Assembly (NCBI RefSeq): GCF_018127925.1
Contig: NZ_CP072347.1
Coordinates: forward strand, 932,501-996,500
Direction: 5' to 3'
Origin: Prevotella melaninogenica
GTDB taxonomy: Bacteria > Bacteroidota > Bacteroidia > Bacteroidales > Bacteroidaceae
DNA length: 64,000 nucleotides
The translations under genes were made by a program, and so were the position numbers. The notes beneath the pieces are model-generated. The model did not search any database. It was not told the origin of the DNA and saw only the letters and a program-made list of their open reading frames with translations. Within the stretch, counting starts at the first letter, position 1. Each line of letters begins with the position of its first letter. Positions 1 to 64,000 of the stretch are shown in pieces.

Positions 1-389
1 GCTTGTTGTGCATCGATAACAATCTTCATTGGGATTGTCTCAAGCTGAGGATAGTTAGCAATAGCCTCCTCCTCCATGTTCTTACAGATGATAGCACAGC
101 GGTCGTCAATGATGATAGGGTCGAATCCAGCTTTTTCCCATTCCTCATTCCAATTCTTATCCTCAGCTTTAGCAGCTTCGAAAGAAACTTTTACGTCTGG
201 AATTGGAAGGTTCCGTATGATTTCAGTAAGTGTTTCTTCATTGAAAAGATCTTCTTGGCAGTATCCAACGAGTCCGTCTGGTTCGTCTGTGAATGAATCA
301 AATCCAACTTCAGCTGCAAGAGCTGCAATGATGTCTCTTACATCCTGAGAATCAGGTTCTGCCGTAAACTTTACTTGTATATATTTCAT
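1..389 (-). CDS. prmA: Ribosomal protein L11 methyltransferase, N-terminal part (cut by window edge)
   Basis: Reading leftwards from the ATG at 387-389, an open frame of 129 codons runs off the window edge with no stop. The protein starts MKYIQVKFTAEPDSQD and carries NWNEEWEKAGFDPIIID, the typical PrmA N-terminal signature, and it reaches IVIDAQQ just before where the SAM-binding GTGHHET motif should lie. PrmA trimethylates ribosomal protein L11 in the cytoplasm. Only the substrate-recognition domain is visible and the methyltransferase domain is off-window. A -7 box (TAATTTTG read leftwards, 411-418) sits 22 bases upstream. The family call is from recognised sequence; activity is inferred. 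Confidence 0.88.
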   Translation of the reverse strand, partial: MKYIQVKFTAEPDSQDVRDIIAALAAEVGFDSFTDEPDGLVGYCQEDLFNEETLTEIIRNLPIPDVKVSFEAAKAEDKNWNEEWEKAGFDPIIIDDRCAIICKNMEEEAIANYPQLETIPMKIVIDAQQ

Positions 390-460
390 CTTGGTGTTAA
401 ATTTCTACTGCAAAATTATAAAAAATAGGGAAAAACCTACCATGGATTAGGGAAAATCCG

Positions 461-491
461 TATATTTGCAAAGAAAGTTATCTTATTTTTG
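461..491 (+). promoter_or_regulatory. Candidate promoter of the Tyr/Gly-rich protein gene
   Basis: Two TAnnTTTG-type -7 boxes lie here: TATATTTG at 461-468 and TATTTTTG at 484-491. Neither has a TTTG -33 box at the usual 19-21 bases. Their position supports translation from the ATG at 559 rather than the in-frame ATG at 466, which falls inside the first box. Confidence 0.4.
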
Positions 492-558
492 CACTATAAA
501 GATTGTGTACAAACATTATCTTGGTGTTAAAAACAAGTGTAAATTAAAAAAAAGGTAT

Positions 559-1605
559 ATGAAACGTTCAGTATTACTTTCGGTTTTATTTGGAGCTATG
601 CCATTGCTATCAATGGCGCAAGATGACCTTTATTTTACCCCGTCAAAGGCGGATCAGTCTGCTTATCAACAGAGTAAAGTGGAGGAGGACCGCCCTGTTT
701 ATTATAGCGGTATTGGTAAGTCTAATGACGAATACAATCGTCGTGGCAAGTATAATTATAAGAAAATAGGAGTTGACTCTCTTGGAAATGATATCTTTAT
801 GTCGCGTATCTCTACGTTGCATGGCGACTCTGTAGTGTTAGATACTATCTATGGAGGTTTCACTCGTCAGTACGAAAGCGATAACGATGACTTTGCTTAT
901 AGCCGAAGAATGAGTCGTTTTGATGGATTTTGGGGTGGCTATTATGACCCATGGTTTGCTGGTCGCTCTTCGTTCTATGTAGGATGGGGATGGCGTTCAC
1001 CTTATTACGGTGGTTGGTATGACAGATGGGATGATCCATGGTCTTATGGTTATTATGGTGGCTATCCTTACTATAGCTATTATGGTGGTTATCCATATTA
1101 TGGCTACTACGGCGGTTATCCATACTATTATGGTTATGCTGACTATGGTTGGTACAACCCATGGAGCAGATATTATGGCTATTATGGTGGCTATCCTTAT
1201 TATGGTTATAGAAGAGGTGACTACTATGTTTACAATGGTCATACAGGTACAGCTAATCACTGGGGTAACTCTCCAAGAGACTTTGGTTCTCAAGCAAGGA
1301 GTGGTTCCTATGACAACGGACGCTCATCTTTCTCAAATCGTCGTGGCAATGTAAACCAGTATGGTAACAATACATCTCAGAGTAATGATATGAGAAGTTA
1401 CTATGACCGCTTCGCTGGCGCACGTCAGAATGGTTTTGAGAATCAGACACGCTCTTATTCTCAGCCAGAGCGCTCTACATTCTCACAGCCTTCACCAAGC
1501 TCATTTGGTGGTGCAAGAGGTGGTGGTAGCTTCGGTGGCTCATATTCAGGCGGTGGAGGCAGCAGCTCTGGTGGCTCACGCAGTGCCTTCGGTAGTCATA
1601 GATAG
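559..1605 (+). CDS. Exported Tyr/Gly-rich low-complexity protein
   Basis: This is a 348-residue protein of unknown function. Residues 1-20 form a signal peptide ending LLSMA before QDD. Residues 21-145 are ordinary. Residues about 149-224 are a tandem aromatic repeat built on GYYGGYPYYG units, and residues about 300-348 are Gly/Ser-rich (SFGGSYSGGGGSSSGG). The ATG at 559 is chosen because it begins a clean signal peptide and follows AAAAAAAGGT; an in-frame ATG at 466 would put about 30 residues ahead of it and sits in a promoter box. The gene ends 42 bases before the FadL-like porin gene and is probably co-transcribed with it. The composition suggests a surface or envelope-associated protein, but I recognise no enzymatic domain. 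Confidence 0.75.
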   Translation: MKRSVLLSVLFGAMPLLSMAQDDLYFTPSKADQSAYQQSKVEEDRPVYYSGIGKSNDEYNRRGKYNYKKIGVDSLGNDIFMSRISTLHGDSVVLDTIYGGFTRQYESDNDDFAYSRRMSRFDGFWGGYYDPWFAGRSSFYVGWGWRSPYYGGWYDRWDDPWSYGYYGGYPYYSYYGGYPYYGYYGGYPYYYGYADYGWYNPWSRYYGYYGGYPYYGYRRGDYYVYNGHTGTANHWGNSPRDFGSQARSGSYDNGRSSFSNRRGNVNQYGNNTSQSNDMRSYYDRFAGARQNGFENQTRSYSQPERSTFSQPSPSSFGGARGGGSFGGSYSGGGGSSSGGSRSAFGSHR

Positions 1606-1647
1606 TATTTGGGATAATGAATGTTTAATTAATAAAGAATATCAGAA

Positions 1648-3261
1648 ATGAAGAGTAAATATATTTTCTTTGCTGTTTCGTTGTTTGCTGCTTTGTCAGC
1701 AAATGCACAGGAGACATACGAGAATGCTAAGTTAGCAGGAGAGGACTTGAATGGTACTGCACGCTACGTTGGTATGGGCGGAGCCATGGAAGCCTTGGGT
1801 GCTGATATTTCTACTATCGGTTCTAACCCAGCTGGTATCGGTTTGTTCCGTCACAGCAATGTTAGTCTCAGTGCTGGTCTTCTTATGCAATCAGATGGTA
1901 AGGAGTTCTCTAATGGTAAGAAGACTAATTTGAGTTTCGACCAGATTGGTGGTGTCTATACTACTCGTACTGGTCAGAAGTCTTTCCTTAACTTTGGTTT
2001 CAACTATCATAAGAGTAAGAACTTTGATTATATCCTTAATGCTGCAGGCTCTTTGAATGGAAGTTCACAGAATAAGCAGTCATATATTAAAGGTATACTT
2101 GGTGATGAGAACAATGGTGGATTCTATGTTGGTAAGAATAAAGATGGTCAGAATATTGGCTATGTAAATGCTACATCATCGAATGTTGCATACACTTGGA
2201 GTCAGATTGATAACCTTTATTGGAATTCATTGATTCCAAGTAGTGCTGGAGTTTTCAACTATGAGAAAGCTACTGGTTATACTTTAGATCGCGCGCATAC
2301 TGGCTATATTGGTAACTATGACTTTGCTGTGAGTGGAAACCTCAATGACAGGGTTTATCTCGGTTTGACATTCGGTATGAAGGATGTTAATTATAAGGGA
2401 TACAGTGAGTATCGTGAGAACTTTAATAATAATGGTGGTGTACTTGTTCGTGATGAAAGAAAGGTAACAGGTTCTGGATTTGATATCACAGCAGGTGTTA
2501 TCGTTCGTCCAGTGGCTGAGTCTCCATTTAGAATTGGTGCATACGTGAAGTCTCCAACATGGTATGACTTGACAACATCGAATGTTACAGGGCTTGTTTA
2601 CGCTCAGGGTACAACAAGTAAGGATTCTTACATTAGCAACTCATACGATTTCAAGATGTGGACACCATGGAAGTTTGGCTTCTCTCTTGGTCACACCGTT
2701 GGTAATTACCTCGCCTTGGGTGCTACATATGAATATGAGAACTATGCTAATATTAATAGCAGAGTTAACAATGGTGGCTATTATGATTATTACTATGATC
2801 AGTATTACGAGTCATCAATCCCTGACAAGAATATGAATGCACACACTAAGGAGGTTCTGAAGGGTGTTAGCACATTGAAGTTAGGTATTGAGTACAAGCC
2901 TGTAAGCAATGTTGCTTTGCGTATGGGTTATAATTATGTTGGTGCAAAGTATGCGAGTGATGGTCAGAAAGACCCAGGTCTTACTTCTTTAGGTACAGCG
3001 TATTCTTCAACAACAGACTACACAAACTGGGGCGAAATAAATCGCTTCACATTAGGTGTTGGTTATCAGGTTAAGAAGTTCAATATAGACTTGGCTTATC
3101 AGTATAGTGCACAGAAAGGTTCTTTTGCTCCATTCTCTAATGTAAGAGATGTTACTTACACATCTGGTACTACAAAAATAACGGAGTCTAACATTGCTTC
3201 AAACACTGATGTGAAGAATAACAGAAGTCAGTTACTCCTTACATTGGGTTATCGTTTCTAA
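1648..3261 (+). CDS. OmpP1/FadL/TodX-family outer membrane transport protein
   Basis: A 537-residue beta-barrel protein with a signal peptide (residues 1-20, ending LSANA). The N-terminus carries GTARYVGMGGAMEALGADIS and then SNPAGIGLF, the N-terminal hatch signature of Bacteroidetes FadL/TodX-like porins. The C-terminus ends in alternating aromatic strands and a terminal Phe (LLLTLGYRF), as expected for insertion by the Bam machinery. The family imports hydrophobic molecules such as long-chain fatty acids or aromatics; the substrate here is unknown. It follows the Tyr/Gly-rich gene and is closed by a strong terminator. Confidence 0.88.
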   Translation: MKSKYIFFAVSLFAALSANAQETYENAKLAGEDLNGTARYVGMGGAMEALGADISTIGSNPAGIGLFRHSNVSLSAGLLMQSDGKEFSNGKKTNLSFDQIGGVYTTRTGQKSFLNFGFNYHKSKNFDYILNAAGSLNGSSQNKQSYIKGILGDENNGGFYVGKNKDGQNIGYVNATSSNVAYTWSQIDNLYWNSLIPSSAGVFNYEKATGYTLDRAHTGYIGNYDFAVSGNLNDRVYLGLTFGMKDVNYKGYSEYRENFNNNGGVLVRDERKVTGSGFDITAGVIVRPVAESPFRIGAYVKSPTWYDLTTSNVTGLVYAQGTTSKDSYISNSYDFKMWTPWKFGFSLGHTVGNYLALGATYEYENYANINSRVNNGGYYDYYYDQYYESSIPDKNMNAHTKEVLKGVSTLKLGIEYKPVSNVALRMGYNYVGAKYASDGQKDPGLTSLGTAYSSTTDYTNWGEINRFTLGVGYQVKKFNIDLAYQYSAQKGSFAPFSNVRDVTYTSGTTKITESNIASNTDVKNNRSQLLLTLGYRF

Positions 3262-3281
3262 GAAGAAACTTAGTAAATAAT

Positions 3282-3318
3282 AAAAAGGTAAAAGAGTGCA
3301 TTTTCTTTTACCTTTTTT
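3282..3318 (+). terminator. Rho-independent terminator after the FadL-like gene
   Basis: A 14-bp perfect stem (3282-3295 with 3304-3317), 8-base loop, ending in a T run. It lies 20 bases after the stop at 3261. Confidence 0.88.
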
Positions 3319-3364
3319 GTTATTTTGTCAAAATAAATCCTCGTTAACATTTTTAATAACCATG

Positions 3365-3452
3365 AATAGCATTCTAATTAAGCCTTAATTGACTTGTTAA
3401 AGATGCTCTTTAAGGTGCTAACTAACGCCCTTTTGAAAGCTAATTAAGCACT
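3365..3452 (-). repeat. Dispersed intergenic repeat, copy A
   Basis: This copy occupies the gene-free stretch 3319-3682 between convergent genes. Read leftwards it begins GTGCTTAATTAGCTTTCAA, continues AAGGGCGTTA, and ends with a CAATTAAGGCTTAATTAG segment. It aligns with copies at about 9787-9868 and 21481-21573 over some 85 bases. The rest of the stretch is AT-rich and shows no supported feature. Confidence 0.7.
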
Positions 3453-3682
3453 TTTTCTCGTACTACTTTATAACGTATTGATAACTAAATAGTTATAAGA
3501 GTATTGAAAAATGCTTCTATTTCTTGTTTTTTAAACGGAAATATCTGTAAGTTGTGTAAATATATTTCATTACTGAAGATGTTTGGGTTTAAGATGGAAT
3601 ATGCTTATAATAAGCCGTGAGAAACCTCTAATAAACTATCGTATGTCGCCTATGGTTTCCTCTATTACTTATAAATGAGCAC

Positions 3683-3880
3683 TTAGAGTGTTCCAACTTC
3701 TGATAGGATTTCAGCTACATCTTCAGGTGTGTTGAATAGGATTCCTTCTTCCAGTTCTTCATCTGATAACTGGTCAAGAAGTTCCTTGGCAGACGATTCA
3801 TCAAAACGAGCCGTCCCCTTGGCGTTCGTTTTTGCAAGCAAAATACTGAGTATTTGCTGCCGGTATTCTTCGATTGACAT
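3683..3880 (-). CDS. Small acidic protein of unknown function, 65 residues
   Basis: A short cytoplasmic protein with no signal peptide or membrane segment, starting MSIEEYRQQILSILLAK and rich in acidic residues in its second half (LSDEELEEGILFNTPED). The region looks helical. It lies 43 bases from the yaaA stop codon on the same strand, downstream of yaaA, so the two may share a transcript. I do not recognise the family. Coding potential is supported by ordinary composition and the tandem position, not by a motif. Confidence 0.6.
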   Translation of the reverse strand: MSIEEYRQQILSILLAKTNAKGTARFDESSAKELLDQLSDEELEEGILFNTPEDVAEILSEVGTL

Positions 3881-3923
3881 TTTTGTACTATTTGGTTTGG
3901 TTGGTTGACGACGAAATGTTTGC

Positions 3924-4688
3924 TTATGTCCTTAATATAAAGTGTGGATGTTCTTCATCTCCATAATCGGGTTGATAGGTGAAACCATCAAGTTCAAAGT
4001 CAAGCAAATCATCGTATGATGTCAGCTGGTTGCGTATTATATAACTTGTCATCGCACCACGGCAGCTCTTGGCATAGACATTGATAGCTTTTAGCCGGCT
4101 GCCCTGATCCACCATAAAGAAGGGATGTATGACACGTGCTTCTTTCTTCAGCCGCTTCCAATCAAAGAGATGTTTGAACTCTTCTGCGGCAAGATATACA
4201 AGAATTCCGTCATCAGCTTTCAAGGTTTTAATGAGCATATCGGTAAGAAGTGGTCTCCAGTAATCAAATATATTCTTTCCTTCTGCTGACGGAAGTTTGG
4301 TCTTACCTTCCAGACGGTAGGGATGTATGAGGTCTAACGGTCGTAATAGTCCGTAAAGGAAACTTGGTATCCAGAGGTGTTTGTCCGCATAAAGAAAGTC
4401 ATTCAGACTGTATTCCTCTGCTTTCAAGTACTTATAAGCCTGACCGTAATAGGCAAGAAGTGCCGGGAGATAAGCATCCTCGTTGAAGAAGTCTTGATAG
4501 CGAAGCTTGTTCTCCAATGCTATTTTATCATTACACTTTAATTCTTTTGCAAGATTTTCAACGGAGAGTTCTCCCAGCTCTAATGCCATCTGTCTCGCTT
4601 CCTTATGGAAACGAGGCAGGTGTGTATCTGGGGTTTGTACCTTTGTGGTACTTTTCATTATTTTTGCGGATGCTAATAGAATCTGCAT
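3924..4688 (-). CDS. yaaA: Peroxide stress protein YaaA (UPF0246/DUF328 family)
   Basis: A 254-residue cytoplasmic protein starting MQILLASAKIMKST, the usual YaaA opening. The family hallmarks YGLLRPLDLIHPYRLEGKT and, near the C-terminus, VYAKSCRGAMTSYIIRN are both present, and length is normal. In E. coli the homologue lowers free iron and protects DNA during hydrogen peroxide stress; that role is transferred from the family. The 65-residue gene follows on the same strand. The start is fixed by the conserved MQILL opening. Confidence 0.92.
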   Translation of the reverse strand: MQILLASAKIMKSTTKVQTPDTHLPRFHKEARQMALELGELSVENLAKELKCNDKIALENKLRYQDFFNEDAYLPALLAYYGQAYKYLKAEEYSLNDFLYADKHLWIPSFLYGLLRPLDLIHPYRLEGKTKLPSAEGKNIFDYWRPLLTDMLIKTLKADDGILVYLAAEEFKHLFDWKRLKKEARVIHPFFMVDQGSRLKAINVYAKSCRGAMTSYIIRNQLTSYDDLLDFELDGFTYQPDYGDEEHPHFILRT

Positions 4689-4835
4689 TTGATTGGAAAC
4701 TTAAGAGGTTAAGTATTTTAATTGAATTAAGACAATACTGTTATTCATGAAATATGTTTTGGAGTTTGAGGAGTTATGCTATTGCAAGAAGTTACTTTTT
4801 GAACAAAGATATATGAACATAACTCCTCCGAACTC

Positions 4836-6950
4836 TTAATATTTCAATCCCATATTATAAAGGATAAAGCCGTAGATGTCAGCCTGCTCTTCCAACTGCT
4901 TAGACAAAGGCTTACCACTTCCGTGGCCTGCCTTGGTATCAATGCGAATGAGTGTTGGTGTGTTGGCAGCATTGTCAGCCTGCAGGGTAGCTGCAAACTT
5001 AAAAGAGTGCGCAGGTACAACACGGTCGTCATGGTCGGCTGTTGTTACCAAAGTTGCTGGATACTTTGTGCCAGGACGAAGATTGTGGAGTGGAGAATAA
5101 GCGTGAAGATACTCAAACATCTCCTTTGAATCTTCGCTTGTTCCGTAGTCTGGAGCCCAGTTCCAACCAATAGTAAACTTATGATAGCGCAACATATCCA
5201 TTACTCCTACCTGTGGAATACATACTTTAAAGAGGTCAGGACGCTGTGTCATGCAAGCTCCTATAAGTAAACCACCATTTGAACCGCCAACAATAGCGAG
5301 GTAGTCTTTACTTGTATACTTGTTTTCAATAAGCCACTCACCAGCTGCAATGAAGTCATCAAAAACATTCTGTTTCTGCATCTTCGTACCAGCTATGTGC
5401 CAATCCTCACCATACTCACTGCCACCTCGTAGGGATGCTTGAGCATAGATTCCACCATTTTCGATGAAAGGAATACGTACAGAAGAGAAGTAAGGGCTTA
5501 AAGCTATGTTGAAACCACCGTAAGCATAGAGGAATACTGGGTTCTTGCCATTGCGCTTCAAACCTTTTTTATAGGTGATAAAGAGAGGTATCTTTGTTCC
5601 GTCCTTACTTGGATAAAACACCTGTTCGCAGACATAATCAGACTCCTTGAACTTAACCTTTGGTGCAGCATACACCTTGCTGTTAGCTGTGGCGAGGTCA
5701 TACTGATAGATGGTGGTTGGTACGGTGAAAGATGAGAAGGAGTAGAATACTTCCTTCCGGTCCTTTTCTCCATAGAAACTTGCGCTGCCCAATGTAGGAA
5801 GTATTATCTCAGAGAGTTGCTTTCCATCCATAGAATAAACGTAAGCATGGCTGGAAGCATCTTTCATATAGTTCAGAATCATCTTACCATCAGCAAAGGT
5901 AACACCTTCAAGCATGTCCTTAGACTCTGGTACAAGTGTTTTCCACTCATTGAAACCAGGGTGCTTAAGGTCAGTAACCATGAGTCGGTTCTTTGGTGCA
6001 CCATCGTTTGTAAGGAAGTACATCTTGTCACCAATAGTTTCAACTAAACTATATTGCAAGTCAAGATTTGATGTCATCTGAATGAATTGGCTATTAGGCT
6101 GACGGAGATCACGTACGTAGACAATGTTACCTGAGCCTGCACCGCTCTCATATAGGAACATCATGGTTTCTTCTTCATTGACACTTACAGCATAGAAGCG
6201 CATTGGATTTGCAGGATTCTGATAGAAGAGAATATCCTCAGACTGTGGAGTACCAATCTTGTGATAGTAGATTTTCTGGATAGAATTTACATTACTGAAC
6301 TCATGTCCCTTCTGTGGAGCATCGTAAGCACTGTAATAGAATCCGTCACCTTGCCATGATGCGCCAGAAAACTTTGCCCAAGTAATATGGTCATCAAGAA
6401 GTTTTCCGGTCTTGACATCCATAACATAGAACTCTTGCCAGTCACTTCCGCTGCGAGAGATAGAGTAGGTTGCATACTTACCGTTGTGTGAAAAGTAGAT
6501 ACCCTTCTGTGCAACGGTTCCGTCTGATGACAATTGGTTAGGGTTAAGGAATACACGTGCGTTCTTCTCATCCCCAAGACGGTCCATGATGTAGAGTACA
6601 CTTTGGTTCTGCAGACCATCATTTTTGTAGAAAAGCCACTTACCTATAGACTTGATATAGGAAGGAGCCGATACCTTCTCATAGTTCGCCAACTCCTTCA
6701 TACGATTGAAGAGCTTTGCTCGGAATGGAATACGAGAAAGATACTCCTGTGTAACCTTGTTCTCAGCAGCTACCCATTCAGCGGTAGCTTTGGAACTGTC
6801 ATTCTCTAATGGACGATAAGGATCGGCAACTTGAACACCAAAATAGGTGTCTACAGTTCCGTCCTTAGGAGCTTGTGGATACGTTAGCTTCTGTGCCATC
6901 ATGCTTGTAGCAGACAATAATGCTGCGGTTAGTAATACTTGTTTCTTCAT
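4836..6950 (-). CDS. Secreted prolyl oligopeptidase (peptidase S9A)
   Basis: A 704-residue serine peptidase that cleaves after proline in oligopeptides. A signal peptide (MKKQVLLTAALLSATSMMAQ) marks export to the periplasm or beyond. Then come the N-terminal seven-bladed propeller (about 70-430) and the alpha/beta-hydrolase domain. Catalytic residues visible are Ser557 in GGSNGGLL, an Asp in ADHDDRVVPAHS, and His676 in GHGSGK. The start is placed at 6950 because the signal peptide begins there; an in-frame ATG 57 bases upstream would bury it. It probably feeds peptide use, as expected for an asaccharolytic or protein-fermenting anaerobe (inference). Confidence 0.93.
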   Translation of the reverse strand: MKKQVLLTAALLSATSMMAQKLTYPQAPKDGTVDTYFGVQVADPYRPLENDSSKATAEWVAAENKVTQEYLSRIPFRAKLFNRMKELANYEKVSAPSYIKSIGKWLFYKNDGLQNQSVLYIMDRLGDEKNARVFLNPNQLSSDGTVAQKGIYFSHNGKYATYSISRSGSDWQEFYVMDVKTGKLLDDHITWAKFSGASWQGDGFYYSAYDAPQKGHEFSNVNSIQKIYYHKIGTPQSEDILFYQNPANPMRFYAVSVNEEETMMFLYESGAGSGNIVYVRDLRQPNSQFIQMTSNLDLQYSLVETIGDKMYFLTNDGAPKNRLMVTDLKHPGFNEWKTLVPESKDMLEGVTFADGKMILNYMKDASSHAYVYSMDGKQLSEIILPTLGSASFYGEKDRKEVFYSFSSFTVPTTIYQYDLATANSKVYAAPKVKFKESDYVCEQVFYPSKDGTKIPLFITYKKGLKRNGKNPVFLYAYGGFNIALSPYFSSVRIPFIENGGIYAQASLRGGSEYGEDWHIAGTKMQKQNVFDDFIAAGEWLIENKYTSKDYLAIVGGSNGGLLIGACMTQRPDLFKVCIPQVGVMDMLRYHKFTIGWNWAPDYGTSEDSKEMFEYLHAYSPLHNLRPGTKYPATLVTTADHDDRVVPAHSFKFAATLQADNAANTPTLIRIDTKAGHGSGKPLSKQLEEQADIYGFILYNMGLKY

Positions 6951-7057
6951 ATAGTAAAGATTTGAATGAATGTTCGCTGTTTGCGATTGGGTGGACTTAT
7001 TAGTCAAATTAGGCTTATTGGGCTAACATGCCCAATATGCCCAATCAATGATAAAAA

Positions 7058-8260
7058 TTACTTTAAGCTTTCTTGATACCACTCGTAGAGTTTCTCAACA
7101 CCATCTTCAATTTCCACTTTGTGCGTCCAACCAAGTCTGTGCAACTTCTCAACATCAATGAGTTTACGTGGTGTACCATTTGGTTTCTCGGCATCCCAGA
7201 TGATATCTCCTTCAAAGTGAACGGTCTTCTTGACAAGTTCTGCAAGTTCTTTGATAGTAAGTTCCTTACCTGTACCAACATTGATATGACAGTTACGAAT
7301 CTCTCCTAAAGAAGGGATAGCACCACCACGACCCTCAGAGTTATTGCGGTCAACTGCTCCATCAATCTTTGCGCCGTAGAAAACACTTGAATATTTCTCT
7401 ATGCCAATGATATCTTTGAAGTCTACATTTAATAAAACGTGGACGCTGGCATCAGCCATATCCTCACTCCAAAGGAATTCGCGCAATGGACTTCCGTCAC
7501 CCCATAGGGTCACCTTATTATTCTCAATACCATAGAAAGCGAGTGCTTTCAAGATGCGCTCCTCTGTATTCTTGCCATCAACATTACCTTCACCAATCTC
7601 CGCACGCAGTTTATCAGTTGGGTTGATAGGACGCTTATCCATATCATTACGTATGGCATCCCAGTTGTTTTCGTGAATAAGTTTCGCAAGATAAATCTTG
7701 CGCATCATAGCTGGCATCACATGAGAGTTCTCCAAATGGAAGTTATCATTAGGACCATAGAGGTTTGTTGGCATGACAGCTATGTAATTAGTACCATACT
7801 GGAGGTTATAGCTTTCACACATCTTAAGACCTGCTATCTTTGCAATAGCATACTCCTCGTTACTATACTCCAATGGAGAAGTTAGCAAGTAATCCTCGCG
7901 CATTGGCTGTGGTGCGTTCTTTGGATAGATACATGTACTTCCAAGGAAGAGAAGTTTCTCTACCTTATGAAGGTAGCTCTGCTCAATAACATTGCATTGC
8001 ATCTTCATATTCTGCATGATGAAGTCTGCACGATAGAGATAGTTTGCCATAATACCTCCAACGAAAGCAGCAGCAAGGACAACGGCATCAGGTTTCTCTT
8101 CATCAAAGAAACGCTTCACAGCCTGCTGATCTGTCAGATCTAATTCTTTATGGCTTCGTCCAACGAGATTTGTATATCCTCGTTGAAGAAGGTTATTCCA
8201 TATTGCTGAGCCAACTAATCCATTGTGTCCAGCAATGTATATTTTACTATTTTTGTTCAT
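7058..8260 (-). CDS. fcl: GDP-L-fucose synthase
   Basis: A 400-residue short-chain dehydrogenase/reductase that epimerises and reduces GDP-4-keto-6-deoxymannose to GDP-L-fucose. It shows the Rossmann motif GHNGLVG near the N-terminus, GSTCIYPKNAPQP, and the YAIAK catalytic Tyr-Lys pair. It is longer than the roughly 320 residues of the E. coli enzyme because of insertions around residues 180-330, including KINGTEE-like and IEKYSSVFYGAK segments, that are common in Bacteroidales versions. The start at 8260 gives MNKNSKIYIAGHNG; the in-frame ATG 69 bases upstream lies beyond a leader hairpin. It follows gmd on the same strand. Confidence 0.94.
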   Translation of the reverse strand: MNKNSKIYIAGHNGLVGSAIWNNLLQRGYTNLVGRSHKELDLTDQQAVKRFFDEEKPDAVVLAAAFVGGIMANYLYRADFIMQNMKMQCNVIEQSYLHKVEKLLFLGSTCIYPKNAPQPMREDYLLTSPLEYSNEEYAIAKIAGLKMCESYNLQYGTNYIAVMPTNLYGPNDNFHLENSHVMPAMMRKIYLAKLIHENNWDAIRNDMDKRPINPTDKLRAEIGEGNVDGKNTEERILKALAFYGIENNKVTLWGDGSPLREFLWSEDMADASVHVLLNVDFKDIIGIEKYSSVFYGAKIDGAVDRNNSEGRGGAIPSLGEIRNCHINVGTGKELTIKELAELVKKTVHFEGDIIWDAEKPNGTPRKLIDVEKLHRLGWTHKVEIEDGVEKLYEWYQESLK

Positions 8261-8298
8261 TGCGTGTTTGTTGAATATACGATAAAAAGTAATAATAG

Positions 8299-8338
8299 CT
8301 GATAGTAAGCGATTATTTGGAATCGCCAACTATCAGCA
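8299..8338 (-). promoter_or_regulatory. Leader hairpin between gmd and fcl
   Basis: A two-part stem: 8299-8307 (GCTGATAGT) pairs with 8330-8338, and 8310-8315 (GCGATT) with 8322-8327, separated by a symmetric 2x2 internal loop and a 6-base apical loop. There is no T run, so it is more likely an mRNA processing or stability element, or a repeat, than a terminator. Confidence 0.5.
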
Positions 8339-8389
8339 TAAGCGGTAATTATCCCTCTCATAAGAGGGGGAGGGAAGGATGAAGCGTTC

Positions 8390-9481
8390 TTACTTAACGA
8401 TACCCTTCTCCAAATACTCTTCAAGGTTTGTTCTAACCTTCTCAGCTGCACCCTCAGAAGCAACCTTAGCCATGTCGCTATCTACCATAATGTTGACAAG
8501 CTCTTCAAAACTTGTACTGTTAGGATTCCAACCGAGTTTCGCCTTTGCCTTTGTTGGGTCTCCCCAGAGATTGACAACGTCAGTAGGACGATAGAAGTCT
8601 GGACTAACCTCAATAAGTACCTTTCCTGTAGCCTTATCAATACCCTTCTCGTCCATGTCCTCACCTTGGAATTCGAGTTCAATACCAACACGCTTAAATG
8701 CATAATAGCAGAAATCACGTACGCTATGCTGTACACCAGTAGCAATAACGAAGTCCTCTGGCTTCTCCTGCTGGAGAATCAACCACATACACTCAACGTA
8801 ATCCTTAGCATAGCCCCAGTCACGAAGAGAGCCAAGATTACCCAAATAGAGTTTTTCCTGCTTGCCCTGCTTGATACGTGCAGCAGCAAGTGTAATCTTG
8901 CGAGTAACGAAAGTCTCACCACGACGCTCACTCTCGTGGTTGAAGAGGATACCAGAGCAACAATACATGTTGTAAGCCTCACGATACTCCTTTGTAATCC
9001 AGAAGCCATACTGCTTAGCTACAGCGTATGGGCTGTAAGGATGGAATGGGGTGTTTTCGTTTTGTGGAACTTCCTCAACCTTACCATACAACTCAGAAGT
9101 AGAAGCCTGATAGATACGACAAGTTTCTGTCATACCCAACTGGCGAACTGATTCTAAGATACGTAATACACCAACAGCATCAACGTCAGCAGTAAATTCA
9201 GGAGAATCGAAACTTACCTGTACGTGACTCTGTGCTGCAAGGTTATAAATCTCATCAGGACGCACTTTACTGATTACGCCAAGGATACTCATAGAGTCGC
9301 CAAGGTCTGCATAATGCAAGTGGAAGTGTGGACGACCTTCTAAATGAGCAATACGCTCACGGAAATCTACTGATGAACGACGAATAGTACCATGTACATC
9401 ATAACCTTTTTCGAGTAATAACTCTGCCAAATAGGAACCATCCTGGCCTGTAATACCCGTAATAAGTGCTTTTTTCTCCAT
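8390..9481 (-). CDS. gmd: GDP-mannose 4,6-dehydratase
   Basis: A 363-residue NAD(P)-dependent SDR enzyme making GDP-4-keto-6-deoxy-D-mannose, the substrate of the following fcl product. Visible motifs are [14 protein letters not shown] at the N-terminus, the [15 protein letters not shown] active-site region with its Thr and Glu, and YAVAK for the catalytic Tyr-Lys. [18 protein letters not shown] is also diagnostic. The 129-base gap to fcl still suggests one unit. GDP-fucose would supply surface glycans and fucosylated glycoproteins. A -7 box (TATCTTTG read leftwards) lies at 9521-9528, without a clear -33 box. Confidence 0.96.
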
Positions 9482-9786
9482 TGTATTTCTTTTGAGTTTA
9501 TAATTTTCTTAATGATAACACAAAGATACAAATTAATATTAATAATTTATCCATTTAAGGATAAGAAACTTCATATTTATATTTAATTTATTTTCAAGTA
9601 GATATACAATGCTAATCTTTGTTAGGTCATTATTGATATGATTATTTGCAAATTATAATGTTTTTGTGCTGAATTTTATTTACATTTCCGTTGATATTTT
9701 ACGTTGATACAAGTCATAAAAGGGGTATTTTACTTAGTTTTGTAACTCTCTTATTTTGAGAGTCTTACATGATTGCATTTGAAAAG

Positions 9787-9868
9787 CTGCTTAGTTGGCT
9801 TCTAAAAGGGCGTTAATAAGACTCCAAAAGAGCACCTTTTGCAAGCCAAAAGGGCGTCTTTTCAATGC
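9787..9868 (+). repeat. Dispersed intergenic repeat, copy B
   Basis: This lies in a gene-free stretch of about 700 bases (9482-10186) between gmd and the 3' end of hcp. It contains CTTAGTTGGCTTCTAAAAGG, then GCGTTAAT, and a second AAAAGGGCGTCTTTT core at about 9848-9862. It matches copies at 3365-3452 and 21481-21573. The remainder of the stretch is AT-rich; short open frames across it show no family likeness. Confidence 0.7.
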
Positions 9869-10130
9869 CCATAGAGCATATATAAACAAGTTGTGGTTTG
9901 AAAAATGTTTACACAAATACTTTTGGTTAGAATCAAATCTGCTATTTCATTCTAATGTGTTTGTTAAATCACTACACTTTTTATGCTTACTAACCTTGAT
10001 ACACTTTATAATAATACGCATTCAAACTTCAACTCAAATGGAGTAATTAGAATACTGTACTCAAACTCTTACTGTAGTATTATTCCATAATATAATCTGT
10101 TTAGGCTATAATGATTGATTTGGGTTAAAT

Positions 10131-10162
10131 AAAAAAGTCCACTCTAAAAAGAATGGACTTTT
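10131..10162 (-). terminator. Rho-independent terminator of hcp
   Basis: Read leftwards, AAAAGTCCA (10162-10154) pairs with TGGACTTTT (10141-10133), followed by a TTTTTTATTT run. It lies 24 bases past the hcp stop. Confidence 0.85.
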
Positions 10163-10186
10163 GGTTTTAATAAGTGGTTATTTGGT

Positions 10187-11839
10187 TTATCCTACCATGT
10201 TCTTGAGGTCTTCTTCAACAGATGTGATACCACCAAGGCCGAAGTTCTCAACCAACACTTTCAGAACGTTTGGAGAAACGAAGGCTGGCAATGTAGGACC
10301 AATATGAATATTCTTAATGCCGAGGTAGAGTAGGGCAAGCAGAACGATAACTGCTTTCTGCTCATACCATGCAATATTGAACTCGATTGGAAGATCATTG
10401 ATGTCGTTTGCACCAAAAATCTCTTTCAGCTTCAAGGCAACAACTGCCCATGAATAAGAGTCATTACACTGTCCTGCATCCAATACACGTGGGATTCCAT
10501 TGATATCGCCAAGGTTCAACTTGTTATATTTGAACTTAGCACAACCACTGGTTAAGATGACAGTATCCTTTGGTAACTGAGCAGCAAACTCTGTATAGTA
10601 GTCACGGCTCTTCATACGACCATCACATCCACTCATTACGACAAACTTGCGGATTGCACCACTCTTAACAGCATCAACAACCTGATCAGCCAAAGCAAAT
10701 ACCTGTGCATGAGCAAATCCACCGATAATCTCACCCTGTTCGATAGCTGTTGGAGCCTTACAAGTCTTAGCAATTTCGATTACCTCAGAGAAGTCCTTGT
10801 GACCGTTCTCATCAGCAAGGATATGCTTCCAACCTGGGAAACCTGTTGCGTTTGTTGTGAATACGCGGTCCTTATAGCTTGCTTTTGGTGAAGGAGGAAC
10901 AATACAGTTGGTTGTGAAGACGATAGGACCATTGAATGTTTCAAACTCTTCCTTCTGCTTCCACCATGCATTACCATAGTTTCCAACGAGGTGCTTGTAC
11001 TTCTTCAACTGTGGATAATAATGAGCTGGGAGCATCTCTCCGTGGGTGTAAACATCTACGCCTGTTCCCTCTGTTTGCTCCAAAAGCTGCTCGATATCCT
11101 TCAAGTCATGACCAGAGATAAGAATACCTGGACGGCTACCTGTACCAATATTTACCTTTGTAAGTTCTGGATTACCGTATGCCTGTGTGTTAGCCTTGTC
11201 AAGTAATGCCATTGCATCAACACCGAACTTACCTGTTTCCATAACAGTAGACAGCAATGTGTCCATGTCTGCTGCTGGGTTAGAAATGGTAGCAAGTGCC
11301 TTTTCCATGAATGCAATAATCTCTTCATTACGCTCATTGAGACGTGATGCGTGCTCATAGTAAGCTGCCATACCCTTCAAACCGAGTACTGTCAACTCCT
11401 TCAATGAACGGAGGTCTTCATTCTCTGTACGGAGAACGCTCTCACGATCCCCCTCAGCTTCATAGTCTGCTTTCTCACCACCCCAGTTTACTTCCTGGTA
11501 GTTAGGCAATGTTACATTGTTCTCTTTTGCAAGTGCGAGCAACTCACGTTTGATACGTACACCGTTGTCCACCTTATTTAATATAGCCTGATCATCAAAG
11601 TTTGCATTGGTGATAGTTGCAAAAAGTGCATCTACAATATAATCACCAACCTCCTGGTTCGTTTTAATACCTGCATTTCGAAGTGAGTCTGAAATCGTAG
11701 CTACACCTCTTACAACACCAAGTAACAAATCTTGCCAACGGCTTGTCTCAGCTTTTTTACCGCAAACACCTTGAATGGTACATCCTGTACCCTTTGCTGT
11801 TTCCTGACATTGGAAACAGAACATTTTGTTCTCTGCCAT
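10187..11839 (-). CDS. hcp: Hydroxylamine reductase (hybrid cluster protein)
   Basis: A 550-residue cytoplasmic iron-sulfur protein. The N-terminal Cys cluster is C8-x2-C11-x8-C20-x5-C26, binding the cubane cluster. The hybrid-cluster ligands are visible downstream in [23 protein letters not shown] and [10 protein letters not shown]. The family reduces nitric oxide or hydroxylamine and protects anaerobes from nitrosative stress. No hcr reductase partner adjoins. The promoter region has a -7 box and a CRP/FNR-like palindrome (separate entry), which fits NO-responsive control by an HcpR-type regulator (inference). The divergent neighbour is an AraC-type regulator. Confidence 0.96.
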
Positions 11840-11882
11840 GTTTTTTGTTTTATATATTATTTCTATAATGTTATTATGGGTG

Positions 11883-11926
11883 CAAAATTATAGATAAAAA
11901 AAAGCCAAAAAGGTAACATATGTGAC
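11883..11926 (-). promoter_or_regulatory. hcp promoter with CRP/FNR-like operator
   Basis: A -7 box TAATTTTG (read leftwards) is at 11883-11890. The imperfect palindrome GTAACATATGTGAC lies at 11913-11926, six of seven base pairs symmetric. If transcription begins about 6 bases past the -7 box, the palindrome centre falls near -42, the class II activator position used by CRP/FNR proteins. No good TTTG -33 box is present, as expected for an activator-dependent promoter (inference). Confidence 0.5.
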
Positions 11927-12145
11927 GGTTAAGGGTTAAAAAATAATAAATCTAACTATGCGATGTTTTTTATCTATAATATCACTTTGATGTAAAGAAG
12001 AGCGTAAAAGATAAAAATCGGAAACGCTTTGTATAAAAAGATGTTAAGGTGATGTTTGTAAATATTTTCTACATGTATATATTGGAATGTAATAAAATAT
12101 TTGCGAAATTTAATAACTAATAGATATTAAAAAACTTGCCATAAA

Positions 12146-12177
12146 CTTGACATTCTTAATTAAATATGTTATATTTG
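12146..12177 (+). promoter_or_regulatory. Promoter of the AraC-type regulator gene
   Basis: CTTG at 12146-12149, 20 bases, then TATATTTG at 12170-12177: one mismatch from the Bacteroidetes consensus. The ATG is 40 bases downstream. The rest of the 378-base hcp/regulator gap is AT-rich with nothing else I can support. Confidence 0.65.
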
Positions 12178-12217
12178 CAGTGTAATAACAGAATAGGTAA
12201 CTAAAAATACACGGATT

Positions 12218-12676
12218 ATGGCTAAGTACAATTTAATAGAAAAAAAAGAGAAGGTAGCTGCCTACCGTAGTTTGGTCAGTCCGCAATTAATGGATGAGTT
12301 AAAGGAGAAGATTCTTAATATCATTCTTATTCAGCAGCGTTACAAAGACAAGAATTATTCTGCCAAGCAACTTGCTGAGGACTTAGGAACTAATACGCGC
12401 TACATCTCGGCTGTAGTTAATGTGCGATTCCACATGAACTACACGTCATTTGTTAACAAATTCCGAATAGAGGAAGCAATGGCTCTTTTGGTTGATAAGC
12501 GTTATCAAGAACTGAATATGGAAGATATCAGTGATATGGTGGGCTTCTCTAATAGGCAGTCTTTCTATGCTTCTTTCTACAAATTAAATGGTGTCACACC
12601 TCGTGACTACAGAATGCGCCATTTGGCACAACCCTCTTCAGAAGAAGTGCGTTTGAAAAAACCACTTAAGAAATGA
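12218..12676 (+). CDS. AraC-type helix-turn-helix regulator, DNA-binding domain only
   Basis: A 152-residue cytoplasmic protein. Residues 45-140 form the double helix-turn-helix of the AraC/XylS family: first helix pair YSAKQLAEDLGTNTRYISAV, second around EDISDMVGFSNRQSFYASFY followed by the characteristic GVTPRDYR. There is no sensory domain and no receiver domain, so it is a short stand-alone member. It starts divergently from hcp and its stop is 11 bases before the DPP III gene, so it is likely co-transcribed with that peptidase. Its targets are unknown; hcp or itself are the obvious candidates. Confidence 0.85.
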   Translation: MAKYNLIEKKEKVAAYRSLVSPQLMDELKEKILNIILIQQRYKDKNYSAKQLAEDLGTNTRYISAVVNVRFHMNYTSFVNKFRIEEAMALLVDKRYQELNMEDISDMVGFSNRQSFYASFYKLNGVTPRDYRMRHLAQPSSEEVRLKKPLKK

Positions 12677-12687
12677 TTTAAAACAAA

Positions 12688-14679
12688 ATGATAGAATCGA
12701 TAGGAGAAGAAACTTTTAACTTTCAGGATGAACGGTTTGCCGATATACAAATGTTACGATATCGGCTTCCGGATTTCGAATCACTGACAATTCGGCAAAA
12801 ACAGCTAATTTATTGCTTGTCAGAAGCAACACTATTTGGACGTGATATAACGTTTGACCAATTTGGCAAATACAACCTCCGTATTAGAAAAACTTTAGAG
12901 GCTGTCTATTTGAACTACAATGGTGATAGGTTAGAACATAATTTTCGTGCTTTAGAAGAATATCTGAAGCACGTTTGGTTTGCTAGTGGTATTTATCATC
13001 ATTATGCTTGTGACAAATTCTCACCTTTATTTTCGGAAGACTTTTTTTGCAATGAAGTCTTAGCAATTGATTCTAAGTTGCTTCCACTTAATGAAGGAGA
13101 GAGTGTTACTTCTTTACTTAATGAATTGTGTCCAGTAATCTTTGATCCAACGATTCTTCCCAAGCGAGTTGATAAGTCAGATGGTAAAGATATTGTACGC
13201 TCTTCTGCTTGCAATTATTATGACGGAGTTTCGCAGCATGAAGTTGAAGAATTCTATGCTAAGTTAAAGAAAGATGGTCCAACAAATGAAGCTCCATCCT
13301 ATGGATTAAATTCTACTCTTGTAAAAGAAGGCGATTCTATCCGTGAGGATGTATGGAAGATTGATGGCAAATATGGTGCAGCAATCGAAAAGATTGTATA
13401 TTGGTTGAATCGTGCAAAAGAGTTTGTAGAAAACAATCAGCAACTTCATGTTATAAATCTGTTGATTCGCTATTATGAGACAGGTGACCTTCATGATTTT
13501 GATATCTACTCTATTGAGTGGTTACGTGAGCAAGAAGGTAGAATAGACTTTATTAATGGTTTTATAGAAGTTTATGGTGACCCAATGGGATTGAAAGGTT
13601 CTTGGGAAGGCATAGTCGAATATAAAGACCTTGAAGCAACTCATCGTACGCAGGCTATATCAGCTAACGCACAATGGTTTGAAGACCATTCGCCTGTTGC
13701 TCCTCAGTTTCGTAAGGCTATTGTGAAAGGTGTCACAGCCAATGTTATATGTGCAGCAATGTTAGGAGGAGACGAATATCCTGCTTCTGCTATTGGAATT
13801 AATTTACCAAATGCAGACTGGATTCGTGCAGAACATGGCTCAAAGAGTGTTACGATTTCTAATCTTACTCATGCATATGATATGGCTGCTAAGGGTAACG
13901 GATTTCGTGAGGAGTTTGTTATTGATGCTGACACTTGTAAGTTGGTGGACTTATATGCGGATAAAACAGATAATCTTCATACTGACCTTCATGAGTGTTT
14001 AGGTCATGGTAGTGGACGATTATTGCCTGGGACAGACCCTGATGCGCTGAAGAATTATGGTAATACAATTGAAGAAGCACGTGCTGACCTCTTTGGATTA
14101 TATTATATAGCTGATCAGAAACTTTTAGAACTTGGACTTTTAGACAGTAAAGAGGCATACAAGGCACAGTATTACAGCTATATGATGAATGGTCTACTCA
14201 CACAGCAAGTTCGCATAAAACCAGGAAAGCAGATAGAAGAGTCGCATATGCAGAATCGTGCACTTATTGCACAATGGGCAATGGAGTTAGGCAAAGAGAA
14301 TAATGTTGTAGAACTTATTACTTGTGCGGACAAAATCACAAGTGAATCTAAAACATATGTTCGCATTAACGATTATGATGCTTTACGCAACATTTTTGCT
14401 TATCAACTCGCTGAGATACAGCGTATAAAGAGTGAAGGTGACTTTGAGGCTGCACGAATGTTAGTAGAGAAGTATGCTATTAATCTTGACCCAGTACTTC
14501 ATGCAGAAGTTCTTCGTAGGTATGAGGGTTTGAATATTGCACCTTATAAAGGATTCATCAATCCTATTCTGAAACCAGTTTATAATGAACTTGGTGAGAT
14601 GATAGATGTTGTTGTTGATTATTTAGAGTCATACACAGAACAAATGCTACGTTACTCTCGAGATTATCAAACTCTTTAA
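12688..14679 (+). CDS. Dipeptidyl-peptidase III (peptidase family M49)
   Basis: A 663-residue zinc peptidase that removes dipeptides from the N-terminus of short peptides. The M49 zinc motif HECLGH lies at residues 435-440, and EEARAD at 462-467 supplies the third ligand; the family patterns are HExxGH and EExRAE/D. Cys replaces Leu after the catalytic Glu, as in bacterial members. There is no signal peptide, so it is cytoplasmic and would finish degradation of imported peptides. It sits 11 bases after the AraC-type gene, and a terminator follows. Bacterial homologues are sometimes labelled dihydrofolate reductase, which the sequence does not support. Confidence 0.92.
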   Translation: MIESIGEETFNFQDERFADIQMLRYRLPDFESLTIRQKQLIYCLSEATLFGRDITFDQFGKYNLRIRKTLEAVYLNYNGDRLEHNFRALEEYLKHVWFASGIYHHYACDKFSPLFSEDFFCNEVLAIDSKLLPLNEGESVTSLLNELCPVIFDPTILPKRVDKSDGKDIVRSSACNYYDGVSQHEVEEFYAKLKKDGPTNEAPSYGLNSTLVKEGDSIREDVWKIDGKYGAAIEKIVYWLNRAKEFVENNQQLHVINLLIRYYETGDLHDFDIYSIEWLREQEGRIDFINGFIEVYGDPMGLKGSWEGIVEYKDLEATHRTQAISANAQWFEDHSPVAPQFRKAIVKGVTANVICAAMLGGDEYPASAIGINLPNADWIRAEHGSKSVTISNLTHAYDMAAKGNGFREEFVIDADTCKLVDLYADKTDNLHTDLHECLGHGSGRLLPGTDPDALKNYGNTIEEARADLFGLYYIADQKLLELGLLDSKEAYKAQYYSYMMNGLLTQQVRIKPGKQIEESHMQNRALIAQWAMELGKENNVVELITCADKITSESKTYVRINDYDALRNIFAYQLAEIQRIKSEGDFEAARMLVEKYAINLDPVLHAEVLRRYEGLNIAPYKGFINPILKPVYNELGEMIDVVVDYLESYTEQMLRYSRDYQTL

Positions 14680-14761
14680 TGGAATAGAGTGTGTTTATAT
14701 TCTACTATATGAATGCAATAATATAAAGCTATTCCCGATAAAGGTAAACAAGTTAGAAAAT

Positions 14762-14798
14762 AAAAGCAGGATGCCAAGTGGTATCCTGCTTTTATTAT
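14762..14798 (+). terminator. Terminator after the DPP III gene
   Basis: An 11-bp perfect stem AAAAGCAGGAT (14762-14772) with its complement at 14783-14793, followed by TTTATTATTT context. Flanking A and T runs could let it work in both directions. Confidence 0.82.
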
Positions 14799-14908
14799 TT
14801 AAATATACTGTTCTGTAAATATTGTCCACATGAAAATAGTGCTCTATTATATATCATAATGAACCTCTTATTTTACTTTTAGTTGATGTATTTATGTTCG
14901 TCATAAGT

Positions 14909-14961
14909 CGTGTTGAGGGTCAACACGTATTGTGTTGTTGGTAAACACCAATGGTGCGAAG
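14909..14961. repeat. Intergenic palindromes between DPP III and maeB
   Basis: This lies in the gene-free stretch 14680-15152. A perfect 8-bp-arm palindrome CGTGTTGA-GGG-TCAACACG (14909-14927) is followed by CACCAATGGTGCGAAG at 14946-14961. The latter 16-mer recurs exactly at 50141-50156. The remaining sequence is AT-rich with no supported gene. Confidence 0.6.
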
Positions 14962-15152
14962 TACTAAATACATTTCAACTTGCTAACAAAGTTGAATCAA
15001 CTTTATGTTAGGAAAAAGCTACACTACCATAAGCAAGCAAAGTTTACTTGATGAGTTGATCTACTCTTTCAATGATAATACAATATCATCCATTTAAAAG
15101 AAACTCCTCATGAAAGCTATGCTATTTTACTTTTACTGAACAGTACTATTAC

Positions 15153-17444
15153 TTATAATGCGTTCTTTTTTACTTTCTCCACATAAGCATCAATAGCCGC
15201 AACGGCTGTGATGTTCACAATGTCACGTACAGAGCACTCGAAATCAGTGAAGTGAATTGGCTTATTAAGACCCATCTGAATAGGACCAATAACCTCTGCT
15301 TCAGGACTCAATGCCTGCAAAAGTTTATAACCACTATTGGCAGAAGACAAGTCAGGGAAGATGAGCGTGTTAACATCTAATCCTTTCAAACGAGTGAATG
15401 GGAACTTCTCATCACGTAGTTCTTTATTTAATGCAAAGTTAACCTGCATCTCACCGTCAATTGCCATGTCAGGATACTCCTTTTGCATTTTTTCAACAGC
15501 AGTATGTACCTTTAATGGAGAACCTTCCTTATCAGAACCAAAGTTAGAGTAGGAGAGCATTGCGATAGCAGCCTTATCATTGAAGAAGCTAACAGAGTTA
15601 GCAGCTAACTTTGCAATGTCAGCCAACACTTCAGCGTCAGGATGACGATTAATAAGTGTGTCTGCTATGTAGAATACACCCTTCTTCGTATTCAGAATAT
15701 GCATAGTACCAAAGTGTTTGTACTCTGGACGAATACCAATAACATCCTTTGCTACCTTAATCGTATTGCTATATTTGGTATATAGACCCGTGATAAACGC
15801 ATCAGCATCACCATTCTCAACCATTGACATACCGAAATAGTTGCGCTCATACATCTTATCATATGCTTCCTCAAAAGTATAACCCTCACGTGCACGCTTC
15901 TCTGCTAAGTGCTTTGCATAAGTAGCACGACGTCCCTGCTCCTTATCCGCACGCATGTCAACAATTTCAATATCTGAGATATCAAGCTTCAAACGGTTGG
16001 CAACACGATTTAGACGGTCAGGATTTCCTAATAAGATAGGAACACAGATTCCCTCTTGCTTAGCTTGTACAGCAGCTTTCATCATAGTCTGGTGACCGCC
16101 TTCAGCAAATACAATACGTTGTGGATGCTGTGCAGCAGTGGAGTGAAGAGTATGTGTCAATTTTGTTTCCTGACCTAACATTTGAAGCAGGTGTTGCTTG
16201 TAAGCCTTGAAATCCTTGATAGGAGTGCGTGCTACACCGCTGTCCATAGCAGCCTTAGCAACAGCTGCACTAACTTCAGTAATCAGTCGTGGGTCAACTG
16301 GTTTTGGGATAAAGTATTTAGGACCGAATGTAAGGTCATTTACATGATAAACCTGATTAACAACGTCTGGTACTGTCTGTTTAGCCAAGTCAGCAATAGC
16401 ATGGACAGCAGCCATCTTCATTTCCTCATTGATAGCCTTAGCATGAACATCCAATGCACCACGGAAAATGTATGGGAAACCAATCACATTATTAATCTGG
16501 TTAGGATAGTCTGAACGGCCAGTTGACATGATTACGTCTGGACGTGCTGCAATAGCATCATCGTATGATATCTCAGGAACAGGATTAGCCAAAGCAAAGA
16601 CGATAGGATTCTCATTCATTGAACGGATCATATCCTGTGTAAGAATATTACCCTTTGATAATCCAACAAATACGTCAGCCCCCTTAATAGCTTCCTCCAA
16701 AGTGTGAACATCTCGACGGTCAGTAGCGAAGAGAGCCTTCTGTGGTGTAAGGTTCTTTAAATCAGAAGTGATAACACCCTTTGAATCGAGCATTACAATA
16801 TTCTCTTTCTTTAGACCTAAAGCCATATACAGCTTAGTACATGAAATAGCTGCAGCACCTGCACCATTAACAACTAACTTCACATCAGCAATGTTCTTGT
16901 CAGCTACCTCCAGTGCATTCTTCAAACCAGCAGCAGAGATGATAGCAGTTCCGTGCTGGTCATCATGCATAACAGGAATGTCAAGTGTCTTCTTTAGACG
17001 CTCCTCAATAGCAAAGCATTCAGGTGCCTTGATATCCTCAAGATTGATACCACCAAAGGTTGGAGCAATCTTTTCTACAGCTTCACAAAACTTTTCAGGG
17101 TCCTGTTCGTCTACTTCTATGTCGAAAACATCAATACCACCATATATCTTAAACAGTAAACCCTTACCTTCCATTACAGGCTTACCACTCATAGCACCGA
17201 TGTTACCCAATCCTAAAACGGCAGTTCCATTACTGATAACTGCAACCAAATTTCCTTTGTCGGTGTATTTATATACGTCGTCTGGATTTTGTTGAATTTC
17301 TAAGCATGGGTATGCTACGCCAGGCGAATATGCCAGACTAAGATCTGTCTGTGTACTATAAGGTTTTGTAGGCGTTACTTCAATTTTGCCAGGACGGCCG
17401 TTGTTATGATATTCCAAAGCGGCTTCTTTTGTTACCTTGACCAT
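15153..17444 (-). CDS. maeB: NADP-dependent malic enzyme with phosphotransacetylase-like domain
   Basis: A 763-residue two-domain protein that decarboxylates malate to pyruvate. The malic enzyme part (about 1-420) contains SLAYSPGVAYPCLEI, NGTAVLGLGNIGAMSGKPVM, the metal site around MHDDQHGTAI and the dinucleotide motif NGAGAAAIS. The C-terminal part (about 430-763) resembles phosphotransacetylase (IVFAEGGHQTMMKAA start) and is thought to be regulatory in this family. Length is normal for MaeB. It is transcribed divergently from a TetR-type gene 123 bases away, which may regulate it. A -7 box TAACTTTG (read leftwards) lies at 17491-17498. Confidence 0.95.
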   Translation of the reverse strand: MVKVTKEAALEYHNNGRPGKIEVTPTKPYSTQTDLSLAYSPGVAYPCLEIQQNPDDVYKYTDKGNLVAVISNGTAVLGLGNIGAMSGKPVMEGKGLLFKIYGGIDVFDIEVDEQDPEKFCEAVEKIAPTFGGINLEDIKAPECFAIEERLKKTLDIPVMHDDQHGTAIISAAGLKNALEVADKNIADVKLVVNGAGAAAISCTKLYMALGLKKENIVMLDSKGVITSDLKNLTPQKALFATDRRDVHTLEEAIKGADVFVGLSKGNILTQDMIRSMNENPIVFALANPVPEISYDDAIAARPDVIMSTGRSDYPNQINNVIGFPYIFRGALDVHAKAINEEMKMAAVHAIADLAKQTVPDVVNQVYHVNDLTFGPKYFIPKPVDPRLITEVSAAVAKAAMDSGVARTPIKDFKAYKQHLLQMLGQETKLTHTLHSTAAQHPQRIVFAEGGHQTMMKAAVQAKQEGICVPILLGNPDRLNRVANRLKLDISDIEIVDMRADKEQGRRATYAKHLAEKRAREGYTFEEAYDKMYERNYFGMSMVENGDADAFITGLYTKYSNTIKVAKDVIGIRPEYKHFGTMHILNTKKGVFYIADTLINRHPDAEVLADIAKLAANSVSFFNDKAAIAMLSYSNFGSDKEGSPLKVHTAVEKMQKEYPDMAIDGEMQVNFALNKELRDEKFPFTRLKGLDVNTLIFPDLSSANSGYKLLQALSPEAEVIGPIQMGLNKPIHFTDFECSVRDIVNITAVAAIDAYVEKVKKNAL

Positions 17445-17567
17445 AGTTAATCTTTTACTTTTAATATTACAAAAATGTATATTTGACTTACAAAGTTAGT
17501 AAAATCCACTCTAAAACAGATGTCATTATGAAAGTTTTTTGTAATTTTGTCGCAAAAATAAAGTTTA

Positions 17568-18203
17568 ATGTATAATACAGCTACAGAAACCACTTATCGG
17601 CAGGAACTTAAAGAGAAGATTCTCATTACTGCCATAAACCTTTTCCATAAACATGGAATAAGGAGTGTTAAGATGGATGATATTGCCAATGAACTTAAAA
17701 TATCAAAGCGTACACTCTATGAAATATACAGCAATAAGGAAGAATTGCTGTTAGAAGTCGTGCGACGTGATAAGCAAAGAGAGAAACGACGGATGGACGA
17801 GATAGGCAGAACTGGATCGAACGTAATAAATATAATTATAGAAATCAGCCGTTTCCGCTTAGAAGAGTTTAGTCAGATTAACCCTCTCTTCTTTGAAGAA
17901 ATACATAAATATCCAGAGTTATTGGCTTATGTCCGTAGGTTGCATGATGAAAGAGAATCCGATGCTCATGCTTTTATACAGCGTGGTATAGATGAAGGCT
18001 TGTTCCTTCCTAATTTAAATTATGATATCGTACGTACAATGACAGTTACTTTACAGAATGCTATTATGAATCAATATCTTTATAAGAAATACGATATAAA
18101 GGAACTGGCACATGTTAGTATATTATTCTTTATACGCGCTTATTGCACAATGAAAGGTGTTAAGATGTTGGATGAAGAACTAAATTCTCTTCCCTTGTCT
18201 TAA
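17568..18203 (+). CDS. TetR/AcrR-family transcriptional regulator
   Basis: A 211-residue regulator with an N-terminal HTH (about 12-58). AINLFHKHGIRSVKMDDIAN, then ISKRTLYEIYSNKEELL, is the standard TetR_N pattern. The C-terminal helical ligand domain is not recognisable to a subfamily. A -7 box TAATTTTG at 17542-17549 lies 18 bases before the ATG. It is divergent from maeB and 70 bases upstream of the SGNH/MBOAT pair, so either may be its target; the sequence does not decide. Confidence 0.88.
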   Translation: MYNTATETTYRQELKEKILITAINLFHKHGIRSVKMDDIANELKISKRTLYEIYSNKEELLLEVVRRDKQREKRRMDEIGRTGSNVINIIIEISRFRLEEFSQINPLFFEEIHKYPELLAYVRRLHDERESDAHAFIQRGIDEGLFLPNLNYDIVRTMTVTLQNAIMNQYLYKKYDIKELAHVSILFFIRAYCTMKGVKMLDEELNSLPLS

Positions 18204-18273
18204 AGTGAATAATCAGCATACTATGTTTTTTGCATTTCAAAAGTGATGCATTTAGGTAAAAGATAATTAGTAA

Positions 18274-19677
18274 ATGAAAGATAATACATATAAGACATTG
18301 CTGCTAACATTATTAGTAGCATTGTTTCTTTTTCTGCTTCATTTTCTTCCTACCTTCAAGATAGGAGATGCGAAGCTCCGAGAGATAGACATTCTGAGTG
18401 ATCTTGCACAAAAGAAAAAAGTACTTGAAGACGTTATTCCTTCTCCAAAGAAACCTTCAGCTATTGTTGCTTACGATAAAGATGGAAAGGTTATAGATTT
18501 TAAGGAGGAATGGCCTAAGGGTACAGAGCGTATCGTTGATTATTCTGCAGGTAAACCTGGTGGACTTGATCATTTCTATAGTCAACTTAATATGTTGGCT
18601 CAGAAGCAAGCAGTTGGTCGTCCTGTTCGTATTGCCTATTTTGGTGATTCATATATAGAAGGAGACATCTTATTAGCTGATTTACGTGAAGACCTTCAGA
18701 AGCTGTATGGTGGTTATGGCGTAGGTTGGATAGATGCTGGTAATGATCTTGACCAATACAAGCATACAGTGGATAATAAATTCACGGGACTTACCGAACA
18801 TATGGTTAAGAAGCCAGCAAGTTATGATGTTAATCAAGCAGGTATTGCGGAGCGTTATTATACAATGAATGGACAAGCTACTATGTCTTATGCTCCTTTT
18901 TCATTGTCTCATGACTACAGTCGCACTGAAAAATGGGCAAGCACATGGCTTTATCTTCGTTCAAAGGGAGGTGCAAACGTAACCTTTGAGATTGATGGTG
19001 GTAAGACAAGTACGCAGCGTGTCAATCCGTCGTCAGCAGTACAAGCTGTAAAGATGGATGGTGTTACTTCTCATGCAACAATAAAGGTGAATGGTTCTAA
19101 TACTGTTCTCTTTGGTACATCACAAGAGGGACGCGAAGGAATTGTTGTTGACAACTTCAGTATGCGTGGCTCTTCTGGAACATCATTGGCAAAACTTCCA
19201 GAACAGATGTTGAAGGAATTTGCTCTTGTTCGTCCGTATGATCTTATCGTATTTCAGTTTGGTGTCAATGCTGTAGATGCAGAGACAACTCCTGAGCGAT
19301 TGAAGAAGTATATGGCTGACATGAAGCTTGTTGTAGATCTCTTCCACAAGTGTTTCCCTGAAACGAGCATTCTTATTGTTAGTAGTCCTGACCGTGGCTC
19401 AAAGACTTCACCTGATGGTACAATGAAGGGAGTTGAGATGTTGGTGGGCTATCAAGAACAACTTGCTGCCGATAGCCATGTCGGCTTCTATAATCTTTTC
19501 CGTGCTATGGGTGGTCCAGGTACGATGATGCGCATCGTAGACGAACAGAGTATGGGTACAAAGGATTATGTACACATTAATTATAAAGGTGGTAAATATG
19601 TCAGTCAGCGTATTTTCAAGTCTATTGTAGCAGGACAAAAGAATTATACAAGACGTGAGAAATTAGTTGAAGAGTAA
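18274..19677 (+). CDS. SGNH/GDSL-fold esterase, membrane-anchored, partner of MBOAT protein
   Basis: A 467-residue protein with an N-terminal membrane anchor (about 7-26, LLLTLLVALFLFLLHFLP) and an extracytoplasmic SGNH domain. The nucleophile motif is G124-D125-S126 in YFGDSYIEGD. The C-terminal catalytic pair is D431-x2-H434 in DYVHINYKGG. The gene is 27 bases ahead of an MBOAT acyltransferase gene. In alginate (AlgI with AlgJ/AlgX) and peptidoglycan (PatA/PatB) systems such a pair moves acetyl groups across the membrane and transfers them to a glycan; I infer the same here, with the acceptor unknown. Confidence 0.85.
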   Translation: MKDNTYKTLLLTLLVALFLFLLHFLPTFKIGDAKLREIDILSDLAQKKKVLEDVIPSPKKPSAIVAYDKDGKVIDFKEEWPKGTERIVDYSAGKPGGLDHFYSQLNMLAQKQAVGRPVRIAYFGDSYIEGDILLADLREDLQKLYGGYGVGWIDAGNDLDQYKHTVDNKFTGLTEHMVKKPASYDVNQAGIAERYYTMNGQATMSYAPFSLSHDYSRTEKWASTWLYLRSKGGANVTFEIDGGKTSTQRVNPSSAVQAVKMDGVTSHATIKVNGSNTVLFGTSQEGREGIVVDNFSMRGSSGTSLAKLPEQMLKEFALVRPYDLIVFQFGVNAVDAETTPERLKKYMADMKLVVDLFHKCFPETSILIVSSPDRGSKTSPDGTMKGVEMLVGYQEQLAADSHVGFYNLFRAMGGPGTMMRIVDEQSMGTKDYVHINYKGGKYVSQRIFKSIVAGQKNYTRREKLVEE

Positions 19678-19704
19678 GTATTTATTAGTACAACATAGAA
19701 ACAG

Positions 19705-21252
19705 ATGGATTTAAGTAATTTGTTTAGCCAATTCATGGCTATATTAAAAATCTTCCTACAGAATATAGAGTCATATGTCTCAGGCCTTGATTTTACAAAG
19801 GTAGCTGATATCTTGCTCTATAATTCACGCGAACCGCTCCTTTTCTCATCAGGTGCATTCCTTTTTATCTTCCTTGTCTTTATGATAGGTTATTACTGTC
19901 TGCGAAACAAGGTTGATGCAAGACTTCTCTTTGTGACGCTCTTCTCTTATTATTTCTTTTATAAGAGTAGTAGCTTCTATTTTCTATTGTTACTTATCGT
20001 AACAGTCAGCGACTTCTATATTGCAAGACGTGTTGCTAAGGGAAAGCATCCTAAGTTGTGGTTGGCTTTGACACTGTTGATAGACCTTGGACTGTTGGCT
20101 TACTTTAAGTATACTAACTTCTTTGCTGGAATGGTAACGCAGATGATAGGTGGAAACTTCCAGCCTTGGGATATCTTCTTGCCAGTAGGAATTAGCTTTT
20201 ACACCTTTAAGACAATTTCATACGTCGTAGACGTATACAGAAAGAAGACTGAACCAATGGAGTCACTTCTTGACTATGCGTTCTACGTCAGCTTCTTCCC
20301 AACACTTCTCGCTGGTCCGATAACGCGTGCAACAGACTTTGGTCCACAGATTCGCAAACCATTACATATCAGCCGTGAGATGTTTGCTCAGGGAGTATTC
20401 TTTATTGTCATAGGTCTCTTTAAGAAAGCGGTTATCTCTGATTATATCTCACAAAACTTTGTAGATCGTATCTTTGATAACCCAACGCTCTTCTCTGGTG
20501 GCGAGGTTCTTCTTGGTCTTTATGGCTACTGTATTCAGATTTACTGCGACTTCTCTGGCTATTCTGATATGGCAATTGGTATTGCATTACTGCTTGGATT
20601 TAAGATTCCAATGAACTTCAATGCACCGCTTACAGCCGATTCCATGACTGATTTCTGGCGTCGTTGGCATATTTCGCTTTCAACTTGGATTCGTGATTAT
20701 GTCTATATCTCACTTGGTGGAAACAAGAAGGGAACACTTCGTATGTATTTCAATCAGATGGTAGCTATGACTGCCTGCGGTCTTTGGCACGGAGCTTCGT
20801 TGAACTTCATTGTCTGGGGTGTCTTGCATGGTGCATTGGTTTGTGTACATAAGTTCTGGTCTCAGACTGTTTTGAAGCACGATCGTCGTTATCATCCATC
20901 TGGTCTTCGTCGGTTTATTTCAGTATTTATTACTTTCCACGTTCTCTGTTTCACATGGTTGTTCTTCCGTTGCAAGGACTTTGATGCAGTGTGGGTTATG
21001 GTAAAGCAAATGTTTACGAAGTTCAATCCTTCCGTACTTCCTGACGTCTTCATGGGGTATAAGTATGTATTCTTACTGATGATATTTGCGCTTCTTACGC
21101 ATTGGATTCCAGACTCATGGCAAAACCGTTGTGTTCGTATCTTAGAGAAGGGTGGTGTCTTACTCTCTGCAATTGCAATTACGATTGTTATCTTTATTAT
21201 TATGCAGGTAAAGAGTTCTGATATACAGCCATTTATTTACTTCCAGTTCTAA
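19705..21252 (+). CDS. MBOAT-family membrane-bound O-acyltransferase (AlgI/DltB-like)
   Basis: A 515-residue polytopic membrane protein. AlgI-type signatures are visible: LPVGISFYTFKTISYVVDVY, FFPTLLAGPITRA, YCDFSGYSDMAIGIALLLGF, FWRRWHISLSTWIRDYVY and CGLWHGASLNFIVWG, which holds the catalytic His. It would pass acyl groups from a cytoplasmic donor to the outside, handing over to the adjacent SGNH protein. The two genes are spaced by 27 bases and closed by a strong terminator, so they form a two-gene operon. The glycan modified cannot be read from this window. Confidence 0.93.
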   Translation: MDLSNLFSQFMAILKIFLQNIESYVSGLDFTKVADILLYNSREPLLFSSGAFLFIFLVFMIGYYCLRNKVDARLLFVTLFSYYFFYKSSSFYFLLLLIVTVSDFYIARRVAKGKHPKLWLALTLLIDLGLLAYFKYTNFFAGMVTQMIGGNFQPWDIFLPVGISFYTFKTISYVVDVYRKKTEPMESLLDYAFYVSFFPTLLAGPITRATDFGPQIRKPLHISREMFAQGVFFIVIGLFKKAVISDYISQNFVDRIFDNPTLFSGGEVLLGLYGYCIQIYCDFSGYSDMAIGIALLLGFKIPMNFNAPLTADSMTDFWRRWHISLSTWIRDYVYISLGGNKKGTLRMYFNQMVAMTACGLWHGASLNFIVWGVLHGALVCVHKFWSQTVLKHDRRYHPSGLRRFISVFITFHVLCFTWLFFRCKDFDAVWVMVKQMFTKFNPSVLPDVFMGYKYVFLLMIFALLTHWIPDSWQNRCVRILEKGGVLLSAIAITIVIFIIMQVKSSDIQPFIYFQF

Positions 21253-21266
21253 TTGGCTCTTGATAT

Positions 21267-21325
21267 AAAAGACAGCGCATAGGGTTAAACTAAATGTTAG
21301 ATTAACTGTATGCGCTGTTTTATTT
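21267..21325 (+). terminator. Terminator of the SGNH-MBOAT operon
   Basis: ACAGCGCATA (21272-21281) pairs with TATGCGCTGT (21309-21318). An inner GGTTAA/TTAAC stem extends it, and a TTTTATTT tail follows. Confidence 0.85.
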
Positions 21326-21480
21326 GCTTCTTATAATCTACGTTGATAGCTGTCTTTGCCTTGCAAAAAATACTTACAAAAAGCTGAGTAAATATGCTTT
21401 AAATAAGCAAAATAAAAGTCTTAATATGGAGCTTTGCAACTAACAGATTATCAGTTAATTATAAAAGTGCTTGGTAATAG

Positions 21481-21573
21481 GTGCTTAATTAGCCTTCAAA
21501 AGGGCGTTAACAGCATCGCAAAAGGGCGTCTTTTGGATGCCAATTAAGCCTTAATTGGAATGCAATTAAGCCT
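21481..21573 (+). repeat. Dispersed intergenic repeat, copy C
   Basis: This lies in the 530-base gene-free stretch 21253-21783. It begins GTGCTTAATTAGCCTTCAAA, has two AAAAGGGCGT cores (about 21498-21507 and 21520-21529), and ends in CAATTAAGCCTTAATTGG plus a partial second copy of that palindrome. It is the clearest of the three copies in the window. The rest of the stretch holds only a candidate -7 box (TAAGTTTG, 21737-21744) for the next gene. Confidence 0.72.
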
Positions 21574-21783
21574 TGTTTAAAAATAAGGATATGAATTTTT
21601 ATTACAGAACGAGGTCTTTTAGCTTTAAAAGATGATGTAAAGAAGTAACTAAAAGTAGACTTATTGTTTTGGATGAATCTCGTTAGTATTATTATAATAA
21701 ATAGGTGTAATTGTTGCTAATTTCGCTTTTTTTTATTAAGTTTGCATAATAACTCCTACTTTTTTCTGAAATAAGAAACCATA

Positions 21784-23085
21784 ATGAAGATTGATATAAA
21801 GAGCATCAAGTACTTCTTAACTGTTGGTATGTTCATGAAAACTGAGCATAGCTCAAAACATAGAAACATGTTAATTAAACAGCTTCAGAAGTTTTATCTT
21901 GCTGTCAAATTCTTTTTTGTACGTGATCATGCTGCTGCTACGGCACAACTTTCGTTCTCTACGATAATGGCAATTGTGCCAATAGCATCTATGATTTTTG
22001 CTATTGCAAATGGCTTTGGTTTTGGGCAGTTCCTCGAAAAACAGTTTCGTGAAATGTTGTCTGCACAACCCGAAGCGGCTACTTGGCTGTTAAAGCTTAC
22101 GCAGTCTTACCTTGTTCATGCTAAGACAGGACTCTTTATTGGAATAGGACTGATGATAATGCTTTATAGTGTTTTCTCTCTGATTAGAACGGTAGAGACT
22201 GCTTTTGATAATATATGGCAGGTTAAGGATAGTCGCCCTATTAGTAGGATAGTCATAGATTATACGGCTTTAATGTTTCTCGTACCTATTAGCATTATCA
22301 TTCTTTCAGGACTTAGCATCTATTTCTATAGCTTTGTAGAGAATCTAAATGGTTTGCGTTTTCTCGGAACTATTGCGAGCTTTTCACTTCGTTATCTTGT
22401 GCCATGGGCTATCCTTACCCTTATGTTCATTGTGCTTTATGTTTTCATGCCCAATGCGAAAGTAAAGATTACGAAGACAGTTGCTCCTGCGATGATAGCC
22501 AGTATCGCTATGCTTTGCTTACAAGCGGTTTATATACATGGACAGATTTTTCTTACAAGTTATAATGCCATTTATGGTTCGTTTGCAGCACTTCCACTAT
22601 TTATGTTGTGGATACTTGCATCGTGGTATATCTGTCTATTCTGTGCAGAACTCTGTTATTTTAATCAAAATTTAGAGTACTATGAGTGTCTGATAGATAC
22701 AGAAGATATATGTCATAATGACCTTTTAATACTGTGTGCGACTGTATTGAGCCATATCTGTCAACGTTTTGCAAATGACCAAAAGCCTCAGACTGCATTA
22801 CAAATAAAGTATGAAACGCATATTCCTATTCGTGTGATGACGGATATTCTCTATAGATTAAAAGAGGTCAATCTCATCTCGGAGAACTTTTCACCTACTT
22901 CTGATGAAGTAACTTATACGCCTACGCACGATACAAATAACATAACTGTAGGTGAAATGATTGCTCGTTTAGAATCTACTCCAGCATCGGATTTTGCCCT
23001 TTTAGGTTTCTCTCCTAAAAAGCATGGAACCATGACATATATAATAGGGTGGGAAGTATACGCGAGGCTTATCTTTGTGAGTTGA
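21784..23085 (+). CDS. YihY/BrkB-family inner membrane protein
   Basis: A 433-residue protein. Residues about 40-300 are the YihY domain with six hydrophobic segments and the typical AQLSFSTIMAIVPIASMIFA, TAFDNIWQVKDSRP, and YNAIYGSFAALPLFMLWI stretches. The C-terminal 130 residues are a soluble extension that resembles a winged-helix-like region. The family was once annotated as ribonuclease BN; that label is not supported. Function is unknown. The start is the first ATG after the -7 box at 21737; an alternative internal start at 21868 would skip the leader. A bidirectional terminator follows. Confidence 0.88.
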   Translation: MKIDIKSIKYFLTVGMFMKTEHSSKHRNMLIKQLQKFYLAVKFFFVRDHAAATAQLSFSTIMAIVPIASMIFAIANGFGFGQFLEKQFREMLSAQPEAATWLLKLTQSYLVHAKTGLFIGIGLMIMLYSVFSLIRTVETAFDNIWQVKDSRPISRIVIDYTALMFLVPISIIILSGLSIYFYSFVENLNGLRFLGTIASFSLRYLVPWAILTLMFIVLYVFMPNAKVKITKTVAPAMIASIAMLCLQAVYIHGQIFLTSYNAIYGSFAALPLFMLWILASWYICLFCAELCYFNQNLEYYECLIDTEDICHNDLLILCATVLSHICQRFANDQKPQTALQIKYETHIPIRVMTDILYRLKEVNLISENFSPTSDEVTYTPTHDTNNITVGEMIARLESTPASDFALLGFSPKKHGTMTYIIGWEVYARLIFVS

Positions 23086-23240
23086 AATCAATCAATATTA
23101 AAGAACTAATAAGTTATTCAGAGAATTAAAGGATTATTTTAGATTTAGTGGTATACTTCGTTGATTGTTTTTTAAGAAGGATAATATTGTAACACTAAAC
23201 CATCTGATATTCTCTTCCAAACGAATATGATAACATAATA

Positions 23241-23278
23241 AAAGAGCCAGTTCTGCAATAGAAAACTGGCTCTTTTAT
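23241..23278 (+). terminator. Terminator after the YihY-family gene
   Basis: A 12-bp perfect stem AAAGAGCCAGTT (23241-23252) with AACTGGCTCTTT (23264-23275), then TTAT. It lies 155 bases after the stop. The rest of the 23086-23420 gap shows nothing else I can support. Confidence 0.85.
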
Positions 23279-23412
23279 CGTACTATAAAATCTTGTTTTA
23301 TCTATGAAGTATGATTTTTGTTACAACTCCTAAATGATGCTTCGCTTTTAGAAGCTAACAAAAGTATCATCTTCTATACTTAATGAGGTTTTTCAAGACT
23401 TTGTCATTTCGA

Positions 23413-23420
23413 TTTGTTAA
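23413..23420. repeat. Target site duplication, left copy
   Basis: TTTGTTAA immediately outside the left IS end, identical to 24863-24870 outside the right end. Confidence 0.93.
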
Positions 23421-23456
23421 GGGTCAGTCCTAAAACCCAGTTGCAAGCCTATCCTC

Positions 23457-24449
23457 TTAAGCACACAATTTCATAAGCCTATATAAAAAGAAAGGAATAT
23501 CTGTGACTCCTCTGAACTGTGCCCTGAATGCCTTAACCTTAGCATTGAATGACTCGGCATTTGCATTCGTAGCTCTGTTTACAAAGAAATTGAGTATGGT
23601 TTGATAATGATTTTCAAACGTGTCAATCACTGTGTAGAAATTGTCCACTCCCAGCTCTTCAACCTCATTAAACCATTTTGCCAGCTTCAGCCTTGCAGCA
23701 TCCTTGATGCTCTTGATGTTATAAATATCGGTAAGTTTCATAGCCAAGTCATATGCCTTTTTCAGTGTCGGATAATGTTCAAAGATGATTTGTGCCCTAC
23801 CTTTCTGTGTTTCAGTCCACTTGGTCTTGTGCTTGGTCAATATGAACTTTGCTCTGGCGAGCAACTGCTTACGCGTGTCACCATTGCTGTATCTAAATGG
23901 TATATATTCCTTTCCCTTACTTTTAGCTTCTTTTATCTCCTCATTCTCTTTATCTCTTGCCATCCATCGGTAAGCGATACGCATGTCATCCAGAGCATCA
24001 TAATATAGTTTCTGTACATGAAATCTGTCATTGGTAATAAGTGCTTTGGGAAAAACAGAGCGGGCTATACGCATCATAGAAGATGATAAATCGAGTGTTA
24101 TCTCTTTGACAGTCTCCCGTTTAGAAAGGTTTATCGTCTTGAGAATTTGGATGACGTCCTCAGCCTTGGTCCCTTTAACCACAGCTACCAAAGTCCCTTT
24201 TCTGCCCTTTCCCGCCTTGTTGGTCAGAAAAGTATAAACCTCGCCACTACTTAGACAGGTCTCATCAATACTTAGATTCTCTCCTATGTTGTCTTCAAAC
24301 AATAGCCAGTCTTGAGCATGATCTAACTGATCCCAGCTACGATAATCACTGAGATGTTCCTTGTACTGTGTGGATAACAGCTTGCCATTTACGCCATAGT
24401 GAGCACCGATACTTGCGATGCTCTCTGCAGTGGACTCAATTCTATTCTT
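23457..24449 (-). CDS. IS transposase, catalytic part (ISL3-type DDE), reached by frameshift
   Basis: This open frame has 330 codons, bounded upstream by a TAA at 24450-24452. It has no ATG near its beginning, although conserved-looking sequence (AHYGVNGKLLSTQYKEHL, then WDQLDHAQDWLLF) extends to it. Downstream are the DDE-domain features NLSIDETCLSSGEVYT, ITLDLSSSMMRIA, ITNDRFHVQKL and a final ANAESFNAKVKAFRAQFRG. It lies in the +1 frame relative to the N-terminal frame, whose end overlaps at TTTTTTAAAAG (24447-24457). Production as a fusion by frameshifting or transcriptional slippage is the simplest reading. The TTG at 24302 is not a convincing start. Confidence 0.85.
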   Translation of the reverse strand, partial: KNRIESTAESIASIGAHYGVNGKLLSTQYKEHLSDYRSWDQLDHAQDWLLFEDNIGENLSIDETCLSSGEVYTFLTNKAGKGRKGTLVAVVKGTKAEDVIQILKTINLSKRETVKEITLDLSSSMMRIARSVFPKALITNDRFHVQKLYYDALDDMRIAYRWMARDKENEEIKEAKSKGKEYIPFRYSNGDTRKQLLARAKFILTKHKTKWTETQKGRAQIIFEHYPTLKKAYDLAMKLTDIYNIKSIKDAARLKLAKWFNEVEELGVDNFYTVIDTFENHYQTILNFFVNRATNANAESFNAKVKAFRAQFRGVTDIPFFLYRLMKLCA

Positions 24450-24786
24450 TTAAAAAAGAAACGAACTCGGGGGATAGTTTACTGCCCTCAGCCGTCAAAT
24501 CATCATATGAATAAGTAAATATCTCTCCGTTGGAACTGTCACGCCATTTGCGACGGCGAACATGGAGGTAAACTGCTTTGCCACGAAGGGGGAAGTCCTG
24601 AATAACACGCTCGCTGGTAAAACCATAACTGCTTACGGTGCCTAACTTATGGTCTGACTTTTCCATAAAATTACGCTCGTCAAGCCAAAAATCAAACTGA
24701 GAAACACTCTCTTGAATATCGACCACATCAAAGTAGTCGGCAAGTACATCTGGAAAGATGCAACGTAATAATTGGTGACTCTTCAT
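24442..24786 (-). CDS. IS transposase N-terminal protein (first frame)
   Basis: A 114-residue protein starting MKSHQLLRCIFPDVLADYFD, containing FLLDERN-like and YGFTSERVIQDFPLRGKAVY segments plus HVRRRKWRD, and ending SFLKE then TAG. It matches the small N-terminal region protein paired with transposases of the ISAon1 type, presumably recognising the ends. The 3' end overlaps the transposase frame at a T6A4 run, in the other frame. The ATG is 20 bases inside the inner edge of the right inverted repeat. Confidence 0.8.
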   Translation of the reverse strand: MKSHQLLRCIFPDVLADYFDVVDIQESVSQFDFWLDERNFMEKSDHKLGTVSSYGFTSERVIQDFPLRGKAVYLHVRRRKWRDSSNGEIFTYSYDDLTAEGSKLSPEFVSFLKE

Positions 24787-24862
24787 GATGCAAAGGTAAT
24801 AAATACTTATGAAATTATGTGCTTAAGAGGGTAGACTTGCAACTGGGTTTTAGGACTGACCC

Positions 24863-24870
24863 TTTGTTAA
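24863..24870. repeat. Target site duplication, right copy
   Basis: TTTGTTAA immediately outside the right IS end, identical to 23413-23420. Confidence 0.93.
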
Positions 24871-24892
24871 GACAATAAGGTCATAGTATATT

Positions 24893-24990
24893 AAAAATAA
24901 AAAGTCCCAAACTGTTGGTCTGGGACTGAAAGATTACTTGTCTCACGACAACTAATCTTCTAACCTTAATAATCTAATACCATGAAAAAC
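24893..24990 (-). ncRNA. Stand-alone small RNA gene with promoter and terminator, about 95-100 nt
   Basis: A predicted leftward transcript starts near 24990, just after a consensus promoter (separate entry). Its first third is unpaired and AU-rich. Then comes a stem of 7 plus 5 bp with a single G-G mismatch (24930-24942 with 24947-24959) capped by a GTGA loop of the GNRA class. Last is a terminator hairpin AGTCCCA (24927-24921) with TGGGACT (24909-24903) followed by TTTTTATTTTT. No gene lies downstream before the IS, so this is not an mRNA leader. A short ATG frame exists only on the opposite strand. Bacteroidales genomes, as I recall them, carry similar units; I could not check this. The target is unknown. 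Confidence 0.75.
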
Positions 24991-24996
24991 ACGTTG

Positions 24997-25028
24997 CAAA
25001 GATATCTAAATCTTGTTATATTTCCAAA
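24997..25028 (-). promoter_or_regulatory. Consensus promoter of the small RNA gene
   Basis: Read leftwards: TTTG at 25028-25025, 20 bases, TATCTTTG at 25004-24997. This is a full match to the Bacteroidetes primary sigma factor consensus with optimal spacing. Confidence 0.82.
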
Positions 25029-25107
25029 TATACAATGTTAAATAAGATAAATATTAAGATTTATCTTCTAACTTTTGAAATATCTCTACAATTGTGGCTT
25101 TACGGGT

Positions 25108-26580
25108 CTATTTTATACTATTGAGCAAACCAAGTTTGCCATCGTTTACTAACTTAACGATGAGTTCACCAAATAAAGTATTTTGCCATGCAAACCACTC
25201 ACGTGTAAATTTGTTAGCATCATCCTTATAAAAACTCTCGTGGATAAAGCCTGTTCCGGCATCAGTATTCATTAACATTTCAATGCACTGTCGAATTTCC
25301 TTATCATCTTTTGATGTGAAAGCCCGCATCATGATAGACATTGGCCATATCATATCGTTACCAATATGTGGACCACCAATGCCTTCGCCAGCCTTACCAC
25401 GATGGAAATAAGGATTATCCTCACTCCATACATAACGGCGAGTGTTCTGATAGATTGGGTCGTCTACGCTTACATCACCAAGATATGGCATAGCTAACAG
25501 ACTTGGTACGTTGGCATCATCCATTAAGAAGTAGCTGCCAAAGCCATCTACTTCATAAGCATATATCTTACCATATTTAGGATGTTCGTATACAGCATAC
25601 TTCTGTAAAGCATCATTTACCTCATTAGCAAGGTCGGTACATTGAGTAGCAAGAACAGTATTCTTATTTACCTTGGTTAAAATCTCTGCTGCTTTGCGAA
25701 GAGAAGATACTGCCATAAAGTTTGATGGAACAAGAAATTGTAGAGTCGTCGCATCGTCTGAAGGGCGAAAGGCAGAAGCAATCAGTCCTACAGGCTTAAC
25801 AGGTGCACCCCAACCTGCATTGTTCATTGTGTCAAGTGCACGGTCGGTAACACGTAAGAACTTATAGGTTCCTCTGCCGTCTTTCTTCTGCTGCTCATGG
25901 AAAGTATTTAGAATGTTCTCTACTGCCTTAACCCATTCTGGACCAAAAACACTTTTGTCGCCTGTTACTTTCCAATATTCATATGCAAGGCGGATAGGGT
26001 AACAGAGTGAGTCAATCTCAAACTTACGTTCGTGTAACTCCGGTTTCATATCCGTTTCATCGGTCATCCAACGGCCATTTGGGTCTGGCTTATGATTGAA
26101 TGCATTAGCATATGGATCGATGTTGATACATTTAAATTGGCGATTAATAACACCAGCTAACATCTTCTTCAGTTTCTTATCCTTTCCTGCTAATTGTACG
26201 TATGGCCACACTTGTGCGCCTGAATCGCGAAGCCACATAGCAGGAATGTCACCAGTATAAACGTAAGTGTCAGGTGTTCCATCAGCTTCCTCACCATAGT
26301 GAACAGTAGTATCGAGTGTGTTTGGGAAGCAATTCTCAAACATCCATGCCAAACGTTTATTGGTTAACTTCTTTATAATATTCTGTATTTCCTTCTCAAC
26401 AGCTTCTGAGCGGAAAAGTCTTTCTGTTTCTTTAGGACGTTTCGAGATGAAAGTCACTGCATCTGCTGGACAGGTGAGTTGGTTTGCCGGTACCTTATTA
26501 ATATTGTCAGCATTGATTGGTTGCGCCTGTAATGCCATTAGCGCAACGAATGTTGATGTGATATAGGTTATCTTTCTCAT
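25108..26580 (-). CDS. GH125 exo-alpha-1,6-mannosidase, secreted
   Basis: A 490-residue glycoside hydrolase of family 125 (formerly DUF1237). A signal peptide (about 1-24) is followed by the (alpha/alpha)6 domain with GDIPAMWLRDSGAQVWPY, DPYANAFNHKPDPNGRW, DETDMKPELHERKFEIDS, and GGPHIGNDMIWPMSIMMRAF; HESFYKDDANKFTREWFAW near the C-terminus is also typical. Members release mannose from alpha-1,6-linked mannans and N-glycan cores, independent of metal. It is the last gene of the leftward sugar cluster, 16 bases after the aminotransferase gene, which suggests co-transcription. Residue roles are taken from the family. Confidence 0.93.
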   Translation of the reverse strand: MRKITYITSTFVALMALQAQPINADNINKVPANQLTCPADAVTFISKRPKETERLFRSEAVEKEIQNIIKKLTNKRLAWMFENCFPNTLDTTVHYGEEADGTPDTYVYTGDIPAMWLRDSGAQVWPYVQLAGKDKKLKKMLAGVINRQFKCINIDPYANAFNHKPDPNGRWMTDETDMKPELHERKFEIDSLCYPIRLAYEYWKVTGDKSVFGPEWVKAVENILNTFHEQQKKDGRGTYKFLRVTDRALDTMNNAGWGAPVKPVGLIASAFRPSDDATTLQFLVPSNFMAVSSLRKAAEILTKVNKNTVLATQCTDLANEVNDALQKYAVYEHPKYGKIYAYEVDGFGSYFLMDDANVPSLLAMPYLGDVSVDDPIYQNTRRYVWSEDNPYFHRGKAGEGIGGPHIGNDMIWPMSIMMRAFTSKDDKEIRQCIEMLMNTDAGTGFIHESFYKDDANKFTREWFAWQNTLFGELIVKLVNDGKLGLLNSIK

Positions 26581-26596
26581 ACGTTATGATTTAGTT

Positions 26597-27694
26597 TTAT
26601 TGATACATATTGATGCTGTCAATAATCTGATAAACTTCTTCATCAGTCATTGTCGGATTGCAAGGGAGGGAGAGTTCTTGGTGATGGATGAACTCTGTAA
26701 TAGGATAATGTTGCTTGTTCCATTCCTTATAAGCCTCTTGCTGATGTGGTGGAATGGGGTAGTGTATCATCGTTTCAATACCATTATCTTTGAGATATTG
26801 TTGCAAACGATTACGAGATGGACAGAGAATAGGGAATATGTGATAAACATTATCTCTGTCATTATCCTTTATCAATGTTATTTGTGGGTTGTTAATGCCC
26901 TCTAAGTATGCTTTAGCAATCTGCTTTCTACGTTGGTTTTCTTTATCGAGATAGGTGAGTTTTACATTGAGAACGGCAGCTTGAATTTCATCCATACGGC
27001 TATTCTTTCCCTTGAAGGAAAACTCATATTTGCGTGTAGATCCATAGTTGGCAAGGCTACGAATAGTCTGTGCCAACTGTTCATTATCGGTTGTTACAGC
27101 TCCAGCATCACCTAAGGCACCAAGATTCTTGCCTGGATAAAAACTATGTGCGGCTGCATTTCCAAGGCTTCCTGTACGTTTGTTACCAAAGTGACAGCCG
27201 TGCGCTTGCGCATTATCTTCAAGCAGTAAGAGGTTATGGTGTTTACAAATGTCGCCAATGAAAGGCATATAGGCACATCTTCCATAAAGGTGTACAAGCA
27301 TAATGGCACGTGTACGAGAGGTGATAGCTTGTTCAATCTGTTTCTCATCTATCTCTAAGGTGTTGATATCGGGTTCAACAAGGATAGGGGTAAGGTGGTT
27401 TTCGGTGATGGAAAGGATAGTTGCTATATATGTATTGGCAGGAACTATAACCTCATCACCTTCTTTTAGAAGTCCTAACTCTATATAGGCACGGAAGATA
27501 AGACAGAGTGCATCAAGCCCATTACCACATGTTACACAGTACTTTGTACCAATGTATTGTGCATAATTATTTTCAAATAAAGCTATATGCTCCCCCTGCA
27601 GATACCAGCCAGAACGTAGTACCTGATTAACAGCTGTAGTAATCTCTGATTCATGTAATGCTGTTATTTTTTGAAGTGAGAGATAGTTTATCAT
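26597..27694 (-). CDS. DegT/DnrJ/EryC1-family sugar aminotransferase (FdtB-like)
   Basis: A 365-residue PLP enzyme. The Schiff-base Lys lies in [18 protein letters not shown], preceded by [12 protein letters not shown], and [20 protein letters not shown] carries the usual substrate-site segment before EIQAAVL. The family puts an amino group on a keto-sugar nucleotide. With an FdtA-like 3,4-ketoisomerase two genes upstream and rmlB further up, the likely substrate is dTDP-3-keto-6-deoxyhexose, giving dTDP-3-amino-3,6-dideoxygalactose or a related sugar (inference). Length is normal. GH125 follows at 16 bases. Confidence 0.88.
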
Positions 27695-27740
27695 GTTTAT
27701 TCTTTAATGAAGTAGGTTGAGTATGGTCGGAATCTTAATA

Positions 27741-28700
27741 TTACTCTATGATAGTATCTGTTTCCCACTCATAACAGTCATAGCATACACCTCGTCCTCC
27801 AAAGCCTTCTTTTTGGAAAATAAGCGTTGTGTTTAGAATCTTTCCTTCCTCTTCTGTGCTTTTACCAAAGTCAAAGAAGCCCTTATGATTGGCATATTCA
27901 TTATTAAGAATATAGTCAAAGAGAAGATCGATAGCCCCAAGCCTTTTCCCTTCTGGAGATGCTGAGATATACTGAGAATGAACGACTCGTGGCATTTCGT
28001 AGATGATAGTACCCCCAATAGCTATCCCTTTGTCGTTGTATGCCATGAATAGTCTAATCGAGTTAGGGAACCGACTGTGGAGTAAAGTTAACTCTTCAAG
28101 GGAGTGTACAGGGTGAGTTGCATACTTATTGGTGAGGTTCTTATCGAGAATATCCCAAAAAGTTGCAAGGTCTTGACTCTCTCGAACTGTCACACCAGCA
28201 CGTTTGGCCTTCCTAACTCCACTTCGACGACTCTCATTGAACTTTATACGTGAATCGAAAGGAATAGTACTTGATATGTCACGAGCCGTTAGTTGTGCAT
28301 GACAAATAAATGTTAGTGCATAGAGATCTTCCTCGGCAGGATAACAATGGTATATCCATGGCGTAGGTTTATAGATAACTCTTTGTACTCCAGAATGGTT
28401 AAGATATTCATTAATCTTTATGAATACTTCGCAAATCTCTGCTGTAGTAGCCTGTTTCTTTGTTATAAGTCCACCGTAAGTTAATCCTTGATGAGAGTAA
28501 AGTGTGTCGCCTAAACGATTAGCAGGTAAGAGTGCATAGAGCTGTCCTTTTCGATAAATCATCAGCGAAGTATCCTGAAATCTATCGGCATGATAATCCA
28601 TATAAGAACGATTGAAGAGGAATGTTCCTTGTCGTGAATCCTCAATAAACCCGTTCCACGCTTGTGCTTGTTCTTGCGTGTATTGCTTTACTTCAAACAT
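27741..28700 (-). CDS. GNAT/FemAB-like acyltransferase in the amino-sugar cluster
   Basis: A 319-residue soluble protein with the tandem-GNAT look of the Acetyltransf_6/FemAB group: QGTFLFNRSYMDYHADRF near the N-terminus, FNESRRSGVRKAKRAGV in the middle and a C-terminal acetyltransferase half containing GIAIGGTIIYEMPRVVHSQY and GAIDLLFDYILN. It sits between the ketoisomerase and aminotransferase genes, where the dTDP-Fuc3NAc pathway of other bacteria has the N-acetyltransferase FdtC. It may acylate the 3-amino group although it is not of the hexapeptide type used elsewhere (inference). Transfer to a lipid-linked or peptide acceptor is the alternative. Confidence 0.75.
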   Translation of the reverse strand: MFEVKQYTQEQAQAWNGFIEDSRQGTFLFNRSYMDYHADRFQDTSLMIYRKGQLYALLPANRLGDTLYSHQGLTYGGLITKKQATTAEICEVFIKINEYLNHSGVQRVIYKPTPWIYHCYPAEEDLYALTFICHAQLTARDISSTIPFDSRIKFNESRRSGVRKAKRAGVTVRESQDLATFWDILDKNLTNKYATHPVHSLEELTLLHSRFPNSIRLFMAYNDKGIAIGGTIIYEMPRVVHSQYISASPEGKRLGAIDLLFDYILNNEYANHKGFFDFGKSTEEEGKILNTTLIFQKEGFGGRGVCYDCYEWETDTIIE

Positions 28701-28779
28701 TATATTTTAGGATTGCATAAAAGAAGATAGTCTGAAGGGTCTTCTTTTATCCTTTTATATCTAATCTATGGTTTTACTT

Positions 28780-29205
28780 TTATCCTTTCTTAGAACACTT
28801 ATAGTTAAGAAACTCTGTGTATTCACGGATATAATCATTCTCTTCAAAAGAATCTTCTGCCAAAACAAGGCATACGGCTCCTGATGAAAAATCATCGAGT
28901 GTACGCCATGTATCAGTCTCAACTAAGAGTCCTTGATAAGGATGATTCAAGAGAAAAGATTGCTTATCACGTCCATTATCGAGGGTAACCGTGAAGGAAC
29001 CGCTAACAGCAATGATGAATTCTCGGCAATGTTTATGGGCATGACCACCACGGCAAGCACCTAAAGGTACATCGTATGTCCAATAAACACGAGAAATGTT
29101 GAAAGGAATATCCTTCATTCCCTCAGCAATAGAGAGGTTACCACGTGGGTCCACCATCTTTTGTAAGGAGATAATCTTTCCTATTGAAGCTTCTGTTTTT
29201 TCCAT
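28780..29205 (-). CDS. FdtA/QdtA-like dTDP-4-keto-6-deoxyglucose 3,4-ketoisomerase
   Basis: A 141-residue cupin. The family motifs are ISLQKMVDPRGNLSIAEG, the RVYWTYDVP stretch and the metal-free active-site histidines in GGHAHKHCREF, followed by AVSGSFTVTLDNG and LVETDTWRTLDDFS. This matches FdtA/QdtA/WxcM-type sugar isomerases, which move the keto group from C4 to C3 before transamination. Its expected substrate is made by RmlB, encoded upstream on the same strand. FdtA and QdtA differ in C4 stereochemistry and I cannot tell them apart by eye. Confidence 0.88.
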   Translation of the reverse strand: MEKTEASIGKIISLQKMVDPRGNLSIAEGMKDIPFNISRVYWTYDVPLGACRGGHAHKHCREFIIAVSGSFTVTLDNGRDKQSFLLNHPYQGLLVETDTWRTLDDFSSGAVCLVLAEDSFEENDYIREYTEFLNYKCSKKG

Positions 29206-29232
29206 TCTTACAGCCTTTAGACTATTCAGTCT

Positions 29233-30414
29233 TTATTTCTTCATATAGGGATCTGTACCCAACACGGTTGCTGCGACACGCTTAGTCTTATCACGAAGTG
29301 CATCCATATCTGTTCCTACTTCTCCATAACAGAGTGCTACACCCATACGACGACCCACGTGAGCAATTGGTTTACCGAAGATACGTAAGCGTGTTCTATC
29401 TTCGTTGCAAGCATCTAATAGGTTGTATGATAAAGGTTTGTCAGTCTCAATAGGAGAAAGAATTACAGCAGAACAACCTGCATGTTCAAGGTGGATAGCA
29501 GGGATTGGGAGTCCCATTACAGCACGGAAATGAAGTTCAAATTCGCTGAAGTTAGTCGTATGTGTCAATGTGACCATACCTGTATCATGTGGACGAGGTG
29601 ATAATTCTGAGAAGATTACTTCTCCCTTCTTTGTTAAGAAGAACTCGACTCCCCAGATACCATATCCGGTTAGTGCGCGTGTTACTTCATTGGCAATATG
29701 TTCTGCCTGTCGTAATGATTCTTCAGAGATAGTGTATGGTTGCCAGCTTTCACGATAATCACCACCTTTCTGTATGTGTCCAATAGGTGGACAGAAGAGG
29801 GTAGGACCATTCTTCTGTGTCACTGTAAGTAGCGTAAACTCACTTTCAAACTCAATAAACTCTTCAATAATAACTTCTTTTACATCGCCACGTGCGCCAT
29901 CCATAGCATTATGAAAAGCTTCTTCAAGTTCTTCATCATTGTGAACATAGCTCTGACCGTGTCCACTTGAACTCATTAAAGGCTTAACAACACATGGGAA
30001 ACCAATCTCGTCAGCTGCAGCTTTGAACTCATCATATGTCTTTGCATAGAAGTATTTGGCTGTTCTTAAACCCAAGTCACGTGCTGCAAGGTCGCGTATG
30101 GCACGACGATTCATGGTGAAATTTACTGCGCGTGCTGATGGAGCAACTTGTATTCCACGTTCTTCATAATCAAACAAACGTTCAGTTCTGATTGCTTCAA
30201 TCTCAGGAATAATCAAGTCTGGTTTGTGCTTATCTACAATAGCATCAAGGGCTGTACCATCAAGCATATCTATTACTTCAGACTCATCAGCTACCTGCAT
30301 GGCTGGTGCATTCTCATAACTATCGCAAGCAATGACATATTGTCCAGCGCGTTTAGCTGCTATAACGAACTCTTTGCCCAGTTCGCCTGAGCCTAATAAC
30401 AAGATTTTTTTCAT
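29233..30414 (-). CDS. purT: Formate-dependent phosphoribosylglycinamide formyltransferase
   Basis: A 393-residue ATP-grasp enzyme that formylates GAR with formate in purine synthesis. It starts [20 protein letters not shown] and shows [25 protein letters not shown], the ATP-grasp segment [35 protein letters not shown] and [18 protein letters not shown], all typical of PurT. Length is normal. The gene lies between rmlB and the ketoisomerase gene, 27 bases from the latter, so a purine gene is embedded in a sugar cluster; a hairpin precedes it. Confidence 0.95.
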
Positions 30415-30455
30415 TTGAAGATGTGTTGTCTATCTTTTGTTTGTGAGAAGGTTTT

Positions 30456-30493
30456 ACACCCTCGCCGTATAATGAAGAGTTAGACGAGGGTGT
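30456..30493 (-). promoter_or_regulatory. Hairpin upstream of purT
   Basis: ACACCCTCG (30456-30464) pairs with CGAGGGTGT (30485-30493), loop about 20 bases, between the rmlB stop and purT start. There is no T run in the transcribed direction, so it is probably a processing or regulatory hairpin rather than a terminator. Confidence 0.45.
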
Positions 30494-30516
30494 GAGATTA
30501 TATTTTAGTAGATTTA

Positions 30517-31671
30517 TTATCTTCCTTTTTTTGTGTACATCATGTCATAGTACTTTTGGTAATCTCCAGAAGTAACCTCTTGAATCCAGTCTTGATGCTC
30601 TAAGTTCCAACGGATAGTTTTTACAATACCGTCAGCAAACATTGTTTCAGGATACCAACCTAACTCATTCTTTATCTTTGTTGGATCAATGGCATAACGT
30701 GCATCATGACCAAGACGGTCTGGAACATGTGTGATTAACTCTTCATTAATCCAGCTGATATCAATGTCACCATTTGAGTCTTTGACCTGCTTCTTGAGGA
30801 TAGTACGGAGGTTCTTATCCTCTGCCATCATGTCATGGATAGTCTTTATTGTGAGTTTAACGATGTCGATATTCTTCATTTCATTATGTCCACCAACATT
30901 GTAAACTTCACCTACACGACCTTCACGTACAACCATATCAATAGCCTTACAATGATCCTCTACATAAAGCCAGTCGCGTACATTCAAACCCTCACCATAT
31001 ACTGGGAGTTTCTTTCCCTCGAGGATATTATTGATAATTAATGGAATCAATTTCTCTGGGAAGTGGTAAGGACCATAGTTGTTTGAACAACGTGTAATAC
31101 TGATAGGCATATGATAAGTGTCGTGATAAGCCATTACAAAATGGTCAGCACTTGTCTTGCTGGCAGAATATGGGCTATGTGGGCAGAGTGGAGTCTCCTC
31201 TGTAAAGTAGCCTTCTGCTCCCAATGAACCATACACCTCGTCTGTTGATACCTGATGATAACGCTTGCCTTCCTTCCATGTAGGATAACCCTGCTCGTCC
31301 TTACCTGTCACCCATGCACGACGTGCAGCATCCATAAGGTTCTGTGTACCAAGAATGTTTACAGAAAGAAACAACTGTGGGTCTTCAATTGAACGGTCAA
31401 CATGACTTTCAGCTGCAAAGTTTACGAGATAGTCAATGTCATATTTTGCAAAGAGTTGGTCTACAAGCTCACGATCGCGGATGTCACCCTTTACAAAGAT
31501 GCAACGCTTATCGTCGATATCATCTTTAATAGTACCGAGGTTACCTGCGTATGTAAGTGCATCGAGGACAATAACCTTAATATCTTCATTCACATACTTC
31601 TTATGAAGTAAATACTTAATGTAGTTTGCTCCGATAAAACCGGCAGCACCAGTTACTAAATAAGTTTTCAT
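30517..31671 (-). CDS. rmlB: dTDP-glucose 4,6-dehydratase
   Basis: A 384-residue SDR enzyme converting dTDP-glucose to dTDP-4-keto-6-deoxyglucose. Visible motifs are VTGAAGFIGANYIKYLL, NFAAESHVDRSIEDP, STDEVYGSLG (the catalytic Asp-Glu pair), and YSASKTSADHFV with the Tyr-Lys pair. The start at 31671 gives MKTYLVTGAAGF; the in-frame ATG six codons earlier is less likely. Insertions make it somewhat longer than the 355-residue E. coli enzyme. It supplies the substrate for the FdtA-like isomerase encoded downstream. rmlA, rmlC and rmlD are not in the window. Confidence 0.95.
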   Translation of the reverse strand: MKTYLVTGAAGFIGANYIKYLLHKKYVNEDIKVIVLDALTYAGNLGTIKDDIDDKRCIFVKGDIRDRELVDQLFAKYDIDYLVNFAAESHVDRSIEDPQLFLSVNILGTQNLMDAARRAWVTGKDEQGYPTWKEGKRYHQVSTDEVYGSLGAEGYFTEETPLCPHSPYSASKTSADHFVMAYHDTYHMPISITRCSNNYGPYHFPEKLIPLIINNILEGKKLPVYGEGLNVRDWLYVEDHCKAIDMVVREGRVGEVYNVGGHNEMKNIDIVKLTIKTIHDMMAEDKNLRTILKKQVKDSNGDIDISWINEELITHVPDRLGHDARYAIDPTKIKNELGWYPETMFADGIVKTIRWNLEHQDWIQEVTSGDYQKYYDMMYTKKGR

Positions 31672-31767
31672 ATCTGTGTTATTTAACATGTTTGTTATTC
31701 TTTTGGGTAAGTTTTAATAGTCTTTGATTGTAATCGAATCTTAATATAGTTCTTTTACAATTCAAAT

Positions 31768-32265
31768 TTATTTATTTCCTAATGTTATAACCTCGCAATC
31801 AGTAAATTTATCACCTTCGATGGTTAATCTCACTAAAGTTCTTTCTTTATGCCATCCGCGAAGACCAGCTGCACCAGGATTGATATGAAGTAGGTTTAGT
31901 GTCTTGTCGAATTGTATTTTGAGGATATGTGAATGTCCATCAACAAAAAGGTTGGGTGGAGAAGCATAGAGCATACTCTGTACTGAACGGTCATAACGTC
32001 CAGGATAACCTCCAATATGTTTAAGTAGCACGTCAACATCCTCGCACTTAAAGCGCAGAATTTCCCGATATCGGTTGTGCATAGTGTAATCATCTATATT
32101 CCCACATACAGCGCGAAAGATGGGTTTCATTGACTCAAACTTATCTGCAACTTCTAATGATCCTATATCACCAGCATGCCAAATCTCATCACATTCCCCA
32201 AGATAGTATTTGTATTTATCATCCCAGTAGCCATGAGTATCAGAGATTATACCAATTCGTTTCAT
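31768..32265 (-). CDS. YfcE/MJ0936-type metallophosphoesterase
   Basis: A 165-residue calcineurin-like phosphoesterase with all dinuclear metal motifs: SDTHGYWDD at the N-terminus, WHAGDIGS, CGNIDD, and VDGHSHILK near the C-terminus (GNxD and GHxH types). Proteins of this size are usually phosphodiesterases with unknown natural substrates. Its ATG overlaps the TAA stop of the upstream cytidylate-kinase-like gene (TAATG), indicating translational coupling. Confidence 0.9.
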   Translation of the reverse strand: MKRIGIISDTHGYWDDKYKYYLGECDEIWHAGDIGSLEVADKFESMKPIFRAVCGNIDDYTMHNRYREILRFKCEDVDVLLKHIGGYPGRYDRSVQSMLYASPPNLFVDGHSHILKIQFDKTLNLLHINPGAAGLRGWHKERTLVRLTIEGDKFTDCEVITLGNK

Positions 32266-32885
32266 TAAAGACTTTTCCTTTTGATAAAATCTGCTATCAG
32301 ATCCTTTGTTTTTTCTAAGCCAAGTATACTTGCATCAATGCAAAGGTCATAACTTTCAGCATGCCCCCAAACCTTTGTTGTGTAATAGTTATAGTATTTG
32401 GCACGCTCGCTTTCTCCATTTTCAATAAACTTACGAGCTTCTTCTTTAGAGCATCCACGTCGCTCACATACATTAGCAATACGAGTGTCCATTGATGCTG
32501 TTATAAAGATATTGATGGTGTTTGGATTATCACGTAATACGTAATCTGCTGTTCTACCAACAAACACACAGCGTGGGTTCTGCTTTGCTACTTCACGAAT
32601 GGCATCGCTTTGGAACTGATAAAGACTTTCTTGTGAAAAATTACTCTTATAAAAGTCATTGTCACCTAAGAGAGGAAGGTGTATATGAAAGTGCCCTTTC
32701 ATAAATCCTTTTTGCTCGTCGTTTTGCTCAAAGAACTTCTCTGAAAACCCACTTTCCTTAGCTGCAATGTTAAGAATCTCTCGGTCATAGTATTGGCAAT
32801 CGAATTCTTCAGCAAGCATCTTGGCGATAATATGACCACCACTGCCTATCTGACGACCAACGTTTATGATTAGTTCCTTTTCCAT
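32265..32885 (-). CDS. Cytidylate-kinase-like P-loop protein
   Basis: A 206-residue protein starting MEKELIINVGRQIGSGGHII, a modified P-loop, then LAEEFDCQYYDREIL as in the cytidylate kinase-like (AAK family 26) group, FVGRTADYVLRDNPN, and RCERRGC-like and YYNYYTTKVWG segments. It is not the housekeeping cytidylate kinase, whose sequence differs. The substrate is unknown; it probably phosphorylates a small molecule or acts as a regulator. It sits 15 bases after the MATE gene and overlaps the phosphoesterase gene start, making a three-gene unit. Confidence 0.85.
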   Translation of the reverse strand: MEKELIINVGRQIGSGGHIIAKMLAEEFDCQYYDREILNIAAKESGFSEKFFEQNDEQKGFMKGHFHIHLPLLGDNDFYKSNFSQESLYQFQSDAIREVAKQNPRCVFVGRTADYVLRDNPNTINIFITASMDTRIANVCERRGCSKEEARKFIENGESERAKYYNYYTTKVWGHAESYDLCIDASILGLEKTKDLIADFIKRKSL

Positions 32886-32900
32886 ATTTAGATTCTTTAT

Positions 32901-34274
32901 TTATGAATTTAAGTTTTGATTGTTCACACTTTGTCTTTTCAACCGACGCATATAAGCCATCATAATGATAGCTGCAACTAATGATGCCAAGAAGTCACTT
33001 GAAGGCAATGATGCCCAAACACCATTTAAGTTGAAGAAATGTGGTAGGATTACAAGTAGTGGAATTAAGAATAGTAATTGGCGAGATAGGGATAAGAAAA
33101 TGCTTATCTTTACTTTACCAATACACTGAAAGAAGTTTGTTACAACCATCTGAAATCCCACGACAGGATACATCATCATGTTTATTTGAATAGCCTTAAT
33201 TGCTTGGCGAATTAATTCTGGGTCCTTTGTGAACATACGTGCACAGTAATATGGAGCTAAATGGGCAATTAGCCAACCTGTAACCATTATCCCTGTTGCA
33301 GCAAAGATAGTAAGTTTCAATACACGCATAAGCCTATCAGTCTGCTGTGAACCATAGTTATATCCTGCAATAGGCTGCATACCTTGGTCTAATCCGATGA
33401 CAAACATTACAAAAATCATAGCCACACTATAAGCTATGCCGAATGCTCCAACAGCCATATCACCACCGTATCTGACAAGTTGATTATTCATAAAGATAAC
33501 CACAATACAAGCACAAACATTCATCAAGAATGGAGAAATACCAATAGAGATGATGTTTTCTACCAAATGTCTTTTAAGACGATAGATCCCCCGCTTTAGA
33601 TGTAATATCTCATCTTTGTTAGTAAACTGCTTCATCTGCCAGCAAAGAGCTAATGCTTGTGATAAAACAGTTGCGAAAGCTGCACCACGAATTCCCCATC
33701 CCCAAAGTCTGATAAAGATAAAGTCTAAAACTATATTCATCAAGACTGTGAAAATCGTAGCCATCATTGCCTGTCGAGGTTTTGATGCTGCACGAAGTAC
33801 TGCATTCATTCCAAAGTACATGTGAGAGATGATATTTCCCGCCAAAATAACCTCCATAAAACTGTGGGCATAGGGGATTGTAGCATCACTTGCACCAAAG
33901 AATCGTAAGATGGGGTCAAGAAAGATAAGGCAGATAATACCAAATGCACTTCCTATAATCAGATTAAGCGTTACTGTATTACCAAGTATATTCTCTGCTG
34001 TGTCATAGTCACGCTGACCTAATTTCACACTGATAGACGTAGAGGCTCCTATTCCTACTGCTGCACCAAAGGCTACACCAAGGTTGATAAAAGGGAAAGT
34101 AATAGCTAAACCAGATATAGCCATTGGTCCTACGATCTGACCAATGAATATTCGGTCTACTATGTTATAGAGTGAGGCTGCTATCATAGCAATAATTGCT
34201 GGGAACGCATATTGTGCCAACAATTTACCAACAGGTTTTGTGCCTAACTCTAAAGTTGCATTCTTATTATCCAT
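32901..34274 (-). CDS. MATE-family multidrug efflux transporter
   Basis: A 457-residue inner membrane protein with about twelve hydrophobic segments and two MatE repeats. It opens with ELGTKPVGKLLAQYAFPAII and has NIVDRIFIGQIVGPMAISG, and in the second half GLDQGMQPIAGYNYGSQQ, the two half-transporter hallmarks. It exports cationic drugs using Na+ or H+ gradients. The ATG at 34274 is preferred; a TTG one codon earlier is possible. A -7 box TACATTTG (read leftwards) lies at 34330-34337. Confidence 0.92.
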   Translation of the reverse strand: MDNKNATLELGTKPVGKLLAQYAFPAIIAMIAASLYNIVDRIFIGQIVGPMAISGLAITFPFINLGVAFGAAVGIGASTSISVKLGQRDYDTAENILGNTVTLNLIIGSAFGIICLIFLDPILRFFGASDATIPYAHSFMEVILAGNIISHMYFGMNAVLRAASKPRQAMMATIFTVLMNIVLDFIFIRLWGWGIRGAAFATVLSQALALCWQMKQFTNKDEILHLKRGIYRLKRHLVENIISIGISPFLMNVCACIVVIFMNNQLVRYGGDMAVGAFGIAYSVAMIFVMFVIGLDQGMQPIAGYNYGSQQTDRLMRVLKLTIFAATGIMVTGWLIAHLAPYYCARMFTKDPELIRQAIKAIQINMMMYPVVGFQMVVTNFFQCIGKVKISIFLSLSRQLLFLIPLLVILPHFFNLNGVWASLPSSDFLASLVAAIIMMAYMRRLKRQSVNNQNLNS

Positions 34275-34459
34275 CAAGATTCTATTACTTGTCTACGAAT
34301 GAATGGAATTCCTCCTTATACTATGCTTGCAAATGTACGAAAAAAAAATGAGAAAACCTATTTGTTATGCAATGATTTGTAGGTTAATAAAACGTGTAAC
34401 AGTATTCACTTAGTACTTATACTAAGTTAGTCTTAATTTATCTTCATAAGGAGAAATAT

Positions 34460-34521
34460 TTATTTTCATGAAAAAAAATATTTCTGTTCACGTAAATAAA
34501 TATTTTTTTTCATGAAAATAA
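34460..34521. repeat. Perfect 24-bp inverted repeat containing two TTTTCATGAAAA palindromes
   Basis: The arms 34460-34483 and 34498-34521 are exact inverted copies around a 14-base spacer. Each arm itself contains TTTTCATGAAAA. It lies in the gene-free gap 34275-34702, about 120 bases upstream of the MATE -7 box. It could be an operator pair, a bidirectional terminator for pyrI, or a small mobile-element remnant. Near 34645-34700 the same gap has a degenerate ACTTGT/TTTACT short-word repeat. Confidence 0.65.
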
Positions 34522-34702
34522 TTTGGAAGAGAGCGTATTTGAGGAGAACAAACAAGTCTATAACTTATAAAATATATGGTTATAATAAACTTTAATTATA
34601 CCAATTAAATTACTAATATATAGTTGTTTAACTTATCAATCCGTCTCCCTCGAAACAAGCAACTTGTCTACTTGTAAACCTGTTTACTCACCAACTTGCA
34701 AC

Positions 34703-35158
34703 CTATACAAGTTCAACCTTCTCCATTTCCTGCTCTTTGTCGCAGTAATGACATTTAAGAATACCATGCTCCTTATCGACAACATGGAAGATAGTATCCA
34801 TTGGTTCATTATTAGTGATACACTTTGGGTTATTGCATCTTACAATGCTCCGAAGCTCATCCGGTGTCACAACCTTCTTCTTCTCTACCACTTCATAGTC
34901 ATTAATGATGTTCAACACCACGTTCGGTGCCACGACCGACAAACGAGAAATTTCATCATCGGTAAAGAACTTATCGCTCACCTTGATGATTCCCTTTGTG
35001 CCTACCATCTTCGATGAGAAGTTGAAACCAATAGTGACAGGTGTGGAGAGCTTCTGGAGCTGTAATAGGTTCACAACCTGAAAAGTCTTCTCTGCTGGAA
35101 TATGATCTATAACGGTGCCGCTCTCAATAGCAGCTACCAGACGTTCTTTCTTTGACAT
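34703..35158 (-). CDS. pyrI: Aspartate carbamoyltransferase regulatory chain
   Basis: A 151-residue allosteric subunit of ATCase. The nucleotide-binding N-terminal domain includes [18 protein letters not shown] and the [18 protein letters not shown] stretch. The C-terminal zinc domain has four Cys: CNNPKC and, near the end, CHYC (spacing C-x4-C-x20ish-C-x2-C). Length matches E. coli PyrI. It lies on the same strand as pyrB, but two lipoprotein genes stand between them, unlike the usual adjacent pair. Confidence 0.95.
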
Positions 35159-35261
35159 AATGATATGAGCCTCACTCCGTCTCCTTGATATGAAGGAATG
35201 CCTGACAGGGTATTTGTGGGCAGTTTTCTTTGTTCACTCATAGGCATTGTGAGTATGTATT

Positions 35262-35687
35262 TTATTTTTCTTGGGTGATTTTCACTCTATCTACGGCATC
35301 GTCTGCTCTTATCCCAAAGATTAGCTTACGTATTTTACCCGTGGTGTTGGGGGTGATGGTAATTGTGAGTGTATTGCCTGTTAATTCTGCTGTGAACCAT
35401 TTTCCAACAATGCCAGTACTGATTACCTCTTCTCCATATATTACTGATGAATCATCAACAGTCTTTCTTGCAAATCGCAGAGTTTGGTAGTTGGTACATA
35501 CCAACTTGTAGGTTCCTCCTTCAGCAGGAACTGTTATATTCCTTGGGTCACCAGTGTAGTCTGAAGTCCACTTAAAAGTTGTTCTGTGGATATCATCAAT
35601 CGTATTCTTGCTACAACTGAATTGGGTGGTTAAAAGAACCAGCAACAATGTTGCAAATGTTACATTCTTAAGTTTATTCATGCTCAT
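35262..35687 (-). CDS. BACON-like lipoprotein, copy 1 (downstream)
   Basis: A 141-residue exported lipoprotein. The N-terminal signal ends LLTTQFSC with the lipid-modified Cys. The mature part has ITVPAEGGTYKLVCTNY and ends TITITPNTTGKIRKLIF, then VKITQEK, the pattern of BACON/Ig-like domains of Bacteroidetes (a repeated strand, N-x-T-G-x-x-R, final Q). It is a diverged duplicate of the next gene upstream and lies between pyrB and pyrI. Possible roles include carbohydrate or surface-protein binding; the sequence gives no ligand. Confidence 0.72.
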   Translation of the reverse strand: MSMNKLKNVTFATLLLVLLTTQFSCSKNTIDDIHRTTFKWTSDYTGDPRNITVPAEGGTYKLVCTNYQTLRFARKTVDDSSVIYGEEVISTGIVGKWFTAELTGNTLTITITPNTTGKIRKLIFGIRADDAVDRVKITQEK

Positions 35688-35728
35688 TAAATGGATATAG
35701 TTATATAGATATTATGAGTATATTGCAT

Positions 35729-36145
35729 CTATTTCTGTGTTACTTCTACATGATCGAAGACGTCGCCAGCTGTCACAACGATAGATAGTTTACGTTCTTT
35801 ACCAGTTGAGTTGGGCAGAAGAGTAATATAAAAAGTATTCTCTTTTGCTAATACATCGTACCAATCATATTTAATATGACGAAAATCTTGCTCTTTACTA
35901 CCGGCATAGATGACAGTGTCAGCATCTGTCACGCTACTAATCCATGGTCCCCCATAGTTGGTACATTTTAATTGATAAGTTCCACCTTCTGCTGTAGCAG
36001 TAATCTTTCTCGGGTCTCCTGGGCGGTTCGAAGTCCACTTCATAGGATCCCAACGACCATCTTCAGAGTTTAGTTCGCAGCTGAATAGGGTGGTCAAAAC
36101 TATCAGTAGCAAAGCGGCAAACGTACTCTTTTTTAATATACTCAT
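35729..36145 (-). CDS. BACON-like lipoprotein, copy 2 (upstream)
   Basis: A 138-residue lipoprotein, paralogue of the adjacent one. The signal ends LTTLFSC; the mature part has MKWTSNRPGDPRKITATAEG, GTYQLKCTNYGGPW, LLPNSTGKERKLSIVV, and a final VEVTQK. Shared words with copy 1 are W-T-S-x2-x-GDPR-x-IT, AEGGTY and TGK-x-RKL. The stop of pyrB is 22 bases upstream of its start, so it is probably transcribed with pyrB. Confidence 0.72.
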   Translation of the reverse strand: MSILKKSTFAALLLIVLTTLFSCELNSEDGRWDPMKWTSNRPGDPRKITATAEGGTYQLKCTNYGGPWISSVTDADTVIYAGSKEQDFRHIKYDWYDVLAKENTFYITLLPNSTGKERKLSIVVTAGDVFDHVEVTQK

Positions 36146-36167
36146 AATCGTAAAAATGATAAAGTTA

Positions 36168-37115
36168 TTATTCCAAAATTGTCTTATCGTTTTTTACCTC
36201 CTCCATAGATATACCAAGACAATGACAGAAAATAGCTTCACGCGCAAAAAGACCATTGCGAGCCTGCTCTATGTAGTAAGCGTGTGGACTATCATCAACA
36301 TCGTATGCAATCTCGTTCACACGTGGCAGCGGATGAAGAATCTTCATGTTTGGACGAGCCAATGAGAGCATATCACGACGAAGAATATAAACATTCTTTA
36401 CACGTTCATATTCCATTAAGTCAGAGAAGCGTTCTTTCTGTACGCGTGTCATATAGATAATATCCGCGTTAGCAATCACTTCTGGCGTGAAATCCTCATG
36501 CTCTTCGAAGTGGATGTTATGTTCACGACAATATACCTTATACTCCTCTGGCATAGCAAGTTCCTTTGGCGCGATAAAGTGAAACGTTGGGTTGAAATGG
36601 CGCATAGCCATAAGAAGAGAATGAACCGTTCTGCCGTATTTAAGATCACCAACAAGGTAGATGTTTAAGTTCTCTAATGTTCCTTGTGTCTGATTAATCG
36701 TATAAAGGTCAAGCAAGCATTGTGAAGGATGTTGATGTGCTCCGTCGCCAGCATTAATGATAGGTACTGGAGCCACTTCAGAAGCATATTGTGCTGCACC
36801 TTCTATGTAATGTCGCATAACAATTGCATCGGCATAATTAGAGACCATGAGGATGGTGTCTTTAAGTGTTTCACCCTTGCTGACACTTGAAACCTTTGCA
36901 TCGGTAAAGCCAATAACACGTGCACCGAGTCGGTTAGCCGCTGTTTCAAAACTAAGTCGGGTACGTGTAGAAGGCTCATAGAAGAGTGTTGCGATAACCT
37001 TACCTTTAAGTAGCTCACGGTTTGGATGTTTCTCAAACTCTTGAGCCATTTCAATAAGATAGAGTAGTTGCTCACGATCTAACCCTTGGATATTCACAAA
37101 GTTATGCTTTTCCAT
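36168..37115 (-). CDS. pyrB: Aspartate carbamoyltransferase catalytic chain
   Basis: A 315-residue enzyme joining carbamoyl phosphate and aspartate at the first committed step of pyrimidine synthesis. The carbamoyl-phosphate site STRTRLSFE is near residue 53, [14 protein letters not shown] is in the middle, the catalytic HPLPR lies near the C-terminus, and [14 protein letters not shown] is also diagnostic. Length is normal. Its start is 163 bases from the divergent penicillin-binding protein start, and it is separated from pyrI by two lipoprotein genes. Confidence 0.96.
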
Positions 37116-37229
37116 ATTTGTTTTGTGATGTTTTAGTTCTTTTCTGTTGGTAAAGGTACATTATTATTTTCTAATCAACGAACTATAGAAAGGGAAATAT
37201 CCACCTATAACAAAAAAATATCTATTTAT

Positions 37230-37260
37230 TTTGCTTATCCATTGATTTACATTATCTTTG
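37230..37260 (+). promoter_or_regulatory. Consensus promoter of the class A PBP gene
   Basis: TTTG at 37230-37233, 19 bases, TATCTTTG at 37253-37260. The start codon at 37279 is 18 bases after the -7 box; the in-frame ATG at 37258 overlaps that box and cannot be used from this promoter. Confidence 0.8.
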
Positions 37261-37278
37261 CATAATATTTTCACAATT

Positions 37279-39582
37279 ATGAGAAGACACTTTGTACATT
37301 TCCTCTGGGGGTCACTTCTTGCCATCTTGGGCTTGGTCTTCGTATTCTTCATCTCTGTATGGAACGGATGGGTAGGGTACATGCCTGATATGGATGAATT
37401 GTCTAACCCTATAGATAAGTTTGCTTCGCAAGTCTATTCTTCAGACCAGCAACTTATCGGTACTTGGAACGCGGATAACAATAATCGTGTGGCAATCGAC
37501 TATAATGGACTGTCGCCACACCTTGTTCATGCCCTTGTTGCGACAGAAGATGAACGCTTCTATGAACATTCAGGTATTGACTTTATAGCCCTTGGACGTG
37601 CTGTTGTGAAGCGTGGTGTGATGGGACAGGCAAGTGCTGGAGGTGGTTCTACAATCACACAGCAGCTTGCTAAACAGCTTTTCTCTGAGAAGGCACACAG
37701 CACAGTAGAACGTCTTTTGCAGAAGCCTATTGAGTGGATTATTGCAGTGAAGTTGGAACGTTATTTCACGAAGGAAGAGATACTTGCTATGTATTTCAAT
37801 TATTTTGATTTTCTTCATAATGCTGTTGGTATCAAGCGAGCTGCTAACGTCTATTTCAATAAGGAACCACGTAAGTTGACGGTGACTGAGTCTGCTATGT
37901 TAGTAGGACTTTGCAAGAACCCATCAATGTTCAATCCTCTTCGTCATCCAGAGCGTTGTTTGCAACGTCGCAACGTTGTTTTAATGCAGATGGTTAAGTC
38001 TGGCTATGTAACGAAAGATGAATATAAAGAATTGTCACAGCGTCCTTTAGGACTTCATTTTACGAAGTCAAAGCCAGTGAATGGCGCAGGTGACTATTTC
38101 CAAGCATTCCTTCGTCAATACATGATGGCAAAGAAACCGGAGCGTGAGAATTATCAGTCATGGCAGAATCGTCAGTTTGTTCTTGATTCAATTGCATGGG
38201 AGCAGGATCCACTTTATGGCTGGTGTAATAAGAATACGAAGCGTAATGGTGAGCCTTATGATGTGAATACTGATGGTTTACGTATCTACACGACAATTGA
38301 TACACGTATGCAGCAGTATGCTGAAGAGTCTGTGCGTAAGCATGTAGGTGGATACTTACAGTCACAGTTCAATCAGGCTATGCATTATAAGAAGAATGCT
38401 CCATTCTCATCTAATATATCACGTCGTACGATTAAAGAGATATTGAATCGCTCCTGTCGCCAGACACTACGCTATCAGCGTTTGAAAGAGCAGGGAGCTA
38501 AACCTGATGAGATTAGACGTAGTTTCCGTACTCCACATGAGATGACACTCTTTACATACCATGGTGATATTGATACGGTGATGACGCCAATCGACTCAAT
38601 ACGTTACTATAAGTCATTCCTCCGTTCAGCCTTTGTTAGTATGGACCCACATACGGGCGCTGTTAAGGCTTATGTTGGTGGTATTGATTATCAACATTTC
38701 AAGTATGATGTTGTGATGGGTGGTCGTCGTCAAGTTGGTTCAACTATAAAACCATTCCTTTATGCACTTGCAATGCAGAATGGTATGACTCCTTGTACTC
38801 TTGCTCCAAACGTACAGCGCACTTATGGTGGATGGACTCCTCGCAATGGTTCACGTGCTCGTTATGGTCAAGAGGTCCCTTTGCGCTGGGCTTTACAACA
38901 GTCTAACAACTGGATTTCTGCATATTTGATTAATCTTCTCGGTCCGTCTCAGTTTGTAAATATTCTACATGACTTTGGATTGAACAATCCTGATATTGAT
39001 AAGAATACAAGTCCGGTGTTATGTCTTGGACCTTGTGAGGCTTCTGTTGGTGAGATGGCAAGTGCCTATACAACTTTTGCTAATGGTGGTATTCGTTGTG
39101 CTCCACTCTTTGTAACAAAGATTGAAGATAGCCATGGTAACGTCATTGCTAAGTTCCAACCATTGATGACAGAGGTTATTTCAGAGGTAAGTTCTTATCA
39201 AATGATTGATATGTTGCGTGCTGTTATTCAAGGCGGTACAGGTAGTCGTTTGCGTTATGCTTATCACCTAACAGCTGATATTGGTGGAAAGACGGGTACA
39301 ACAAATAATAACTCGGATGGTTGGTTTATGGGTATTACACCAGAACTTGTCAGCGGTTGCTGGGTAGGTGGTGAGGATCGTGATATCCACTTCGACCACA
39401 CATCAATGGGTCAAGGTGCTACAACTGCCTTGCCTGTATGGGCTTACTTTATGCAGCGTGTTTATGCTGACAAACGGTTAGGATATAATCAAGGTACTAA
39501 GTTTGCTATTCCAGCTAAGTTTAATCCTTGTGAGACGGCTGACACTATCAATGTTAATGGTATACAAGAAGAGTACTTCTAA
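37279..39582 (+). CDS. Class A penicillin-binding protein (PBP1A type)
   Basis: A 767-residue bifunctional peptidoglycan synthase. It has a short cytoplasmic start, one membrane anchor (about 10-30) and the transglycosylase domain with ATEDERFYEHSGIDF (catalytic Glu), GGSTITQQLAKQLFS, and RKLTVTESAMLVGL. The transpeptidase domain shows the three active-site motifs SxxK (GSTIKPFLYAL), SxN (SNN) and KTG (GGKTGTTNNNSDGW). It acts at the inner membrane facing the periplasm. The start is set by the promoter, as noted there. It is divergent from pyrB and has a terminator 41 bases after the stop. Confidence 0.95.
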   Translation: MRRHFVHFLWGSLLAILGLVFVFFISVWNGWVGYMPDMDELSNPIDKFASQVYSSDQQLIGTWNADNNNRVAIDYNGLSPHLVHALVATEDERFYEHSGIDFIALGRAVVKRGVMGQASAGGGSTITQQLAKQLFSEKAHSTVERLLQKPIEWIIAVKLERYFTKEEILAMYFNYFDFLHNAVGIKRAANVYFNKEPRKLTVTESAMLVGLCKNPSMFNPLRHPERCLQRRNVVLMQMVKSGYVTKDEYKELSQRPLGLHFTKSKPVNGAGDYFQAFLRQYMMAKKPERENYQSWQNRQFVLDSIAWEQDPLYGWCNKNTKRNGEPYDVNTDGLRIYTTIDTRMQQYAEESVRKHVGGYLQSQFNQAMHYKKNAPFSSNISRRTIKEILNRSCRQTLRYQRLKEQGAKPDEIRRSFRTPHEMTLFTYHGDIDTVMTPIDSIRYYKSFLRSAFVSMDPHTGAVKAYVGGIDYQHFKYDVVMGGRRQVGSTIKPFLYALAMQNGMTPCTLAPNVQRTYGGWTPRNGSRARYGQEVPLRWALQQSNNWISAYLINLLGPSQFVNILHDFGLNNPDIDKNTSPVLCLGPCEASVGEMASAYTTFANGGIRCAPLFVTKIEDSHGNVIAKFQPLMTEVISEVSSYQMIDMLRAVIQGGTGSRLRYAYHLTADIGGKTGTTNNNSDGWFMGITPELVSGCWVGGEDRDIHFDHTSMGQGATTALPVWAYFMQRVYADKRLGYNQGTKFAIPAKFNPCETADTINVNGIQEEYF

Positions 39583-39623
39583 AGTGTAAATACATATTTT
39601 TTGACATTATTAAGATATAAGAG

Positions 39624-39657
39624 AATAGGGATACACAAATATGTATCCCTATTTTTG
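39624..39657 (+). terminator. Terminator of the class A PBP gene
   Basis: A 12-bp perfect stem AATAGGGATACA (39624-39635) with TGTATCCCTATT (39642-39653), 6-base loop, then TTTT. Confidence 0.88.
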
Positions 39658-39801
39658 GAATATCATCTTAAATGATTACTGTTCGATAAAAATTGATAGC
39701 AACCTCTACATTCCTTTATTTATCTACAATATAGATATATCTAGTTAGAGTGAGATTTGTTTTTTTCTTTTTATTTATTCTTTTATTTCACTTTTTCTTT
39801 T

Positions 39802-40045
39802 TACCTTTGCGCCCGTGAAACAATTAGCAATAACATATCAGATGAATCCAGCACAGCAAAGAAATGTTTGTTTCTTTGCCTTTTTTAGTGCTTTATATTT
39901 GGTAGTTTCAGATATTTTGCTAACACACACACACACAGGCGCTACTAGCGTTTAATCATCCGTTTTTTCTTCCAGCCTACGCGCGCGCGAAGCGTGGCGT
40001 AACCCTTGTAAACAAAGGACCTCTAGGAGTTTCCTTTGTTCGCTT
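39802..40045 (+). promoter_or_regulatory. Structured leader or small RNA region upstream of the peptide-fimbrillin genes
   Basis: A -7 box TACCTTTG (39802-39809) starts a region with two terminator-like hairpins. The first is GCAAAGAAA (39856-39864) with TTTCTTTGC (39871-39879), then CTTTTTT. The second is AACAAAGGA (40011-40019) with TCCTTTGTT (40032-40040), then CGCTTTTT. Between them are a CA-dinucleotide tract (about 39922-39937) and a CG tract (about 39980-39990). A 37-codon frame (39842-39955) crosses the first hairpin and the CA tract. This could be an attenuator leader, or one or two small RNAs, ahead of the gene at 40165. No clear -33 box is visible. The rest of 39658-39801 is AT-rich with no supported feature. 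Confidence 0.5.
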
Positions 40046-40164
40046 TTTCGTGTCCATTTATGAGCTGTTCAAAAGGCAAAATAAGAACAAAATAATATCT
40101 ATTTTAATCAATAAGGTAATAAAAACAGGATGTGCTGACAGCGTATCCCTTAAAATTAAATGAA

Positions 40165-40368
40165 ATGAGAGTAATTGAAAGAAAGATTTATCAAAGACCC
40201 CAGTGCAACATTATTTGCACGGAGACAGAAGCCCTATTAGTTAATGCTAGTGGTAATGCAGGAAAGATTAACCCAGGCACAACTGTGGGTGATGCAAAGC
40301 GTAATTTTTTTAGCAGTGAAGAGGAAGACCAGAATGGTACTTCTTGGAGTGACACTGAAACGGAGTAA
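40165..40368 (+). CDS. Small acidic-tailed peptide, 67 residues, upstream of fimbrillin-type lipoprotein
   Basis: From the ATG at 40165 the peptide begins MRVIERKIYQRPQCNIICTE and continues with small residues and Gly/Asn (LLVNASGNAGKINPGT). It ends with a Lys-Arg-Asn-Phe-Phe block followed by an acidic tail (SSEEEDQ ... DTETE). There is no signal peptide. The general plan, a short conserved head, a variable small-residue middle and an acidic end, resembles small proteins often found next to fimbrillin genes in Prevotella (recalled; function unknown). It ends 24 bases before the lipoprotein gene, so the two are probably co-expressed. An in-frame ATG at 40132 is possible but less well placed. 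Confidence 0.6.
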   Translation: MRVIERKIYQRPQCNIICTETEALLVNASGNAGKINPGTTVGDAKRNFFSSEEEDQNGTSWSDTETE

Positions 40369-40392
40369 GATTTATTAGTAAGGAAAAAGAAA

Positions 40393-41958
40393 ATGAATAA
40401 GTTTATGAAAAGAACAACTATAGGTTCAGTAATGCGAGGCATGTGTTATGGCTTCGCAGCTTTATTGTTTGCTGCCAGTTGTGCCAATGATGATATTGCA
40501 CAGGGAGAAAAACAGAAGAATAATGAGATCCCTGCTGAGGCAACCGTCTTTACTGGCACTTCTCAGCCAGATGCTATAACGCGTACAGCAATTCTCAACC
40601 ATACAAAAGGCGCAGGTGCTTCTGTAAATTGGAGCAGCACGGACAAGATATGGGTAAAAGACGATGGGGGAAACTGGCAGCAAAGTACAACGACGACTAT
40701 CCCTTCTGCAGCTAATCCATCATTTGCCAAGTTTGCTCTTTCAGGTACATATACGGGTGCTTCACACGGCATTCTATATACAAACAAGGCGGTTGTAGGA
40801 ACGCAAACACAGGTAGAGATTAAGGCTGCACAAACACAGTCTGCCCCAAACAACTTTGATCATGCAGGCGAATCAGGAGATTGCGGAATCGCCACAGCGA
40901 GCAAGGTTGGCAGTGATTATAGTTTTTCCCTTGACCACAAGGCAGCTTATCTTTGCTTTATCCCTCGCTCAAGCAATCCATACGTAAATCGTAGTAAGCT
41001 GATTAAGATTGAAATTATGAGTGACGACGATATAGCAGGGATTTACGACATAGCGGCTAACGGTACACTTACCCTTGCTTCTGGTGGTTCAAAAACGATT
41101 ACCGTAACCACAGGTTCAGGCTTTGCAATAGACAATTCTGCTGATGATATGAGCAAGAATGCTACCTATGCAGTCATTGCTCCCGGTACACATACTTTCC
41201 GCATTCGTTACTGGCTTCGCAATACAACTGATAATCCAAATGGAACAATAGAGGGAACAGTCTCAAAGATAGTTACGTTAAACTGTACGGCTGGTTCAAT
41301 TCATGATGTAACAGCTAATCTTGATCCTCATAACTATGACGGCAACCATTATTATATGTGGGATGCACAGGAACAATATTGGAAGGGGCATGAGTGGAAC
41401 TTAGGTGGTAGCCAGCCAACCATCCCTTATAATAATAGTAACGACTACCCTAAAAGTAACAGTGATCTAGGTTATTACCACGAGGGTAGCGGTGCATTCC
41501 AAGCTACCTTCTCTTGTACAAGTCTTCCCAACGTGAACGAGATGGTTTGGTATGCGGTAAAGGGTGATCCTTGTTGGGATAAAGACGAATTATGGACAAC
41601 TATGGGTCACTTATATAAAGGAGGTATGTGGTTTAAGAAGAAAGTATATATTAGTGGATTCAACGCTAACAGTGCTCCTGATGGAACCGATTGGCGAACA
41701 AGCGGTAACAGCAATAGCTGGGCTGCATCCCAGACACTTCCCCTTGCTACTGATGCAAATAAATACTTTTACATGCCCACTTTGGGGTATTATCAATGGG
41801 GACAGCTAAACTACCTTGGCATCTACGGCAGCTATTGGTCATCTAGTACTAATCCGTCGGTCAGCAACAGCGCATACTATCAGCGTGTTTATAGTGGTTT
41901 CGTCCTCGTGGATTATTTCAATCGCGACCTCGGATTTAGGGTACAGCCATTTGAGTGA
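40393..41958 (+). CDS. Fimbrillin-type lipoprotein with C-type-lectin-like variable tail; candidate DGR target
   Basis: A 521-residue surface lipoprotein. The signal ends LLFAASC with lipid Cys30. The N-terminal half has fimbrillin-family features: ATVFTGTSQPDAITRTAI, VNWSSTDKIWV and YDIAANGTLTLASG. The C-terminal part ends like the C-type-lectin fold of DGR target proteins: GSYWSSST, AYY, a central S-G pair and a final GFRVQPF. Of the 20 codons from 41875 to 41934, 17 end in C or T and include TTC, GTC, CTC, CGC and GAC, as if AAC/AAT codons had been randomised at their first two bases. A 10-bp hairpin follows the stop. A related non-variable lectin-fold protein is the alternative. Confidence 0.75.
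   Translation: MNKFMKRTTIGSVMRGMCYGFAALLFAASCANDDIAQGEKQKNNEIPAEATVFTGTSQPDAITRTAILNHTKGAGASVNWSSTDKIWVKDDGGNWQQSTTTTIPSAANPSFAKFALSGTYTGASHGILYTNKAVVGTQTQVEIKAAQTQSAPNNFDHAGESGDCGIATASKVGSDYSFSLDHKAAYLCFIPRSSNPYVNRSKLIKIEIMSDDDIAGIYDIAANGTLTLASGGSKTITVTTGSGFAIDNSADDMSKNATYAVIAPGTHTFRIRYWLRNTTDNPNGTIEGTVSKIVTLNCTAGSIHDVTANLDPHNYDGNHYYMWDAQEQYWKGHEWNLGGSQPTIPYNNSNDYPKSNSDLGYYHEGSGAFQATFSCTSLPNVNEMVWYAVKGDPCWDKDELWTTMGHLYKGGMWFKKKVYISGFNANSAPDGTDWRTSGNSNSWAASQTLPLATDANKYFYMPTLGYYQWGQLNYLGIYGSYWSSSTNPSVSNSAYYQRVYSGFVLVDYFNRDLGFRVQPFE
41872..41945 (+). other. Candidate DGR variable region
   Basis: Residues about 494-517. Aligned to the remembered DGR target tail (Asn-rich template translation), positions normally Asn are here Tyr, Arg, Tyr, Phe, Leu, Tyr, Phe, Asp and Leu, while the Ser-Gly and the closing R-x-x-G-F are kept. 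The third bases stay C or T. No adenine-rich template copy was seen elsewhere in the window. Confidence 0.5.
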
Positions 41959-41978
41959 TCCTTGCGATTGTCTTTTAC

Positions 41979-42023
41979 AGGTGTCGCCCTTTGAAAAGGC
42001 GACACCTTACGACCGTCGTAAGG
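41979..42023 (+). promoter_or_regulatory. Overlapping hairpins just after the candidate variable region
   Basis: AGGTGTCGCC (41979-41988) pairs with GGCGACACCT (41998-42007), 9-base loop containing GAAAA. An overlapping palindrome CCTTACGAC (42005-42013) pairs with GTCGTAAGG (42015-42023). DGR variable regions are typically followed by an initiation site and such a hairpin or cruciform. It may also serve as a weak terminator, but no T run follows. Confidence 0.55.
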
Positions 42024-42072
42024 CGGTTGGAATTAAAAAGAAAATCGGAAACGTAGTTCTGCTATTACAATG

Positions 42073-42172
42073 AATTTCAAGGGTGTTTAATACCTATAAT
42101 CAAGGGTGTTAAACACCCTTGGTCAACAGTGTTAAACACCCTTAGACGACAGTGTTAAACACCCTTGAAATT
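42073..42172. repeat. Nested cluster of GTGTTAAACACCCTT palindromes
   Basis: TGTTAAACACCCTT occurs at 42107, 42130 and 42153, a period of exactly 23 bases. The first copy completes the perfect palindrome AAGGGTGTT-A-AACACCCTT (42102-42120). The whole cluster is enclosed by a 16-bp perfect inverted repeat (42073-42088 with 42157-42172). It lies 68 bases upstream of the HU-family gene and 49 bases after the hairpins of the fimbrillin gene. It may be an operator array or a structural repeat. Confidence 0.7.
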
Positions 42173-42240
42173 GAGTATAGAATACCATTGAAAGAGTTAG
42201 TTTTATCAATATATTACAAACCATTTAAAAGTATAATGCT

Positions 42241-42705
42241 ATGGTAGAATTTGAAGTTAAATCAAAGAAACAAACAATCGGAAAGAAGAAGGGGCAGACG
42301 GTGTATTATGCCGTGGCTAAGAGTAATCAGCACCTGACACTAGACTCGCTGTGCGATATGATTATGGACGAGACTTCGCTCTCGCGCGGTGACGTGATGA
42401 ACACGCTTATCACACTGGGCAAGATGGCGTGCCGTTCGCTGAAGATGGGCGCAAGTATTGACCTCGGCGATCTTGGTTCGCTTCGTGTTTACTTCCCACC
42501 AAAGATGATGGACACGGAGAAAGAGGTTACGGCTGCCACGCTTAAGACACCTAAGATTGTCTTTACGCCTAAGGCTAAGATGCGCGAGGCTGTACGAGCC
42601 GCAGAAGTTTCGGTGGACAATCCAGCAAGGAGAAAGAGCCCCAGTCCTAGCCCTTCTCCAAAAGAGGGAGGTAAAGATAGCCCTGGTCCAGTGCTGGAAG
42701 GTTAA
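42241..42705 (+). CDS. HU-family DNA-binding protein with repeat-derived C-terminal tail
   Basis: A 154-residue HU-like protein of the Bacteroidetes type. The start VEFEVKSKKQTIGKKKGQTV, the helical LDSLCDMIMDETSLSRGDVM and the beta part DLGDLGSLRVYFPPKMM correspond to the HU/IHF fold. The last 25 residues (RRKSPSPSPSPKEGGKDSP and onward) are unlike the rest and are encoded by C-rich sequence resembling intergenic repeats of the genus, so the gene probably reads into such a repeat. It binds DNA non-specifically and may help nucleoid organisation. A hairpin terminator follows. Confidence 0.85.
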   Translation: MVEFEVKSKKQTIGKKKGQTVYYAVAKSNQHLTLDSLCDMIMDETSLSRGDVMNTLITLGKMACRSLKMGASIDLGDLGSLRVYFPPKMMDTEKEVTAATLKTPKIVFTPKAKMREAVRAAEVSVDNPARRKSPSPSPSPKEGGKDSPGPVLEG

Positions 42706-42722
42706 GAATTAATATCTTGAAA

Positions 42723-42758
42723 GGGTGTGCATTACTTCGCATAATGCACACCCTAATT
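42723..42758 (+). terminator. Terminator-like hairpin between convergent genes
   Basis: A 12-bp perfect stem GGGTGTGCATTA (42723-42734) with TAATGCACACCC (42742-42753), 7-base loop, followed by AT-rich sequence rather than a T run. It separates the HU-family gene from the leftward gene at 42922. Confidence 0.6.
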
Positions 42759-42921
42759 ATAGTTCTCAGTCGGTTATTAGAATCTAAGTATATTTTATCT
42801 TTCGTAATATTTTGTTTATTATCCGTTTAAACTTGGTGTAGTATGCTAGGCATTCAATACAGGAATATATAGTCTGCTTGATAATAAAAAGATATGTTCA
42901 GGTTTTAATGATTGGTTGGGA

Positions 42922-43467
42922 CTAAATCTTTGTCATGTGGTATCCCATACGTTTTAACTGTATAGCTGTTCCCATAAAGTACATTTGATGAAGGGCAGCA
43001 ACATAGGCATGAAAGGCATCACTGCTACCAGGGGCAATAGGTAGATGACGAAGCAGGCTATTAGTGCGAGCTGCACACTTTGCAACAATATTAGCAACGT
43101 CCTTATGCTCTTCAGTAGAAAGAAGTAGAACTTTCTCACAAATATAGTCATCCATGTGGTCATAATCAATACGATCGCGTAGATAAGTGTAGAGATTCTC
43201 TACCTTACTATACAACCCCCAGTCTTCATCCCAGTATTTAGTTATTGCCATACCGATGTACATCATCCAACCAAGGGAGACGGTAGGATAGTTGGCAAAC
43301 TCTCGCATACCATCAGGTAAGTAAGCCTCAGCAATACCCAACCACTTATCTTCCATGTCGGTAATATCTGGCAACATATTATCTACAAGTTGTTTCCCTT
43401 GTAGATAAGTAGTCAAATCCTCTTTGAATTTGTCTTCAAATGAATATCTTAATTGTTCGTCTTGCAT
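42922..43467 (-). CDS. Conserved cytoplasmic protein of unknown function, 181 residues
   Basis: An acidic, helical protein beginning MQDEQLRYSFEDKFKEDLTT, with no signal peptide. Noticeable segments are YPTVSLGWMMYIGMAITKYW and DRIDYDHMDDYICEKVLLLS, and it ends KRMGYHMTKI. I do not recognise a domain with confidence. It is 30 bases downstream of the exported protein gene on the same strand, so the two may share an operon. Confidence 0.7.
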   Translation of the reverse strand: MQDEQLRYSFEDKFKEDLTTYLQGKQLVDNMLPDITDMEDKWLGIAEAYLPDGMREFANYPTVSLGWMMYIGMAITKYWDEDWGLYSKVENLYTYLRDRIDYDHMDDYICEKVLLLSTEEHKDVANIVAKCAARTNSLLRHLPIAPGSSDAFHAYVAALHQMYFMGTAIQLKRMGYHMTKI

Positions 43468-43497
43468 TGTTATGTATCTTAAAATATTGAATTTATA

Positions 43498-44013
43498 CTA
43501 CTCAGCCAATTTCTTTTTCACTTCAGCCAATGCTTTAATCCAGTCGGTATCGAGGGAGAACTGAGTTAGATAGTCCTCACTATTGAAGTATACCAAAACA
43601 AGATTCTTATCAGGGTCATTATAGAGTGGGTGATTAATACTTGCATCACGGAATATCTTAAGAATTTGCTCTTTTCTCTTTTGCTTGTCAGCACGTGCAT
43701 ACTCTTTCGTAAAGAGATTAACATACTCATGCATATAATAAGCCATAGAGTCAAGTTGTGCGTTGAGATGAGCAATATCCTTAGTAGAAAGTTGCTTCGT
43801 TGTATCAACAAGAGCAGATAATGTTCGAGTATTAAGATAGGTAATTGCGTCGACTTTAAAGGAAGCTGCTTTGCGCACATTTACATCTTCTTTACTGTCA
43901 GTTGCTATCTTGTAAGCACTTGCATATAGTTGTTTCGATACACGCTCCTGCTGGGCATTCACCGTAAGTACAGATACGAGTAGGAATGAAAGAGCTATTA
44001 TTCTATTTTTCAT
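43498..44013 (-). CDS. Exported protein of unknown function, 171 residues
   Basis: It has a signal peptide (MKNRIIALSFLLVSVLTVNA then QQE) and a mostly helical mature region with SKQLYASAYKIATDSKEDVN and NLVLVYFNSEDYLTQFSLDT. No catalytic motif is visible and it lacks a lipobox. It lies upstream of the 181-residue gene on the same strand. A periplasmic location is likely. Confidence 0.72.
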   Translation of the reverse strand: MKNRIIALSFLLVSVLTVNAQQERVSKQLYASAYKIATDSKEDVNVRKAASFKVDAITYLNTRTLSALVDTTKQLSTKDIAHLNAQLDSMAYYMHEYVNLFTKEYARADKQKRKEQILKIFRDASINHPLYNDPDKNLVLVYFNSEDYLTQFSLDTDWIKALAEVKKKLAE

Positions 44014-44132
44014 ACGCTTGATACTTAAATCCTTGTGTTGTTTTTGTTGTTATCTTTGACGTTATTGAAGTTTTATAGGTTTAATTGCATCACTGTATTC
44101 ATGAATAAATACAACTGTGTGAGGAGTTTTGT

Positions 44133-44708
44133 TTATCTTATTCTGTCCGCATTTTTGTGCACAAAATCTTTCCAAGATCCATAGTGTTTAGCATCCGTTT
44201 CTGGCCGACTCATCTGTAAGAAATGACAATAAGCTGCTGCAACAGCATCCGTAGCATCCATAAAATGGGGCATTTGATCGTCACGTAGATGTAGTAGCTT
44301 TTGTAACATACCAGCAACCTGTTCCTTAGAGGCTGAGCCATTTCCCGTAATAGCCATTTTAATTTTCAATGGTGCGTATTCTTGAATAGGGACATCGTGG
44401 TTAATAGCAGCAGCAATAACAACACCTTGCGCACGTCCAAGTTTCAGCATTGATTGTACATTCTTTCCAAAGAAAGGAGCTTCGACGGCTACTTCATCAG
44501 GTAAATATTCGTCAATAATACCTGTTACACGTTCAAATATTCTGCCTAATCGGAGATATACATCTTTCTCCCTGCGCATGTCAATGACACCCATGACAAC
44601 AAGTTCAGCTTTATTTCCACAGACACGTAGCACACCATATCCCATCACATTAGTGCCAGGATCGATACCAAGTAGTATCTTTTCGGGTTGTGAACTTCTT
44701 GTTTTCAT
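44133..44708 (-). CDS. ruvC: Crossover junction endodeoxyribonuclease RuvC
   Basis: A 191-residue Holliday-junction resolvase. The catalytic acidic residues lie in [14 protein letters not shown] (Asp), [19 protein letters not shown] (Glu) and [12 protein letters not shown] (two Asp), the RNase-H-fold pattern of RuvC. Length is normal. It acts with RuvAB in recombination repair. It is 24 bases after the MBL hydrolase gene on the same strand. Confidence 0.95.
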
Positions 44709-44732
44709 CTTGAGGAATTATTTTACTTGTGT

Positions 44733-45377
44733 TTATCGGTCCATATAAGGGTTATGAGATAGCTCGAAACCGATAGATGTCTGTGGTCCATGCCCAGGAT
44801 AAACAATAGTAGTGTCGGGAAGTTGTGCAAGTTCTCGAAGACTACTAATAATCTGAAACATACTACCTCCAGGGAAATCTGTTCTACCAATACTTCCTTT
44901 AAACAAGGTATCACCAGTAAAGATGACATTCTCTTCTGCACAATAAAAACATACTGAACCGCCAGAATGTCCAGGAGTATGCATAACCTTAAAGGTGTGT
45001 GAACCGAATGATATAATTTGCTTGTCTGTTAGTTTTAAATCACCAGCAGGCAAGTCATAGTTCAGTTGCATTCCAAGCATCTGTGTAGCTGCCTGCTTTG
45101 GATTATTCATAAATACACTATCGCCTTCAGAAACCTCTGGTTGGAGGTTGAAGGTAGCAAGAATGGCAGCATCACCAAAGTGATGATCAAGATGACCATG
45201 GGTACCAAGATTGTGGACAGGTGTTAGTCCATCCCCTTTTATATAATCAATGATAGAGTTCTGTTCGCTTTCTGTAAGTGCGCCACAATCAATAATAACA
45301 CATTCCTTAGTTTCGTCACTGACAACGTAGCAGTTCTCCTGAAGAGGATTAACCTCGAAAGTTTGGATTTTAAGCAT
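44733..45377 (-). CDS. Metallo-beta-lactamase-fold hydrolase (GloB-like)
   Basis: A 214-residue zinc hydrolase with the motif GTHGHLDHHFGDA, the downstream HTPGHSGGSVCFY, FTGDTLFKGSIGRTDFPGG and YPGHGPQTSIG, as in glyoxalase-II-like proteins of Bacteroidetes. The substrate could be a thioester, but lack of other glyoxalase genes nearby leaves this open. It lies between rsmG and ruvC on the same strand. Confidence 0.9.
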   Translation of the reverse strand: MLKIQTFEVNPLQENCYVVSDETKECVIIDCGALTESEQNSIIDYIKGDGLTPVHNLGTHGHLDHHFGDAAILATFNLQPEVSEGDSVFMNNPKQAATQMLGMQLNYDLPAGDLKLTDKQIISFGSHTFKVMHTPGHSGGSVCFYCAEENVIFTGDTLFKGSIGRTDFPGGSMFQIISSLRELAQLPDTTIVYPGHGPQTSIGFELSHNPYMDR

Positions 45378-45445
45378 AAGTGATATTTGAGTGTAAATGG
45401 TTGATAATGGAGAAGAATTATATTATATAATCGTAAAGAAAAGGA

Positions 45446-46069
45446 TTATCCTGGTACGTAAATAAGATATTTCTCCTTAAACCATTCTTCATCAAACCAT
45501 TGTGAAAGTTCAGTTTTCTCAGCAATGTTTTTGTATGGTTTCAGCTCTTCATCAAGGTTTCCACCTTTTAAAACAATGACACCATTTGGTAAAACATTAT
45601 GTTGGTCTGATGCAATATTCTTCTTGACAATCTTCATCAAATCAGGTAGTGGCATCACTGCACGTGATACAATGAAGTCAAACTTTCCTTTCTCTTCTTC
45701 TCCACGTAAGTGAGAAGGGAGGACATTTTCAAGACCAATTGCATCAGCAACTTCCTGTGCAACTCTTACTTTCTTACCTGTACCGTCAATGAGTTTAAAG
45801 TTGGCATCAGGAAAGAAGATAGCAAGAGGAATACCAGGAAAGCCTCCACCAGTACCAAAGTCAAGGATATTTGTACCTTCACGGAAGTTTATACATTTTG
45901 CGATAGCTAATGAATGAAGAATATGATGCTCATAAAGATTATCAATATCTTTACGTGAAATGACATTAATTTTTGCATTCCAATCGTGGTATAGTGCATC
46001 GAGCGCTGCAAATTGTTCTTCCTGTTTTGGAGTAAGTTGAGGAAAGTATTTCTTTATAATTTCAATCAT
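45446..46069 (-). CDS. rsmG: 16S rRNA (guanine-527-N7)-methyltransferase
   Basis: A 207-residue SAM-dependent methyltransferase modifying G527 of 16S rRNA. Visible features are INVISRKDIDNLYEHHILHS, the SAM motif ILDFGTGGGFPGIPLAIFFP, and DFIVSRAVMPLPDL. Length is normal. It sits 50 bases after the RsiV-like lipoprotein gene and ahead of the MBL hydrolase gene, all leftward. Confidence 0.95.
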   Translation of the reverse strand: MIEIIKKYFPQLTPKQEEQFAALDALYHDWNAKINVISRKDIDNLYEHHILHSLAIAKCINFREGTNILDFGTGGGFPGIPLAIFFPDANFKLIDGTGKKVRVAQEVADAIGLENVLPSHLRGEEEKGKFDFIVSRAVMPLPDLMKIVKKNIASDQHNVLPNGVIVLKGGNLDEELKPYKNIAEKTELSQWFDEEWFKEKYLIYVPG

Positions 46070-46119
46070 AATCTTTTTGTATGAGGTTTAGCGGTATAAA
46101 AATAAAGCCATAGATAATG

Positions 46120-46890
46120 TTAGTTGTCGATAGTAACTCTAACTTCTTTCTGACTAATCTCACCTGGGGTATAGATGAATACAGTTGAATCATCTGTAAG
46201 AATGAAGTTTTCTGCAGGGTAGGGAGCTATACCAATGAAATATCCCTTTGCTTGTAATCCTGCTATATCATCTTTCTCAAGGTCTTCTTTCTCTGCTATA
46301 CGTTTAATGATTTCCTTTGTTAGTGTCTCTTTATAATCCTTACCAAATTGGTCTTGAAGTGTGATAAGTTTACCGTTCTGGGGATTAAAATTACGTACAA
46401 TCGTATACTTTGTAAGCTGACCGTTGCCATTGTTAATGGCAATGTGTGATAAGGCGGTAATATATTTGTCCGCAGCAGCTCTTAATTCTGTCTTGATAGT
46501 TAGCTCGCCAATGAGTTGACTTTTATCTTTTTCTTTCTGACGAATAAGCTGTGCTATTTCCATATACTGCTTTATATACAGCCTTACAAAGGACGGAATA
46601 GCAGTCTTAGGAGTGAGTTTATCGTTATTGATAGCGAAATAGTCTGGTTGTAAAAGCCCCATTCTTAGCAAAGAATCATTGACAGCTGCGTATTTACTCT
46701 CTTTCAAGTAAGTGAAATCTACATGCACATGACATTGTATTGCATCTGAAAGACGAGCTACAGTGTCTACAGAAACGACAGCTGTTGGGATATCCAACTT
46801 CTTTGGTGCTGATGACTTGTGTCCACAACTGCTCATAATGAATATTAGCATTGTGGAAAAAGCAAATATTGTAAATAACTTCTTTGTCAT
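46120..46890 (-). CDS. RsiV-like (DUF3298) lipoprotein
   Basis: A 256-residue exported lipoprotein. The signal ends MLIFIMSSC with the lipid Cys. The mature part has PTAVVSVDTVARLSDAIQCH, LSHIAINNGNGQLTKYTIV, ITLQDQFGKDYKETLTKEII, and IGIAPYPAENFILTDDSTVF followed by YTPGEI, which fit the DUF3298/RsiV C-terminal pattern (a predicted ligand-binding fold). Function is unknown. It is divergent from the HAD gene, with a palindromic promoter region between. Confidence 0.82.
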   Translation of the reverse strand: MTKKLFTIFAFSTMLIFIMSSCGHKSSAPKKLDIPTAVVSVDTVARLSDAIQCHVHVDFTYLKESKYAAVNDSLLRMGLLQPDYFAINNDKLTPKTAIPSFVRLYIKQYMEIAQLIRQKEKDKSQLIGELTIKTELRAAADKYITALSHIAINNGNGQLTKYTIVRNFNPQNGKLITLQDQFGKDYKETLTKEIIKRIAEKEDLEKDDIAGLQAKGYFIGIAPYPAENFILTDDSTVFIYTPGEISQKEVRVTIDN

Positions 46891-46900
46891 ATATAGGCTA

Positions 46901-46929
46901 CAAAGTTACGAAAAGTTTTTGTAACTTTG
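46901..46929. promoter_or_regulatory. Inverted repeat forming divergent -7 boxes
   Basis: CAAAGTTAC (46901-46909) and GTAACTTTG (46921-46929) are exact inverted copies. Each contains TAACTTTG, one on each strand, so they would serve the RsiV-like gene (leftward) and the HAD gene (rightward). TTTG -33 boxes are not apparent. The leftward transcript would have almost no leader. Confidence 0.5.
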
Positions 46930-46950
46930 CATTATAATATATAATAATAA

Positions 46951-47583
46951 ATGAGGAAAATGGTAAAAGCTTGTTTGTTTGATTTGGATGGAGTTGTGTT
47001 CGATACAGAGCCTTTTTACACCTTGTTTTGGCGAAATTTGGATAAAAGACTTCGTCCTAATATTGATAATTTTGAGCATATTATTAAAGGACAGACACTT
47101 GCTCAGATATACGATAAGTATTTTACAGGAGAAGAAGAAAAGCAAGAGGAGATTACTGCACTTCTCTATGAATACGAACAGAATATGTCTTTTAATTATA
47201 TTACTGGCTTCGAGGACTTTGTAAAAGATGTTAGAAGTAAAGGTATAAAGACTGCTGTTGTCACAAGTTCTAACCTTGAGAAGATGCAGAATGTTTATAA
47301 TAAGCATCCAGAATTTAAGGGATACTTTGACGAGATTCTAACCTCTGAAGACTTTGAAGAGAGTAAACCATCACCTGATTGTTACTTTAAGGCTGCTGCT
47401 CGTTTCGGTCTATCACCTAAAGAATGCATTGTCTTTGAAGATAGCTTTAATGGATTGCGTTCGGGAATTGCGTCAGGAGCACGTGTAATAGGTCTTGCTA
47501 CGACTAATCCTGTGGCTGAAATAGAACCTTATACAAAGGAGGTTATTAGTAATTATGATGGTTTTACTTTGTCAGACCATTAA
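46951..47583 (+). CDS. HAD-superfamily phosphatase, beta-phosphoglucomutase-like
   Basis: A 210-residue hydrolase with the DxDG motif in FDLDGVVFDTEP (nucleophile Asp), TAVVTSSN (motif II), ESKPSPDCYFKAAARFGL (motif III Lys) and IVFEDSFNGLRSG (motif IV). It is the subclass I cap type that also includes beta-phosphoglucomutase and small sugar-phosphate phosphatases; the substrate is not predictable. The ATG at 46951 follows the -7 box at 46922; an ATG three codons later would also be acceptable. Its 3' end holds the panB promoter. Confidence 0.9.
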   Translation: MRKMVKACLFDLDGVVFDTEPFYTLFWRNLDKRLRPNIDNFEHIIKGQTLAQIYDKYFTGEEEKQEEITALLYEYEQNMSFNYITGFEDFVKDVRSKGIKTAVVTSSNLEKMQNVYNKHPEFKGYFDEILTSEDFEESKPSPDCYFKAAARFGLSPKECIVFEDSFNGLRSGIASGARVIGLATTNPVAEIEPYTKEVISNYDGFTLSDH

Positions 47584-47598
47584 AAAGGAGTAACTTTG
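47568..47598 (+). promoter_or_regulatory. panB promoter, partly inside the HAD gene
   Basis: TTTG at 47568-47571, 19 bases, TAACTTTG at 47591-47598. The -33 box lies in the last codons of the HAD gene. The start codon is 90 bases after the -7 box. Confidence 0.75.
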
Positions 47599-47688
47599 CA
47601 GCCCGAAACAAAAGTCAATGTTCAAAATAATGTTTGCTTATAAAGCATATAATGGAAAGTATTGAGCTATTGGATTATAAAAGTGATT

Positions 47689-48507
47689 ATGGGATATTTA
47701 ACAACAGATAAGAAGAAAGTTACTGCAAAAACATTATTAGAAATGAAGGCAGCGGGGGAGAAGATTACTCAAATGACTGCCTATGACTTTACGACAGCAG
47801 GAATTATTGATGCCGCAGGAATCGACAGTATTCTTGTTGGTGATTCTGCATCGAATGTGATGGCAGGTAATCAAGATACAACTCCTATTACTGTTGAACA
47901 GATGATTTATCATGCACGTTCTGTTGTACGTGCTTGTCAACGTTGTCTTGTTGTTTGTGATATGCCATTCGGTTCTTATCAGATAAGTCGTGAAGATGGT
48001 ATTCGCAATGCTATTCGTATTATAAAAGAAACTGGTGCAGGTGCACTCAAAATGGAAGGTGGTAAGGAGATTGCTGATACTGTTAAAGGAATAGTTGATG
48101 CTGGTATTCCTGTTATTGGACATCTTGGTCTTACTCCGCAAAGTATTCATAAGTTTGGTGGATATGGACTACGTGCCAAAGACGACGCAGAAGCTGAAAA
48201 ACTTATAGAAGATGCACTTGCGCTTGATGCAGCAGGTGTCAGTGCTATCACACTTGAGAAAGTTCCTGCTTCTTTAGCCACAAAGGTTACTTCTATGGTG
48301 AAAGCAGCAACAATAGGTATCGGGGCTGGTAATGGCACAGATGGTCAGGTACTTGTTTATGCAGATGCTCTTGGTATGACACAGGGCTTCAAGCCTAAGT
48401 TCCTCCGTCATTTCGCTAATGTCAACAAATGTATGACAGAGGGTGTACAAGAATATATTAAATGTGTGAAGGATACGAGCTTTCCTTCAGAATCTGAGTC
48501 ATATTAA
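47689..48507 (+). CDS. panB: 3-methyl-2-oxobutanoate hydroxymethyltransferase
   Basis: A 272-residue enzyme making ketopantoate for pantothenate and CoA. Motifs are MTAYDFTTAGIIDAAGID, LVGDSASNVMAGNQDTTPIT, GALKMEGGKEIAD, GHLGLTPQSIHKFGGY and GIGAGNGTDGQVLVYADALG, all PanB hallmarks with Mg2+ ligands Asp and Glu. The start at 47689 gives MGYLTTDKKKVTAKTLLEMK; an in-frame start at 47662 would add residues with no family likeness. Other pan genes are not adjacent. Confidence 0.95.
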   Translation: MGYLTTDKKKVTAKTLLEMKAAGEKITQMTAYDFTTAGIIDAAGIDSILVGDSASNVMAGNQDTTPITVEQMIYHARSVVRACQRCLVVCDMPFGSYQISREDGIRNAIRIIKETGAGALKMEGGKEIADTVKGIVDAGIPVIGHLGLTPQSIHKFGGYGLRAKDDAEAEKLIEDALALDAAGVSAITLEKVPASLATKVTSMVKAATIGIGAGNGTDGQVLVYADALGMTQGFKPKFLRHFANVNKCMTEGVQEYIKCVKDTSFPSESESY

Positions 48508-48685
48508 TATTCGTTTATAGGTAAGAATTTATAAATTACGATTCAAAATGATGTTGGATTGATTAATGGAAATATGTATTTAAAAGCTAAAAAGAGATTG
48601 ATATATTCATCTTTCTCTAACAAAATACATTACATATTTCAGCGTCTAACTCACATAATGATTAATTTCTGGATAATAATGATTT

Positions 48686-49861
48686 ATGGATACTCAAAAC
48701 ATACCTGTTCACGTTCGTTTGTGGAATAAGCATTTTTGGTTATTGGCAATGGCTAATCTCTTGTTAGTCATGTCGTCTTATATGCTCGTTGCTACCATAC
48801 CTTTGCGTATGGAAGTTAGAGGATATTCTATGTTACAGATAGCTTTGGTAATGGGTGTGTTCTTTATTGGAATATATCTCTTTGGTAGTCTTTCTGGCTA
48901 TCTTGTTCAGCGCTATCGTCGCAAAAATGTATTTAATGTTTCAACATTATTACTATTGGCAGTTACAGGTGTACTTTATTATCTAAGTAATTTACCTTAT
49001 AACTCTTTTGATTATACGCTACTTGTAGGACTTCGTTTCATACAAGGTGCTTTCTATGGCCTTTCTCAACTCGTCCTTCTTAGTACACTCATTATTGATA
49101 CTGTAGAAGCTGTACACCGAACAGAAGCAAATCATGCCGCAACATGGTTTGGACGTTTTGCGCTCTCATTTGGTCCTTTAGCTGGAATCATGGTATACCA
49201 AACGATGAATTTTGCTTCGGTACTCCTCTTGTCTTGTATCTGCTTGGCTGTTTCTTTTATCTTTGTCAACTTAATAAGATTCCCATTTCGTATGCCAAGT
49301 GAGGATTTCTCTCGCTTTTCTTGCGATCGTTTTCTATTGAAAGGTAGTCATTGGCTTTTTGTCAACGTGACTCTTATCACATCTGTTGTTGGACTTCTTT
49401 TAAGTATAGAACACAGTCCTCGTTTTTATGGAATGCTGATGGTAGGCTTTATTATAGCAATTCTTGCTGAAAGATTTGTCTTTGCAGATGCTGATCTTCG
49501 CAGCGAAGCCACAACAGGAATGATTGTTATTGGTATTGCGATTCTACTGATGATTACTCGAAATCAAGAAAGTGTTAGCTATATCGTACCAATCCTTATT
49601 GGTTTGGGTGTAGGATTGATAGGAAGTAGATTCTTACTCTTTTTTATAAAGATGTCGGATCATTGTCAACGTGGAACGAGTCAGAGTACGTTTTTACTTG
49701 CTTGGGAAACAGGTATCGGTGTAGGTTTGGTCCTTTCTTATGGAGTTTTTAATCTTGACTTACCTCTTATTTTATGGATTGGACTTGGAATTTTGGCAGT
49801 CTCACTGATTCTGTATGATACTTTTATTCATAGCTGGTATGTAAAGCATAAGCATAGATAA
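48686..49861 (+). CDS. Major facilitator superfamily transporter
   Basis: A 391-residue inner membrane protein with about twelve hydrophobic segments. The opening LLAMANLLLVMSSYMLVATI, the loop GYLVQRYRRKNVFN (the conserved positively charged A-loop) and GLRFIQGAFYGLSQLVLLST are typical of MFS. The substrate is unknown; it looks like the MFS group of Bacteroidetes without clear match to a drug-efflux signature. It is single, with a 178-base gap after panB. Confidence 0.85.
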   Translation: MDTQNIPVHVRLWNKHFWLLAMANLLLVMSSYMLVATIPLRMEVRGYSMLQIALVMGVFFIGIYLFGSLSGYLVQRYRRKNVFNVSTLLLLAVTGVLYYLSNLPYNSFDYTLLVGLRFIQGAFYGLSQLVLLSTLIIDTVEAVHRTEANHAATWFGRFALSFGPLAGIMVYQTMNFASVLLLSCICLAVSFIFVNLIRFPFRMPSEDFSRFSCDRFLLKGSHWLFVNVTLITSVVGLLLSIEHSPRFYGMLMVGFIIAILAERFVFADADLRSEATTGMIVIGIAILLMITRNQESVSYIVPILIGLGVGLIGSRFLLFFIKMSDHCQRGTSQSTFLLAWETGIGVGLVLSYGVFNLDLPLILWIGLGILAVSLILYDTFIHSWYVKHKHR

Positions 49862-50131
49862 TTTACTTTAATTATTTATTGATACATATTTGAATATTAG
49901 TGCTTTATATATTGATTTAATTAAAGATACTTAATAAGTTCTCATAAACTCGTTAGTAACGTTGTTAGTAAGCATTTCTTAGCGCATAAGGAATGCTTAC
50001 TTGCGTTTACTGTAATCTGATAAAACTCATGTTTCGATTGATGTTATACTATATAGCCCGGTTTTAATAGTAAATGACACTTCTAATCACAAACAAATGT
50101 AGTTTTTCTTTGTATTATAAAGTATTTTTTT

Positions 50132-50182
50132 AAGCCTCCGCACCAATGGTGCGAAGCCTTAGCACGACTGGTGCGGAGGCTT
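50132..50182. repeat. Long hairpin repeat between MFS gene and ftsY
   Basis: This lies in the gene-free gap 49862-50387. AAGCCTCCGCACCA (50132-50145) and TGGTGCGGAGGCTT (50169-50182) are exact inverted copies, 14 bp. Between them is CACCAATGGTGCGAAG (50141-50156), also found exactly at 14946-14961. A T run precedes the left arm and no T run follows the right, so it is not a standard terminator. The remainder of the gap is AT-rich apart from the ftsY promoter. Confidence 0.65.
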
Positions 50183-50336
50183 AACACGATGTGTGATGAG
50201 TTATATTATTTCTATTAAAAAGCAAATTCTACTATTCAATCATATCATAAAAAAGAATACACTTAGGCTTAAACACGTAAATTATAGCGTAAATATTTCT
50301 TGGATAATACTAATTTTCATTGTGTTGTAAAGCAAA

Positions 50337-50368
50337 TTTGCTTTTTCGTCAACTTTTTATTATCTTTG
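50337..50368 (+). promoter_or_regulatory. Consensus promoter of ftsY
   Basis: TTTG at 50337-50340, 20 bases, TATCTTTG at 50361-50368. The start codon is 19 bases after the -7 box. Confidence 0.82.
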
Positions 50369-50387
50369 CAACAAATTAGCTAATTAT

Positions 50388-51338
50388 ATGGGATTATTCG
50401 GTTTATTCGGTAAGAAGAAAAAAGAAACACTTGACAAAGGACTTGAGAAAACAAAAGAAAATGTTTTCTCAAAACTGACACGTGCAGTGGCAGGAAAGTC
50501 AAAAGTAGATGATGAGGTCTTAGACGACCTTGAAGAGATTCTTGTAACGTCTGATGTAGGTGTAGATACAACTATTAAGATTATCCGACGCATTGAAGAA
50601 CGCGTTGCCCGCGATAAGTATGTTTCAACAAGCGAGCTTAATAGTATTCTTAAAAGTGAGATAACGGCATTACTCACTGAAAATAATACAGGAGACAATG
50701 GTGAATGGACGTTACCAGAAGATACACATCCATACGTTATACTTGTTGTCGGAGTAAATGGTGTAGGTAAGACTACAACCATAGGTAAACTTGCTTGGCA
50801 GTTTAAGCAGGCTGGTAAGAAAGTTTATCTCGGTGCAGCTGATACCTTCCGCGCTGCTGCTGTTGAGCAGATTCAAATTTGGGGCGACCGTGTTGGTGTT
50901 CCTGTAGTGAAACAGCAGATGGGAGCAGACCCTGCAAGTGTTGCTTTTGATACACTGCAAAGTGCCAAAGCAAATGGTGCGGATGTAGTGATTATTGACA
51001 CGGCAGGTCGTTTGCACAATAAAGTAGGCTTGATGAACGAGTTGAAGAAGATTAAGGATGTCATGAAGAAGGTTGTTCCTGAGGCTCCACACGAAGTACT
51101 GCTTGTACTTGATGGAAGTACTGGACAGAATGCCTTTGAACAGGCACGTCAGTTTGCTGCTGTAACACAGATTACATCTTTGGCTATTACAAAACTCGAT
51201 GGAACCGCTAAGGGTGGAGTCGTGATAGGTATTAGCGACCAATTGAAGGTTCCTGTTAAGTATATTGGATTAGGTGAAGGCATGGAAGACTTGCAGCTTT
51301 TTGATAAGGTGCAGTTTGTTGATAGCCTATTTAAATAG
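50388..51338 (+). CDS. ftsY: Signal recognition particle receptor FtsY
   Basis: A 316-residue SRP GTPase. The short basic start MGLFGLFGKKKKETLDKGL mediates membrane contact; the N-domain and G-domain follow. Motifs are VVGVNGVGKTTTIGKLA (P-loop), DTFRAAAVEQIQIW, IIDTAGRLHNKVGLMNELKK, TKLDGTAKGGVVIGI and GEGMEDLQLF near the C-terminus. The acidic A-domain of E. coli is absent, as usual here. It delivers ribosome-SRP complexes to the Sec translocon. It is followed by rimO after a 118-base inverted-repeat spacer. Confidence 0.96.
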   Translation: MGLFGLFGKKKKETLDKGLEKTKENVFSKLTRAVAGKSKVDDEVLDDLEEILVTSDVGVDTTIKIIRRIEERVARDKYVSTSELNSILKSEITALLTENNTGDNGEWTLPEDTHPYVILVVGVNGVGKTTTIGKLAWQFKQAGKKVYLGAADTFRAAAVEQIQIWGDRVGVPVVKQQMGADPASVAFDTLQSAKANGADVVIIDTAGRLHNKVGLMNELKKIKDVMKKVVPEAPHEVLLVLDGSTGQNAFEQARQFAAVTQITSLAITKLDGTAKGGVVIGISDQLKVPVKYIGLGEGMEDLQLFDKVQFVDSLFK

Positions 51339-51358
51339 GGTGTTGGGTGTTGAATGTT

Positions 51359-51437
51359 AGGTGGTGAATGTTGGGTGTTGATGAAGTGATATTGCATCCC
51401 ATTTATGCAATTCATTAACACCCAACATTCAACACCT
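51359..51437. repeat. Long inverted repeat between ftsY and rimO
   Basis: Arms of 27 bases (51359-51385 and 51411-51437) pair with two mismatches. The inner sequence adds TTGCAT/ATGCAA pairing. GGGTGTTGGGTGTTGAATG just before the left arm extends the same word. It is strongly structured in RNA form and sits within the presumed ftsY-rimO operon. Confidence 0.6.
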
Positions 51438-51456
51438 ATCACCAAACAAAGAACGA

Positions 51457-52758
51457 ATGAAGAAAAATCAGATAGATATTGTTACCATGGGCTGCTCAAA
51501 GAATCTTGTAGATTCAGAGCTAATCATGAAGCAATTTGAAGAAAACGGCTTTCATTGTACACATGACTCAAAGCGTCCACAGGGTGAGATTGCCGTTATC
51601 AATACATGCGGATTCATCGAAGCTGCAAAAGAAGAAAGTATCAATACGATTCTTGAATTTATCAATAGAAAGAAGAATGGACAGCTTAATAAGCTCTATG
51701 TAATGGGCTGTCTGTCACAACGATACAAAGACGAACTTGAAGCAGAACTTCCAGAGGTAGATAAGTTCTATGGTAAGTTCAATTATAAACAGTTGCTGAC
51801 AGATCTTGGTAAGGCAGATGTTCCTGCATGTAATGGTGTTAGGCATCTTACCACTCCACGCCATTATGCTTATGTAAAGATTGCCGAGGGTTGTGATCGT
51901 CATTGTGCTTATTGTGCCATTCCATTGATTACGGGGCGTCATCATTCACGTCCTGTTGAAGAAGTTTTGGATGAGGTAAGAGGGCTTGTTGCTCAAGGAG
52001 TGAAGGAGTTTCAGATTATTGAGCAGGAACTGACCTACTATGGTGTAGACCTTGATGGTAAACATCATATTACTGAACTTATATCACGAATGGCTGATAT
52101 AGAAGGAGTAGAGTGGATTCGCCTCCATTATGCTTACCCTAATCAGTTCCCACTTGACCTTCTCGATGTAATCGCAGAAAAACCAAATCTGTGTAAATAT
52201 TTGGATATAGCCTTCCAACATATTTCGGACCATATGCTCGACCGTATGCGCCGTCATGTGAGTAAGCAGGAAACACTTGATTTAATTACAGAGATACGTC
52301 GTCGTGTACCTGGTATTCATCTTCGTACAACACTTCTTGTTGGTTTCCCTGGTGAGACTGATGAAGATTTTGAGGAATTAAAGGAGTTTGTTACTAATGC
52401 TCGCTTTGAGCGTATGGGAGCCTTCTCTTATTCAGAAGAAGAAGGTACCTATAGTGCAAATCATTATAAAGATGATGTTCCAGAGGATGTTAAACAGGCT
52501 CGCCTCGATGAACTAATGGTTATTCAACAAGGGATATCAGAAGAATTAGAAGCAGAGAAGGTAGGTAAAACCTTTAAAGTTATTATTGACCGTAAGGAAG
52601 GAGAATACTATGTTGGTCGTACAGAATTTTGTTCACCAGAGGTGGACCCTGAAGTCTTGATATCATCAGCAGAGAAGCCTTTACGTATCGGTAAATTCTA
52701 TGATGTATGCATCACAGACTCCGATGAGTTTGACCTTTTTGGAGAGGTAGTTAAGTAA
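51457..52758 (+). CDS. rimO: Ribosomal protein S12 methylthiotransferase
   Basis: A 433-residue radical-SAM enzyme adding a methylthio group to Asp of ribosomal protein S12. The N-terminal MTTase domain has TMGCSKNLVDSE and INTCGFIEAAKEESINTILE. The radical-SAM CxxxCxxC motif appears as EGCDRHCAYCAIPLITGRHH. The last part has the TRAM domain (KVIIDRKEGEYYVGRTEF). Cysteines C11, C50-ish and C86-ish form the auxiliary cluster. Length is normal. Start and order after ftsY are clear. Confidence 0.95.
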   Translation: MKKNQIDIVTMGCSKNLVDSELIMKQFEENGFHCTHDSKRPQGEIAVINTCGFIEAAKEESINTILEFINRKKNGQLNKLYVMGCLSQRYKDELEAELPEVDKFYGKFNYKQLLTDLGKADVPACNGVRHLTTPRHYAYVKIAEGCDRHCAYCAIPLITGRHHSRPVEEVLDEVRGLVAQGVKEFQIIEQELTYYGVDLDGKHHITELISRMADIEGVEWIRLHYAYPNQFPLDLLDVIAEKPNLCKYLDIAFQHISDHMLDRMRRHVSKQETLDLITEIRRRVPGIHLRTTLLVGFPGETDEDFEELKEFVTNARFERMGAFSYSEEEGTYSANHYKDDVPEDVKQARLDELMVIQQGISEELEAEKVGKTFKVIIDRKEGEYYVGRTEFCSPEVDPEVLISSAEKPLRIGKFYDVCITDSDEFDLFGEVVK

Positions 52759-52846
52759 TAGTTTGTAGTTCATAATTTTGAATTTATAAACTAAGAATTA
52801 ATTTGATTATAGATTCTGAATTTTTGAATAAAAAGGAGAAAACAGA

Positions 52847-53140
52847 ATGAATAATAAAGAATTCATTGCAGCATTAGCAGCAAGAACTGGATATACACAG
52901 GATGAAAGCCAGAAGATGGTGAAAACTGTTGTAGACATGATGGGTAAGTCCTTTGAAACAGGCGATCCTGTGCCAGTTATTGGTTTCGGAACGTTTGAAG
53001 TTAAAAAGCGTTTGGAACGTGTTATGGTTAATCCTTCAACAGGTTTGCGTATGCTGGTTCCTCCAAAGTTGGTTCTTAACTTCAAACCTGCTGCAACAAT
53101 CAAAGGACATGTAAGAAAGGGAGGACAAGACAATGGCTAA
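52847..53140 (+). CDS. HU-family DNA-binding protein, 97 residues
   Basis: A short HU/IHF-fold protein: NNKEFIAALAARTGYTQDES in the helical part, IGFGTFEVKKRLERVMVNPS (typical GFGTFxxxxRxxRxxxNPxTG) and PKLVLNFKPAATIKG in the beta arm. It wraps DNA and helps nucleoid structure. Its last 8 bases overlap the start of the next, larger HU-type gene, indicating translational coupling. AAAAAGGAG before the ATG at 52847 supports that start. Confidence 0.93.
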   Translation: MNNKEFIAALAARTGYTQDESQKMVKTVVDMMGKSFETGDPVPVIGFGTFEVKKRLERVMVNPSTGLRMLVPPKLVLNFKPAATIKGHVRKGGQDNG

Positions 53141-54500
53141 GACTGCAATACAATTAATTACAAGTGCATTGGCTAAACAGCATAATCTGTCGGCTGCTGA
53201 TGCGGCAGCTTTTGTTGATGCCTTTTTTGACATTATAAGTTCTGAATTAAAAAACGGTAATCAAGTAAAGATTAAAGGACTTGGAACCTTTAAGGTTCAA
53301 GCTGTTAAACCACGTGAGAGTGTTAATGTTAATACTGGCGAACGTGTACTTATTGAAGGTCATGACAAGATCAGTTTCACTCCAGATACAGTGATGAAGG
53401 AACTTGTGAACAAACCTTTCTCACAATTTGAGACTGTTGTTATCAATGATGGGGTTGATACAGAGGAATTAGAACGTATTCCTGCTGAAGATAGTTCTGA
53501 TGAGGTAAAATCAGAATTTGTTGATGAAACCACAACAAAAAATACTTCTGAAGAAAAACCAGTTGCTGAGGAGGAAAGAACTGAGGTTGAAGATACAAAG
53601 GAAGAAACTAATAATAGTAGTTCTGTAAAAGAGGATGCGGTAATAGAGGCAGAAGATAATCTCAATGAAAAGAACTTACCTGTTGATGTTATAGAAGAGC
53701 CTACTTCAGAAGAGAATGAGGCTATCTCTAATTCAGAAGAAAAGCTTTCTGAACTTGAAGAAAATAAAGAGGAAAAACAGGAGGTTGCTATAGAGGCAGA
53801 TGCTAAGGTCGACTCAATAGTTGAATCAAAGGTTGACGCTATAGTTGAACCAAAGAGTGAGGAGGAAACTATAGAGGTTGAGGTTAAGTCTGTACAATCT
53901 GTTCCTAATACATCAGAAGAGCGAGAAGAGTCTTCAAATGAGAATAATATTGAGAATACAGAATTACCAAATAGTTCTGCCCCAACTCATATTACTGAAG
54001 CCGAAGACACTGATGTAGAAAGTTCAGAGAATGGTACACTAAAGAAAGTTGCATTGGTTGCATTTATTGTAATCATATGTCTTGGTATATTTCTTTGGGC
54101 ACGAATGAGTAGCACAAACTCAGAGAAGAAGACGAAAGAAGTAGCAGAGCAAGTAAATTCTTCTGATGATCATTCTTCCCTTGGCACAAAGACTGTTTCT
54201 GCAGATACAACATCTGTAACTAAAGTTCATAAAACACCTGAAAAGGAAGAGACAGCTAAAGTTGATTCTTTTATGGCTTTAAATAGTGACCCTCGTATCC
54301 GTTATGGTGCTTATAATATTATAGGCATTGATCGCATTGTTGTGTTGAAGAAAGGTGAGACTATGGAGAAGTATAGCCGAAAGACACTTGGTGCTGATAT
54401 GGTTGGGTATTTTCAAGTTCTTAATGGTCGTAAGACAATGCAAGCTGGTGACACTATGAAAGTTCCAAAGGTTGAATTAAGACCAGAGTATAGAAAGTAA
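53133..54500 (+). CDS. HU-domain membrane protein with LysM-like C-terminus
   Basis: A 455-residue fusion. Residues 1-85 are a HU/IHF domain (NLSAADAAAFVDAFFDIISS, KIKGLGTFKVQAVKPRESVN). Residues about 100-300 form a highly acidic low-complexity linker rich in Glu, Ser and Val. Residues about 303-325 are one membrane span (VALVAFIVIICLGIFLWARM). Residues 400-455 resemble a LysM domain (VVLKKGETMEKYSRKTLGAD, then YFQVLNGRKTMQAGDTMKVP). The likely topology puts HU in the cytoplasm and LysM in the periplasm, which would tie the chromosome to peptidoglycan (inference). It is coupled to the preceding HU gene by an 8-base overlap. Confidence 0.85.
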   Translation: MAKTAIQLITSALAKQHNLSAADAAAFVDAFFDIISSELKNGNQVKIKGLGTFKVQAVKPRESVNVNTGERVLIEGHDKISFTPDTVMKELVNKPFSQFETVVINDGVDTEELERIPAEDSSDEVKSEFVDETTTKNTSEEKPVAEEERTEVEDTKEETNNSSSVKEDAVIEAEDNLNEKNLPVDVIEEPTSEENEAISNSEEKLSELEENKEEKQEVAIEADAKVDSIVESKVDAIVEPKSEEETIEVEVKSVQSVPNTSEEREESSNENNIENTELPNSSAPTHITEAEDTDVESSENGTLKKVALVAFIVIICLGIFLWARMSSTNSEKKTKEVAEQVNSSDDHSSLGTKTVSADTTSVTKVHKTPEKEETAKVDSFMALNSDPRIRYGAYNIIGIDRIVVLKKGETMEKYSRKTLGADMVGYFQVLNGRKTMQAGDTMKVPKVELRPEYRK

Positions 54501-54553
54501 GTATTTTCAATATAATAAAGCAGCATTTGTTTTATACAGCTGTAATCTTGTAG

Positions 54554-54592
54554 AAAAAAGTCCTTAAAAGAAGTTTTAAGGACTTTTTTAAT
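54554..54592 (+). terminator. Terminator after the HU-membrane gene
   Basis: A 16-bp perfect stem AAAAAAGTCCTTAAAA (54554-54569) with its complement (54574-54589), 4-base GAAG loop, then AAT. It is the strongest terminator in the window. Confidence 0.9.
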
Positions 54593-54690
54593 ATAATTTA
54601 GACACTATTCTTCGCTTCATCCGCATTTATGTTGTACTTTTGCGACTAATAGAATAAGTATATAATAGTACAATAATAATTTGTAAGATA

Positions 54691-55686
54691 ATGGCAGAAT
54701 CTATTGATATTAGAGAGTTGAACGAGCGAATAGAAAGTCAGAGTTCATTTGTAACCAACCTTACAACGGGTATGAATCAGGTTATCGTTGGTCAAAGACA
54801 TCTGATAGACTCACTACTTATTTCGTTACTCAGTGATGGTCATATTCTTCTTGAGGGTGTGCCTGGTTTGGCAAAGACCCTTGCTATCAAGACTCTATCA
54901 CAGCTTGTTGATGCACGTTATAGTCGTATTCAGTTTACTCCAGACCTTTTGCCAGCTGACGTTATTGGTACACAGATTTATTCTCAGAAGGATGAAGCCT
55001 TTCACGTAAAGAAAGGTCCTGTATTTGCTAATTTTGTACTTGCTGATGAAATCAATCGTGCTCCAGCAAAGGTTCAGAGTGCATTGTTAGAGGCTATGCA
55101 GGAGCATCAAGTAACAATTGGTGACTCTACTTTTACACTTCCAGACCCTTTCCTTGTATTGGCTACTCAGAATCCGATAGAGCAGGAGGGTACTTATATG
55201 CTTCCTGAAGCACAGGTAGACCGATTCATGTTGAAGGTTGTTATCGATTATCCTACATTAGAGGAAGAGAAACTTGTTATTCGTGAGAATCTTCAAGAGA
55301 GTATGCCTGTTGTACATCCTGTTATTACAGCGAATGAGATTCTTGAGGCACGTCGTGTGGTTAAGGATGTATATATCGATGATAAAATCATGCAGTATAT
55401 TGCTGATATCGTTTTCGCTACACGTTATCCAGAGCGCTATCAATTGCCAGAATTGAAGCAAATGATAACATTTGGTGGAAGTCCACGTGCAAGTATCAAT
55501 CTTGCAAAAGCAAGTCGTGCCTATGCTTTCATCAAGCATCGTGGTTATGTTGTCCCTGAAGATGTACGCGCAGTTGCACATGATGTTTTGCGTCATAGAA
55601 TTGGTTTGTCTTACGAAGCAGAAGCAGCTGATCTTACAACAGAGAAGATTATTAGCGAGATTATCAACAAAGTACAGGTGCCTTAA
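54691..55686 (+). CDS. MoxR-family AAA+ ATPase of the Bat operon
   Basis: A 331-residue ATPase. P-loop: ILLEGVPGLAKTLAIKTL; Walker B: NFVLADEINRAPAKVQSALL; then EAMQEHQVTIGDSTFTLPDP, VLATQNPIEQEGTYMLPEAQ and VDRFMLKVVIDYP, the MoxR pattern. It is the first gene of the moxR-DUF58-batABCD operon. MoxR proteins are thought to be chaperones that assemble or activate the VWA proteins encoded downstream. A -7 box TACTTTTG lies at 54635-54642, without a clear -33 box. Confidence 0.94.
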   Translation: MAESIDIRELNERIESQSSFVTNLTTGMNQVIVGQRHLIDSLLISLLSDGHILLEGVPGLAKTLAIKTLSQLVDARYSRIQFTPDLLPADVIGTQIYSQKDEAFHVKKGPVFANFVLADEINRAPAKVQSALLEAMQEHQVTIGDSTFTLPDPFLVLATQNPIEQEGTYMLPEAQVDRFMLKVVIDYPTLEEEKLVIRENLQESMPVVHPVITANEILEARRVVKDVYIDDKIMQYIADIVFATRYPERYQLPELKQMITFGGSPRASINLAKASRAYAFIKHRGYVVPEDVRAVAHDVLRHRIGLSYEAEAADLTTEKIISEIINKVQVP

Positions 55687-55736
55687 TCTTCAATTATATT
55701 CTTAGAAGAGTTTAAGAAGCATTATTATCATTTTCT

Positions 55737-56609
55737 ATGGATACTACTGAATTACTTAAGAAAGTCCGAAAGATTGAAATCAAGACCTTAGGACTGAGCC
55801 AGAATATCTTTGCAGGGCAGTATCATTCTGCCTTCAAAGGGCGTGGTATGGCCTTTTCTGAAGTACGCGAGTATCAGTATGGTGATGATGTAAGAGATAT
55901 AGATTGGAATGTGACAGGACGTTTTCATCGTCCATACGTTAAGGTTTTTGAAGAAGAACGTGAGTTGACAGTGATGCTGCTAATAGATGTCAGTGGCTCG
56001 CTTGATTTTGGTACTTCTGGGCAGTTAAAACGTGAGTGTGCTACGGAGATAGCCGCTACATTAGCATTCTCTGCCATTCAAAATAATGATAAGATTGGTG
56101 TTATATTTTTTTCAGATCATATTGAGAAATATATTGCTCCAAAGAAAGGACGTAAGCATATCCTCTATCTTATTCGAGAGATGCTTACTTTTACTCCGAA
56201 TAGTAAGAGGACAGATGTCGGCATAAGTCTTGAATACCTTAACAAGGTAATGAAGCGTCGTTGTACAGCCTTTGTAATCAGTGATTTTTATACTCGGAAG
56301 GATTTCAGTCAAGAACTACGAATAGCTAACAAAAAGCATGATGTTGTTGCCATCCAAGTTTATGACCCTCGAGCAAAAGAAATGCCTGATGTGGGTTTAA
56401 TGAAGGTTGTTGATGCGGAGACAGGGCATGAGATGTATATTGATACACATGATGCTCGTTTACGAAAAGTACATAATAAATATTGGGAGGAGCGTGAGAT
56501 ACGATTACATGAGATGTTAACTCAGAGTCATGTTGATAGTGTGGCTATTGCAACGGATGACGACTATGTAAAAATGTTGATGACATTGTTTTCAAAGAGG
56601 AACCGATGA
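55737..56609 (+). CDS. DUF58-family protein of the Bat operon
   Basis: A 290-residue soluble protein with the DUF58 signature GMAFSEVREYQYGDDVRDID, NVTGRFHRPYVKVFEEER and LLIDVSGSLDFGTSG, where DVSGS is a VWA-like metal site. It ends SKRNR. It belongs to MoxR-associated DUF58 proteins, thought to act with the ATPase. The stop overlaps the start of the next gene (ATGA), showing translational coupling. Confidence 0.92.
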   Translation: MDTTELLKKVRKIEIKTLGLSQNIFAGQYHSAFKGRGMAFSEVREYQYGDDVRDIDWNVTGRFHRPYVKVFEEERELTVMLLIDVSGSLDFGTSGQLKRECATEIAATLAFSAIQNNDKIGVIFFSDHIEKYIAPKKGRKHILYLIREMLTFTPNSKRTDVGISLEYLNKVMKRRCTAFVISDFYTRKDFSQELRIANKKHDVVAIQVYDPRAKEMPDVGLMKVVDAETGHEMYIDTHDARLRKVHNKYWEEREIRLHEMLTQSHVDSVAIATDDDYVKMLMTLFSKRNR

Positions 56610-57640
56610 GAAAATATATTGTTATATTTATATTGCTTATCCTAGCAGTTGTAAGCCATGCACAAGTACAGGTAACGGCAAGTGTGGATTCTACCAAAAT
56701 ATTGATAGGTGGACGTTCACACTATTTCATTACTGTATATGCACCTAAAGGGACGAAGATTTCTTTTCCAGAATTTAATAATAAAAAAGAGATAATATCA
56801 GATGTTGAAGTACTTAGTGCTAAGTCTGACACAGCAAATGCAAATGGTAAGGTAAGAATTAGACGAATATATACCATTACAGCATGGGATGCTAAGCGTT
56901 ATACTATTCCTGCACAGAAAGTTATTGTAGATGGTGCGACTAAGACAACAGGTAATGTTGCTTTGGATGTTCAGGCTGTTCCTATTGATACAGTGAAAAG
57001 TACTCCTATGCCACCAGATGATATTCAAAAGGTTCCTTTTTCATGGGGGGAATGGGTTCCTGTAATTTTAGTACTTGTACTTGCACTTATACTTATCTGC
57101 ATTGTTTTCTATCTTTATAGAATTCTTTGCCATAAGAAAAATGGTAGGACACCAAAGAATACACGTACACTATCCTACTATGAGCAAGCAAAACAAGACC
57201 TTTCTGAGATAGCTGCAAATAAAATGTTGTATGCAGAACAGAAGGATTATTATACAGATGTTACAAACGTTCTCAGAAAATATATTTCACAGCGTTACAA
57301 TATCAACGCATTGGAAATGACTTCTCATGAGATCTTAGGAAGCATGAAGGACGTTTGTGATGTTTCTGAATTAAAAGTAGTATTCAACACAGCAGACCTT
57401 GTAAAATTCGCTAAATATTCAACAGATGCGAATGACATGACATATTATTTTGATAGTATTGTTCATTTTATAGATAGTACAAAGGTTGATGAACCAAAAG
57501 AGGTTATTGAAGAACCAAAAGAAAACATAAGCGATACTCGTTCACGTAAGACAATAAAGTTCGCTATTGGATTACTATTAGTGACATCCGTAGCTTTGCT
57601 TATTTACGCTGCATTTGAAGCCTACGCGCTTTTGATGTAA
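56606..57640 (+). CDS. Bat operon exported membrane protein (BatD-like short form)
   Basis: A 344-residue protein with a signal peptide (MRKYIVIFILLILAVVSHA then QVQV), a beta-rich periplasmic domain (residues 20-135, with VTASVDSTKILIGGRSHYFI), a membrane segment about 148-170 (WVPVILVLVLALILICIVFY), a cytoplasmic helical part ending in TKVDEPKEVIEEPKE, and a second span near the C-terminus. It resembles the uncharacterised third gene found in Bacteroides Bat operons between DUF58 and batA. Function is unknown. Confidence 0.8.
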   Translation: MRKYIVIFILLILAVVSHAQVQVTASVDSTKILIGGRSHYFITVYAPKGTKISFPEFNNKKEIISDVEVLSAKSDTANANGKVRIRRIYTITAWDAKRYTIPAQKVIVDGATKTTGNVALDVQAVPIDTVKSTPMPPDDIQKVPFSWGEWVPVILVLVLALILICIVFYLYRILCHKKNGRTPKNTRTLSYYEQAKQDLSEIAANKMLYAEQKDYYTDVTNVLRKYISQRYNINALEMTSHEILGSMKDVCDVSELKVVFNTADLVKFAKYSTDANDMTYYFDSIVHFIDSTKVDEPKEVIEEPKENISDTRSRKTIKFAIGLLLVTSVALLIYAAFEAYALLM

Positions 57641-57660
57641 TTATAAATTGAATTATAGAA

Positions 57661-58617
57661 ATGGAATTTGCCAATAGTGGATATCTCCTTTTAGTGCTTC
57701 TGTTGATACCATATTTATTATGGTATTTCCTTCGTGGTAAAGGTAAAGAACCAACCATGAGGATGAGCGACACATTCGCTTATCAGCATGCTCCGAAAAG
57801 TTGGAAGGTGAAATTGATTCATCTCCCTATGGCTTTGCGTTGTATAGTTTACGCATTAGTAGTTATCGTTTTGGCACGTCCACAAACTTATAATGCTTGG
57901 GATAATAAAGATACTGAGGGTATTGACATCATGCTGACAATGGACATTTCTGCAAGTATGTTAACAGAAGATGTTTTTCCCAATCGTATGGAAGTAGCAA
58001 AGGAAGTTGCTTCTGAATTTATCAGTAGTCGTCCAAGCGACAATATAGGACTTACTATCTTTGCGGGTGAAGCTTTTACACAGTGCCCAATGACGCTTGA
58101 TCATGCAGCCTTGTTGAATCTTCTTCATAATGTTCGTACGGATTTAGTTACAAATGGATTAATGCAAGATGGCACTGCTATCGGTTTGGGATTAGCAAAC
58201 TCTGTTAGTCGCTTAAAAGATTCTAAGGCTAAGAGTAAGGTTGTTATTCTGTTAACCGATGGTAGTAATAATGTTGGTTCTATTTCTCCAATGACAGCTG
58301 CTACCATAGCAAAGAAATTTGGTATCAGAGTTTATACAATCGGTTTAGGTAGAGAGACTGGGGAAGATATTGGGGCCATCGATTATAAGACATTGCAAGA
58401 TATTGCGGTATTGACGAATGGCGAATTCTATAGAGCACAAAGTCAGGCTGAGTTATCAAAAATCTATCAAGATATTGATAAACTCGAAAAGACAAAAATG
58501 AATATTAAGTCATATGACCATCTACATGAAGCTTATATGCCTTTTGCTTGGTTGGCTTTATTACTCTTCTGCTTTGAGTTAATTCTTCGTTGGACAGTCT
58601 TCAGACGATTGCCATAA
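57661..58617 (+). CDS. batA: BatA, VWA-domain membrane protein
   Basis: A 318-residue inner membrane protein. Two N-terminal spans (about 5-20 and 58-76) precede a VWA domain. The metal-ion-dependent adhesion site is MLTMDISASM (DxSxS), with a Thr in DGTAIGLG and an Asp in LLTDGSNNVGS. The last span is near the C-terminus (FAWLALLLFCFELIL). Bat proteins are linked to oxygen tolerance in Bacteroides. It precedes batB by 56 bases. Confidence 0.93.
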   Translation: MEFANSGYLLLVLLLIPYLLWYFLRGKGKEPTMRMSDTFAYQHAPKSWKVKLIHLPMALRCIVYALVVIVLARPQTYNAWDNKDTEGIDIMLTMDISASMLTEDVFPNRMEVAKEVASEFISSRPSDNIGLTIFAGEAFTQCPMTLDHAALLNLLHNVRTDLVTNGLMQDGTAIGLGLANSVSRLKDSKAKSKVVILLTDGSNNVGSISPMTAATIAKKFGIRVYTIGLGRETGEDIGAIDYKTLQDIAVLTNGEFYRAQSQAELSKIYQDIDKLEKTKMNIKSYDHLHEAYMPFAWLALLLFCFELILRWTVFRRLP

Positions 58618-58673
58618 TGTTATCTCTTAGCGATACAAATAAGATTTGCTTGTTTAACAAGATTAGTTGAAGA

Positions 58674-59669
58674 ATGTTTAGATTTGATAATCCCATATAT
58701 CTGTGGTTATTATTACTGATACCCTTATCAGTAATTGTCTACTTGTACTCCATTCGTAAGCATAAGCAACGATTGGCGAAGTTTGGGAATCCATCACTTA
58801 TACACCAGCTTTCTCCTATGACAAGTAAGAGAAGAGGTTGGATTAAATTTGTGTTGGTAGAACTGGTATTATTACTCCTTATACTTATTATTGCCCGTCC
58901 TCAGGTTGGAAGTAGAATTGCTACAAACAAGGAGCGTGAAGGCATAGAAACCATAATTGCACTTGATATTAGTAATTCAATGCTGGCAGAAGACGTTGCT
59001 CCTTCACGTTTAGAGAAGAGCAAATTGCTGGTTGAGAATTTGATGAATAAGTTTAGTGAAGACAAAATTGGCTTGATTGTCTTTGCTGGTGATGCTTTTG
59101 TTCAGCTGCCAATAACAAGCGATTATGTTTCAGCTAAAATGTTTTTAGATAATATCAATCCTTCTTTAATTGGTACACAAGGAACAGATATTGGCAAAGC
59201 ACTTCAGCTTTCTATGAATAGTTTTACACCTAACTCTAAGGTTGGAAAGGCTATTATCTTAATTACGGATGGTGAAGATAACGAAGGTGGTGCTGAAGAA
59301 ATGGCAAAACAGGCACAAAGCAAGGGGATAAGAGTTTTTATTTTAGGTGTTGGCTCTACAGAGGGCGCAACAATTCCAATGCCTGATGGCAGTGAATTGA
59401 AAGCATCTAACGGTGAAGTTGTGAAGACTCGTCTTAACGAAGAAATGTGTAAACAGATTGCAACGGCAGGACATGGTGTTTATCTGCATGTTACAAATAG
59501 TAGTATGGCTGACGCTGTCTTAGGCAGAGAACTTAATAAATTGCAGAAAGGTAAAATTAACAATGTTGTTTACAGCGACTTTGATGAACAATTTCAAGCA
59601 TTAGCATTGATTGTTGTCATTCTGCTAATTATAGATGTCTTATTACTTGAAAGAAAAAGACGTTGGTAA
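58674..59669 (+). CDS. batB: BatB, VWA-domain membrane protein
   Basis: A 331-residue paralogue of BatA with the same plan: two N-terminal spans, VWA domain (ETIIALDISNSMLAEDVAPS with DxSxS, TDIGKALQ and LITDGEDNEGG), and a C-terminal span. BatA and BatB probably form a complex at the inner membrane. The stop overlaps the region just upstream of batC. Confidence 0.93.
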   Translation: MFRFDNPIYLWLLLLIPLSVIVYLYSIRKHKQRLAKFGNPSLIHQLSPMTSKRRGWIKFVLVELVLLLLILIIARPQVGSRIATNKEREGIETIIALDISNSMLAEDVAPSRLEKSKLLVENLMNKFSEDKIGLIVFAGDAFVQLPITSDYVSAKMFLDNINPSLIGTQGTDIGKALQLSMNSFTPNSKVGKAIILITDGEDNEGGAEEMAKQAQSKGIRVFILGVGSTEGATIPMPDGSELKASNGEVVKTRLNEEMCKQIATAGHGVYLHVTNSSMADAVLGRELNKLQKGKINNVVYSDFDEQFQALALIVVILLIIDVLLLERKRRW

Positions 59670-59674
59670 AAGGT

Positions 59675-60373
59675 ATGGTAAAACGACTTTATATCATAAT
59701 ATGTATGTTGTTAGTGTTTGTCGGGTGTAATGCACAAACAGCTAATCAACTCATAAGAGAGGGAAATAAGTTTTTCTCTTCAAAAAACTATGCACAGGCG
59801 GAAATTCTTTATCATAAAGCCATTGATAAAGATGGTAGCAATGCGATTGCTAATTATAATTTAGGTCGATGTCTACAAGCACAAAAAAAGAATGAGGAAG
59901 CAAAGAAGTTGTATGATAATGCTGCAAAGTTAGAAAAAGACCCAGTCCGTCTCTCAAGCAGTTATAATAATCTTGGTACTATCCTTCAAGATGAGCAAAA
60001 TTATGAAAAGGCTATAGAGGCTTATAAGAGTGCTTTACGTAGTAATCCAAATCATAAGAATGCTCGCTATAACCTTGAGTTATGTAAACGTAAATTGAAA
60101 CAGCAACAAAATCAGCAATCATCAGATAAAAATAAAAATAAATCTGATAAGGATAAAGAAAAGAAAAAGAAGAAACCACAAAATCAGAATCAAAATAATA
60201 ACAATCAAAAAAATAATCAGAAGAATAAACAACAGAAAGACAACCAAGGCATGAGCAAAGATAATGCTGAGCAACTTCTCAATGCTGTTAAACAGCAAGA
60301 GAAAGAAACTCAAGAGCGTCTATCTAAGGTTATGCGACAACCTTCTGATAAAAAACTTGATAAAAACTGGTAA
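59675..60373 (+). CDS. batC: BatC, TPR-repeat lipoprotein or exported protein
   Basis: A 232-residue protein. The signal ends LVFVGCNAQ, a possible lipobox. Three TPR-like repeats follow (LIREGNKFFSSKNYAQAEIL, NAIANYNLGRCLQAQKKNEE, SSYNNLGTILQDEQNYEKAI), then a long Gln/Asn/Lys-rich, highly charged tail. ATG at 59675 is chosen; a TTG at 59663 is in frame but improbable. BatC is thought to mediate protein contacts within the Bat complex. It ends 10 bases before batD. Confidence 0.9.
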   Translation: MVKRLYIIICMLLVFVGCNAQTANQLIREGNKFFSSKNYAQAEILYHKAIDKDGSNAIANYNLGRCLQAQKKNEEAKKLYDNAAKLEKDPVRLSSSYNNLGTILQDEQNYEKAIEAYKSALRSNPNHKNARYNLELCKRKLKQQQNQQSSDKNKNKSDKDKEKKKKKPQNQNQNNNNQKNNQKNKQQKDNQGMSKDNAEQLLNAVKQQEKETQERLSKVMRQPSDKKLDKNW

Positions 60374-60383
60374 TATTGAAGAT

Positions 60384-62936
60384 ATGAAACGATATATAAT
60401 TTTATTTCTGTCACTAATGAGTGTTTGTGTTTTACAAGCACAACGTGTTCGGGTGGCTGCACCAAAACAAGTGACAGTAGGCGAGGAGTTTCAGGTTGAA
60501 TACGTCGTATATACCCAAGATGTTCGTAGATTTCAATTGGGAAGATTATCAAGTGGGCTTGAAAAAGTGTTTGGTCCTGCAACTTCTTCGCAATCAAATT
60601 ATCAATTCATTGATGGGCATGCAAGTAGTTCATCTTCTGTATCATTTACATATGTCTTTATAGCAACTAAGAAGGGAAATGTAAATATTGGTCCTGCTCA
60701 TATTTTTGTGAATGATCAAGAACTTGCATCAACGCCAGTAAAAATTTTAGCTACTACAGGTTCTCATAGTACTACAAGTGGTGGATATTATGATTCACGT
60801 ACAGATTCTCGTGCTGCAGCAGCAAAGATTACTACTAACGATTTGTTTATCAAGGTAAGTGCTAATAAGACTACTGTTTATGAACAGGAGCCTGTTTTAC
60901 TGACATACAAGGTCTATACAACAAAAAACTTACGCCAACTTATTGGTAAGATGCCCGACTTGGTTGGTTTTCATGTACAAGAAGTTGACTTGCCACAACA
61001 AAAAACTTTCCATAAGGAGCGTATAGTTAAGCGTTTATATAATTGTGTTACATGGAGCCAATATGTAATGTATCCACAAATGACTGGAACTTTACAGGTT
61101 CCACCATTGACTTTTCATGGTATCATACAAGAATCTAATGGCTTTAATCCATTTGAAGCCTTTGGTATTGATGGTGGTAGCACAAACTTTAAGAAAGATA
61201 TTGTAGCACCAGGATTAGCTGTTAAGGTTTTACCTTTACCTAATCGTCCTACAGATTTTTCTGGTGGTGTTGGTCATTTTAATCTTTCTGCACAATTAAA
61301 TAAGAAAGAGGTAAAGGCTGGTAATCCTATTACGATTCGTGTTGTTGTTAGTGGAGCAGGAAATCTGAAGTTGATAAAGAAACCTATCATTCAGATTCCT
61401 AAGGGCTTTGAGTCATTTGATATTAAAACAACTGATAAGACCCAGTTGACAACAAAGGGTGCAGAGGGTAACATGGTTTATGATCAGGTTGTTATTCCTC
61501 ATCAGGAAGGACTTGTTGCCATTCCTCCAGTAAAGTTCTGTTACTATGACTTAGCGCAGAAGAAATATGTAACGTTGCAGACAGAACCGATGGAGTTAAA
61601 AGTGTCAAGAGGTGACGGCTCTTCAAAAGATATTCTTTCAGTTGATTTACCAAATGAGGATATTTTACCATTGAAGGTAGGTGATAGCTCACTTGATAAA
61701 GTTGGCAACTTCTTCTTTGGTTCTGTGACATACTATATAATTCTCCTTTTACTCTTGGGAGTAGGGGGTGCATTATCATTCTACTATCGTGATCGCTTTG
61801 CGCATCGTGTAGATATGGTATTAAAACGTGGAAAAAATGCCAATCGTGTTGCTTCCAGTCGTTTACATGCGGCAGAACTTTTAATGTTGAAGAATAAGAA
61901 TCTTGATTTTTATGATGAAGTTTTGAAGACATTATGGGGTTATGCAAGTGATAAGCTCAACCTGCCTGTAGAATCATTATCACGTGATAATATTAGAGAG
62001 CAGTTTAGTAAAATCAATGTCCCATTCGAAGTGATTGATAACTACATTTCTGCTATTGACGAATGTGAATATGAGCGCTATGCTCCTGGTGACGAGAAAG
62101 GTAATATGAAACGAACACTTGATGCAGCAATGAAAGCTATAGCAGATATGGAAGAGGCTGTAAAGAAATTGAAGCCTTCAAGCAAGAAGACTTTCAACTT
62201 CTTCTTCCTTATCATATGTATGTCTATTTTCTCTTTGCAGCTGTCAGCACAAACAAAGGCTGATATTGACAAGCTATATCAAAAAGGAAATTACATGCAA
62301 GCTGTTAAAGGTTATGAGAAGCTATTAAAGCAGGGCGAATCTGCTGCCTTATATTATAATCTTGGCAATAGCTACTATCGTCTTGATAACATTCCACATG
62401 CAGTGTTATCATATGAGCGTGCACAACGTCTTGCTCCAAGCGATGAGGATATTCGTTTCAATCTTCAGTTGGCACAATCAAAGACAATTGATAATTTGAC
62501 ACCAGAGCCAGAAATGTTTTTTATAACATGGTATAAGGCACTGGTTAATTATCTTAGTGTTGACATGTGGGCAATTCTCAGTCTTGTTTGTCTATTTATT
62601 TCGCTTTTAGCACTTGTTGTGTACTTGTTTGTTGACATTGAGTTCCTTAGGAAGTTGTCAAAGGTGGTATTACCTGTCTTTTTCCTCCTTTTCATTGTCA
62701 ACACATTCTTTGCTATACAACAGGTTTATTTGTTAGACTCAGAATCACATGGTATTATCATGACACCATCAGCCGTTGTAAGAAAGACGCCTGATCAGAA
62801 GTCTGCCGAGGCATTTATTCTTCATGAAGGTTCTAAAGTCAGAATTACCGATAATAGTATGAGCCAGTGGACAGAAATTAAGTTGAGTGATGGTCGTCAA
62901 GGCTGGATTAAGGCTGAAAATGTTGAAGCTATATAA
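60384..62936 (+). CDS. BatD-BatE fusion protein
   Basis: An 850-residue protein combining two usually separate Bat proteins. Residues 1-20 are a signal peptide. Residues about 20-440 are the BatD beta-rich periplasmic part (VTVGEEFQVEYVVYTQDVRR, FTYVFIATKKGNVNIGPAHI, YEQEPVLLTYKVYTTKNLRQ). A first membrane span is at about 446-466 (YYIILLLLLGVGGALSFYY). At about 603-623 a second signal-peptide-like stretch (FFLIICMSIFSLQLSAQT) leads into TPR repeats (about 628-690), two spans (about 726-752 and 759-779), and an SH3-like end (about 790-850, HEGSKVRITDN). The start at 60384 follows batC directly. Confidence 0.88.
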   Translation: MKRYIILFLSLMSVCVLQAQRVRVAAPKQVTVGEEFQVEYVVYTQDVRRFQLGRLSSGLEKVFGPATSSQSNYQFIDGHASSSSSVSFTYVFIATKKGNVNIGPAHIFVNDQELASTPVKILATTGSHSTTSGGYYDSRTDSRAAAAKITTNDLFIKVSANKTTVYEQEPVLLTYKVYTTKNLRQLIGKMPDLVGFHVQEVDLPQQKTFHKERIVKRLYNCVTWSQYVMYPQMTGTLQVPPLTFHGIIQESNGFNPFEAFGIDGGSTNFKKDIVAPGLAVKVLPLPNRPTDFSGGVGHFNLSAQLNKKEVKAGNPITIRVVVSGAGNLKLIKKPIIQIPKGFESFDIKTTDKTQLTTKGAEGNMVYDQVVIPHQEGLVAIPPVKFCYYDLAQKKYVTLQTEPMELKVSRGDGSSKDILSVDLPNEDILPLKVGDSSLDKVGNFFFGSVTYYIILLLLLGVGGALSFYYRDRFAHRVDMVLKRGKNANRVASSRLHAAELLMLKNKNLDFYDEVLKTLWGYASDKLNLPVESLSRDNIREQFSKINVPFEVIDNYISAIDECEYERYAPGDEKGNMKRTLDAAMKAIADMEEAVKKLKPSSKKTFNFFFLIICMSIFSLQLSAQTKADIDKLYQKGNYMQAVKGYEKLLKQGESAALYYNLGNSYYRLDNIPHAVLSYERAQRLAPSDEDIRFNLQLAQSKTIDNLTPEPEMFFITWYKALVNYLSVDMWAILSLVCLFISLLALVVYLFVDIEFLRKLSKVVLPVFFLLFIVNTFFAIQQVYLLDSESHGIIMTPSAVVRKTPDQKSAEAFILHEGSKVRITDNSMSQWTEIKLSDGRQGWIKAENVEAI

Positions 62937-62975
62937 ATGACAACCTGACAGAAAGTTTCTTATAGAATCCAAACA

Positions 62976-63671
62976 ATGAATTTAGACGTATTAAGAGAAC
63001 TTGATAAATCAATTTTACTCGCTTTCAATGGAGGCGATAACCTTTTTATTGATTATTTTGTTCTTACAGTGACCAATGCTTTTACATGGATTCCTCTTTA
63101 TGCGTCTTTGCTTTATTTGGTTATAAAGAATAATGAGAAGTGGCAAAAGATAATACTTGTTATTGGAGCAGTGGCATTGGGGCTTCTTATCGTAAATGGT
63201 TTAAATCTTGGTATTGTAAAGCCACTTGTTGCCCGACCACGCCCTCTCAATAATCCAAATTTACAGGGAATTGTTGTGGCTGTAAATCATTATATGGCTG
63301 ATGGGTATAGTTTTTTCTCGTCACATACTGCTAATGCCTTTGTGATAGCAGTATTCTTCTGTTTATTGGTACGTGACCGTATCTTTTCTATTTTGATGAT
63401 AGCATGGAGCATTATGGTATCCCTAACACGTCCATATCTTGGTGTTCATTATCCTTCTGACGTATTTGTTGGAATGATATTTGGCTCAAGCGTCGCTGTT
63501 TTCACTTATTTTTTATACCTTCGCATTTATATTCGTTTTAGTGACAAATTACACTATATTTCGACAAAATATACGCGAACAGGTTATAGCTTTGCAGATA
63601 TAGACGTTGTTATTAGTGTACTTATATTGTCATTTATTTACGCGGCTTTTCGTGCCGTCTTATCAATATAA
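62976..63671 (+). CDS. PAP2-family membrane phosphatase
   Basis: A 231-residue inner membrane protein with about six spans. Phosphatase motifs are KPLVARPRP (KxxxxxxRP), FFSSHTANAFVIAVF (PSGH-like, with SSH), and SLTRPYLGVHYPSDVFVGM (SRxxxxxHxxxD type). Members dephosphorylate undecaprenyl pyrophosphate or phosphatidic acid; which is not clear. It follows the Bat operon by 39 bases and lies 8 bases upstream of queA. Confidence 0.9.
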   Translation: MNLDVLRELDKSILLAFNGGDNLFIDYFVLTVTNAFTWIPLYASLLYLVIKNNEKWQKIILVIGAVALGLLIVNGLNLGIVKPLVARPRPLNNPNLQGIVVAVNHYMADGYSFFSSHTANAFVIAVFFCLLVRDRIFSILMIAWSIMVSLTRPYLGVHYPSDVFVGMIFGSSVAVFTYFLYLRIYIRFSDKLHYISTKYTRTGYSFADIDVVISVLILSFIYAAFRAVLSI

Positions 63672-63679
63672 ATTAAATT

Positions 63680-64000
63680 ATGTCTGAAGATACAAAACAT
63701 ATTAGCATTTCTGATTACAACTATCCACTCCCCGATGAGCGCATCGCCAAATTTCCGTTGACAGAGCGCGACCATAGCAAGTTATTGCTTTATAAGCATG
63801 GTGATGTATCGGAGGACATTTTTTATAATCTTCCTGAATATTTGCCTAAAGGTGCGTTGATGGTTTTCAATAATACGAAAGTCATTCAGGCACGTATGCA
63901 CTTTCGTAAGGAGACGGGAGCCCTCATAGAGGTATTCCTAATGGAACCAGCACAGCCAACAGATTATGAATTGATGTTTCAAACAAATCACGAGTGTGCA
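63680..64000 (+). CDS. queA: S-adenosylmethionine:tRNA ribosyltransferase-isomerase, N-terminal part (cut by window edge)
   Basis: The open frame from the ATG at 63680 runs off the window. It shows YPLPDERIAKFPLTERDHSK, LLLYKHGDVSEDIFYNLPE, ALMVFNNTKVIQARMHFRKE and GALIEVFLMEP, the QueA N-terminal pattern. The enzyme adds the ribosyl part of SAM to preQ1 in tRNA during queuosine synthesis. About 107 codons are visible. It starts 8 bases after the PAP2 gene, so they may be co-transcribed. Confidence 0.92.
   Translation, partial: MSEDTKHISISDYNYPLPDERIAKFPLTERDHSKLLLYKHGDVSEDIFYNLPEYLPKGALMVFNNTKVIQARMHFRKETGALIEVFLMEPAQPTDYELMFQTNHECA

What the first reader, a model, noticed from the sequence alone, without database searches (positions are those of the whole stretch)
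41840..42023. Fimbrillin-type lipoprotein tail looks like a DGR variable region with its downstream hairpin
Seen: the C-terminus has YWSSS, AYY, a central S-G and a closing R-x-x-G-F-x-V-x-P-F. In the last 20 variable-looking codons, 17 end in C or T and include TTC, GTC, CTC, CGC and GAC, as expected if AAC/AAT template codons are mutated at adenines. A 10-bp hairpin with a GAAA-containing loop begins 21 bases after the stop. Known: Bacteroidetes DGRs diversify C-type-lectin-fold tails of fimbrillin-like lipoproteins and need such a hairpin near the initiation site. Inferred: this is a remote target, because no reverse transcriptase, accessory gene or template lies here.
Basis: partly seen in the sequence, partly recalled or inferred. 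Interest (0 to 1): 0.86.

Follow-up and report, generated by a model that had tools for sequence, protein, structure and literature searches.

The report
Hypervariable lipoprotein tail without its writer
This Prevotella surface-protein gene is one of 48 scattered copies whose ends carry the fingerprint of a known bacterial hypermutation system (a diversity-generating retroelement), yet neither the enzyme nor the template that would do the writing was found in its genome.

Summary
The tail of ORF 40393-41958 looks like a DGR variable region, and a 10-bp hairpin follows at 41979-42007. The gene is one of 48 paralogues on both contigs. At 25 tail codons the first two bases are nearly random while the third is usually C; 26 of 48 copies have at least 16 NNC codons there. 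Measured against a real DGR template from a congener with a homologous target, variation sits at template adenines (AUC 0.92). Silent sites inside the tail are homogenised (0.88 against 0.57 in the body; 325 of 325 pairs), while variable codons share no excess of blocks. That fits mutagenic retrohoming, not VR-VR conversion. But no DGR reverse transcriptase and no template was found in the genome (99.96% complete). Tails with nearly the same silent framework occur in four other congeners, again with no matching template found. So this is an orphaned, DGR-written repertoire; the window's own copy is a decayed member. Most copies also carry a dinucleotide repeat in the leader (47 of 48) and an HU-like gene downstream (45 of 48).

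The parts
40393..41958 (+). Lipoprotein gene, 521 aa, lipobox-like ...LFAASC with Cys at residue 30; one of 48 paralogues in this genome
   Evidence: lipobox by eye
41773..41937 (+). DGR-type variable region (residues 461-515), decayed copy: 24 hypervariable codons between framework codons
   Evidence: end points inferred from the family alignment
41979..42007 (+). 10-bp hairpin, loop CTTTGAAAA, first base at +21 after the stop
40165..40368 (+). Small ORF (67 aa) directly upstream; ORFs of 66-74 aa stand in this place in the 8 copies inspected
39842..39955 (+). Leader ORF (37 aa) read through the dinucleotide repeat
39923..39936 (+). (AC)7 dinucleotide repeat in the leader; 6-38 AC or 9-27 CT units in 47 of 48 copies
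39802..39809 (+). TACCTTTG, like the -7 box of Bacteroidota promoters (consensus recalled); the two-box pattern matched in 38 of 48 copies but not in this one, and no chance control was run
42241..42705 (+). HU-HIG family DNA-binding protein (PF18291); an HU-like gene follows 45 of 48 copies within 2 kb on the same strand

Best explanation
The gene is one member of a genome-wide repertoire of 48 surface-lipoprotein cassettes. Many of their C-terminal tails were written by mutagenic retrohoming: an error-prone DGR reverse transcriptase copied one AAC-rich template, randomised its adenines, and the cDNA replaced the tail (about codon 461 to codon 515 in this copy) of many cassettes in trans. Shown by computation: adenine-site bias, NNC codons, silent homogenisation of the tail, independent variable codons, nearly the same framework in several species, a complete DGR with a homologous target in a congener, and no DGR RT or template found in this genome. 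Inferred: RT and template were present in this lineage until recently, or act from an element or strain not in the assembly, and are now lost or absent here, so the tails are an orphaned repertoire. The window's copy missed the last rewriting and has drifted. The likely function, variable ligand binding at the cell surface, is inferred.
For: 48 paralogues. 26 of 48 copies have at least 16 of 25 variable codons NNC; over all 48 copies Leu is CTC in 57% of variable sites against 15% upstream, and four-fold degenerate residues end in C in 49% against 21%. Against the G005 template, entropy at codon positions 1-2 is 1.45 bits at template A and 0.35 elsewhere in the 26 copies (AUC 0.924), 1.63 and 0.63 in all 48 (0.929), 1.70 and 0.79 in the other 22 (0.911). 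Silent-codon identity among the 26: VR 0.88, body 0.57, VR above body in 325 of 325 pairs; it rises from 0.62 to 0.91 between neighbouring 10-column windows, about where template-target homology also begins in G005. Runs of shared variable codons do not exceed shuffles (maximum 4 against a mean of 4.2; pairs with 4 or more: 4 against 2.6). G005 cassette: homologous target, bAvd-like gene, template, RT. Other species: silent differences from the G000 framework 0 of 35 (P. vespertina L120), 0 of 35 (P. veroralis L129), 1 of 33 (G146 L234), 3 of 34 (G170 L231).
Against: No RT and no template in G000, so present activity is not shown. No within-species strain comparison was possible. In the 26 copies some template-type adenines are nearly invariant (TAC 26 of 26 at column 610 and 23 of 26 at 652; TAT 25 of 26 at 633), which needs selection. 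Some body windows are also fairly homogeneous at silent sites (0.86, 0.79, 0.79) and the last VR window falls to 0.75. One pair shares 11 of 24 variable codons, at the upper edge of the shuffles (8-11). The window's own tail fits the framework weakly (19 of 102 mismatches; silent identity 0.57 against 0.48 in the body) and is not among the DNA matches of the template query, only among the protein matches. The structure model failed (mean pLDDT 36), so the C-type-lectin fold is untested.
Confidence: 0.82

Rival explanations
1. A DGR is resident in the living strain but missing from the assembly (plasmid, phage, or another part of the population), and still rewrites tails in trans.
For: The freshest tails have 1-2 framework mismatches of 102 to a consensus drawn from the same copies, so writing was recent relative to body divergence. 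Trans targets, and structural variants with intact DGR parts, are reported in Thiohalocapsa (PMC10907252, passages).
Against: The assembly is 99.96% complete in two contigs. No template-like match in 398 congener genomes (only the two best candidates of each were scored), in plasmids or phages, or for one exact 18-mer in viral contigs. Relatives with the same tails, two of them in one or two contigs, lack a matching RT too.
Confidence: 0.25
2. Tails were diversified in donor bacteria that own the DGR and reached this genome by recombination of short stretches or whole cassettes.
For: At a syntenic site (flanks 97% identical at protein level on both sides) G000 and G170 hold different coding contents (proteins 44% identical, flanking DNA 84-92%), so cassettes do get exchanged; three further site pairs show proteins 38-61% identical.
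Against: Bodies next to near-identical frameworks are not near-identical (nearest G000 body 70-85% at protein level for the seven tails compared), and the homogeneity begins at a common place in the family, as retrohoming predicts.
Confidence: 0.15
3. Gene conversion among the 48 paralogues shuffles the tails.
For: Many copies, conserved flanks.
Against: Variable codons share no more runs than column shuffles while silent framework sites are homogenised; conversion would copy both.
Confidence: 0.04
4. Ordinary diversifying selection on a ligand-binding tail, no special machinery.
For: Variable residues are rich in Y, S, N, G and D, as in many binding sites (recalled).
Against: It does not explain NNC codons, silent homogenisation in 325 of 325 pairs, or near-identical silent sites across species.
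Confidence: 0.03

Closest known systems
Diversity-generating retroelement of Prevotella G005 (L116), found here
   Same: Cis target is a homologue over the whole length (32% identity); its template lies in register with the G000 tail codon for codon; bAvd-like gene and DGR RT present
   Different: Resident RT and template; 28 of 105 framework bases and 12 of 28 silent codons differ from the G000 framework; six matches at E<=1e-5 in that genome, the template itself included
BPP-1 DGR (Mtd), the type system
   Same: AAC-rich template and adenine mutagenesis of a C-terminal tail (recalled; brt, TR and VR1 as annotated)
   Different: Phage, target beside its RT; here 48 paralogues and no RT found
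Thiohalocapsa PB-PSB1 DGRs (PMC10907252, passages read)
   Same: Many targets, remote targets, incomplete loci, trans activity
   Different: 15 target proteins with 21 VRs and resident RTs; here 26 copies with a clear NNC signature and neither RT nor template found
DGRs with many VRs (PMC6642488, passages read)
   Same: One template can feed a dozen to hundreds of VR copies, as that survey states
   Different: The worked example has 21 merged VRs inside one ORF and the survey starts from template and RT; here one VR per separate gene on two contigs, without either

Membership tests
Diversity-generating retroelement (as a complete system) | DGR-type reverse transcriptase | tested here: not met
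   PF00078: 3 hits; the two classified are retron-like and Drt3a. DGR-RT profile: none at 1e-10 in G000, while 17 of 200 congeners have matches of 200 bits or more, three of them members of the profile; best in G000 33.5 bits, the Drt3a
Diversity-generating retroelement (as a complete system) | Template repeat | tested here: not met
   Consensus template query: the 33 matches at E<=2.3e-5 all lie in family tails, the other 7 have E 0.29-3.5; 40 of 43 candidates were scored
Diversity-generating retroelement (as a complete system) | Accessory protein Avd | tested here: not met
   Three PF05635 hits amid genes that look housekeeping by eye; none over the bAvd cut-off (best 27.6 against 40). No genome-wide bAvd search was run
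DGR-written variable region (target) | Variation at template adenines | tested here: met
   Independent template from G005: AUC 0.91-0.93. The template that wrote these tails is unseen
DGR-written variable region (target) | Silent homogenisation of the VR relative to the gene body | tested here: met
   met for the 26 NNC-rich copies, weak for the window's copy
DGR-written variable region (target) | GC-rich initiation sequence and hairpin downstream | tested here: inconclusive
   Hairpin in this copy and in half of the family, often at a similar place, with different stems; the initiation sequence was not tested
DGR-written variable region (target) | C-type-lectin fold of the tail | tested here: inconclusive
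   Model too poor; the G005 target hits Lcl_C weakly (E 0.012, 16.3 bits, cut-off 34.9); hhalign with the G003 DGR target tail: probability 92%, E 6.5e-7
DGR-written variable region (target) | Strain variation at these codons | not testable with these tools
   One genome per species is held; nearest records may be left out
Fimbrillin | Pfam or NCBIfam fimbrillin model | tested here: not met
   0 of 14 members (13 of the 48 and the G005 target) match any Pfam or NCBIfam model at 0.01; 4k4k E 0.008 only
Phase-variable contingency locus | Simple repeat whose length changes expression | tested here: inconclusive
   Repeat in 47 of 48 copies with differing lengths; effect on expression and strain variation could not be tested

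The most novel reading that the evidence does not exclude
A travelling or transient DGR: one template, found in none of the genomes searched, has written nearly the same framework into receptor-like cassettes of at least five Prevotella species, leaving genomes without the writer but with up to dozens of independent hypervariable surface lipoproteins, most behind a repeat-bearing leader of their own; that is, tail hypermutation combined with putative phase switching and cassette exchange.
Probability: 0.35. Interest if true: 0.88.

Novelty: new variant of a known kind. Interest (0 to 1): 0.76.

Why it matters
Surveys of DGRs start from the template and reverse transcriptase and look nearby; one states that it would not detect remote targets (PMC8144416, passage). 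Here is a large target repertoire that such surveys cannot see, in a Prevotella. It makes testable whether DGRs act as visitors that leave a lasting, inherited library of binding tails, and whether these bacteria combine hypermutated tails with repeat-controlled expression. It also gives a way to find orphaned targets: NNC-codon tails with homogenised silent sites.

Tried and rejected
Active resident DGR: rejected for this assembly. Avd-like genes as remains of a DGR: three PF05635 proteins stand among genes that I read by eye as sdh, adk-obg and men-type, and score below the bAvd cut-off. VR-VR gene conversion: rejected. G003's own DGR as the writer of G003's family tails: its template has a different framework (WSAVPNNTNNG..., by eye). 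Mobile source: no match for the cassette in plasmids, for the template translation in phages, for the template DNA in either, or for one exact framework 18-mer in viral contigs; one viral contig has a 49%-identical template-like stretch, not pursued; the 80 viral DGR-RT loci kept from a capped scan were not examined. Structure prediction failed, so no fold search was run. The paper searches cover only open-licence PMC text, with 10 to 21 papers listed in four of them and one each in two; by titles and abstract starts none is about this family. Rows left out: of 33 family-gene rows found in relatives (L130 and L247 are one gene) 19 went into the framework comparison and 7 into the body comparison.

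Full report
What is there. A 10-bp hairpin follows at 41979-42007. In this gene alone 21 of 24 variable codons end in C/T and 13 of 24 in C, against 0.60 and 0.20 in the body (p=0.003 and 0.0003): suggestive, not decisive.

The family. A search of the window's own genome (G000, 3.36 Mb, two contigs, 99.96% complete) gave 48 matches, the window gene included, 36-100% identical over most or all of the protein, on both contigs; I fetched all 48 with 2-kb flanks. Contig lengths of relatives equal those of Prevotella vespertina A2879 (G003) and P. veroralis DSM 19559 (G026), so the genus is Prevotella; G170 has the contig sizes of P. melaninogenica (recalled). With the tail query at E<=1e-5, 60 of 200 congeners had any match: G000 at least 31 (31 of 48 candidates scored), G003 11, G201 8, G005 6, G026 and G146 5 each; templates are counted where a genome has one. 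G000 is an outlier in copy number.

The tail is a DGR-type variable region. In the codon alignment of all 48, 25 tail columns have first and second bases of high entropy (over 1.3 bits each, mostly 1.5-1.95), interleaved with conserved framework. 26 of 48 copies have at least 16 of the 25 codons ending in C. Residues with free third bases show that it is not an amino-acid effect: over all 48 copies four-fold degenerate residues end in C in 49% of variable sites and 21% upstream; Leu is CTC in 57% against 15%. As an independent template I used that of congener G005, which has a complete DGR: a target 32% identical to the window protein over its whole length, a bAvd-like gene (PF22296, E 1.3e-9, 39 bits, just under its cut-off of 40), an AAC-rich template, and an RT with the LTSQL motif shared by BPP-1 and absent from the two G000 RTs aligned. 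At codon positions 1-2 entropy is 1.45 bits at template adenines and 0.35 elsewhere in the 26 copies (AUC 0.924); 1.63 and 0.63 in all 48 (0.929); 1.70 and 0.79 in the other 22 (0.911). Against simple expectation, some template-type adenines are almost invariant (TAC at columns 610 and 652, TAT at 633), presumably by selection.

The mechanism of writing. Among the 26 copies, identity of silent codons is 0.57 in the body and 0.88 in the tail, and the tail exceeds the body in 325 of 325 pairs. In windows of ten columns it rises from 0.62 to 0.91 at about the place where template-target homology also begins in G005 (by eye); the tail windows run from 0.75 to 0.95 up to the last few codons, and three body windows are also high (0.86, 0.79, 0.79). 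Runs of shared variable codons do not exceed column shuffles; one pair shares 11 of 24 codons, at the edge of the shuffled range 8-11. A donor that homogenises silent sites while each copy keeps its own variable codons is what mutagenic retrohoming predicts and VR-VR conversion does not. Framework mismatches to the consensus, which is drawn from the same 26 copies, are 1-12 of 102 in 25 copies, 14-25 in 12 and 34-59 (of 99 or 102) in 11. The window gene has 19; its silent identity to the 26 is 0.57 in the tail and 0.48 in the body, and its tail is not among the DNA matches of the template query. It is a decayed copy.

No writer was found in this genome. RVT_1 gives three hits: a retron-like RT, a Drt3a and its neighbour; I classified the first two and infer that the third is Drt3b. 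A DGR-RT profile built from four Bacteroidota RTs and BPP-1 finds none in G000 at 1e-10; 63 of 200 congeners match at that level, 17 of them with 200 bits or more, three of which (G003, G005, G024; 638-656 bits) are in the profile. At E<=0.001 the best in G000 is the Drt3a at 33.5 bits. A consensus template query gave 33 matches at E<=2.3e-5, all in family tails, and seven at E 0.29-3.5; 40 of 43 candidates were scored. The Avd-like proteins are nearer the 23S-IVP type.

Nearly the same framework in other species. Tails in P. vespertina (L120: 0 of 35 silent differences from the G000 framework), P. veroralis (L129: 0 of 35), G146 (L234: 1 of 33) and G170 (L231: 3 of 34) share it, while body silent identity to the 26 copies averages 0.54-0.61 for the seven tails compared. 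These are the closest; others in the same genomes are further off (L121 6 of 30, L130 5 of 28, L123 8 of 30, L232 13 of 26). G146, G026, G215 and G070 have no RVT_1 match, G170 one (not classified) and G232 two; in none of these six does the DGR-RT profile exceed 26.6 bits. G003 has a DGR RT, but its template has another framework. In 398 congener genomes, with the two best candidates of each scored, the highest identity to the template query was 87% over 141 of 165 bases, in a family tail. Phages and plasmids gave none, nor did viral contigs for one exact 18-mer.

The cassette. Homology between copies extends about 600-850 bp upstream and 700-1000 bp downstream of the gene in many copies; in the window's copy most downstream matches end within about 65 bp and one reaches 680. 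47 of 48 copies have an (AC) or (CT) repeat upstream, and 38 of 48 a promoter-like two-box match (no chance control). In 29 of the 36 AC-type copies a leader ORF reads through the repeat: 37-56 aa in 27, 148 and 168 aa in L047 and L040; in seven the rule found none. An HU-like gene follows in 45 of 48. At a site where G000 (L046) and G170 (L231) share both flanks, the coding part differs (proteins 44% identical) although flanking DNA is 84-92% identical; three further site pairs, one matched on one flank only, have proteins 38-61% identical. So cassette contents seem to be exchanged. Whether the repeat switches expression was not tested.

Verdict. It works like a DGR target and carries the marks of having been one; it is not filed as a DGR, because RT and template were sought here and not found. 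Best reading: an orphaned or transiently served DGR target repertoire. 48 cassettes, 26 with a clear signature, compare with 15 target proteins in Thiohalocapsa PB-PSB1 (PMC10907252, passages); a survey speaks of DGRs with a dozen to hundreds of VR copies and shows one with 21 merged VRs in a single ORF (PMC6642488, passages). My paper searches listed no report on this family, in an incomplete library.

Noticed in passing
39923-39936 and upstream of 47 of 48 copies: Dinucleotide repeat (AC)6-38 or (CT)9-27 in the leader; leader ORF length depends on repeat number in AC-type copies. Looks like a phase-variation device, untested.
   Followed up: partly
42241-42705: An HU-like DNA-binding gene follows 45 of 48 cassettes within 2 kb on the same strand; role unknown.
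   Followed up: partly
L046 (G000) and L231 (G170): Same genomic site in two species, different lipoprotein content between conserved flanks.
   Followed up: partly
G000:C1:1176338, C1:1163477, C2:1689054, C2:79670: The leader sequence also occurs at sites outside the 48 genes (where 40 of 96 candidates were scored); what follows there was not read.
   Followed up: no
42080-42170: Array of palindromic AAGGGTGTTAAACACCCTT-like repeats between the gene and the HU gene (by eye).
   Followed up: no
L002/L003 (G000:C1:524-526 kb) and L001 (C2:1524 kb): A Drt3a gene with a second RT gene beside it, and a retron-like RT, likely phage defence.
   Followed up: partly
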